Source: Candidatus Oleihabitans oleiphilus
GTDB lineage: Bacteria > Atribacterota > Phoenicimicrobiia > Phoenicimicrobiales > Stramentimicrobiaceae
NCBI GenBank assembly: GCA_018054125.1
Contig: JAGPKD010000006.1
Location: forward strand, 1 to 37,178
Length of the DNA stretch: 37,178 nucleotides
Direction of reading: 5' to 3'
Below are positions 1-37,178 of the stretch, in pieces (the stretch's first letter is position 1; each line of letters starts with the position of its first letter). The notes beneath the pieces were generated by a model that saw only the letters and a program-made list of their open reading frames with translations, made no database searches and was not told the DNA's origin. The position numbers were made by a program, and so were the translations under genes.

Positions 1-39
1 TCTCAGGAGGTGGTAAATGCTGCTATTCTCGATTTCTAG
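1..39 (+). CDS. Possible 3' end of an upstream gene (partial)
   Basis: The first 13 codons in frame 1 are open and end with TAG at 37-39, giving the tail SQEVVNAAILDF. The other two frames look less protein-like. Such an ending resembles the last helix of alpha/beta hydrolases, but 12 residues cannot establish a family. The gene would begin before the window. Confidence 0.25.
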   Translation, partial: SQEVVNAAILDF

Positions 40-162
40 GTCTAATTAGATCCTGATAATAAGTTATATTCTCCAAGTAGAAAAGATAGTATTTTTTTGT
101 GACATAGATTTTCAGATTTACATCATATAAAAGACTAAATTTAAAATATCAGGAGGAATTAA

Positions 163-1041
163 ATGTTAAGAAAAAATAAAAATATTTTCATCATTATGAT
201 AGCTGTTGGCTTCATAATATTTTTTAACTGTTCCTGTCTGGCAGCCATCAGCGTATCGGAAATAATTAATAATATGCTGAAGGCGTATGAGAAACAGATG
301 GTAGGAATTAATGATTATACTATCGTGCAGAAGGCTACCGGAGGTATAGCTGCCATGGCTGGAGAAACAACTATCTATTATAAGAAGGCCAAAGTGGATG
401 GAGAGGAAATTTATAAGACTCGTACCGAATCACAACCTATGGGCATGGCTTATGTCTCTATTTATGATGGGAAGTATAACTGGACGCCTAATTTTATGAC
501 CGGTGAGATTGAAAAGGAATTAGCGGGAAGCAATCCAGCACAGTTCTGGAAGAATATTGATTCAGCTAAAACAAAGTATTTAGGTGAAGAAGTGCTTGAT
601 GGCGAAAAGGCTTATGTTTTACAGATTGACAATGCTTTACAGGTGATAGCGAGTCAGCAAGGTGTATCTATAGAAGAAGGAGAATCTCAGGAAGCATCAG
701 GAAAATTGTGGATCAGTAGTAAAACCTGGATGCCTTTACGAATGCAACTAATTATGAAGGTAGATTCAGAGGAAATGATAATAAATACTGTCACCACAAC
801 CGATTATACAGACTATCGTCAGGTTGGTTCTATGCTTCATCCTTTTCAACTGGTCGTGAATATGACTACAGAGATGGATACCTCTGGAATGAGTGCAGAA
901 GACCGGAAAAATTCAGAGCAGACCATGCAAATGATGCAATCTATGATGGCAGGCATGGGTTCTTTCACCATTGAGACGGTGGACATCAAAATAAATACTG
1001 GTCTTTCTGACGATCTTTTCGACGGAACTAAATTGAAATAG
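163..1041 (+). CDS. Exported LolA-like outer-membrane lipoprotein-sorting family protein
   Basis: A 292-residue exported protein. Residues 1-28 form a signal peptide: a basic start, a long hydrophobic core (IFIIMIAVGFIIFF), then a Cys-Ala-Ala region. The mature part alternates beta-strand-like stretches (TTIYYKKAKVDGEEIYKTR; GKLWISSKTWMPLRMQL; DYTDYRQVGSMLHPFQL), the pattern of the LolA/LolB half-barrel family, whose members bind acyl chains and move lipoproteins or lipids through the periplasm. A Met-rich stretch (residues about 245-265) precedes the C terminus. The start is supported by AGGAGG about 6 bases upstream. It stands alone with no operon partner. Function is inferred from fold-like sequence pattern only; its presence would favour a diderm envelope. 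Confidence 0.55.
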   Translation: MLRKNKNIFIIMIAVGFIIFFNCSCLAAISVSEIINNMLKAYEKQMVGINDYTIVQKATGGIAAMAGETTIYYKKAKVDGEEIYKTRTESQPMGMAYVSIYDGKYNWTPNFMTGEIEKELAGSNPAQFWKNIDSAKTKYLGEEVLDGEKAYVLQIDNALQVIASQQGVSIEEGESQEASGKLWISSKTWMPLRMQLIMKVDSEEMIINTVTTTDYTDYRQVGSMLHPFQLVVNMTTEMDTSGMSAEDRKNSEQTMQMMQSMMAGMGSFTIETVDIKINTGLSDDLFDGTKLK

Positions 1042-1064
1042 ATTTAGTCAAACATAAACATATT

Positions 1065-1089
1065 AAACAAGGGACGGTTCTTTGTTTCA
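1065..1089 (+). repeat. Half-copy of the GGGGACGGTT palindromic repeat
   Basis: These 25 bases match the left arm of the palindrome at 1690-1748 with three differences. The matching right arm is absent, so it cannot form the same hairpin. It lies just after the stop of the LolA-like gene. Confidence 0.7.
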
Positions 1090-1155
1090 TAAAACGAAAA
1101 AACTGTTGGCAATAAAAAGAAGAAATATTATTAGAAAATTTTTTCTTATTATTGC

Positions 1156-1183
1156 TTGACAATCTGTTCTATTGATGTATAAT
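1156..1183 (+). promoter_or_regulatory. Strong sigma-70-type promoter for the RRM gene
   Basis: A perfect -35 box TTGACA (1156-1161) and a perfect -10 box TATAAT (1178-1183) are separated by 16 bases. Transcription would start near 1190, leaving a leader of about 185 bases before the ATG at 1377. This is the clearest promoter in the window. Confidence 0.75.
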
Positions 1184-1211
1184 GAGTTGTCACTTAGAAA
1201 TAGGTGCAAAT

Positions 1212-1271
1212 GTTATAAATAAATCATTTATAACGTTGAAGGAACAACTTCATAAACTTGAGGATTGTTCC
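1212..1271 (+). promoter_or_regulatory. Structured 5' leader of the RRM gene
   Basis: Two hairpins are visible. The first pairs GTTATAAA (1212-1219) with TTTATAAC (1227-1234). The second pairs GGAACAA (1241-1247) with TTGTTCC (1265-1271). A competing small hairpin, GTTG (1235-1238) with CAAC (1245-1248), uses part of the second one, so the leader could switch between folds. Long leaders are typical of cold-induced RNA-binding and cold-shock genes. Regulation here is an inference. Confidence 0.45.
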
Positions 1272-1376
1272 ACAGTAATATATTAAATAGAGAGATTTGG
1301 TTACTATCTTGTGATGCGATACCTCAAAATTTAATGTTACTGAAAAAATAAAATAAATAAAAAAGGAGGTAAGAGC

Positions 1377-1649
1377 ATGCAAGGTAGTAAATTGTATGTG
1401 GGAAATTTAAGTTATTCTGTTACTAACCAGCAACTGGAAGAGCTTTTCGCTAATCAGGGCACTGTCAAAAGTGTCAATATTATCGAAGGCAAAGGCTTTG
1501 GTTTTGTAGAAATGTCTTCATCAGAAGAAGCACAATCAGCTATGGAAGCTTTGAATAATTCTGAATTTGCTGGTCGTCCTTTAAAGATTGATGAAGCCAG
1601 ACCACAAAAGCCCAGAAGAGATTTTCGTGATAGCAGAAGACGTTATTAA
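1377..1649 (+). CDS. RRM-domain RNA-binding protein (cyanobacterial Rbp type)
   Basis: A 90-residue protein made of one RNA recognition motif. RNP2 (LYVGNL, residues 6-11) and RNP1 (KGFGFVEM, residues 39-46) are both intact, including the aromatic residues that stack on RNA bases. A short Arg-rich tail (PRRDFRDSRRRY) follows. Single-RRM proteins of this size in bacteria bind single-stranded RNA and are often induced by cold. The start is fixed by AGGAGG 7 bases upstream of ATG. It has its own promoter and a long leader, and it is followed by a large palindrome that may end its transcript. It appears to be a single-gene unit. Confidence 0.9.
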   Translation: MQGSKLYVGNLSYSVTNQQLEELFANQGTVKSVNIIEGKGFGFVEMSSSEEAQSAMEALNNSEFAGRPLKIDEARPQKPRRDFRDSRRRY

Positions 1650-1689
1650 CTTTTAGTTAATGATACAGAAAAATTCTAAACAGTAAACA

Positions 1690-1748
1690 TAAACAGGGGA
1701 CGGTTATCTGTTTCAATACATATGAAACAGATAACCGTCCCCTGTTTA
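1690..1748 (+). repeat. Perfect 26-bp inverted repeat (REP-like, possible terminator)
   Basis: The left arm 1690-1715 and right arm 1723-1748 are perfectly complementary over 26 bases around a 7-base loop. The core is GGGGACGGTT. Repeats with this core are scattered through many bacterial genomes and have the shape of REP elements, sometimes linked to Y1-type (TnpA-REP) transposases; none is present here. Its position 40 bases after the RRM stop would let it end or stabilise that transcript. Confidence 0.85.
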
Positions 1749-1768
1749 CTTTATAGGTTTCTTAAAGC

Positions 1769-1785
1769 CACCCGCTTTGCGGGTG
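1769..1785 (+). repeat. Short GC-rich hairpin upstream of purC
   Basis: CACCCGC (1769-1775) pairs with GCGGGTG (1779-1785) around a TTT loop. No T-run follows, so a terminator role is doubtful. It lies in the purC leader, just after the large palindrome, and may belong to the same inserted element. Confidence 0.5.
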
Positions 1786-1865
1786 CGATGTTTATTTGCT
1801 TTGAGGAAAAGAATAAGATAAAATTTATTCAAAATGTAATACAGCCTAAGGAAGGTAATAAAATA

Positions 1866-2552
1866 ATGGAACTTATTTATCAAGGAAAAACAAAAGATGT
1901 TTATTTGTTAGAGGATGGAAATTATCTATTAAAGTTTAAGGATGATGTGACTGGAGAAAATGGAGTTTTTGACCCGGGAGCCAATACTGTGGGCTTAACC
2001 ATAGCAGGAGCTGGCAAAGCTGCCTTAAAATTGTCTACATTGTTTTTTGAACTGTTAGAAAAAAAAGGCATCCCCACCCACTATATCAGTGCCAATATTG
2101 AGGAAGCTACCATGACTGTAAAACCAGCCATGGTATTTGGGAAGGGTTTGGAGGTTATTTGTCGGTATAGGGCGGTAGGCAGTTTTTTAAAGCGTTATGG
2201 TAGTTATATAGAAGAGGGAAAACCTTTAGACGGACTGGTAGAGGTTACCCTGAAAGATGATGAACGAAATGACCCTTTAATCAATGAAGATGCTCTTGAC
2301 CTGCTGGGAATACTTTCTAAGGAAGAATACCAGATATTAAAAGAACTTGCCAGAAAGATTGGAAATATTATAAAAGAGGTATTAGCTAATAAAGGAATCG
2401 AATTGTATGATATTAAACTTGAATTTGGCAGGAGTAAAGATAATAATAAAATAATTTTAATTGATGAAATTTCTGGTGGTAATATGAGAGCCTATAAAAA
2501 CGGAAAATACCTGGAACCATTGCAATTAGAAAAATTAGTGACAACCTCATAA
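1866..2552 (+). CDS. purC: Phosphoribosylaminoimidazole-succinocarboxamide synthase
   Basis: SAICAR synthetase, step 8 of purine synthesis: ATP-dependent joining of aspartate to CAIR. The protein reads MELIYQGKTKDVYLLEDG from the start, with the conserved GKTKDVY nucleotide loop. It continues through the family blocks ICRYRAVGSFLKRYG, DDERNDPLINED and IKLEFGRS, and ends at LIDEISGGNMR. Its 228 residues are close to the usual 230-240. The frame stays open upstream to 1722, but that extension reads through the palindrome and is not protein-like; AAGGAAGGT precedes the ATG at 1866. No other pur genes are nearby, so this is a lone purine gene. Confidence 0.93.
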   Translation: MELIYQGKTKDVYLLEDGNYLLKFKDDVTGENGVFDPGANTVGLTIAGAGKAALKLSTLFFELLEKKGIPTHYISANIEEATMTVKPAMVFGKGLEVICRYRAVGSFLKRYGSYIEEGKPLDGLVEVTLKDDERNDPLINEDALDLLGILSKEEYQILKELARKIGNIIKEVLANKGIELYDIKLEFGRSKDNNKIILIDEISGGNMRAYKNGKYLEPLQLEKLVTTS

Positions 2553-2683
2553 TATTTGAAGTTTAAGAAGAAAAAGGTGAAAATAAACTATGATTTTTTT
2601 GGGATTCCGAAATTATAAAATGATAGTTATCAAGTTTTAGTTGAGCTTGATTATCTACTTTAAATTATATCAGGAGGACGGCA

Positions 2684-4165
2684 ATGATAAATTTTCCAGC
2701 AGTTAAAATGGCAATAGTTGCGGTAAGTCGTGACTGTTTCCCTATTGAACTCAGTAGAAACAGAAAAGATGCAATAATAAGAGAATGTGTTAATGAAAAT
2801 ATTTCCATTAAAGATATTAAAACTGTTGTAGAAAATGAAAAAGACGTCTTAAATGTTTTAACCGAGTTAAAAGAGGAAAATATTAATACACTGGTGATTT
2901 ATTTAGGTAATTTTGGTCCTGAAGGTCCAGAAACAATGCTTGCTCAAAAGTTTTCAGGGCCAACTATGTTTGTTGCAGCAGCTGAAGAAACTGGAAAGAA
3001 TTTATATGATGGGCGTGGTGATGCCTACTGTGGCATGTTAAATGCGTCTTACAGTATAGGGCTCAGGAATTTAAATCCATATATTCCCGAATGTCCAGTC
3101 GGTACAGCAAAAGAGATAACAAAAATGATTTCAGACTTTGAGAATATTGCCAGGATATTACTCGGTCTTAAAAGACTGAAGATAATAACTTTTGGTCCCA
3201 GACCATATGATTTTCTTGCTTGTAATGCACCTATAAAACCTCTTTTTAATTTAGGCATAGAGATAATGGAAAATTCAGAGTTAGACCTTTTTGATGCTTT
3301 CCATAAACATAAAGACGATCCAAGGATACCAGAAATTGCTCAGGAAATGAATTATGAATTGGGACAGGGTAATAAATATCCTGAACTACTTTTTACCCTG
3401 GCACAGTATGAACTTACTCTAAAGGATTGGATGGAACAAAATTTAGGTACCTCTGAATTTGTAGCATTTGCCAATAAATGCTGGCCAGCTTTTCAAACTC
3501 AATTTGGATTTGTGCCCTGTTATGTTAATTCCAGATTTACTGCCAGGGGAATACCTATTTCTTGTGAAACAGATATATATGGTGCCTTGAGTGAATTTAT
3601 AATTACCCTTGCTACTAAATTACCACCCACTCTGCTTGATATAAATAATACAGTACCAGAAGATGTTTATGAAGAAAATAAGGATAAAGTAAAAGATTAT
3701 AAATTAAATGACTTATTTATGGGATTCCATTGTGGTAATACCCCTTCTTGTTATCTTAAAGATGCTGAATTAAAATATCAATTAATAATGCATAGATTAC
3801 TGGAGAAAGATAAAGAACCAGACATTTCCCGAGGTACTCTGGAAGGAACTATAAGACCGGGAGAAATTACTCTTTTTAGATTACAGGGGACTGCTAGTTG
3901 TGAACTAAAAAGTTACATAGCTCAAGGTGAAGTTCTGGATATAAATCCAAAATCTTTTGGTGGCATAGGTGTATTTGCTGTTAAGGAGATGGCAAGATTC
4001 TATCGTCATGTTCTTATTGAAAAAAGATTTCCTCATCATACTGGGGTAGCATTTAAACATACTGGCCAGGTTTTGTTTGAAGCTATGAAAATGTTACCAA
4101 TTGCTGATATTTCTTTTAATCATCCTGAATATCTGCCTTATTCAAAGGAGAATCCCTTTTGCTAA
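2684..4165 (+). CDS. L-fucose/L-arabinose isomerase-family protein
   Basis: A 493-residue ketol-isomerase-like protein of the FucI/AraA superfamily (COG2407 type). The N-terminal half is Rossmann-like (IVAVSRDCFP; NTLVIYLGNFGPEGPE). The block ISCETDIYGALSEF (from about residue 292) carries E295, and LLDINN carries D319; these match the Mn-binding Glu and Asp of L-fucose isomerase. A His-rich segment near the C terminus (FPHHTGVAFKHTG) could supply the third ligand. Members interconvert aldoses and ketoses. The substrate cannot be read from sequence. A sugar kinase of the FGGY family lies 219 bases downstream on the same strand, which supports an isomerase-kinase route for a pentose or deoxyhexose. 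AGGAGG precedes the ATG. Confidence 0.8.
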   Translation: MINFPAVKMAIVAVSRDCFPIELSRNRKDAIIRECVNENISIKDIKTVVENEKDVLNVLTELKEENINTLVIYLGNFGPEGPETMLAQKFSGPTMFVAAAEETGKNLYDGRGDAYCGMLNASYSIGLRNLNPYIPECPVGTAKEITKMISDFENIARILLGLKRLKIITFGPRPYDFLACNAPIKPLFNLGIEIMENSELDLFDAFHKHKDDPRIPEIAQEMNYELGQGNKYPELLFTLAQYELTLKDWMEQNLGTSEFVAFANKCWPAFQTQFGFVPCYVNSRFTARGIPISCETDIYGALSEFIITLATKLPPTLLDINNTVPEDVYEENKDKVKDYKLNDLFMGFHCGNTPSCYLKDAELKYQLIMHRLLEKDKEPDISRGTLEGTIRPGEITLFRLQGTASCELKSYIAQGEVLDINPKSFGGIGVFAVKEMARFYRHVLIEKRFPHHTGVAFKHTGQVLFEAMKMLPIADISFNHPEYLPYSKENPFC

Positions 4166-4384
4166 ATGACTTTGTATTTTTTACATGCGACCTATTCCAA
4201 ATTAGGTTCTGCCTGTATAGTAAGGGATGATGGTAAAGATAACTTTTAGCTTCTCAATATTTATAAAAATTGTTTAGGGATGTACTAACATGCTGAAAAG
4301 AGTAAAAAGGGAAGTTTATGAAGCTTATATAAATGTTTAGGAAAATAAATTGTGGATATGAACCTCAAAAAAAGGAGATAAAAG

Positions 4385-5929
4385 ATGTCAAGCCAGTTTC
4401 TGTTGGGAACTGATATTGGTACCCAGGGTACCAAGACAGTAATAGTAAACCCTGAGGGACAGATAATTGCTTCTGCATTTTCAGAATATGATGTAATAAA
4501 ACCAAAACCTACCTGGGTAGAGCAATGGCCTGAGGTATGGGTAAAAGCAACACTGGAAACCATAAAAAAAACCATAGAGAAATCAAAAGTAAAACCTGGA
4601 GAAATTGCTGGAATAGCCTTGAGTGGATTATATGGTGGTTCTGGTATACCAGTTGATAAAGAAATGGAACCAATAAGACCCTGCCTTATCTGGATGGATC
4701 GTAGAGCAACCGAGGAAGTGCAATGGGTAAAAGATAATGTGGATAAAGATAAGATATTTAGCATCACTGGTAATTATGTCGATTCTTATTATGGATTTAC
4801 CAAGATGATGTGGATTAGGAATAATGAGCCGGATAATTGGCGCAGGATATTTCAATTTATTACCCCCAAAGATTATGTTATCTATAAATTAACTGGAGAA
4901 AATATTACTGACTTTTCCTCTGCTGGTAATATTGGAGGTATCTTCGATATAAAAAAGAAATACTGGTCTGAGGAAATGTGTAGTATACTCGGTATCCCTT
5001 TATCAATGTTACCAGGACAGATTGTAAAATCTGCTGATATTGTTGGTAAAATTACCAAAGAAGTTTCGCAGTTATGTGGTTTACTGGAAGGGACTCCGGC
5101 AATAGCAGGAGGTATAGATGCCCCCGTAGCCTCTTTAAGTGCCGGAGTTTTAGAAGAGAAGAGTCATGTAGCTATGGTGGGTACTTCTATTTGTTGGGGA
5201 GTGGTACATAAAGGACAGCACCTCTCTCCGAAATTAGTAAGTTTTCCATATGTGGCCTATGATGATGAGATGATATATACATTTGGAGGAGCGGCAACAG
5301 CAGGTGGTATCGTAAGATGGTTTAGAGATCAGTTTGGGGAAAGAGAAATGGCCGTGGAAAAAGAATTACCTATCTCAGCATATCAGCTGATGGATAAAGA
5401 AGCTGAAAAGATAAGTCCTGGTTCGGATGGACTTTTATTGTTACCCTATTTTATGGGTGAACGTTCCCCTATCTGGGATCCTGATGCTAAAGGTACTATT
5501 ATTGGTTTAACCTTATACCACTCCAGGATGCATCTATATCGGGCAATTCTGGAAGGAGTTGCTTATTCCTTACGTCACAATATAGAAGCTGGTTTAGAAA
5601 GTGGATTGGAACTTACTGAGGAAGGTATTATGGTAGGTGGGGCTACTAAATCCCCTTTATGGCTGAAAATATTTTCCGATGTAACTGGCTTTCCCATCAA
5701 GACTCTCAAACAGGATGTGGAAGCACCTTATGGAGATGCCTTATTGGCTGGTGTTGGTACCGGAGTCTTAAGCTCTTATCAGAAGATAAAAGATTGGGTA
5801 CAGTTCAATACTCCAATATATCCTGATGAGAAGGTAAAAAAAGTTTATGACCAATATTTCATAGAATATCAGAAAGCATATGAAGCTCTAAAAGATATTA
5901 TGAAGAGATTGGGCAAAATGAAGATGTGA
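4385..5929 (+). CDS. FGGY-family carbohydrate kinase (xylulokinase-like)
   Basis: A 514-residue sugar kinase of the usual FGGY length. The N-terminal phosphate loop is GTDIGTQGTKT (residues 8-18). WMDRRATEE (from residue 103) is the substrate-binding block. The catalytic base should be D245 in AGGIDAPVA. The adenosine motif GGATKSPLWLKIFSDVTG lies near residue 420. It phosphorylates a ketose or polyol with ATP; XylB-type is the nearest sense, but ribulokinase- or erythritol-type substrates are possible. AAAGGAG precedes the ATG. It likely works with the isomerase just upstream. No sugar transporter or regulator for the pair is visible in the window. Confidence 0.85.
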   Translation: MSSQFLLGTDIGTQGTKTVIVNPEGQIIASAFSEYDVIKPKPTWVEQWPEVWVKATLETIKKTIEKSKVKPGEIAGIALSGLYGGSGIPVDKEMEPIRPCLIWMDRRATEEVQWVKDNVDKDKIFSITGNYVDSYYGFTKMMWIRNNEPDNWRRIFQFITPKDYVIYKLTGENITDFSSAGNIGGIFDIKKKYWSEEMCSILGIPLSMLPGQIVKSADIVGKITKEVSQLCGLLEGTPAIAGGIDAPVASLSAGVLEEKSHVAMVGTSICWGVVHKGQHLSPKLVSFPYVAYDDEMIYTFGGAATAGGIVRWFRDQFGEREMAVEKELPISAYQLMDKEAEKISPGSDGLLLLPYFMGERSPIWDPDAKGTIIGLTLYHSRMHLYRAILEGVAYSLRHNIEAGLESGLELTEEGIMVGGATKSPLWLKIFSDVTGFPIKTLKQDVEAPYGDALLAGVGTGVLSSYQKIKDWVQFNTPIYPDEKVKKVYDQYFIEYQKAYEALKDIMKRLGKMKM

Positions 5930-6116
5930 TTAAAATCTTTTTTGACAAAATTTATGCTCTGGAAAATATACCGAGCGGATTGGCTGACAGTTCAACGAGA
6001 TTAAAAGACTCTGTTCTACTTTGCTTAAGTTCGCTTACTTGAAAGGTAAGGCATGAGTTCGAGACAGTGTATCGTGCAGTTGGACAGAAAAGTTCCAGTT
6101 GCAGAAAGGATTTAAA

Positions 6117-6653
6117 ATGGAAAAAACCTTAGTTCTTATTAAACCGGAGGCAATAGAAAGAAGACTGGTAGGTGAAATAATTTCCCGATTAGAAAGAGTA
6201 GGGTTAAAATTAGAAGAGATTAAGTTTTTAAGCCCTGCCAGAGAAATAGTGGAAAAACATTATCCCGATAACCAGAAATGGCTTAGAAAGGTGGGCAGCA
6301 AAACAATTGATACTTATAAGAGATATAATTTAAACCTGAGGCAAGATTTAGGCACCGAAGAGGCCTTAGAAATTGGCCGGATAATCAGAAAATGGCTCAT
6401 CGAGCATTTGACCTCCAGCCCGATTATTGCCCTTATCTTAAGTGGGAATCATGCCGTGGAAGTAACCAGAAAAATGGTAGGCAGTACCGTACCTCTTTTT
6501 GCAGAATTAGGTACCATAAGAGGTGATTTTTCCGCTGATTCTCCAGATTGTTCTACTCCTGAAAAAAGAGTCTTATATAATTTAGTTCATGCCTCTGAAT
6601 CAGTTGAAGAAGCTCAACGGGAAATTGCCCTCTGGTTTGGCCATAAGAACTAA
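6117..6653 (+). CDS. ndk: Nucleoside diphosphate kinase, long form
   Basis: Balances NTP pools by passing the gamma phosphate through a phospho-histidine. The start TLVLIKPEAIERRLVGEI and the block RKMVGST...GTIRGDFS are classic Ndk. The catalytic His lies in YNLVHASES, where the usual form is NLVHGSD. At 178 residues it is longer than the usual 140-150. The extra part lies between residues about 58 and 90 (VGSKTIDTYKRYNLNLRQDL...), an insertion seen in some archaeal and deep-branching bacterial enzymes. The frame is open to 6099, but ATG 6117 is preceded by AAAGGA at a good distance and aligns with the family start. Confidence 0.9.
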   Translation: MEKTLVLIKPEAIERRLVGEIISRLERVGLKLEEIKFLSPAREIVEKHYPDNQKWLRKVGSKTIDTYKRYNLNLRQDLGTEEALEIGRIIRKWLIEHLTSSPIIALILSGNHAVEVTRKMVGSTVPLFAELGTIRGDFSADSPDCSTPEKRVLYNLVHASESVEEAQREIALWFGHKN

Positions 6654-6689
6654 ATAGAACATGGTCCATAATTTTAAAGGAGTGTAAAA

Positions 6690-8156
6690 ATGATTGATTT
6701 AACAATTCATGAAGAACAACTTCAAAGAACCATTACCAGAGCGAGAGAGAGAAATATTATTATTCCCACTTTTAAACAGATGAAAAATCCAGAGCTTATT
6801 CCTGAGGAAATCAAAGATAAACTAAAAAAGACCGGTTTATGGGATATCAACTCTTATAATCTATTTCGTATTACCTGGAAGAATAAACCAGTAAAGATGG
6901 GTGGACTTTTTGATGGAGTAAACTTCCTGGAATTACCTCGCAAACTAACTGGAGTTAAAGCGCGTATTATCGGATTGGTAGGTAAGTGGTTTCCCACTGG
7001 AGCTCATAAGGTGGGTGCTACTTTTGGTTGCCTTGTTCCGCGATTGGTAACCGGTCAGTTTGACCCAACTTATCAAAAGGCTGTTTGGCCTTCTACTGGT
7101 AATTATTGTCGTGGTGGTGCTTATAATGCTGCACTTCTCTCCTGCCAGTCCATTGCTATTCTACCAGAAGGAATGAGTAGAGAACGTTTTGAATGGTTAG
7201 CTCAGGTGGCAGGAGAAGTCATAGCTACTCAAGGAACAGAGAGTAATGTAAAAGAGATATTTGATAAGACCTGGGAGCTGAAAAAGACCAGGGATAATGT
7301 GGTTATTTTTAATCAGTTCGAAGAGTTTGGTAATTACCTCTGGCATTATGAGGTTACCGGTCAGGCAATAAAAGAGGTATTGGAACAGGTCATGGATTCC
7401 CAAGAACACTTTGCCGGGATAGTATTGACTACTGGTTCTGCAGGGACTCTGGGTTGTGGAGATTATTTGAAAGAGATATTTCCCACCAGTAAGATTGCTG
7501 CTGGTGAGGCTTTACAATGCCCAACTCTGCTGGCCAATGGGTATGGTGGCCATCGCATTGAAGGGATAGGAGATAAACATGTGCCCTGGATTCATAATGT
7601 AAAAAACACTGATATGGTTATTGCTATTGATGACCGTAATGCTATGGGACTTATTCGACTGTTTAATGAACCTGCTGGGAAGAGCTATTTAAATAAGATA
7701 GGCATTGAGGATAGTATTATTGAACAGTTACCTCTGTTAGGAATTTCCAGTGTGGCTAATCTCATTATGGCTATTAAATTTGCTAAATATTATGAACTTA
7801 CTGAAAAAGATATTGTCTTTACTGTCTTTACTGATTCTATGGAATTATATGAGTCTAGACTTAAAGAATTAGAAGCAGAGTTTGGTACTTATAGTATTAA
7901 TGATGCTGCCATTTGTTATCATGCTAATATCAAAGCCATTTCTACTGATTATATGCAGGAATTGACTTATTATGATCGAAAAAGAATTCATAATTTAAAA
8001 TACTTTACCTGGATAGAACAGCAGGGTAAGAACTTAGAGGAATTAAATGCCCAGTGGTATGATTATGAGCATTATTGGGGAAGTATTCGTAATCAGGCTG
8101 ATAAAATTGATAAACTGATTAATGAATTTAATAAGAAAGTCAGTTCGCTTGACTAA
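6690..8156 (+). CDS. Fold-type-II PLP-dependent enzyme (cysteine synthase/TrpB-like)
   Basis: A 488-residue protein of the tryptophan-synthase-beta/cysteine-synthase fold. K107 in FPTGAHKVGAT is the expected Schiff-base lysine. WPSTGNYCRGGAYNAALL (from residue 133) is the STGN loop that holds the substrate carboxylate, and GIVLTTGSAGTLGCGDYL is the Gly-rich phosphate cup. After about residue 400 there is an extra C-terminal region rich in Tyr and Trp that normal cysteine synthases (about 310 residues) lack. The reaction cannot be fixed from sequence: beta-elimination or replacement on an amino acid is most likely. AAAGGAG lies 7 bases before the ATG. It follows ndk by 36 bases and may share its transcript. 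Confidence 0.75.
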   Translation: MIDLTIHEEQLQRTITRARERNIIIPTFKQMKNPELIPEEIKDKLKKTGLWDINSYNLFRITWKNKPVKMGGLFDGVNFLELPRKLTGVKARIIGLVGKWFPTGAHKVGATFGCLVPRLVTGQFDPTYQKAVWPSTGNYCRGGAYNAALLSCQSIAILPEGMSRERFEWLAQVAGEVIATQGTESNVKEIFDKTWELKKTRDNVVIFNQFEEFGNYLWHYEVTGQAIKEVLEQVMDSQEHFAGIVLTTGSAGTLGCGDYLKEIFPTSKIAAGEALQCPTLLANGYGGHRIEGIGDKHVPWIHNVKNTDMVIAIDDRNAMGLIRLFNEPAGKSYLNKIGIEDSIIEQLPLLGISSVANLIMAIKFAKYYELTEKDIVFTVFTDSMELYESRLKELEAEFGTYSINDAAICYHANIKAISTDYMQELTYYDRKRIHNLKYFTWIEQQGKNLEELNAQWYDYEHYWGSIRNQADKIDKLINEFNKKVSSLD

Positions 8157-8168
8157 ATAAATAATATA

Positions 8169-8639
8169 CTATATTAAATCACGAACTACACAGTAAAAGT
8201 TTTTAAATACATCTCTACGACCGATTACTCCCACCAGCTTATTCTGACTGGTTACCGGTAAGGTATGTATGTTTCTATATTTCATTAAGCCGATAATTTC
8301 ATCCAGATTTCCTTCTGGGCTTACCGTAATAACTTCTGTGGACATGGCAAAACTAACTTTAGGCTGAGAATAATCACTACTATTATTTTTTAATATTTCA
8401 CCTGTTTTGATCATGTCCATGACCAGAAAAAGGTCATTAGCAGTGATTATACCGATAATTTCATTATCTTCTAAAACTGGGAAACCGCTAATTCTTTTAC
8501 TTATCATTAGCTCTGCTACATCTGCTAAGGTATCCTCTTTATTTACGGTAATAACCTCTTTGGTCATAATGTCTTTTGCTTTTATCTGTTTTAATCGAGC
8601 TGTTAATTCATCTAAGTTTAGGGATTTATAGTTGTTCAT
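8169..8639 (-). CDS. Tandem CBS-domain protein
   Basis: A 156-residue protein made of two CBS domains (about residues 18-75 and 88-150), each opening with the typical motif (DIMTKEVITVNKEDTLADVAELM; AMSTEVITVSPEGNLDEIIGLM). CBS pairs bind adenosyl ligands such as AMP, ATP or SAM and act as energy sensors. No catalytic or membrane domain is attached, so it would act on a partner. It converges on the PLP enzyme gene with a 12-base gap. GAGGT lies about 6 bases before the ATG. Its target is unknown. Confidence 0.88.
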   Translation of the reverse strand: MNNYKSLNLDELTARLKQIKAKDIMTKEVITVNKEDTLADVAELMISKRISGFPVLEDNEIIGIITANDLFLVMDMIKTGEILKNNSSDYSQPKVSFAMSTEVITVSPEGNLDEIIGLMKYRNIHTLPVTSQNKLVGVIGRRDVFKNFYCVVRDLI

Positions 8640-9029
8640 TTTTTACCTCATCTAAAAAAATTTTGTTATCGAGATATTCAGGGGAGGACTCCCCTGAAAC
8701 CCCTCTTTTAATATTATTGAGTATCTAGTATTTAGTATATAGTTTAAATGCTAGTTAAATAATAAAGAAAAATACCTTTCAAGAAAATGCTATCTTGTTT
8801 ACCAACAAGATATTCAAGGGGAATTCTTCCCCTTGAGAATCCCCTGAAAAAATACTAAATAAAAGTCAATATTTAATATACATTATTCTCTTTAATATCT
8901 TATTTTTGATATATAATCTTGGTATATTTAAGATTATCGAAATTGCTTGGCAATTACGATATTCAGGGGAGGTATCCCCTGAAACCCCTCTTTTATTAGT
9001 ATTGAGTATATAGTATTCAGTATATAGTT
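8640..9029 (-). repeat. Intergenic repeat island (two copies of the CAGGGG module, minus orientation)
   Basis: No gene is visible in this 390-base gap. It holds hairpin TTCAGGGGA/TCCCCTGAA (8677-8698); a 7-bp-period array (8716-8741); hairpin TATCTTGTT/AACAAGATA (8791-8812); an AAGGGG/CCCCTT hairpin (8816-8836); hairpin TATCGAAATTGC/GCAATTACGATA (8935-8961); a second TTCAGGGGA-type hairpin (8962-8983); and a second 7-bp-period array (8998-9026). The same modules appear inverted at 19481-19860 and 27465-28434. Confidence 0.85.
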
Positions 9030-9398
9030 TTAATCAGGTAATAACTCCTTGATTTTTTTAATAAAATCATTGATATCATAAGGTTTTGCTACAAACAGGG
9101 TAGCACCAATATCATAGATATTCTGCTCTAAATTGACTTTACTGGTTTGAATGATTACTGGAATATCACTAAAGTCTTTGTGTTTTTTTATCTCCTGTAA
9201 TAACTGTATACCATTCATAGTCCCCTGGAGGGTAATAGAAGAGATAATTAAATCAACCCATTTTCTTTTTAAAATCATTATAGCATCGATGCCATTATAG
9301 ACCACATCGACAATATAATTTTCTGCCTCCAGATTACTCTTTAGTCTTTCTGCATGGATAACATCTCCATCAACGATAAGAACTTGTCTTCTAACCAT
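9030..9398 (-). CDS. Degenerate (pseudo-)receiver domain protein
   Basis: A 122-residue stand-alone CheY-like receiver fold: VLIVDGD at strand 1, PVIIQTSK at strand 4 (T85), FVAKPYD at strand 5 (K105). The phosphoacceptor Asp is missing. The strand-3 block reads VDLIISSITLQGTMNG, so Ser54 stands where PDLIILD has its Asp, and the first acidic pair is D10-G11 instead of D-D. It therefore should not be phosphorylated in the normal way. It overlaps the GH65 gene by 8 bases (9391-9398), so translation is probably coupled. A binding or regulatory role in the trehalose/GH65 operon is an inference; no histidine kinase is near. Confidence 0.85.
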   Translation of the reverse strand: MVRRQVLIVDGDVIHAERLKSNLEAENYIVDVVYNGIDAIMILKRKWVDLIISSITLQGTMNGIQLLQEIKKHKDFSDIPVIIQTSKVNLEQNIYDIGATLFVAKPYDINDFIKKIKELLPD

Positions 9399-11889
9399 TT
9401 ACTTCTCCATTTCTTTTCAAAAGAAAGGTATATTCTTTATTCAGGTTTAATAGGTATTCTTTATTGCTAATAATGATTTTTTCCTGATATTCTTTCGGTA
9501 CTGATTGGGCGGCGGTTAAAACAATATTAACCTTATATCTTTCTATTTCTAAGCTATACCAGATATCTTTATATTTTATTTTAAAATAAATAGATTTCCA
9601 TTTTTTAGGGAGATCAGGGTTTATGTTTATTATACCATTAATCAGGTTAACACCGGCATATCGCTTCAGGGCAATATTTACAGAACCACCCATTACCCCG
9701 GTATGAATACCTTCGGGGGTAGTTCCACCCTGAATGTCATTAATATCGGAGTTCAGCACCTCGCAATACCATTTCCATGATTGTTTAGACTTCCCCAGAA
9801 TATCTGAGAGATAACAATGTACTACTAAGCTTAGGGTAGAACCATGGGAAGTTCTTTGTACATAATAGTCGTAATTTTTTCGTAGAATTTCTTTATCAAA
9901 TCGGTATCCTAAACGATGGAAAATTTCCTGAAGCTCTGATAAAGAAAATAAATAGGGCAACATAAGGGTATCAGCCTGTTTGGCAACTTTATAATCATTG
10001 GGTGATTTTCCTTCTGCTTTTAAGATACGATCCATTCTCTGGATATTACCATATTTCTTTCTATAAGCATTCCAGTTCAATTCTTTTAAAGCAAAATAAC
10101 CATCGAACTGACTTATAATACCATCTTCATTCATAATGATGTTCATCTTTTTGGTAATATCTTCCCAAAGTACTAATTCTTCTTGATTAATTTTTAATTT
10201 TTTTAGCAACTCCTCTTTATTTTTTTGAGGAAGAATTGCTGATATCAACTCCAGTGCTCTTCTTAAAGTCCAGACAATCATAATATTGGTATAGGCATTA
10301 TCTTTAAAACCAGCTTCAGTTGCACCGGGAAGTTTTTCGTGAAATTCATCTGCGCCCATTAACCCTTTAGTATGGTATCTTTTATCTTCAGAATCATAGT
10401 AAGCTAAACTGCCCCCGAATTGGGCAATGGAAAGGAAAAGTTCAGCTCCATACTTAGATAGAAAATCAAAATCTTGGGCTATTTTCCAGTGTTCCCATAT
10501 ACTGTAAGCTATAGCAAAGGAAATATGTCTTTGGTTTCTACTATAATCAGGTCCCCATTTACCAGATTTAGGGTTAAGATGAATTAGTTGTGTTTCCTCT
10601 TCCCCGGTTGAACCACTTTGCCAGGGGAACATAGCCCCCCTATAACCGTTTTCACTGGCATACCTTCTAGCCTGTTCTAACCGTCGATAGCGATAGAGCA
10701 GGGTAGATTGGGTAATCTCTGGTAAACGAAAGTCATACATGGGTAAGATAAATATTTCATCCCAGAAGATATGCCCTCGATAGGCCTCTCCAGATAATCC
10801 TCTGGCCGGAATACCTACATCCAATTTAGTATTATGGGGAGAGGCAGTTTGTAAGAGATGAAATATATGCAGTCTTAAGGCTTTTTGGGAAAAGGAATCT
10901 CCTTCTGTTACCATATCAAACATATTCCACAGATAAGACCAAGCTTCTTTATGTGAGGTGAGCAGTAATGAAAATTTAGGAGAAGGTGGTCTTTGAACTT
11001 CTTCAATGGTACTGTTTAGAGGAGCTTCTGTATCATTATCCCGTGAGGTATAAATAGAGACAGTTTTTTCCACAGTATATCTCTCTTTTTTTCTTACCTG
11101 AATTTTAAAATCCTGAAAGATAGCTTTTTCTTCTTGTTGAGTAGCAGTGGAAATCAAATTTACTCTTTGACCATTATTGTTGATATATAGCAAGGAGGCG
11201 AGGGCAATAGTTATGTGTGATTGATTGGTCAGCACAGATAAATAGCTACCATTATCGGAAAAATTGCCAACTTTTCCTGCTGTTAGATGTAAGGAGTTTA
11301 AGTCTCGGTATCTTTCTACTCCCTTATTTTCAACATTACCATCTAAACCAGAGCGGATGGTAATTTCACCATCATAGTTTTCTGGGATAAGAGAGTACTC
11401 CTGAGCCACCAGATGCCTGTTACCCATATGCACTAAGCGCCGGGTTTGTACCGTAGTTATTTTACCGGAATTTTCTTTAATGCTATAATTTCTAATTAAT
11501 ATCGCATCTTTTAGGTCTAATTTTTGATAATAGGAGATAATATTGTCAACAGTGGGTATGATCCATCTCTGGTTATCTGCAGTTTTAAAAGTCAGAGGTA
11601 GCCAGTTAGGACAATTCACTAAATCTTCATTGGTGATAGTTTTACCGGCGATATTACTTTCTAATTTATTATAAACTCCTGCCAGGTAGGTTCCAGGATA
11701 ATGAATCCGGGAAGCAGAGGATTCTGTTATAGCACCTCTGGTACCCAGATAACCATTTCCTAAAGTACACAAAGCTTCTCTCAGTTTTTCCTGGCCGGGC
11801 TCAAAGTTAAAATATTCTAAGGACCAGGGAGATGAGTTATTATTATTTTTTAAATGGTTATTTATTAGTAATTGTAATAACCTGTTCAA
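9391..11889 (-). CDS. Glycoside hydrolase family 65 (trehalose/kojibiose/maltose phosphorylase type)
   Basis: 832 residues with the GH65 layout: N-terminal beta-sandwich (TLGNGYLGTRGA at residue 42), linker helices, then an (alpha/alpha)6 barrel. GLSGEAYRGHIFWDEIF (from residue 364) lines the sugar site. GADEFHE carries E515, the expected general acid. HGSTLSLVVH and TTPEGIHTGVMGGSVN follow. Family members split an alpha-linked disaccharide with inorganic phosphate to beta-glucose-1-phosphate; a few are hydrolases. The start is TTG at 11889, inside the end of the upstream gene (32-base overlap), with GAGGT about 12 bases before it. The upstream beta-phosphoglucomutase-like domain would use the product. 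The frame is +1 relative to that gene; see the A7 tract at 11894-11900. Confidence 0.85.
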   Translation of the reverse strand: MNRLLQLLINNHLKNNNNSSPWSLEYFNFEPGQEKLREALCTLGNGYLGTRGAITESSASRIHYPGTYLAGVYNKLESNIAGKTITNEDLVNCPNWLPLTFKTADNQRWIIPTVDNIISYYQKLDLKDAILIRNYSIKENSGKITTVQTRRLVHMGNRHLVAQEYSLIPENYDGEITIRSGLDGNVENKGVERYRDLNSLHLTAGKVGNFSDNGSYLSVLTNQSHITIALASLLYINNNGQRVNLISTATQQEEKAIFQDFKIQVRKKERYTVEKTVSIYTSRDNDTEAPLNSTIEEVQRPPSPKFSLLLTSHKEAWSYLWNMFDMVTEGDSFSQKALRLHIFHLLQTASPHNTKLDVGIPARGLSGEAYRGHIFWDEIFILPMYDFRLPEITQSTLLYRYRRLEQARRYASENGYRGAMFPWQSGSTGEEETQLIHLNPKSGKWGPDYSRNQRHISFAIAYSIWEHWKIAQDFDFLSKYGAELFLSIAQFGGSLAYYDSEDKRYHTKGLMGADEFHEKLPGATEAGFKDNAYTNIMIVWTLRRALELISAILPQKNKEELLKKLKINQEELVLWEDITKKMNIIMNEDGIISQFDGYFALKELNWNAYRKKYGNIQRMDRILKAEGKSPNDYKVAKQADTLMLPYLFSLSELQEIFHRLGYRFDKEILRKNYDYYVQRTSHGSTLSLVVHCYLSDILGKSKQSWKWYCEVLNSDINDIQGGTTPEGIHTGVMGGSVNIALKRYAGVNLINGIININPDLPKKWKSIYFKIKYKDIWYSLEIERYKVNIVLTAAQSVPKEYQEKIIISNKEYLLNLNKEYTFLLKRNGEVNG

Positions 11890-13492
11890 AGAATTTTTTT
11901 ACCTCTTCCGGTGATGTAAGACGAAAATCAGCAGAGGATGGTTTTTCTGGGTCATCTGTTACTAAAATGGCAGTACCTCTGGTGATAACAGTTCGAAAAG
12001 CATACTCATCGGTAGTATCATCTCCAATATAAAATACTGAGGAATCACTCCAGGTTATGCCAAGGGCATTCATTATCCACCTTACCGCTTTCCCTTTATC
12101 CCAATCAATATTGGGAAGAATTTCCAAGACTTTTTTACCTTCTAATATTCTCAACTCATCATTTTTTTGTATTATATCATTTACTGTTTTTTTAATATAT
12201 TGTAAATCTAGGGCGCTTTTTACTTTACGATAATGGACTGCTACGCTAAATTTTTTCTCTTCAATCAGAGTCCCTGCTATATTTTGCAGTCTTTCTTTTA
12301 ATTGGTTAGTGATACTGGAAATAAGGGGGATAGTTTTTTTGGCTTCCGGTTGAATCATGCTGAAGCCAGCCGGTCCCTCAATATCAAATCCATGACTACC
12401 AGCATAAAATATACCCTTAATACCAACCAGATTCTGGACATCCTCTCTCATCCTGCCACTAACGATTGCCACAGTATGGATTTTAGCTAATGTTTCTACT
12501 GTTTTTTTCATATCAGAAGAAATAATGGCCAATTCAGGACTTTCCACAATGGGTGTTAAAGTTCCATCATAATCTAAAAAGAAAGTCATCTTTTGCTTAG
12601 TAGTAATTACTGCTTTACCGGTACGTTGGTAATAAGGATTAATAAAAATATTTTTTCCTCTGCTAAGTTCCTGAGATAGGATAGCAGGGGCCTGCTTTAG
12701 ATTATCAAAGCACAAAAAGAAAGGCTTTGGTTTCCGATAAAACCAGTTATTTATTATGTCAATGCTGATTTCGGATAAATCTGGCACTACCAAATCAGCT
12801 CCCTGTTTTGCCAGCTCTTTTTCATTATTTTCCCTGGCTACTCCCAGTACCAGACCAAATCCTCCATTTCTACCTGCTTCTACTCCGGAAGTAGCATCTT
12901 CAACCACTACTGAGTTTTCAGGGAGGGTTCCCAAATTTTTTGCTGCAGTTACAAATATATCACCTTCTGGTTTACCCTTAAGCTTAAGTTTTGCAGAAAC
13001 AATTCCGTCTACCATGGTATCAAATAGGCCTTCCAGGTTTACCGATTTTAAAATGGCCTGGCAATTTTTAGAAGAGGAAGCCACTCCAATCTTAATTCCA
13101 CTTTTTTTTAAATCTTTAATAAGACTGATAGTTGAAGCAAAAACCTCTGCCCCTTCTTCCTTCAATAATTTAGCGAATAATTGATTCTTTTTGTTACCTA
13201 TCCCGCAAATTGTTTCTTTATCTGGAGAATCAGAGGGATCTCCATAGGGGAGGTAAATATTACGTGATTCTAAGAAGTTTTGTACTCCCTGATAGCGCGG
13301 TTTGCCATCCACATAAGTCAGGTAATCCTTGGGTAAGGAGAATTCTTGGAAGGGCTCTTTATCCCTTTTTTCTCTTAATTTAAGATATTCATCAAAAACT
13401 TTTTTCCAGGCGTGAGCATGTAAAGTTGCAGTTTTAGTTACAACACCATCTAAGTCAAATATAACGGATTGAAAAGCAAGCTCTTTTTCCAT
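11858..13492 (-). CDS. Fused beta-phosphoglucomutase-like HAD + trehalose-6-phosphate phosphatase
   Basis: 544 residues in two HAD modules. Residues 1-250: beta-phosphoglucomutase-type, with nucleophile D13 and acid D15 in IFDLDGVVT, the YVDGKPRYQGVQNFLESR cap, and VVVEDATSGVEAG. Residues 300-540: OtsB-type, with D307/D309 in FFLDYDGTLTP, IVSGR, AGSHGFDIEG and FYIGDDTTDEYAF. The second removes phosphate from trehalose-6-phosphate; the first would convert beta-glucose-1-phosphate to glucose-6-phosphate. With the overlapping GH65 gene this reproduces the domain order of mycobacterial OtsB1 (Rv2006), which is one polypeptide. The end EEVKKFFEQVITITNK looks like a natural TPP end, so the split may be real. 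Confidence 0.88.
   Translation of the reverse strand: MEKELAFQSVIFDLDGVVTKTATLHAHAWKKVFDEYLKLREKRDKEPFQEFSLPKDYLTYVDGKPRYQGVQNFLESRNIYLPYGDPSDSPDKETICGIGNKKNQLFAKLLKEEGAEVFASTISLIKDLKKSGIKIGVASSSKNCQAILKSVNLEGLFDTMVDGIVSAKLKLKGKPEGDIFVTAAKNLGTLPENSVVVEDATSGVEAGRNGGFGLVLGVARENNEKELAKQGADLVVPDLSEISIDIINNWFYRKPKPFFLCFDNLKQAPAILSQELSRGKNIFINPYYQRTGKAVITTKQKMTFFLDYDGTLTPIVESPELAIISSDMKKTVETLAKIHTVAIVSGRMREDVQNLVGIKGIFYAGSHGFDIEGPAGFSMIQPEAKKTIPLISSITNQLKERLQNIAGTLIEEKKFSVAVHYRKVKSALDLQYIKKTVNDIIQKNDELRILEGKKVLEILPNIDWDKGKAVRWIMNALGITWSDSSVFYIGDDTTDEYAFRTVITRGTAILVTDDPEKPSSADFRLTSPEEVKKFFEQVITITNK
11894..11900 (-). other. A7 homopolymer at the junction of the HAD-TPP and GH65 frames
   Basis: On the minus strand the HAD-TPP gene reads GAG GTA AAA AAA TTC. 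Removing one A would put it in frame with GH65 (GTA AAA AAT TCT TTG AAC). The site is therefore a candidate for transcriptional slippage, a reversible indel, or a sequencing error. A -1 ribosomal shift here would hit TGA after two codons, so that mechanism would not create the fusion. Confidence 0.6.
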
Positions 13493-13738
13493 TAATTACC
13501 TCTTTTCCCCGTGCTTGAAATAAGGCGTAGTAAAATTTAAAATTACTGTTTAATTCTTTATGATAATAAGTTTACCTATTATAACTGATATGTCAAATGT
13601 TTCCGGGTGAGCTTGCAAAATTATTTATAATATGGCATATTATTTTAATAACTATAAAAAAAATCAATGAGATTACCGCTTGAGGTTAAAAAAGTGTCGT
13701 TAATCTAATCAGTTAGAAAAAGATGAAAGAGATGGTAG

Positions 13739-15013
13739 ATGTTTATGTTTAGAGTAAAAGAAAAAAAAGTCATTAATAATTTAGGTATTAATGTAAAAAT
13801 GTTAACAATTATTAAAGTTTTCTTATTTTTGCTGATTAGTATGATTGTATTTATTGCTTCCTCTTTTTCTACTTGTGCTAATATACCGAAAGTAAAACTT
13901 GGTAATGAAGTTTTATTGGAAGATTATTTTCAGCTAATTGAAGGTAAAAAAGTAGGACTCATCACCAATCATACCGGAGTAGACAGCCAAGGGGTAAGCC
14001 TTATTGACAACCTCCTTGCTACCGGTAGAGTAAAACTGATAGCCCTTTATGCCCCAGAACATGGTCTTGATGGAAAAGCTCGTGCTGGCGCTCAGCTAGG
14101 TTACTACATACATCCCCATTATGATATCCCGGTCTATAGTCTTTACGGAAGCGCCAGAATGCCTACTCAGGAAATGTTATTAATGATAGAGGTATTACTT
14201 TTTGATATTCAGGATATCGGAGCTCGTACTTACACTTATATGTCTACTCTGCAATATTGTATGGTAGCTGCAGAGAAATATAATAAACCAATTATAGTGC
14301 TGGATAGACCGAATCCCTTAGGTGGTGTGATTGTAGAGGGCCCGGTGGTAGAAGATGGTTTTAAGTCATTTGTGGGAGTAGATAATCTGCCTATGGCTCA
14401 TGGTATGACGGCAGGAGAATTAGCTCAATTTTATAATCGTAATATTGGAGCTGATTTGACCGTTATTCCTATGGAAGGATATCATAGGGCTATGTCTTTT
14501 GCTGATACCGGACTTCCTTTTGTGCCTACTTCACCCAATATTCCTGATCTTGATTCAGTTTATGGCTATCTGGCAACCGGATTGGGTGAAGGAACCGGTG
14601 TTTTTCAAAGAGACCAATTCCGATGGATTGGTGGTAATGGTCTGGATTCATACCAGTATGCTGAACTTCTAAATAAGGCAGGATTACCTGGTGTATGGTA
14701 CATACCGGAAGACCGTGCTGAAGCAGGAGGAGTTCGCTTAGCAATTTACGATTATTATACCTTTAACCCTGCTAAGAGTGGTATCTATGCCCTGGCTTAT
14801 GCCTTTATGTTGGGTAATTTTCAAGTCCCTAAGAGTACACCTGGCAATATAGTTATGTTTGACAAAATTATGGGTACTGATAAGATTGGTCGTTATCTGG
14901 AAGAAAAGGCTACTCCTCAAAAGATTGTTGCTTATTACACACCTGAGTTAGAAAAATTTAAAGAGATGCGGAAACAGTATCTCATCCCCGCCTACCAACC
15001 ACCCGACAATTGA
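13739..15013 (+). CDS. Exported NamZ-like exo-beta-N-acetylmuramidase (DUF1343, GH171)
   Basis: 424 residues: an N-terminal hydrophobic export segment (about residues 21-46, FLFLLISMIVFIASSFS) followed by the full DUF1343 domain. Family blocks are GLITNHTGVD, YAPEHGLDGKARAGA, VLLFDIQDIGARTYTY, VLDRPNPLGG, MAHGMTAGELA and the GEGTG loop. NamZ-type enzymes release N-acetylmuramic acid from the end of peptidoglycan fragments, in cell-wall recycling. It is alone, divergent from the trehalose operon across a 246-base gap. The start is uncertain: ATG 13739, 13745 or 13799 (the last giving a shorter signal). No MurNAc kinase or transporter is near. Confidence 0.85.
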   Translation: MFMFRVKEKKVINNLGINVKMLTIIKVFLFLLISMIVFIASSFSTCANIPKVKLGNEVLLEDYFQLIEGKKVGLITNHTGVDSQGVSLIDNLLATGRVKLIALYAPEHGLDGKARAGAQLGYYIHPHYDIPVYSLYGSARMPTQEMLLMIEVLLFDIQDIGARTYTYMSTLQYCMVAAEKYNKPIIVLDRPNPLGGVIVEGPVVEDGFKSFVGVDNLPMAHGMTAGELAQFYNRNIGADLTVIPMEGYHRAMSFADTGLPFVPTSPNIPDLDSVYGYLATGLGEGTGVFQRDQFRWIGGNGLDSYQYAELLNKAGLPGVWYIPEDRAEAGGVRLAIYDYYTFNPAKSGIYALAYAFMLGNFQVPKSTPGNIVMFDKIMGTDKIGRYLEEKATPQKIVAYYTPELEKFKEMRKQYLIPAYQPPDN

Positions 15014-15052
15014 TTAAAGATAATAATTAAAAATAGAATCTTTAATGATACG

Positions 15053-15079
15053 ATAAGATATTTTAGGACATTATCTTAT
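15053..15079 (+). terminator. Possible bidirectional terminator between convergent genes
   Basis: ATAAGATA (15053-15060) pairs with TATCTTAT (15072-15079) around 11 bases, in the 108-base gap between the convergent NamZ-like and LOG genes. The stem is AT-rich and weak, and no long T-run follows. Confidence 0.35.
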
Positions 15080-15121
15080 TGCTTTCAAATATAATAAGAT
15101 AAAACTAATAACAATCTATAA

Positions 15122-15949
15122 TTACAGGTAAAGTCTGGTGAGTTCTCTTGTTAAATAAGAGAAGGCCTCCTCAACGGTATCACAAAATTTCATCAAATTA
15201 AGATCGGACTTGCTAATAGTGCCGTATTTTAGCATTACTTCAAAATTAATAACCTGATTCCAGTATTCTGAGCCATAGATAATAATAGGTAATTGCTTTT
15301 CTAATTTTTTGGTCTGCAGCAGAGTTAACACCTCAAATAATTCATCAAGCGTACCAAAGCCACCAGGGAAAATCACTAATCCTTTGGCCAAATAAACAAA
15401 CCAGTATTTTCGCATAAAAAAATAGTGAAATTCAAAATTAAGTTCAGGAGTTATATATTGATTGGGATATTGTTCCATCGGGATACTAATGTTAAGACCG
15501 ATTGATTTTCCCCCAGCCTCTTTAGCGCCCCTATTAGCTGCTTCCATTATTCCCAATCCTCCGCCTGAGCAGACGATAAAACGAGAATTTGAATTGAGAG
15601 ATTTAGACCAACTGGTCAGGCGTTTGGCCAGTTCAATGGCGTCCTGATAGTATCTGGAAAGAAATACTTGATTTTTGGCAACTTCTAATTCTTCCTCTAA
15701 TTGTTTTTTATCCTGACAGTCACCAGAGGCCATTCTTTCTTTTATTTGCTCCAGGTATCTTCTGGCTTCAGAAGGTGGTTTGGTGCGTGCTGAACCGAAA
15801 AAAACAATAGTATCATTAATTTTATACTTCTGAAAACGCTGCATAGGTTCTAATAATTCTGCTAAGATACGAATAACCCGGGCGTCTCTGCTATTAATAA
15901 AATCTAAATTTTTATAGGCTTTTTCTGCTTTTGACAATTTTTTATTCAT
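15122..15949 (-). CDS. LOG-family nucleotide-binding protein (TIGR00730 type)
   Basis: A 275-residue Rossmann-fold protein with the LOG signature PGGFGTLDELFEVLT and the earlier block CSGGGLGIMEAANRGAKEAGG. LOG proteins cleave the N-glycosidic bond of nucleoside 5'-monophosphates (in plants and some bacteria, cytokinin nucleotides). An N-terminal extension of about 75 residues with charged helices (LEQIKERMASGDCQDKKQLEEELE) makes it longer than the minimal 180-residue form, closer to the longer nucleotide nucleosidases. The exact substrate is not readable. Convergent with the NamZ-like gene and not in an operon. Confidence 0.85.
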   Translation of the reverse strand: MNKKLSKAEKAYKNLDFINSRDARVIRILAELLEPMQRFQKYKINDTIVFFGSARTKPPSEARRYLEQIKERMASGDCQDKKQLEEELEVAKNQVFLSRYYQDAIELAKRLTSWSKSLNSNSRFIVCSGGGLGIMEAANRGAKEAGGKSIGLNISIPMEQYPNQYITPELNFEFHYFFMRKYWFVYLAKGLVIFPGGFGTLDELFEVLTLLQTKKLEKQLPIIIYGSEYWNQVINFEVMLKYGTISKSDLNLMKFCDTVEEAFSYLTRELTRLYL

Positions 15950-16343
15950 AGAATTTAACTATGCTTTCTATAATATATTTAAGGGGAATTCTTACCCTCT
16001 TTAGAGGGGTGTCCCGCAGGGACAGGGTGTTTCCCTTGAGAACCTTTAAATTAACTTTAAGGTAATAGTTATCACCCTCACCTTACCTCTCCCTTCTAAG
16101 GGAGAGGAATATGGTATTAGAATATTATATTCTTTAAATTAAGGATAAAGATTTTTAAGAATTAGGAATTGTTAAAATCCTATACCTTAAAATATTATTT
16201 GTCAAGAAATGAATTATCTTCCATTATTTTTCTGTTAAAATTATGCTGTAGATTAGAAAACTGAGCGTCTGCCGAAAATCTGCTTGATTAAACATGAAAC
16301 ATATATTATAATAAAAAGCAATTAATAAATAAAGTTCATTCAG
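15950..16343 (+). repeat. Repeat island upstream of the tungstate operon
   Basis: No gene is visible. 15981-16043 is an inverted copy of the GGTTCTCAAGGGAAACACC...CCCCTCT module seen again at 19481-19546, 27465-27521 and 28081-28138. 16071-16108 is a copy of the CTCTCCCTT/AAGGGAGAG module. The remaining sequence to 16343 is AT-rich and probably contains the promoter of the riboswitch transcript, which I could not place. Confidence 0.75.
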
Positions 16344-16453
16344 CTAACATACTCCGAGCTATTACACCTAATACTGAAGTGATGGTGGATAGCCGACAGG
16401 GAATAAGTGGAAACATTTATTCCTCCCATGTTTGGAAAGGAGGTTGATATTAG
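16344..16453 (+). ncRNA. Moco-family riboswitch candidate (molybdenum/tungsten cofactor RNA)
   Basis: The sequence carries the features I recall for the Moco RNA motif. The first strand is ACTCCGAGC (16351-16359). Next comes a stem in which GCTAT (16358-16362) pairs with ATAGC (16389-16393) and CACC with GGTG. Then comes GCCGACAGGGA (16392-16402), a long stem GGAATAAGTG/CATTTATTCC capped by GAAA (16400-16423), and finally GGAAAGGAGG (16434-16443). CTCC and GGAG close the core. It sits directly before a terminator and tupA, as expected for an RNA that senses molybdenum or tungsten cofactor. The long third stem argues for the Moco form over the reduced tungsten-cofactor form. Assigned from memory of the consensus, without a covariance search. 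Confidence 0.75.
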
Positions 16454-16468
16454 GGAAATATATTAACC
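16442..16468 (+). promoter_or_regulatory. Anti-terminator hairpin of the riboswitch
   Basis: GGTTGATAT (16442-16450) pairs over 9 bp, with one G-U, with ATATTAACC (16460-16468). This uses the left arm of the terminator (16465-16473) and the last bases of the aptamer's closing strand. Aptamer and anti-terminator therefore exclude each other, predicting an OFF switch when ligand is bound. Confidence 0.65.
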
Positions 16469-16495
16469 AACACCAGACACAGTGTTGGTTTTTTT
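16465..16495 (+). terminator. Intrinsic terminator in the tup leader
   Basis: AACCAACAC (16465-16473) pairs perfectly with GTGTTGGTT (16482-16490) and is followed at once by a T-run (16489-16495). It lies 50 bases before tupA and after the riboswitch core, so it acts as the expression platform. Confidence 0.88.
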
Positions 16496-16544
16496 ATTAA
16501 TTTTAGGTCATTATATTAACTAATTCAGAAAGGAAATAGATTTT

Positions 16545-17378
16545 ATGAATAAATATTTTTTAAACAAGATAATTTTGGCTTTAGCAATTGTAACAATATT
16601 TACTGGGTTGGTTTTTGCTGCACCAGTAAATTTAAAACTTGCTACCACAACCAGTACTGAAAATTCAGGATTGTTGGGAATTTTGTTGCCTCCCTTTGAG
16701 GAAAGATATAATATTAAGGTTGATGTTATTGCAGTTGGTACTGGTGCTGCTATTCAATTAGGTGAAAATGGAGATGTGGATGTCGTTCTGGTTCATGCCA
16801 GAGCAGCGGAAGATAAGATGGTAGAAGAAGGTTATGGTGTGAATCGTAGAGATGTTATGCATAATGATTTTATTATTGTGGGACCACCGGATGACCCGGC
16901 AGGTATAAAAGGTGAAAAAGACGCTGCTTTAGCTCTTACCAAAATAGCTAATTCAGAAAAGCAGGTGTTTTTTGTTTCTCGTGGTGATAAATCTGGAACT
17001 CATATAAAGGAATTAGAATTATGGCAAAGTGCTGGTATTGAACCGCAAGGTGAGTGGTATCTGGAAATTGGACAGGGGATGGAAGCAGCCTTATTGGTTG
17101 CTGACGAGAGACAGGGGTATGTACTTGCCGATCGAGGAACTTATTTAGCTACCAAAGACAAAATAGAGTTAGTAATTCTTTCTGAAGGCGACCCCCGACT
17201 TTTTAATCCCTACGGTATTATTGCAGTTAACCCCGCTGTACATCCCCATGTTAAATATATGGAGGCCATGCAGCTCATTGCCTGGATGACCTCCCTAGAA
17301 GGGCAGAAGATAATTGGAGAATATAAACAACATGGAGAAGTACTATTTTTCCCTGATGCTATTCCTTTGAGTAAATAA
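16545..17378 (+). CDS. tupA: Tungstate ABC transporter, substrate-binding protein
   Basis: 277 residues with a signal peptide (1-25, ending VFAAP). The mature start KLATTTSTENSGLL holds the TTTS oxyanion-binding motif typical of TupA, followed by GTGAAIQLGENGDVDVVLVHAR and SRGDKSGTHIKELELW. TupA binds tungstate with very high affinity and prefers it over molybdate; ModA-type proteins lack this motif set. It is first in tupABC and under the upstream riboswitch. AAAGGA precedes the ATG. In anaerobes tungstate feeds aldehyde:ferredoxin oxidoreductases and some formate dehydrogenases, none of which is in the window. Confidence 0.9.
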   Translation: MNKYFLNKIILALAIVTIFTGLVFAAPVNLKLATTTSTENSGLLGILLPPFEERYNIKVDVIAVGTGAAIQLGENGDVDVVLVHARAAEDKMVEEGYGVNRRDVMHNDFIIVGPPDDPAGIKGEKDAALALTKIANSEKQVFFVSRGDKSGTHIKELELWQSAGIEPQGEWYLEIGQGMEAALLVADERQGYVLADRGTYLATKDKIELVILSEGDPRLFNPYGIIAVNPAVHPHVKYMEAMQLIAWMTSLEGQKIIGEYKQHGEVLFFPDAIPLSK

Positions 17379-17398
17379 TCAAATAACTTCTTCACTAC

Positions 17399-17430
17399 AG
17401 ATGGCACTCAATTTTATGGGGGTGCCATCT
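17399..17430 (+). promoter_or_regulatory. Hairpin between tupA and tupB
   Basis: AGATGGCAC (17399-17407) pairs perfectly with GTGCCATCT (17422-17430) around 14 bases. No T-run follows. A hairpin after the binding-protein gene could stabilise the tupA mRNA end or lower readthrough into tupBC, giving more binding protein than permease. Confidence 0.6.
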
Positions 17431-17503
17431 GGGTTATGGTCTCAAAGATATTTTCTCCTAATTGCTAAAGTGGTAAGATATAATTAATATTTGAGGTAAT
17501 ATT

Positions 17504-18196
17504 TTGAGTTTTCTCCTGGAAGGATTACAAACAGCCTTTAGTCTAATTTTCTCTTTAGATAGAGAAGTTTTTCAAATTGTATTATTCTCCTTAAGAGTAT
17601 CATCAACTGCTATTATTTTAGCTGCCTTATTAGGTATACCGCTGGGATTTTTAATTGCTGTGAAAAATTTTCGAGGGAAAAAATTCGTACTTGTTTTAGT
17701 AAACAACGCCTTAGCCTTACCTACGGTTGTAGTAGGGTTGCTGGTCTATTCTTTTATTTCTCGGGTAGGTCCATTAGGTTATTTTGGACTACTATACACT
17801 CCCACTGCCGTAATTATTGGTCAATTTTTATTAGCTACTCCAATTATTATAGCTTTAACCCATTCTGCTATACAAGGAATTGATACTAAAGTAAGAAGTA
17901 CTGCCTTAACTCTGGGCGCAACCGAAATACAGGCTGCCTGGACGGTAATTAAAGAAGCCCGTTTTGCAGTTATGTCCGCGGTAATTGCCGGATTTGGCAG
18001 AATCATTGCCGAGGTAGGAGCTGCTATGATGTTAGGTGGAAATATTAAAGGCTCTACCAGGACGATGACTACTGCGATTTCCTTAGAAACTTCCAAAGGA
18101 GAGTTTGGTTTTGGTATAGCTCTGGGAATTATTTTATTGTTAATTTCTTTAAGTATCAATGCCTTATTAAGTTATCTTCAAAGTAAAAAGGTGTAA
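17504..18196 (+). CDS. tupB: Tungstate ABC transporter, permease
   Basis: A 230-residue inner-membrane permease with about five or six hydrophobic segments and the cytoplasmic coupling motif near residues 140-170 (STALTLGATEIQAAWTVIKEARFAVMSAVIAGFGRIIAEVGAAM), the EAA loop that docks the ATPase. It belongs to the short one-permease type used by TupABC. The start is TTG at 17504, supported by GAGGT six bases upstream and by no better ATG. It is followed by tupC after 6 bases. Confidence 0.88.
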   Translation: MSFLLEGLQTAFSLIFSLDREVFQIVLFSLRVSSTAIILAALLGIPLGFLIAVKNFRGKKFVLVLVNNALALPTVVVGLLVYSFISRVGPLGYFGLLYTPTAVIIGQFLLATPIIIALTHSAIQGIDTKVRSTALTLGATEIQAAWTVIKEARFAVMSAVIAGFGRIIAEVGAAMMLGGNIKGSTRTMTTAISLETSKGEFGFGIALGIILLLISLSINALLSYLQSKKV

Positions 18197-18202
18197 ACTA
18201 AC

Positions 18203-19222
18203 ATGAATAATTTTAATTTACTCCAAGTCAGAAACCTGAAAAAATTTTATAACCAACATGTTGTGTTAGACATCCGTACTTTGAACTTTGCACAAAGTAA
18301 AGTTTATGCCATTGTAGGTCCCAATGGTTCTGGAAAAACAACCCTGCTCAATATTTTAAATTTACTTGATAATCCGGATGAAGGTCAAATATTTTTTAAA
18401 GGAAAAGATCTAAGACAATTTTCTAATAAAGATATGCTGAGAATTAAAAGACAGATAACACTGGTCCATCAAAAACCGTTTTTATTTCATACTACTGTGT
18501 ATAACAATATAGCCTATGGATTAAGAATAAGGGGTCTAACTGACCAGGAGCAGGAGAAAAGAGTAAAGAAAGCTTTACAGATGGTTGGTCTTTCGGGATT
18601 TGAGAAGAGAGATGCTTATCAACTATCGGGAGGAGAAGCCCAACGAGTAGTTATTGCCCGGGCCTTAGCTATAGAACCAGAAATACTTTTTCTGGATGAA
18701 CCCACCGTCAATATTGATAATAGATATATTAATGTTATCGAAAGAATTATCAAAAAAATTAATCAAGAATTGAATACCACCGTAATTTTCACTACTCATG
18801 ACCTTTCTCAGGCTTATCGCTTAGCTGATGAGATAGTATCATTATTAGAAGGAAGAATTGTTCCTCATGTACCTGAAAATATTTTTAGAGGGGAAATAAT
18901 TCAGGAGAATGGATTACAATGGTGTAAAGTTACCGATGATATTCGATTTTCAGTAGTAAGTAAAAAGAAAGGTTTGGCTTATATTTATATCGACCCCAGG
19001 GATATTATTTTATCCTATGAACAATTTTCATCAAGTGCCAGAAATACGTTTGCTGGGAAAATTATTAAAATTTCAGAACAGAATCATCTTATTAGATTAG
19101 TAGTAGATATTGGGGTAGAATTAATTATCGTCATTACTTATGAATCATTTCAAGAATTGCATCTTAATATAGGAAGTAAAGTATACACTACCTTTAAGGC
19201 CTCTGCGGTAAAAATTTACTAA
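18203..19222 (+). CDS. tupC: Tungstate ABC transporter, ATP-binding protein
   Basis: 339 residues. The ABC domain has Walker A GPNGSGKTT (residues 39-47), the signature LSGGEAQRV, Walker B ILFLDEPT and the switch His in FTTHDLSQA. After about residue 230 comes a C-terminal extension ending in a TOBE/Mop-like half (NTFAGKIIKISEQNHLIRLVVDIG...GSKVYTTFKASAVKIY), the kind of module that binds oxyanion in molybdate and tungstate importers and can feed back on transport. Last gene of tupABC. Confidence 0.9.
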   Translation: MNNFNLLQVRNLKKFYNQHVVLDIRTLNFAQSKVYAIVGPNGSGKTTLLNILNLLDNPDEGQIFFKGKDLRQFSNKDMLRIKRQITLVHQKPFLFHTTVYNNIAYGLRIRGLTDQEQEKRVKKALQMVGLSGFEKRDAYQLSGGEAQRVVIARALAIEPEILFLDEPTVNIDNRYINVIERIIKKINQELNTTVIFTTHDLSQAYRLADEIVSLLEGRIVPHVPENIFRGEIIQENGLQWCKVTDDIRFSVVSKKKGLAYIYIDPRDIILSYEQFSSSARNTFAGKIIKISEQNHLIRLVVDIGVELIIVITYESFQELHLNIGSKVYTTFKASAVKIY

Positions 19223-19997
19223 TAATTAGAAGTCCTTCTTATGTTATGTTAATTTAGAATTCTTCTCTAAAATAAGAAACAATATAATCTAACCGCCTTC
19301 ACCTTCATCCTCTCCCTTTAAGGGCGAGGGTGAAAGAGAGGTGGAAAGCAATATTTTGAAAAATAATGTTTTTTGTTATGAGGTGTGGTATACTTATTTT
19401 GGAATTGAGTTTTTACCTTATCCTAAAAAACTTTTTAAAATAGTAAATCTATTTTATAATAAAAACCAGGTTTTAATATAGGGGCTTTCAAGGGGAACAC
19501 CTCGTCCCTTCGGAACACCCCTCTCAAGAGGGGAATTTTTCCCTTGCCTATCTTGTTTGCAAAACGAGATATATTTTTTTGGAAAGTAATTTTTCTTTAT
19601 TTTTTAACTAACATTTAAACTATATACTGAATACTGGATACTCAATACTGATAATTGAGGGGTCTCAGGGGGCGAAGCCCCCTGAATATCTTGTTACACC
19701 ATCTCTCTAATCCCTCTCTCTTAGAAAGGAGAGGAGAAGAAGAGGAAGTAAGGTATTTTTCTTTATTTCTTAACTGTATTTTACTATATACTCAATACTA
19801 GATACTCAATACTGATAATTGAGGGGTCTCAGGGGAAACCTCCCCTGAATATCGTGCATGGCTAAGAGAATTTTACAGCAAAATGAAATTCCATAATAGG
19901 AGGTGATAAAATAAGGGCCATAATATAGAAAATAAAAAATAATTTGAATAGGTGTATCTTTTAAAAAAAATATAATAAATAGAAAAGGAGAAGGGAA
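19223..19997 (+). repeat. Repeat island between tupC and livK
   Basis: 775 bases without a convincing gene. In order: a CTCTCCCTT/AAGGGCGAGG module (19291-19338); an AAGGGGAACACCTCGTCCC...CCCCTCTC module (19481-19546); hairpin TATCTTGTTT/AAACGAGATA (19549-19571); a 7-bp-period array (19621-19649); perfect hairpin TCAGGGGGC/GCCCCCTGA with loop GAA (19665-19685); a diverged CTCTCTC/GAGAGG module (19688-19745); a second 7-bp-period array (19785-19813); and hairpin CAGGGGA-type (19820-19850). The last 130 bases are AT-rich and should contain the livK promoter. Confidence 0.82.
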
Positions 19998-21119
19998 ATG
20001 AAAAAAACATTAGTTCTTTTATTTTTAGTCTTACTGATAATTGTTACCGGGAATGTAGCTCTTGCTCAGGAAGTAGTAAAATTTGGTATTGCTGAGCCCA
20101 TGACCGGTGCTATGGCAGTTGGTGGTGAGCTTTGCTGGCGAGGTTACGAGCTTGCTCATGAGCAGAAACCTACCGTATTAGGGAAAAAAATTGAATTGGT
20201 GCTAGTTGATAATAAAAGTGATAAGGTGGAAGCAGCCAATGCAGTTTCTAGACTGATTGAGAGAGATGGAGTAGTAGCTGTTTTTTGTGGTTATGGCAGT
20301 GGCAATGCCATTCCAGCTGGGGAAGTTGCTAATAAGGCTGGCATTCCCATGGTTTCTGCAACTGCTACCAATCCATTAGTCACTCAAGGAAAAGATTTTG
20401 TCTTCCGTGCTTGCTTTATTGATCCTTTCCAGGGCCAGGTTATGGCTCGTTTTACTTATGAAAACCTGGGAATTAAAAAAGCTGCTCTTTTAGTGGACAT
20501 TGCTCAGGATTATTCGGTAGGGCTGGCTAATTTCTACAAAAGGACCTTTGAAGAGCTTGGTGGGGAAATTGTAAGTGACACCAAGTACAATACTGGTGAC
20601 CAGGATTTTAGTGCCCAATTAAGCCAGATTATCGCTTCTGGCGCAGAAGCCCTTTTCTTCCCTGGTTATTTTGGAGACGTGGCTTTAATTGCCATTCAGG
20701 GGAGAGAGTTGGGATACACCGGTCAGTATTTAGGTGGTGATACTTTGCATAACCCGGTTCTGATAGAACTGGCCAAGGAAGCAGCTGAAGGTTTAATTGC
20801 CAGTACCTTCTTTGCTGAAGATCAGCCTGCTACACCTGAATCAGAAAAATTTGCTAAACTTTTCCGAGAAAAGTATAATTTGGCTCCCGACGCAGTATCG
20901 ATTCTCTGTTATGATTCCTACAATTTAATGGTTGATGCTATTGAGAGAGCAGGCTCATTTGATCCAGTAGCTATCAGGGATGCCTTAGCTGCTACCAAAG
21001 ATTTCCAGGGTGCTGGTGGTTCTATTACCATTGATGAAAATGGAGATGCCATCAAACCGGCTGTTTTGGTCAAAGTGGTAAATGGAGAATATAAATACGA
21101 AACTACTGTTTATCCTTAA
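19998..21119 (+). CDS. livK: Branched-chain-amino-acid-type ABC transporter, substrate-binding protein
   Basis: 373 residues with a signal peptide (MKKTLVLLFLVLLIIVTGNVALA) and the LivK/type-I periplasmic fold: VKFGIAEPMTGAMAVGGE at the mature N terminus, the LIERDGVVAVFCGYGSGNA ligand loop, and GIPMVSATATNPLVTQ. Family members bind leucine/isoleucine/valine, but also amides, short acids or aromatics; the ligand cannot be read. AAAGGAGAAGGG precedes the ATG. A strong hairpin separates it from livH. The operon runs on into acyl-CoA dehydratase genes, suggesting the imported substrate is fermented through that enzyme. Confidence 0.88.
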   Translation: MKKTLVLLFLVLLIIVTGNVALAQEVVKFGIAEPMTGAMAVGGELCWRGYELAHEQKPTVLGKKIELVLVDNKSDKVEAANAVSRLIERDGVVAVFCGYGSGNAIPAGEVANKAGIPMVSATATNPLVTQGKDFVFRACFIDPFQGQVMARFTYENLGIKKAALLVDIAQDYSVGLANFYKRTFEELGGEIVSDTKYNTGDQDFSAQLSQIIASGAEALFFPGYFGDVALIAIQGRELGYTGQYLGGDTLHNPVLIELAKEAAEGLIASTFFAEDQPATPESEKFAKLFREKYNLAPDAVSILCYDSYNLMVDAIERAGSFDPVAIRDALAATKDFQGAGGSITIDENGDAIKPAVLVKVVNGEYKYETTVYP

Positions 21120-21147
21120 ATATGGTGATAAATGATTAGTTAATATT

Positions 21148-21190
21148 ACAGGCAGAAGAAACAGGTTTACCTCCTGTTTCTTCTGCCTGT
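21148..21190 (+). promoter_or_regulatory. Perfect 18-bp hairpin between livK and livH
   Basis: The arm 21148-21165 (starting ACAGGCAGAAG) pairs without mismatch with 21173-21190 (ending CTTCTGCCTGT) around a 7-base loop. No T-run follows, so it is more likely an mRNA-stabilising or partial-termination element giving livK excess than a full terminator. Confidence 0.75.
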
Positions 21191-21294
21191 ATAGTGTATG
21201 GATTTATAGATTAAGGGAGAAGAATAATAGTAGCAGAGTTTTTTTAAAATTCCGATACTAGTAACGTAATCTTTTTTTAAATGAGGAGACTATT

Positions 21295-22188
21295 ATGTCA
21301 CTAAGTTTACTCTTGCAGAATATTGCTAATGGTCTATCGTTGGGGAGTTTGTATGCTTTAATTGCCATTGGCTATACTATGGTTTATGGTATTTTAAGGT
21401 TAATAAACTTTGCCCATGGGGAAATCTTTATGCTGGCACCTTATTTTCTTTATTTTGGATTTTTAATCTTTCACTTACCCTGGTGGGTATCTGTAGTAAT
21501 TGCTATTGCCTTAACTTCCCTGACTGGCATGTTAACTGAAAAGATTGCTTATAGACCTTTGCGTGATGCCCCCAGAGTATCAGTTTTAATTTCAGCTATT
21601 GGGGTATCGTTTTTTTTACAAAATTTAGCAATTGTCGTTTTTTCAGGAATTCCTAAATCAGTTCATCGTCCCGAATTTTTTACCAAAATTTTCCAATTGG
21701 GCGATATTCGTATCCAGTCTACTCTTTTTGCCTCCATTGGTATATCTATTATAGTTTTATCTTTACTCATCTATATTGTTTACCGAACCAAGACTGGTCT
21801 GGCTATGAGGGCTATATCAACAGATATTGAGACCTCCAGACTGATGGGTATTGAGGTTAACAAGGCAATATCAGTAACTTTTATTATTGGTTCTGCCCTG
21901 GCAGCGGTGGGTGGTATTTTATGGAGTCAAAGGTTCCCCCAATTATTTCCTACTATGGGAATGATACCTGGCTTAAAAGCTTTCATTGCTGCGGTGGTTG
22001 GAGGAATTGGAAGTATACCGGGAGCTATGTTTGGTGGTTTTATATTAGGTATGTCCGAAATATTATTTGTTACTTTTTTCCCCGGCTTTTCAGGCTATAG
22101 AGATGCTTTTGTCTTTCTAATTCTGATCTTAATTCTGCTTTTTAAGCCTGATGGTATTTTAGGTAAAAAGGTCCAGGAGAAGGTGTAG
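21295..22188 (+). CDS. livH: Branched-chain-amino-acid-type ABC transporter, permease LivH
   Basis: A 297-residue polytopic membrane protein with about eight hydrophobic segments. The N terminus NGLSLGSLYALIAIGYTMVYG and the LINFAHGEIFM block are LivH hallmarks; AAVVGGIGSIPGAMFGG near the C terminus is the conserved permease turn. It pairs with LivM, which starts two bases after it. GAGGAG precedes the ATG. Confidence 0.93.
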   Translation: MSLSLLLQNIANGLSLGSLYALIAIGYTMVYGILRLINFAHGEIFMLAPYFLYFGFLIFHLPWWVSVVIAIALTSLTGMLTEKIAYRPLRDAPRVSVLISAIGVSFFLQNLAIVVFSGIPKSVHRPEFFTKIFQLGDIRIQSTLFASIGISIIVLSLLIYIVYRTKTGLAMRAISTDIETSRLMGIEVNKAISVTFIIGSALAAVGGILWSQRFPQLFPTMGMIPGLKAFIAAVVGGIGSIPGAMFGGFILGMSEILFVTFFPGFSGYRDAFVFLILILILLFKPDGILGKKVQEKV

Positions 22189-22189
22189 T

Positions 22190-23260
22190 ATGATGAAAAG
22201 ACAAAATGCAAAAGTATTTACCATATTAGCTTTAATAGTACTGTCTATATTAGTTTATCTTGCCCAAAATAAATTAGATCCTTACCAGATAAGAATTCTC
22301 AATCTTGGGGCAATTTATGTTACCTTAGGGGTAAGTTTAAATTTAATATATGGGTTTACCGGTCAATTTTCCCTGGGTCATGCTGGGTTTATGGCCATTG
22401 GTGCTTATGTAACTGCTCTATTGGTACTACCGCCTTACTATAAGGAAATGATTTTTATCCTGGAACCTTTAGCCTGGCCCTTCACCGTAATTCATGCTCC
22501 TTTTCTAATTGCTCTATTATGTAGTGGATTAATGGCAGCTCTTGCTGCCTTTTTAATTGGTTTACCAGTATTAAGATTAAAAGGAGATTATTTAGGAATA
22601 GCTACTTTAGGTTTTGCCGAAATAATTAGAGTAATTGCTAATAATCTTCCTCATATTACCAATGGAGCATTGGGAATTAAAGGAATTCCGGAATTTACCA
22701 ATCTTTGGTGGACAGTAGGGGTGGCAGTGGTTACCATTTACATTATTAAAGGATTAGTTCATAGTAGTTATGGCAGGGCGTTAATGGCCATTAGGGAAAA
22801 TGAAATTGCTGCTGAGGTTATTGGAATAAATCTAACTTATCATAAAGTAATGTCCTTTACTATTAGTGCTTTTTTTGCTGGAGTAGCCGGTGGTTTATTT
22901 GCTTGTTTGTTAACTACTATAGATCCTAAGGCATTTATGTTTGTAATGACCTATAATATACTGATAGTAGTAGTACTTGGTGGTTTAGGCAGTATTACTG
23001 GAACAGTAATTGCAGCCTTTCTCTATAATTTCTTACTGGAATATCTGCGTCCTATAGAGGCTGGTTTTCAGATAGGACCAATTGTTTTTCCTGCCATACC
23101 TGGCTTGAGGATGGTTACTTTCTCAGTGGTACTTTTAGTTCTTATTATTTATAAACAAAGTGGGCTAATGGGTGGTTTTGAATTTTCCTGGCAAGCTTTT
23201 TTTCAATTTGTTAATAAATTATTTACCAAGAAAAAACCCACGGAAGGAAGTACTTCATGA
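22190..23260 (+). CDS. livM: Branched-chain-amino-acid-type ABC transporter, permease LivM
   Basis: A 356-residue membrane permease. LNLIYGFTGQFSLGHAGFMAIGAY and LKGDYLGIATLGFAEIIRVI are LivM signatures, and VVLGGLGSITGTVIAAFL is the conserved C-terminal turn. The stop overlaps the livG start by four bases (ATGA at 23257), so the two are translated together. Confidence 0.93.
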   Translation: MMKRQNAKVFTILALIVLSILVYLAQNKLDPYQIRILNLGAIYVTLGVSLNLIYGFTGQFSLGHAGFMAIGAYVTALLVLPPYYKEMIFILEPLAWPFTVIHAPFLIALLCSGLMAALAAFLIGLPVLRLKGDYLGIATLGFAEIIRVIANNLPHITNGALGIKGIPEFTNLWWTVGVAVVTIYIIKGLVHSSYGRALMAIRENEIAAEVIGINLTYHKVMSFTISAFFAGVAGGLFACLLTTIDPKAFMFVMTYNILIVVVLGGLGSITGTVIAAFLYNFLLEYLRPIEAGFQIGPIVFPAIPGLRMVTFSVVLLVLIIYKQSGLMGGFEFSWQAFFQFVNKLFTKKKPTEGSTS

Positions 23261-24033
23261 GAGAAATATTAAATATCGATAACATCACTATAAAGTTTGG
23301 AGGTTTAACAGCGGTAAAGAATTTTATATTGAAAGTTTTTCCTGGAGAACTTATTGGTATAATTGGTCCTAATGGTGCTGGAAAGACAACTATATTTAAT
23401 ATGATTACTGGAATATATAAACCAACGGTAAATAAGATTTATTTTCAAGATACAGATATTACCGGTATGAAACCCGATAAAATTGCTAAAATGGGTATTG
23501 CCAGAACTTTTCAAAATGTAAGGCTAATGGAGAATTTAACAGTAATTGATAATGTTATGATAGGGTTTCATCTTCATTTGCAATCAAACCTGCTTTCTGC
23601 TATTTTTAAATTTCCAGATTATGTTCAGGAAGAAGAGAGTATTTACCAAAAATCGATAGAATTACTGGAGAAAGTTGATTTGGAGGGATATAAATTAGAA
23701 AAAGCAGGCAGCCTTCCCTATGGTCAGCAGAGGAAATTGGAGATAGTAAGGGCCTTAGCCACTCGTCCAAAACTATTACTCTTGGATGAACCAGCAGCCG
23801 GAATGAACCCTCAGGAAACCAAAGAACTAATGCGTTTTATTCAAGAAATTAGGGAAGATTTTAATTTAACTATTTTATTAATAGAACATGATATGAGAGT
23901 AGTGATGGGAATATGTGAGAGAATAATGGTATTAAATTATGGTGAGACAATTGCCGAGGGAAATCCAGAAGAAATTCAGCATAATCCGGAAGTAATCAAA
24001 GCCTATTTGGGGGTGGAAGCTACTTATGCTTAA
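23257..24033 (+). CDS. livG: Branched-chain-amino-acid-type ABC transporter, ATPase LivG
   Basis: 258 residues. Walker A GPNGAGKTT lies at residue 37. MGIARTFQNVRLMENLTV is the LivG-type Q-loop. The signature reads LPYGQQRKLEIVRAL, where the usual LSGGQ is replaced by LPYGQ as in most LivG proteins. Walker B is LLLLDEPAAGM. It overlaps livF by eight bases. Confidence 0.93.
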   Translation: MREILNIDNITIKFGGLTAVKNFILKVFPGELIGIIGPNGAGKTTIFNMITGIYKPTVNKIYFQDTDITGMKPDKIAKMGIARTFQNVRLMENLTVIDNVMIGFHLHLQSNLLSAIFKFPDYVQEEESIYQKSIELLEKVDLEGYKLEKAGSLPYGQQRKLEIVRALATRPKLLLLDEPAAGMNPQETKELMRFIQEIREDFNLTILLIEHDMRVVMGICERIMVLNYGETIAEGNPEEIQHNPEVIKAYLGVEATYA

Positions 24034-24730
24034 GGTAGAAAATTTAAATGTTTTTTATGGTGGAATACATGCCTTAAAAGGTATCACCTTTGAGGTACCA
24101 CAAGCCAAGATTACTACTCTAATTGGAGCTAATGGTGCTGGCAAGAGTACCACTTTAAGAGCTATATGTTCCTTAGTTAAAACTAAAACTGGGAAAATAA
24201 TTTTTAAAGAAAAAGATATCACCAGTTTATCTACTGATCAGGTTGTTAAAATGGGAGTAGCTATGATTCCTGAAGGGAGAAAAATATTTCCCAATCTTAC
24301 TGTCCAGGAAAATTTAGACTTGGGAGCCTTCACTCGGCAAGATAAAGAAGGAATTGCTAAAGACCTGAATTGGGTTTATGAATTGTTTCCTCGATTAAAA
24401 GAAAGACTCTGGCAAAAGGGTGGGACTCTCTCAGGTGGTGAACAACAGATGCTGGCAGTGGCTCGAGGATTGATGTCTCGTCCCAAGCTTTTAATGTTAG
24501 ATGAACCTTCTTTGGGTTTAGCGCCACTTTTAGTCCAGGAAATAATAGAAATAATCCAAAAAATTAGTCAAGAAGGAATAACCATACTTTTAGTGGAACA
24601 GAATGCCTTCGCTGCTTTAAAGATATCTGACTATGCCTATGTATTAGAGACAGGTCGTTTGGTGTTAAAGGGAAGTGGAGAGGAACTATTAAAAGAAGAA
24701 AAAGTTAAAAAGGCTTATTTGGGAGAATAA
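24026..24730 (+). CDS. livF: Branched-chain-amino-acid-type ABC transporter, ATPase LivF
   Basis: 234 residues. Walker A GANGAGKST, AMIPEGRKIFPNLTVQENL, signature LSGGEQQMLAVARGLM and Walker B LLMLDEPSLGL are all present, with the typical LivF ending. Only four bases separate its stop from the first dehydratase subunit, so the transporter and the enzyme are almost certainly on one transcript. Confidence 0.93.
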   Translation: MLKVENLNVFYGGIHALKGITFEVPQAKITTLIGANGAGKSTTLRAICSLVKTKTGKIIFKEKDITSLSTDQVVKMGVAMIPEGRKIFPNLTVQENLDLGAFTRQDKEGIAKDLNWVYELFPRLKERLWQKGGTLSGGEQQMLAVARGLMSRPKLLMLDEPSLGLAPLLVQEIIEIIQKISQEGITILLVEQNAFAALKISDYAYVLETGRLVLKGSGEELLKEEKVKKAYLGE

Positions 24731-24734
24731 AGGG

Positions 24735-25856
24735 ATGACCCTTTTGACATCGTCTGATGTTAATAACAAAATTATAAATAAAAAAGAGCAACAGTCCTTT
24801 ATGACTTTTTTTTGTTCTTATACACCTGAGGAAATAATTATGGCCTCCGGTTTTCAACCTAAGAGGGTGATCCCTTTGGGTTCAGACCCTTCCTTAGCTA
24901 ACTCTTTTCTTGATAGTAATTTTTGTCCGTATGTGCGCAGTATTTTAACCTGGGCTATAAATCTAAAGCAAGATAAGGCAATGTTGCCAACTGTGCTGGT
25001 GAATTCCTGTGATGGTATGCGCCGCCTGCATGATGTGTGGAATTATTATCTTAAAAATTCCTTTGTCTACTTTCTGGATTTGCCCAGAAAGCAAGAGTCA
25101 GCTAGTAAAGAACAATTTAAATTATCTTTATATCGATTGAAAGAAAGTTTAGAAGAATTTACTGGTAAAAAAATAACTGAGGAAAAATTAGCCGTGGCTA
25201 TTCAGCAAAATAACGAATTCCGAACTCTACTTGAAAAATTAGACCAATTGAGACAAAATCAGACTATTGTCTTCTCTTCTTATGATTTTTTAAAATTGAT
25301 ACCGGAAGGAATACAGTCTTCTAAAAGAGATTATAATCACTATTTAGATAATTATATTGTTGAACTTTTAAAAAAGGCAACTAAGCGAGACCAAAGAAGG
25401 AAGAAGACAAAATTACCTCATCTACTTTTAACCGGTACTGTTTTAGATAATTTAGAGCTGATTAAGACTATTGAGGAGTATGGTGGTTTTATAGATATAG
25501 CTGATCATTGTAATGGATGGCGTTATTATGTGAACAAAATAGATGAGCAGGAGCCAGATAAAATGGAGGCTATAGCAAAATTTTATTTAGAGAAGACCGC
25601 CTGCCCCAGAATGCTGGCCAGTGAAGAGAGAGAAGAAAGACTTTTAGAAATCATAAAAGCCAGAAATATTGATGGGGTAATATTTTATAACCAAAAATTT
25701 TGTGATCCATCCCTATTTCAAATTCCCTTATTAAGGGAAAAAATAAAATTAATGGGGATTCCTTCTTTATTTTTGGAAGGAGATTTTAGTTTAGATATTA
25801 GTGGACAGGTCAAAACAAGAATACAGGCTTTTCTGGAGGCCATAGAATTTGGATAA
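24735..25856 (+). CDS. 2-hydroxyacyl-CoA dehydratase/benzoyl-CoA reductase-family subunit
   Basis: 373 residues of the HgdB/FldB/BcrB family. The N-terminal block CSYTPEEIIMASGFQPKRVI, then FCPYVRSI (C64), NSCDGMRRLHD (C92) and, near the end, YNQKFCDP (C323) carry the conserved Cys residues, with LEGDFSLDISGQVKTR closing the fold. Enzymes of this family use a [4Fe-4S] cluster and a ketyl-radical mechanism to remove water from (R)-2-hydroxyacyl-CoA, or to reduce an aromatic ring. The downstream gene is its likely partner subunit; their reading frames overlap by eight bases. Substrate unknown; linkage to liv genes favours an amino-acid-derived acyl-CoA. Confidence 0.85.
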   Translation: MTLLTSSDVNNKIINKKEQQSFMTFFCSYTPEEIIMASGFQPKRVIPLGSDPSLANSFLDSNFCPYVRSILTWAINLKQDKAMLPTVLVNSCDGMRRLHDVWNYYLKNSFVYFLDLPRKQESASKEQFKLSLYRLKESLEEFTGKKITEEKLAVAIQQNNEFRTLLEKLDQLRQNQTIVFSSYDFLKLIPEGIQSSKRDYNHYLDNYIVELLKKATKRDQRRKKTKLPHLLLTGTVLDNLELIKTIEEYGGFIDIADHCNGWRYYVNKIDEQEPDKMEAIAKFYLEKTACPRMLASEEREERLLEIIKARNIDGVIFYNQKFCDPSLFQIPLLREKIKLMGIPSLFLEGDFSLDISGQVKTRIQAFLEAIEFG

Positions 25857-27117
25857 TAGTAATAATGATGATTTAAAAGATAAGATCATTTCCTTGCTTG
25901 CTCAATATCCTTTTACTTATTCACTTTTTCAAAACTTTGGTAATTTTTATTTTAGAAAATCAGATCGAAGTTTCCTGTTCTGGTTGCAATTTTTTACTCA
26001 ACAGCTGGAAAATGCCTACCAAAGAAAAAAACCAGTAGTGTGGACTAATATATTTACTCCTTCTGAATTACTTTATGCCCTGGATGTTATCCCTATCTAT
26101 CCGGAAATGATTTCTGCTTCAGTGGCTTCTATTGGTCTGGCAAATTATTTTATTGAGAAGGCTGAATCAAACTTTTATTTACCCGATTTGTGTTCTTTTT
26201 ATCGAGTGGCCAGTGGAATGTATTTAAGAAATTGTCTTCCCAAACCTGATCTGGTAATTTCTACTTCCCTATTATGTGATGGTTCGGTCAGGTTTTTTCA
26301 AAATGTCAGTCGTTATTATCATTGTGATTATTTCTTAATCGATCCTTCCTATGAAGAGAATGAAAAGAGTTTGATTTATCTAACAAGGGAATTAGAAAGT
26401 TTGGGAAAATGGGTGAGCGAAAGAACAGACCGGGAATTTTCTCTAAATACATTTCGAAATAGCTTAGCCTTAGCTAATGAAAGCAGGTTAATAATTCAAA
26501 AAATTAACCAATTAAGAGAGAACTCCCCAGCTCCTTTATCAGGTTGGAATGCCTTAGCTTACCAATTGTATATGTATTTTTCCTCTTTAGGTTCTGAGGC
26601 GGGATTAGAATTTTATGAAATATTATCTCAGGAAGTAGAAAAACATGTTGCTCAAGGGGAAGGGGTTATTAACCAGGAAAAGGCTCGGGTGCTCTGGCTT
26701 CATCAGTTGAGACCTTATTATCCCAATATTATCTGGCAAGCCCTGTTAGATTATGACACGGTTATTGCTTTTGAAGAAATAAGTCAGGTATGGTGGCCAG
26801 AATATAATCTGGCAGAACCTTTTTTAGGCCTGGCAAAAAAGATACTTACCAATCCTGGAACAGGGCCGATAAATCGTCGCATCTCCTCTATTTTGAACTT
26901 AATAGAGAAATATCATATTGATGGAGCTATTCATTTTAATCAAAGGGGATGTCGTCAGAGTTGTGGGGGTGCTCCTTTGATTAAAGAATTTTTGAAAATG
27001 AAGAAAATACCCATGCTTATTCTTGATGGAGATGGTATTGATGCTCGTAATTATTCAGAGGGACAAACTAAAACAAGATTAGAAGCTTTTTTGGAGATAA
27101 TAAGTCAAAAAAATTGA
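25849..27117 (+). CDS. Second 2-hydroxyacyl-CoA dehydratase-family subunit
   Basis: A 422-residue partner of the preceding subunit with the same fold. C115 (DLCSFYRV), C143 (LLCDGSVRF) and C368 (FNQRGCRQSCGG) occupy the same pattern and spacing (28 residues between the first two) as C64, C92 and C323 of its neighbour, so both could hold a three-Cys [4Fe-4S] cluster. The first Cys of the neighbour (CSYTPEE) is replaced by Asn67 (TNIFTPSEL). The start is TTG at 25849 with GGAGG nine bases upstream, inside the end of the previous gene, indicating coupling. It ends with DGDGIDARNYSEGQTKTR. Confidence 0.8.
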   Translation: MDNSNNDDLKDKIISLLAQYPFTYSLFQNFGNFYFRKSDRSFLFWLQFFTQQLENAYQRKKPVVWTNIFTPSELLYALDVIPIYPEMISASVASIGLANYFIEKAESNFYLPDLCSFYRVASGMYLRNCLPKPDLVISTSLLCDGSVRFFQNVSRYYHCDYFLIDPSYEENEKSLIYLTRELESLGKWVSERTDREFSLNTFRNSLALANESRLIIQKINQLRENSPAPLSGWNALAYQLYMYFSSLGSEAGLEFYEILSQEVEKHVAQGEGVINQEKARVLWLHQLRPYYPNIIWQALLDYDTVIAFEEISQVWWPEYNLAEPFLGLAKKILTNPGTGPINRRISSILNLIEKYHIDGAIHFNQRGCRQSCGGAPLIKEFLKMKKIPMLILDGDGIDARNYSEGQTKTRLEAFLEIISQKN

Positions 27118-27240
27118 CCTTAATTTAAATAATATAATATTCTAGTACAGTATCCCTCTCCCTTAGAAGGGAGAGGTAAGGTGAGGGTGATGAATAGTTA
27201 ATAGTTATCAGTTTACAGTTAACTGTTTTCAGATAAAAGA

Positions 27241-27521
27241 TGTGGGTATAAGTGAATGAGATTGCTTCGTCGCTTCGCTCCTCGCAATGACAAAATCGTA
27301 TATCGTTAAAATTAGTCGTTAGTATCTGGCATTTAGTTTGCCTATTGCTCATTACTTATTACTGGTTACTTATTACTGAATTGGCTCCTCGCAATGACAA
27401 AATAGTATACCGTATTACGTATAACGTATATCGTTGAAATACAGTTGCTAGTCGGAATGTAATTCAGGGGTTCTCAAGGGAAACACCCCGTCCCTTTGGG
27501 ATACCCCTCTCAAGAGGGGAA
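27241..27521 (+). repeat. Direct duplication, copy 1
   Basis: About 281 bases repeated at 27857-28138 with an offset of 616-617 bases, four substitutions and one extra G. The near identity points to a recent tandem duplication or gene conversion. Confidence 0.9.
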
Positions 27522-27723
27522 ACTTCCCCTGAATATCTTGTTTATGAAACAAGATAGATTTTCTTTGAATATATTTTTCTTTATTTTTTACTAGCATTTA
27601 AACTATATACTAAATACTAGATACTCAATACTAATAGAAGAGGGGTCTCAGGGGAGGTTTCCCCTGAATATAAGAATTGTTATGAACTTTCGATATTATA
27701 TGAGATAAACTACCAAAGAAAAA

Positions 27724-27801
27724 TGTCATTGCGAGCCTGCCACTTGCCTCTTAACACCAGTTAAGGGGCAAGGGGCAGGCGTGGCAATCTCATACTATTA
27801 T
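27724..27801 (+). repeat. Large imperfect palindrome ending in ATTGCGAGCC/GGCGTGGCAAT
   Basis: GCCTGCC, CTTGCC and TTAAC on the left pair with GTTAA, GGCAAG and GGCAGGC on the right, closed by ATTGC/GCAAT. Repeats with these ends are scattered in many bacterial genomes as MITE-like units. Confidence 0.75.
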
Positions 27802-27856
27802 TGCCCGCATCTTTGGTCTGAAAACTGATAACTAAAGGCCATCTTACAATTAATTC

Positions 27857-28138
27857 TGTGGGTATAAGTGGATGAGATTGCTTCGTCGCTTTGCTCCTCG
27901 CAATGACAAAGTCGTATATCGTTAAAATTAGTCGTTAGTATCTGGCATTTAGTTTGCCTATTGCTCATTACTTATTACTGGTTACTTATTACTGAATTCG
28001 CTCCTCGCAATGACAAAATAGTATACCGTATTACGTATAACGTATATCGTTGAAATACAGTTGCTAGTCGGAATGTAATTCAGGGGTTCTCAAGGGAAAC
28101 ACCCCGTCCCTTTGGGGATACCCCTCTCAAGAGGGGAA
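27857..28138 (+). repeat. Direct duplication, copy 2
   Basis: Second copy of 27241-27521. After the shared part the two units differ: this one continues with TATCGGAATTGC and CTCTCCCTT modules before rejoining the TATCTTG hairpin module at 28293. Confidence 0.9.
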
Positions 28139-28468
28139 TTATCCCCTTGATTATCGGAATTGCTAGGCAATTTCGATATTTTAAAAGTTTTATCCTTAAT
28201 GTAGATAATATACTAGTACAATATCCCTCTCCCTTAGAAGGGAGAGGGGAGGGTGAGGGTGATGATGAGGGGTTTCAGGGGATACCTCCCCTGAATATCT
28301 TGCTTATGAAACAAGATAGCATTTTCTTTAAATATATTTTTCTTTATTTTTTACTAGCATTTAAACTATATACTGAATACTAGATACTCAATACTAATAG
28401 AAGAGGGGTTTCAGGGGATACCTCCCCTGAATATGTTCTAAGGAAAAAATAATAGAGGAAGAAATAAA

Positions 28469-29236
28469 ATGGTAGTAGCTGGTATAGATGTAGGTGCGGT
28501 AACAACTAAAATAGTAGTAATGAATGAACAGCAAATAGAAGGTTCTCTGGTGGCCAAAAGTGGTGTGAACATTGAAAAGACCGTAAGAAATTATTTTGAG
28601 GAAGTATTACAGAATGCTGGTTATCAGCTAAAAGAGGTCAGTAAGATTGTCTCAACAGGTTATGGCAGAGCAAGTGTTCCCTTTGCCCATAAAAGTGTCA
28701 CCGAGATTACCTGTCATGCTAAAGGTGCTCATTGGTTAAATCCTTCCGTACGTACTGTAATTGATATTGGGGGACAGGATAGTAAAGTTATTTCAATTTC
28801 AGAGCAGGGGCAGGTAATTGACTTTATGATGAATGATAAATGTGCTGCCGGGACGGGACGTTTTTTAGAGGTAATGGCTCAGGTACTTGAGGTAAATCTG
28901 GAAGAGTTAGGCAGACTTTCTCTGCAATCAAGAAAGAAAGTTCATATCAGCTCTATGTGTACCGTTTTTGCCGAATCTGAGGTTATTTCATTGATTGCAG
29001 ATGGCTGCCAAAAAGAGGATATTATTCGTGGATTGCATGAGGCCATTACCAATCGTATATATTCATTAGCTGCTCGCTTGTCTATTCAGGATACCATAGC
29101 TTTAACTGGTGGAGTTGCTAAAAATAAAGGAATGATTCTGGCCTTTCGAAATAAAATTAAGAAAAAGTTTTACTTACCACCTGATCCTCAGATAGTAGGG
29201 GCTATCGGCGCTGCTCTTATCGCCCAGAATATATAA
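28469..29236 (+). CDS. 2-hydroxyacyl-CoA dehydratase activator (HgdC/FldI-type ATPase)
   Basis: A 255-residue ASKHA-fold ATPase. GIDVGAVTTKIVV (residues 5-17) is the phosphate-1 loop, TVIDIGGQDSK the second loop and ALTGGVAKN the adenosine loop. C125 (NDKCAAGTGRF) and C164 (SSMCTVFAESE) are the ligands that, from two subunits, hold one [4Fe-4S] cluster between them. The protein injects one electron, driven by ATP, into the dehydratase. The length is typical (about 260). The dehydratase subunits are 1.35 kb upstream, behind the repeat island. The start ATG has AGGAAG upstream. Confidence 0.92.
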   Translation: MVVAGIDVGAVTTKIVVMNEQQIEGSLVAKSGVNIEKTVRNYFEEVLQNAGYQLKEVSKIVSTGYGRASVPFAHKSVTEITCHAKGAHWLNPSVRTVIDIGGQDSKVISISEQGQVIDFMMNDKCAAGTGRFLEVMAQVLEVNLEELGRLSLQSRKKVHISSMCTVFAESEVISLIADGCQKEDIIRGLHEAITNRIYSLAARLSIQDTIALTGGVAKNKGMILAFRNKIKKKFYLPPDPQIVGAIGAALIAQNI

Positions 29237-29266
29237 TTTGAACTAAACTATTATTAAGCAAAAAAT

Positions 29267-30346
29267 ATGAAAAATTGGGTAAAATATAATATTTCAATAA
29301 AAAATTTAGTTATTATTTTTATTATTGTTACTGCCGGATTAGTTTTAACCGAGATTTCTAAAGTAAAGATACCTACTTCTTATTATCAAACGCAGCTTGA
29401 AGCTGCCAGGATTATGATGGATTCCTTGTCGGTTATTAGAGAGGAAAGAGAAAAAAGGGGGATTCCAATTGATACAAAAATAGATCCTAATAAAACGGGT
29501 ATCATTGGAGAAGAATATACTCCTTTAACTACCACTCTAGGGAATCTGGAGGCCAAGAGAACCTCTGCTAATCCTGATTTTGCTGCTTTGATGGTAAAAT
29601 ATTTTCAGCAAGCTGGTTTGAAAGAAGGTGATATTGTTGCTATTGGCGCCAGTGGTTCTTTTCCTGGTTTAATTATTGCTACCCTATCTGCCGGTAAGGC
29701 AATGAATATTACCCCCTTAATTATCTACTCTATTGGAGCCTCAGAATATGGCGCCACCATTCCTACCTTCACCTTTATTGATATGTTAAAAATTTTAAAT
29801 GAAAAAGAGCTACTGCCCTATAAATTATTGGCTGTTTCTATGGGTGGAAACAACGACCAGGCAGAAGCAATGTTTTATCCAGATGCTAAAGAACTCATAA
29901 TGGATATTGCCCAGTCGGCAGATACTACTTTTATTAATGTAACTAATTTGGCGGAAAATATTCAAAAAAGAATGGAATTATATCAGGAAGCAGCAGCAAA
30001 TAAGGCCATTTCTCTTTTGGTCAATATTGGTGGGGCATCGCCTAATTATGGTAATACCACTGCTTCTATTACCTATCCCAATGGTCTGGTAATAAATGGT
30101 CCTGAAATCCCTGCTCACCCTGAACGTGGTCTGATTTTTGAGTTCCAGGCCTTAGAAATTCCAGTAATTCATCTTTTAAATATCCGTGATTTAGCTTTAA
30201 AAAATGGTATTCCTATTGACCCGGTTCCTTTGCCTGAGATAGGTCGATCAGAAGTATTTTTTGAATACAGGTATCAAAAATGGATTATTATATTCACTAT
30301 TTTTATTGCTCTAGTCTATCTGATTTTCTTAAAAAGAATAAAATGA
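29267..30346 (+). CDS. Poly-gamma-glutamate system protein (PgsW-like)
   Basis: A 359-residue membrane-anchored protein with hydrophobic segments at both ends (residues 10-26, LVIIFIIVTAGLVLTEI; 338-355, WIIIFTIFIALVYLIFL). The middle part has repeated Gly-rich turns (VAIGASGSFPGLIIATLSAGKA; VNIGGASPNYGNTT) and matches my memory of the PgsW/TIGR04332 family, which accompanies poly-gamma-glutamate synthesis genes. No pgsB, pgsC or pgsA is in the window, so that role is doubtful here. It starts 30 bases after the activator gene. The start lacks a strong ribosome site. Confidence 0.6.
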   Translation: MKNWVKYNISIKNLVIIFIIVTAGLVLTEISKVKIPTSYYQTQLEAARIMMDSLSVIREEREKRGIPIDTKIDPNKTGIIGEEYTPLTTTLGNLEAKRTSANPDFAALMVKYFQQAGLKEGDIVAIGASGSFPGLIIATLSAGKAMNITPLIIYSIGASEYGATIPTFTFIDMLKILNEKELLPYKLLAVSMGGNNDQAEAMFYPDAKELIMDIAQSADTTFINVTNLAENIQKRMELYQEAAANKAISLLVNIGGASPNYGNTTASITYPNGLVINGPEIPAHPERGLIFEFQALEIPVIHLLNIRDLALKNGIPIDPVPLPEIGRSEVFFEYRYQKWIIIFTIFIALVYLIFLKRIK

Positions 30347-30667
30347 AGGTGGCAGGAAAAAGAAAGAACAAAAAATATTAATTAATAAAAAAATAAGTTG
30401 ATTTTTGAGGCTTATATCTTTAAAATGTTGATAATTAACTTCAATTAGATTGAAAATACAGGCTTTAGTTGAAAAAAAATGATTAAAAATAATAAAGTAA
30501 GAACGAAAATCAGTTGCGTGGATTTACTCTGGTTCTGTTAAATCAAACCAAACATCTCCAGGAATTTATTGCTGAGTGGGAGTAAGAAAAAAAATCTCTA
30601 TGTATATGGTAATGTATATGGTAAATTTCGAAGAAATTTTAACACTATTAAAAGAGGATTTGTGATT
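30347..30667 (+). other. Gap before the symporter pair
   Basis: 321 bases, very AT-rich. A short open frame (about 30497-30585, ending LQEFIAEWE) has no good start codon and is not convincing. No clear promoter or repeat module was found; transcription of the symporter pair may begin here. Confidence 0.5.
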
Positions 30668-30850
30668 ATGAATAGAATAGATTTAAAGCCTATAAAGCGA
30701 CCTTTAATAATTTTCTTAATCCTTATTTTATTAAGCTTAACGGTTCCTTTTTTATTACCTGCTACTTTCTTAGGTGCCTATCTATGCTGGATAATTTTAT
30801 CACTCATAGCTATTATCTATGGGCTAATAGTAATAGGAGGAAGCAAGTGA
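30668..30850 (+). CDS. Small two-helix membrane protein, symporter accessory subunit
   Basis: 60 residues: a basic N terminus (MNRIDLKPIKRP) then two hydrophobic segments (LIIFLILILLSLTVPFLL; AYLCWIILSLIAIIYGLIVI). Its stop overlaps the GTG start of the symporter (GTGA at 30847-30850). Small partner proteins of this kind accompany several sodium:solute symporters (for example YhdT beside PanF). The frame is open to 30569, but AGAGG lies 10 bases before ATG 30668 and the upstream part is not protein-like; GTG 30662 is an alternative start. Family assignment is inferred from context. Confidence 0.7.
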   Translation: MNRIDLKPIKRPLIIFLILILLSLTVPFLLPATFLGAYLCWIILSLIAIIYGLIVIGGSK

Positions 30851-32262
30851 ACTATTCTGCTATCATGCTGGGAGGAATGTTAATATGGTTTCTGGCAGGT
30901 TGTATCATTTCTTATTTTGCTAAAAAAAGAACAGGGCCAGGAATTTCCGAATACTTTATTGCTAATCGTACTATTGGTGGTTTTGTTTCTGCTATGACTT
31001 ATAGTGCCACCACCTATAGTTCCTTTATGATGGTAGGATTGGTGGGAATGACTTATGCTACGGGAATCAGTGCCATGGGGTTTGAGTTATCTTATTTGAT
31101 GGGGACCATTTTATTGTTAGTGTTATTTGCCCCCTATTTCTGGACCATAGCCAAAAAATATGAGTGTATATCACCAATGGAGTTACTGAGCAAGGTTTAT
31201 AAGAGCCACCTGATAGGTGGAATAGCCACTATTTTTTCCCTGATAATGTTAATTCCCTATATGTCAGTTCAGTTTACCGGTATTGGTTATCTAATGGAGA
31301 CTTTAACCGGTATTCCCTATCGGGTTAGTGTTTTTATAACCTTAATTATTATATTGGTCTTTACCCTCTGGGCTGGTATGCGTTCTGTTGCCTGGACCGA
31401 TTGCCTGCAATCTATTATTATGTTAGTATCTTCCCTTCTACTTTTATATTATATAGTAAATCATTTTTTGGGAGGTTTTGGCCAATTCTTTCAGGTTATA
31501 CAAACAGAGCATACTGATTTATTAGCTGCAAATAAAATGCCTTATCAAAGGTTTTTGGGTTTGACTGTTCCCTGGTTATTTTTTGCCTTAACCAATCCTC
31601 AGGTAAATCAGCGCATGTTTATACCCCGAGATGAAAAGAGTCTCAAAACAATGATTACTGGCTTTGCTATCTTCGGTTTAATCTATACTCTTATTGTGGT
31701 TCATATAGGTTTAGCAGCCAGACATATCTTACCCGGAGTAACCAATACTGATTTGATTACCCCCTTGCTATTAGCAAAAATTCCGGTTATTTTGGCTCTT
31801 TTTGTTTTTTTGGGAATAGTAGCTGCCTCTGTATCTACCCTAAATTCTATCATTCTTACCTTAAGTTCTATGTGTACCGTAGATATATACAGTCAATTAT
31901 TAGAAGCAGATGAAAAGAAACAATTATTATTTGGTAAAATTATGGTGCCTGTTATTGCTGTTTTAGCCTTTTTCTTTTCTTTAGGGAAGTTTGGTATTAT
32001 TGTGGAATTATCAGTAATGTCCTCTGCTGGGTTACTGGCTTTAGCTCCCAGTTATTTTGGGATTTTTTGGCCTAAGAGAGATTTAATAGCCGCTCTGAGC
32101 AGTATTATCGTAGGGGGACTAACTACCATTATCATGTATTTCACAGGCTATTATCCTTTAGGTATCTGGCCTGGAGTATGGTGTATTATCTTATCTACTA
32201 TTATTTTTATAGTGATAAGTATAATAAGGTCCTCGTCCTCCCACAGTTATAAGTATAATTGA
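30847..32262 (+). CDS. Sodium:solute symporter family protein
   Basis: A 471-residue SSS-family (LeuT-fold) transporter with about 12-13 hydrophobic helices. SEYFIANRTIGGFVSAMTYSATTYSSFMMVGLVG is the typical first discontinuous helix region with the Na-site residues; the long hydrophilic loop near residue 210 (QTEHTDLLAANKMPYQRF) is also family-like. The start is GTG at 30847, with AGGAGG six bases upstream, and not the ATG at 30784, which lies inside the small accessory gene and lacks a ribosome site. The substrate is unknown; pantothenate-, proline- or acid-type transport are all possible. Confidence 0.88.
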   Translation: MNYSAIMLGGMLIWFLAGCIISYFAKKRTGPGISEYFIANRTIGGFVSAMTYSATTYSSFMMVGLVGMTYATGISAMGFELSYLMGTILLLVLFAPYFWTIAKKYECISPMELLSKVYKSHLIGGIATIFSLIMLIPYMSVQFTGIGYLMETLTGIPYRVSVFITLIIILVFTLWAGMRSVAWTDCLQSIIMLVSSLLLLYYIVNHFLGGFGQFFQVIQTEHTDLLAANKMPYQRFLGLTVPWLFFALTNPQVNQRMFIPRDEKSLKTMITGFAIFGLIYTLIVVHIGLAARHILPGVTNTDLITPLLLAKIPVILALFVFLGIVAASVSTLNSIILTLSSMCTVDIYSQLLEADEKKQLLFGKIMVPVIAVLAFFFSLGKFGIIVELSVMSSAGLLALAPSYFGIFWPKRDLIAALSSIIVGGLTTIIMYFTGYYPLGIWPGVWCIILSTIIFIVISIIRSSSSHSYKYN

Positions 32263-32661
32263 GAAAAAAAGGGGGATTATTTCCGAAGTAAGCAAAAGTA
32301 TCTTTCTAGACAATTTATAAATTCATACCTTCTTTTATATTTTTGCCTGATTTCTAAAAAAGTAGAAAATAATACCATTTTGTGTTAAATTAGTGTATAA
32401 TTTTTAACTATAATTTTTAACTATAAAAATCCCTGCTCAACTGCTTAAGCTAAGTAAAAAATATATTATTTGAATTATAGGAATTTCAAAAAATTTTCAA
32501 TACTATGAAATAATTTTATTTAAATAAGGAATAAAATATGCTAATATATTTTGATACCTTACCCCAACCATCTCCCTTCAGAAGAGAGGGTAGGGAGAGA
32601 AGAAGTTAACGTAAGATGAGATTACCAGAAAGATGAAAGATTAAGTAAAGGAGAATATGGT
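32263..32661 (+). other. Intergenic region before the beta-CASP gene
   Basis: 399 bases without a gene. It holds a diverged copy (about 32478-32506) of the TATCGGAATTT/AAATTCTGATA hairpin seen intact at 37038-37070, a tandem ATTTTTAACTATA duplication (about 32398-32424), and a diverged CTCCCTT/GAGAGGG module (32563-32605). Confidence 0.6.
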
Positions 32662-34326
32662 ATGAAGATTAGTTTTTTAGGTGCCAATCGTCTGGTATCC
32701 GGTTCATGCTATCTTATTCAAACTAAATATAAGAAGTTTTTAATTGATTGTGGTTTATTTCGGGGAGAAGAAACAATTACTCGCTTGAATTACTTGCCTT
32801 TTTCTTTTCGGCCAGAAGAAATAGATTTTGTTATTCTGACCCATGCCCATATTGACCATTGTGGTCGAATTCCAGAGTTGTATAAAGAAGGATTTCGTGG
32901 GCCAGTATATTGTACCAAGTCTACTATGGAACTTTGTGCTATTATGCTTCCTGATAGTGGTCAGATTCAGGAAGAAGATGCTGAAGAAGAGAACCAAAGG
33001 AGACTTAGAACAGGAGAACCTTTTATTGAACCACTCTATAGTATCGAAGATGCTTTAGATTCTCTGTTACTATTTCGAGGCGTACCTTATCAGTATAAAA
33101 TTAATATTGATGAAAATATTAGTTTTCGGCTGCAAGATGCTGGACATGTTTTAGGTTCAGCTTCTATTGAATTATGGATAAAGGAAGATGGGAAAACTTG
33201 TAAGTGGCTATTTTCAGGGGATATTGGCAGAAAAAATAAACCATTTTTAAAAAATCCACAACGTATTAAAGAAGCAGACTATATAGTTATTGAATCAACC
33301 TATGGTGCTAGGAAACATCGTCCTTATCGTCAAGAAGTGAAAAAGTTTTTTGCTATTATTGATAAAACCTTAAAAAGAGGAGGAGATGTTGTTATACCGG
33401 CTTTCGCTTTACAGCGAGCCCAGGATATTATATACGAATTAAGTCACTATTACAATTTGCAGATAAAGCAGTTAAATGGTAAGAATAAAAAATTGAAAAA
33501 GATAAAATTTTATCTTGACAGTCCTTTAGCTATTGCTGCCACTAAAATATATCGTAATAATCCTCAAGATTTTGCTTTTAAGAATCTAAAGATTATGGAA
33601 CAAAGAAATCAGTTACTTGATTTTCAATCTCTAAGGATGACCAGCACCAGCAAGGCTTCCAAACAGATAAGTCGTTCTAAAAGGAGTAAAATTATTATTT
33701 CAGCGAGTGGGATGTGTGATGGAGGCCGAATTCAATATCACCTGAAGGAACATCTCTGGGAAAAAAAGTCTTCCATCATTTTTGTGGGATATCAAGCTGA
33801 AGGTACCCTGGGCAAGAGAATAGTTAGTGGTGAGAAATGCTTAGATATTATGGATGAAATGGTTGATGTAAAAGCAGAAATTTATCATCTTGATGGTTTC
33901 TCCTCTCATGGTGATCGGGAGGAATTATTATGGTGGATAAAGGGGTTGCAAAACAAACCAAAAAAGGTATTTGTAGTACATGGAGAAAAAGAAGAATCAG
34001 AATCTTTTGCCAAACTTATCAAGCAGGAATTAACTTTTGATACTCATATACCAGTTATTGGCGAGACATTTCTAATTAATGATAATCAAATTATTACCCA
34101 GGGTATGATAAAAAATAGTAACAAGGAAGGGCAACTGGATGAGATTTTAACTGACCTTAATACTATTAAACACAAATTTCATCTTTTACTAACGGAAATG
34201 GAACTTTCCAGTGCAGAATATGAACAGGAGACTTTGTGGAATAAAATAAAGCAAGAATTAGACCAGTTACAAAAAGATATTCGAAGAGTAAAACATTTAA
34301 TTAAAGAAAATGAATTAGAGGTATAG
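32662..34326 (+). CDS. Beta-CASP metallo-beta-lactamase-fold ribonuclease
   Basis: 554 residues. The zinc motif HAHIDH (H61, H63, D65, H66) lies in ILTHAHIDHCGRIPELY; AGHVLGSASIELW and FSGDIGRK give further ligands. The beta-CASP insert runs from about residue 205 (IVIESTYGARKH) to SASGMCDGGRIQYHL. DGFSSHGDREELLWW and VVHGEKEES are the closing motifs (motif C His). The family (CPSF73/YSH1-like, COG1236) cleaves RNA. A coiled C-terminal tail of about 70 residues follows the catalytic part. AAAGGAG precedes the ATG. It is the first of three closely spaced genes; the next starts 30 bases on. Confidence 0.9.
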   Translation: MKISFLGANRLVSGSCYLIQTKYKKFLIDCGLFRGEETITRLNYLPFSFRPEEIDFVILTHAHIDHCGRIPELYKEGFRGPVYCTKSTMELCAIMLPDSGQIQEEDAEEENQRRLRTGEPFIEPLYSIEDALDSLLLFRGVPYQYKINIDENISFRLQDAGHVLGSASIELWIKEDGKTCKWLFSGDIGRKNKPFLKNPQRIKEADYIVIESTYGARKHRPYRQEVKKFFAIIDKTLKRGGDVVIPAFALQRAQDIIYELSHYYNLQIKQLNGKNKKLKKIKFYLDSPLAIAATKIYRNNPQDFAFKNLKIMEQRNQLLDFQSLRMTSTSKASKQISRSKRSKIIISASGMCDGGRIQYHLKEHLWEKKSSIIFVGYQAEGTLGKRIVSGEKCLDIMDEMVDVKAEIYHLDGFSSHGDREELLWWIKGLQNKPKKVFVVHGEKEESESFAKLIKQELTFDTHIPVIGETFLINDNQIITQGMIKNSNKEGQLDEILTDLNTIKHKFHLLLTEMELSSAEYEQETLWNKIKQELDQLQKDIRRVKHLIKENELEV

Positions 34327-34356
34327 CAGATCATATGCCTTTGGGAAGGAAAATAG

Positions 34357-35145
34357 ATGAAATACGATATACTGGAAAGTTTAATCAGTGTTTCCTGGCA
34401 AGCTGGTAGCTATATTTGCCATTATTACGAGAGCAGAGAATTTGGTGTCTCAGAAAAAAATGATAGCCATGATCTGGTAACCAATGTGGATAGAGAAACC
34501 CAAAGGATTATTCAGGAAGAACTATCCAGAAGGTTTCCGGATATTCCCATTATAGGAGAAGAAGATAAGAATTTCTTTGAAAAAGAGCATGCTTTTTTTA
34601 TTGACCCTTTAGATGGTACTTTGAATTTTGTAAAACAGATTCCTTTCTTTTCCGTATCTATAGGATATTGGAAGGATAATAAACCAGTTTGTGGCGTAGT
34701 GTATGACCCACTCCGAAAGGAGATATTTTATGCCAGGTCAGGATACGGCAGTTATCGTAATGGTAAGGAAATAAAAATAAGTAAGAATCAGAGCAATAAA
34801 TATAGAGTATTAGCTTCTGATTGGGGTCATGAACCATATTATTATCAGAAAAATATTGAAATGATCCAACGGCTAAACAAGGAGAAGTCATACTTATTTC
34901 GTTTTATGGGTTGTGCTAGTTTAGCAATTTGCTATGTAGGGGCGGGAATATTAGATGGTTACTGGCATTATAAACTTTTCCCCTGGGATATGGCGGCTAG
35001 TGTATTAATAGCACAGGAGGCCGGGGCCAGCGTTACTTTATTAGATGGCAAACCATTTGATCTCTGGAAGCAGAATGTACTGGTAGTGCTACCGGAACTG
35101 AAGAAAGAGGTTATTTCTATAGCGGAATTAGAGAAAGGATTATGA
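34357..35145 (+). CDS. Inositol monophosphatase-family phosphatase
   Basis: 262 residues with the full IMPase metal set: the NVDRETQ block, the IGEED Glu, DPLDGTLNF (motif 1) and PWDMAASVLIAQEAG (motif 2). The family removes phosphate from inositol-1-phosphate, fructose-1,6-bisphosphate, 3'-phosphoadenosine phosphates or related compounds; the sequence alone does not choose. Its stop overlaps the start of pepF (ATGA at 35142). GGAAGG precedes the ATG. Confidence 0.9.
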   Translation: MKYDILESLISVSWQAGSYICHYYESREFGVSEKNDSHDLVTNVDRETQRIIQEELSRRFPDIPIIGEEDKNFFEKEHAFFIDPLDGTLNFVKQIPFFSVSIGYWKDNKPVCGVVYDPLRKEIFYARSGYGSYRNGKEIKISKNQSNKYRVLASDWGHEPYYYQKNIEMIQRLNKEKSYLFRFMGCASLAICYVGAGILDGYWHYKLFPWDMAASVLIAQEAGASVTLLDGKPFDLWKQNVLVVLPELKKEVISIAELEKGL

Positions 35146-36968
35146 CAGAAAGCTCAGACCATAAAAATAAAATATTAAAAAGAGGTCAAATCCTTAAAGA
35201 ATTTCGCTGGGATATAGAATCTCTCTATAAGAATGATACAGAATGGGAACAGGATTACCATCAAGTAGAGCAACTGATTAATGAATTACTGACCTATCAA
35301 AAAAGTTTTACTCAGGAGGCCAGTTCTTTTCTCAATGTTCTAAAATTAAAGGATAGTATTTCAGCATTACTTCAAAAAATTTATACCTATGCCCATATGC
35401 GTAAAGATGAAGATAATGACAATAGCCTTTACCAGTCAATTTTTTCTCAAGCCTGCCATTTATTGGTTAGAGCTGAAGAAACTTTTTCTTTTCTAGAACC
35501 GGGAATTTTAGCTCTGGATGTTGAGCAATTAAAAGGATGGCTAAAAGAGGAGAAGCAACTACAGGTATACCAACACTATTTGGAAAAAATCTATAGAAAA
35601 AAAGAGCATGTTCTTTCTCCTGCTGAAGAGCAGATTGTAGCTAGAAGTGGAGAAATGGCTATGGTCTTTGAAGATTCTTTCCAGTTATTAAGTTATGCTG
35701 ATCTTAGCTTTCCCGGGGTAAAGGATGAGCAGGGCATAATTACTCCTATTAGTCAAAGTAATTTTATTCCCCTGTTAAAAAGTCCAGGTCGAAACTTTCG
35801 TAAAAAAATATTTAAAAAATATTACAGTGTTTACCAACAACATCGCAACATTTATGCTTCTCTCCTCGCTGGTAGTATAAAAAAAGATAACTTCTATAGT
35901 AAAAGTAGAAGATATCAAAATAGTCTGGAGGCAGCCTTATTCGAGGATAATATTTCAGTTGACGTTTATAACAATCTGATAGATATGGTCCATAAAAATA
36001 TTTATTTGCTGCATGATTATATGCAAGTGAAAGGAGATCTTTTACATTTAGATTGCTTACATATGTATGATCTATATGCACCTCTATCAGGAGATACCTT
36101 GCGAATTGACTACCAGCAAGCCCAGACCATTATTTTAGATAGCCTTCTACCTTTGGGCGAATTTTATTTATCAGTGGTCAAAGAAGGCTTTCGGGAAAGA
36201 TGGATTGATGTATATGAAAATAAAGGGAAGACCAGTGGAGCTTATTCTACCGGTAGTTATGGTAGTAAACCATTTATTTTGATGAATTATCAGTCTACTT
36301 TAGAAGATGTCTATACCCTTACTCACGAATTAGGACATTCTCTCCATAGTTATTTTACCAATAAAAGCCAGCCTTTTATTTACAGTGATATCTCTATCTT
36401 TCTGGCAGAAATTGCCTCTACCACCAACGAAGTCTTATTGACCTACCATCTTCTTAGCCAGGTTAGCAATAAAACTGACCAGATTAATATTTTAAACCAT
36501 TTCTTAGAACAATTTAGAACAACCTTCTTTCGTCAGGCTATGTTTGCTGAATTTGAACTTATGATTCATCAGAAACAGGAAAGGGGAGAATCGCTAACTG
36601 CCGATTTGTTTTGCCAGCAATATGCTGATTTAAATCGCTTTTATTATGGAAAAAATGTTATAATTGATCAGGAAATATGCTTAGAATGGGCTCGGATAGC
36701 CCATTTTTATTATCATTATTATGTTTATCAATATGCCACTGGTTTTGCAGCCGCCATTGCCCTTGCTCGCAAAATAAGGCAGGAAGGACCGACTGCAGTG
36801 AGGAGGTATGTAGATTTTCTCAGCAAAGGAAGTGCAGATTACCCAGTTTCTATTTTAAAGAGGGCCGGGGTAGATGTAACTGCTACTGATTACTTAGCTG
36901 ATGCTTTACAGTTATTTAATGAGTTATTGGGGCAATTGAGAAGTAGCGCAGAAGACCAGGTCAAATAG
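35142..36968 (+). CDS. pepF: Oligoendopeptidase F
   Basis: A 608-residue cytosolic zinc metallopeptidase of family M3B. The zinc site is HELGH in LTHELGHSLHSYF (about residues 393-405), with the third ligand in IFLAEIASTTNE. The N-terminal half is the helical lobe that limits substrates to short peptides (about 7-17 residues). NYQSTLEDVYTLTHELGH is the family block. Its length is typical. It overlaps the phosphatase gene by four bases, so the two are co-translated. Likely role: peptide turnover, fitting a peptide-fermenting lifestyle. Confidence 0.93.
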   Translation: MTESSDHKNKILKRGQILKEFRWDIESLYKNDTEWEQDYHQVEQLINELLTYQKSFTQEASSFLNVLKLKDSISALLQKIYTYAHMRKDEDNDNSLYQSIFSQACHLLVRAEETFSFLEPGILALDVEQLKGWLKEEKQLQVYQHYLEKIYRKKEHVLSPAEEQIVARSGEMAMVFEDSFQLLSYADLSFPGVKDEQGIITPISQSNFIPLLKSPGRNFRKKIFKKYYSVYQQHRNIYASLLAGSIKKDNFYSKSRRYQNSLEAALFEDNISVDVYNNLIDMVHKNIYLLHDYMQVKGDLLHLDCLHMYDLYAPLSGDTLRIDYQQAQTIILDSLLPLGEFYLSVVKEGFRERWIDVYENKGKTSGAYSTGSYGSKPFILMNYQSTLEDVYTLTHELGHSLHSYFTNKSQPFIYSDISIFLAEIASTTNEVLLTYHLLSQVSNKTDQINILNHFLEQFRTTFFRQAMFAEFELMIHQKQERGESLTADLFCQQYADLNRFYYGKNVIIDQEICLEWARIAHFYYHYYVYQYATGFAAAIALARKIRQEGPTAVRRYVDFLSKGSADYPVSILKRAGVDVTATDYLADALQLFNELLGQLRSSAEDQVK

Positions 36969-37178
36969 AGTTTTTAATTAGTTCAGATGAGTAGCAAGAG
37001 AAAAGCTGAGAATAAATAATTTTATTAGGTAATTTTATAGTATCGGAATTTCAAAAAAATTCTGATACTATAAAATACTCTTTTTAGATAAGAAACAATA
37101 TATTTTTACACCATATCTCTAATCCTCTCCCTTAGAAGGGAGAGGGGAGGGTGAGGGTGAATATGGTATACCGTATTA
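36969..37178 (+). repeat. Downstream repeats at the window edge
   Basis: Contains the hairpin 37038-37070 and a CTCTCCCTTAG/AAGGGAGAGG module with the GGGTGAGGGTGA tail (37119-37160). The last bases GTATACCGTATTA also occur at 27405-27417 and 28021-28033 in the duplication units, so another repeat unit probably begins here. Confidence 0.7.
37038..37070 (+). terminator. 14-bp hairpin after pepF
   Basis: TAGTATCGGAATTT (37038-37051) pairs with AAATTCTGATACTA (37057-37070), one G-U, around CAAAA. A T-run follows 11 bases later, so it could end the pepF transcript. An exact half (AAATTCCGATACTA) lies at 21247-21260, so it is also a repeat. Confidence 0.5.

Follow-up and report, generated by a model that had tools for sequence, protein, structure and literature searches.

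What controls the tungstate importer operon tupABC in this member of the Atribacterota, a little-studied phylum, and which cofactor would its leader RNA recognise? We addressed these questions in a 37,178-nt stretch of Candidatus Oleihabitans oleiphilus DNA (the window). We consider it probable that control of tupABC lies with a P3-lacking (Tuco-type) riboswitch that ends transcription prematurely, with ligand, binding and direction of control taken from the riboswitch family; it would be a typical tungsten-type cofactor riboswitch. The aptamer family, the absence of P3, the terminator, a competing helix and the gene context were established computationally, and the features are as follows.

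16284–16312, + strand: candidate sigma-70 promoter, TTGATT-17-TATAAT (consensus scan, 10/12 matches)
16340–16458, + strand: Moco/Tuco-family riboswitch aptamer, P3-lacking (Tuco-type) form (RF01055)
16352–16442, + strand: P1 core, CTCC 16352–16355 with GGAG 16439–16442 (cmscan alignment)
16358–16393, + strand: P2 with a GAAA-receptor-like bulge, CCTAAT 16367–16372 and GATGG 16381–16385 (cmscan alignment, fold)
16399–16424, + strand: P4, 11 bp, GAAA tetraloop 16410–16413 (cmscan alignment; named after PMC2408646)
16425–16435, + strand: P5/L5, CC 16425–16426 and GG 16434–16435 (cmscan alignment)
16429–16435, + strand: putative anti-terminator 5' strand TGTTTGG, within P5/L5 (helix with 16473–16479 kept in order-mates)
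16442–16468, + strand: 9-bp hairpin 16442–16450/16460–16468, candidate accessory anti-terminator, confined to the genus (folds)
16465–16496, + strand: intrinsic terminator with 9-bp stem, 8-nt loop and T-run (sequence; stem near-invariant in 16 order-mates)
16473–16479, + strand: putative anti-terminator 3' strand CCAGACA, the final 5'-arm base of the terminator plus loop (pairs with 16429–16435)
16545–17378, + strand: tupA, predicted tungstate-binding protein (NF041772, 236.6 bits; curated cut-off of 400 not reached)
17504–18196, + strand: tupB, permease (NF038017 above cut-off; NF041773 TupB, 230.4 bits, cut-off of 320 not reached)
18203–19222, + strand: tupC, ATPase with TOBE domain (PF00005, PF03459 TOBE)

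Aptamer anatomy and downstream genes

The leader had been ascribed to the Moco riboswitch family by a first-pass annotation, which proposed an Infernal search with RF01055 as a check. That search returned a significant match with the core strands where they had been placed (75.2 bits, gathering score 36; E=1.4e-16 in the whole window). The full model length, 1–135, was covered with the P3 positions deleted, and no other Rfam family exceeded its threshold in the window. The 161-nt leader folded with a z-score of -5.4, and 0 of 200 shuffles folded equally well.

P1, P2, P4 and P5 were all present in the alignment and sequence, together with the conserved CUCCGAGC / CAGGG / UUUGGAAAGGAG core; P1 also appeared in folds of transcripts ending at 16445. 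The core strands read ACTCCGAGC (16351–16359), GCCGACAGGGA (16392–16402) and GGAAAGGAGG (16434–16443). These strands, the GAAA-capped 11-bp stem and the perfect terminator with its T-run lay at the coordinates of the first-pass annotation. The 11-bp stem, P4, contains two G-U pairs. In nearly all members of the class the GNRA loop capping P4 docks into a receptor in P2 (PMC2408646). Both elements are present here, and the receptor is near-canonical (CCTAAT...GATGG), a reading from sequence alone that predicts the same docking.

The element P3, located between P2 and P4, separates the two groups of RNAs, and P3-lacking RNAs accompany tungsten genes (PMC2408646). In the RF01055 alignment the window RNA lacks P3, and its junction reads GCC-GA-CAGGG; the two copies on contigs C34 and C142 of the same genome differ from it in carrying a P3 hairpin. 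The first-pass annotation had described a Moco form with a long third stem, and its surprise at finding such a form before a tungstate transporter arose because P4 was counted as the third stem. That GAAA-capped stem is near-universal in the class, and the deletion of the true P3 in the model alignment rules out the Moco form with P3. Since P3 is missing and TupA/B/C are encoded downstream, the alignment assigns the window RNA to the tungsten-cofactor-type (Tuco) form, for which a tungstate importer is the expected gene; its ligand is predicted from the family.

The window RNA shares with the P3-lacking Tuco subtype of PMC2408646 the P4 GAAA loop, the receptor-like bulge of P2, the core, a tungsten gene and a terminator-type platform. 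We found no difference in the aptamer itself; the pairing of a core strand with the terminator loop, described below, is absent from that paper. With P3-containing RNAs such as that of E. coli moaA, the window RNA has in common the core and P1, P2, P4 and P5. It differs in lacking P3 and in its platform, a terminator followed by a ribosome site of its own; in the moaA RNA the ribosome site lies within P1.

The three-gene order of the importer matches that of TupABC of the Eubacterium acidaminophilum type. TupA contains an ATTTSTENSG stretch, and among solved structures its best match is the periplasmic tungstate-binding protein 3lr1, at 305 bits. Unlike that type, TupA, TupB and TupC of the window all scored below the NCBIfam equivalog cut-offs: NF041772 was the only NCBIfam match of TupA, and TupC reached 253.5 bits with NF040840 WtpC (cut-off 440) and 164.1 bits with NF041774 TupC (cut-off 400). 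Between tupA and tupB lies a hairpin, CAGATGGCAC...GTGCCATCTG (17398–17434), with no T-run; perhaps it is an RNA-stability element giving more binding protein than permease.

Gene context of P3-less and P3-containing RNAs

Four RF01055 matches were found in the source genome. The C34 and C142 copies are identical, have a clear P3 (AAGAC...GTCTT) and lie upstream of a wtpB-like permease, followed on C34 by an Oxidored_molyb-domain protein and a wtpA fragment. A P3-less copy on C118 precedes genes for a ferredoxin, a tungsten AOR (PF01314, PF02730), a flavin oxidoreductase and a MoaD-like protein. With both forms in one genome, placed as the P3 rule predicts, Atribacterota would serve as a clean natural experiment on how Moco and Tuco are told apart.

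A wider set of 199 RF01055 matches was drawn from order-mates together with a broad sample across the domain; P3 was assigned by hand from the junctions, and 12 ambiguous or partial RNAs were set aside. The first gene was tupA for 39 P3-less, 1 P3-containing and 1 ambiguous RNA, and AOR for 27, 0 and 1, respectively. The ratio of P3-less to P3-containing RNAs was 66:1 before tungsten genes versus 97:23 before others (Fisher p=2e-4, which is optimistic as the rows are not phylogenetically independent). The exception to the P3 rule in the sample was a P3-containing RNA before a tupA (L180, G291:C6, match 1501–1639), given which P3 is not an absolute marker. This RNA has the arrangement that the first-pass annotation believed to be present in the window.

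The window RNA might instead sense the molybdenum cofactor, or both cofactors, despite having no P3 and tupABC downstream. The P3 rule is a correlation: the cofactor is unstable, ligand binding could not be demonstrated by Regulski et al., and deletion of P3 from the E. coli RNA merely broke regulation (PMC2408646). The single P3-containing RNA before a tupA (n=1) likewise indicates that the link between form and gene is not strict. We nevertheless regard this alternative as unlikely, in view of the split within one genome (P3-less RNAs before tup and AOR, P3-containing RNAs before the wtp/molybdopterin-protein operon) and the distribution of tupA leaders in the sample, and we retain the tungsten-cofactor-type assignment.

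Several other gene contexts were observed. In five relatives from the family of the window organism, P3-containing RNAs lie 176–309 nt upstream of an [FeFe]-hydrogenase gene (PF02906, PF02256; L042 G007:C28, L055 G008:C73, L058 G004:C20, L059 G009:C54, L094 G003:C25). This hydrogenase needs no molybdenum, and its placement under a Moco-type RNA may reflect an exchange with a molybdenum enzyme. In eight genomes, family RNAs directly precede an NAD-type aldehyde dehydrogenase (PF00171), as P3-less RNAs in G162:C1, G209:C27, G434:C23, G274:C1, G406:C1, G528:C20 and G302:C1 and as a P3-containing RNA in G423:C11. This context would fit a metal-free enzyme that replaces tungsten AOR under cofactor control. 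Further RNAs precede importers with periplasmic-binding PF01497 and FecCD PF01032 components (L072 G006:C67, L075 G003:C11, L081 G009:C117; also L091, L092 and L216). Such importers are better known for iron and B12; those downstream of the family RNAs resemble the MolBCA type of oxyanion importer.

The RNAs may also be clustered. One relative carries three within ~8 kb (L043, G004:C14:17913-26051), and in others divergent P3-containing/P3-less pairs separate wtpA from a hydrogenase or another gene (L055 G008:C73, L059 G009:C54, L066 G006:C118). In the source genome, two near-identical P3-containing leaders (L005 6339–6615 and L006 2385–2660) lie on separate contigs that diverge past the leader; the pair reflects either a genuine duplication or an assembly that mixes strains.

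Helices competing with the terminator

The terminator stem is perfect (16465–16473/16482–16490, hairpin 16465–16490) and is followed by T16491–16496; the window contains the terminator sequence once, versus 0 expected. Upstream, the promoter match is by consensus only, chance alone being expected to yield ~5 such sites in the scanned region, and it would place the transcript start near 16319. The ribosome site of tupA, AAAGGA at ~16532–16537, lies well downstream of the terminator. Given the promoter-like site upstream and the separate AAAGGA site in front of tupA, the platform most likely acts at transcription rather than at the ribosome site. The first-pass annotation had proposed an intrinsic-terminator platform with OFF-switch logic upstream of tupABC. 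The sequence and folds are in keeping with this proposal, since both a terminator and an anti-terminator sharing bases with the ligand-binding core were found; the regulation itself is predicted.

The anti-terminator named in that proposal was the 9-bp helix 16442–16450/16460–16468. The helix exists (one G-U pair, -6.7 kcal/mol) and takes in four 5'-arm bases of the terminator (16465–16468). In its favour as the main anti-terminator, competing with P1, it is stable and is kept in the sister species, where it has 10 bp. It meets P1 at G16442 only, however, and in a constrained fold 8 of its 9 pairs coexisted with P1, so the ligand could hardly displace it and it would be a weak switch alone. 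Moreover, comparison of the tupA leaders located it in two of 16 order-mates, the genus members alone, and did not find it in the 14 outside the genus. Its compatibility with P1 and its restriction to the genus led us to reject the 9-bp helix as the main switch, a role that we consider quite improbable. We view it rather as an accessory hairpin nested inside a second helix, which we add here as a better-supported anti-terminator, apparently common to the class.

This second helix pairs the aptamer core with the terminator loop. All 16 tupA-bearing order-mates have a near-identical hairpin after the aptamer, CCAACACC[AG][AG]ACACAGTGTTGG-TTTTTT, loop included, and the loop, CC[AG][AG]ACAC, is complementary to GTGTTTGG of P5/L5. 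Across the 16 Atribacterota leaders, 96.9% of cells in the core:loop helix were paired, versus 37–48% when the strands were slid. The two most variable loop positions showed A/G changes only, opposite U. Two-sided covariation was absent among these leaders, because the core strand is almost invariant within the order.

Switching was assessed on transcripts cut before the terminator 3' arm, as full-length equilibrium folds are misleading where terminators dominate, which they do in most relatives. In such window transcripts the core:loop pairing had P=0.96-0.97, and the helix contributed ~8 kcal/mol. In most relatives, core:loop or core:arm pairing likewise predominated. The core:loop helix is thus the better-supported candidate for the conserved anti-terminator, in preference to the 9-bp hairpin.

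Generality of the platform and direction of control

Terminator-bearing members of the class were compared within the 199-RNA sample, in which 92 RNAs had an intrinsic terminator nearby. After removal of similar hairpins, and with Atribacterota set aside, 33 terminators were left. Each was scored by the best uninterrupted helix of the hairpin 5' arm plus loop with its own core and with the cores of other RNAs. The 33 unrelated terminators scored 17.8 with their own cores versus 14.7 with swapped cores (p=5.5e-5). The difference disappeared with reversed hairpins of the same composition (p=0.24), a control that ruled out composition as the source of the match. The core match gave z=12.6 against base shuffles and p=4e-8 against 675 other, unrelated terminators; individually, only 13 of the 33 terminators were significant. 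Striking examples are an 18-bp core/terminator helix in G354 (TTCCTTTTTAAATATGGG with CCCGTATTTGGAAAGGAG) and one of 11 bp in G319 (CCAAGCTCGGG with CCCGAGCTTGG). Five Desulfobacterota/Proteobacteria RNAs from a pattern scan that required CCAACAC were excluded from the statistics. The Bartonella matches of that scan were rejected as chance, RF01055 being absent in the two checked.

These comparisons suggest that the terminator tends to change along with the aptamer core that competes with it. We put at about even the chances of a broader reading, in which one platform is common to terminator-bearing Moco/Tuco riboswitches across many phyla: the P5/L5 strand CCCGUNNUUGGAAAGG, the best conserved of the aptamer, would serve as the anti-terminator 5' strand, with its complement in the terminator loop or 5' arm changing together with it. 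This platform was not found described in the open-licence literature; Regulski et al. mention terminators, and the word 'anti-terminator' is absent from their paper (PMC2408646). The loop might alternatively be conserved for contact with a protein or RNA polymerase, or by recent common descent, with an incidental match to the core. The entire hairpin is near-invariant across the Atribacterota order, and its conservation alone tells little. In other phyla, however, the stems differ and yet the loop or arm matches its own core, with a positive swap test and a negative reversed control, which makes an incidental match highly improbable.

We therefore return to the core:loop helix as the putative anti-terminator. 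Without ligand, nascent 16429–16435 (the P5/L5 core) would pair with 16473–16479 (terminator loop and last 5'-arm base), with the helix 16442–16450/16460–16468 nested within this pairing in genus members. The core:loop pairing would pre-empt the terminator, and tupABC would be read. With Tuco bound, P1, P5 and L5 would be locked in the aptamer, leaving the terminator arms free to pair, and RNA polymerase would stop at ~16496. The predicted outcome is an OFF switch that shuts off tungstate uptake when the tungsten cofactor is plentiful.

The full-length equilibrium fold of the window RNA favoured anti-termination (-50.8 vs -47.0 kcal/mol), and those of most relatives favoured termination. It follows that the switch must be kinetic and that thermodynamics alone leaves the direction unsettled. 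An ON switch, which this divergence of unliganded folds would permit, is hardly credible, because one strand serves both the ligand-stabilised P1/P5/L5 and the anti-terminator, so that binding should favour termination, and because the E. coli member represses (PMC2408646). The E. coli member has been suggested to modulate termination too, in a 2025 RNA-seq method paper (PMC12121620). In this class the ligand is too unstable for standard binding assays; the proposed core:loop anti-terminator offers precise compensatory mutations as a way of testing it in vitro.

The L005 and L006 leaders each contain two successive terminator-like hairpins (AAAGCAGTGCTTTTTT, AAAAGCGCTGCTTTTTT), the arms of which are able to cross-pair.
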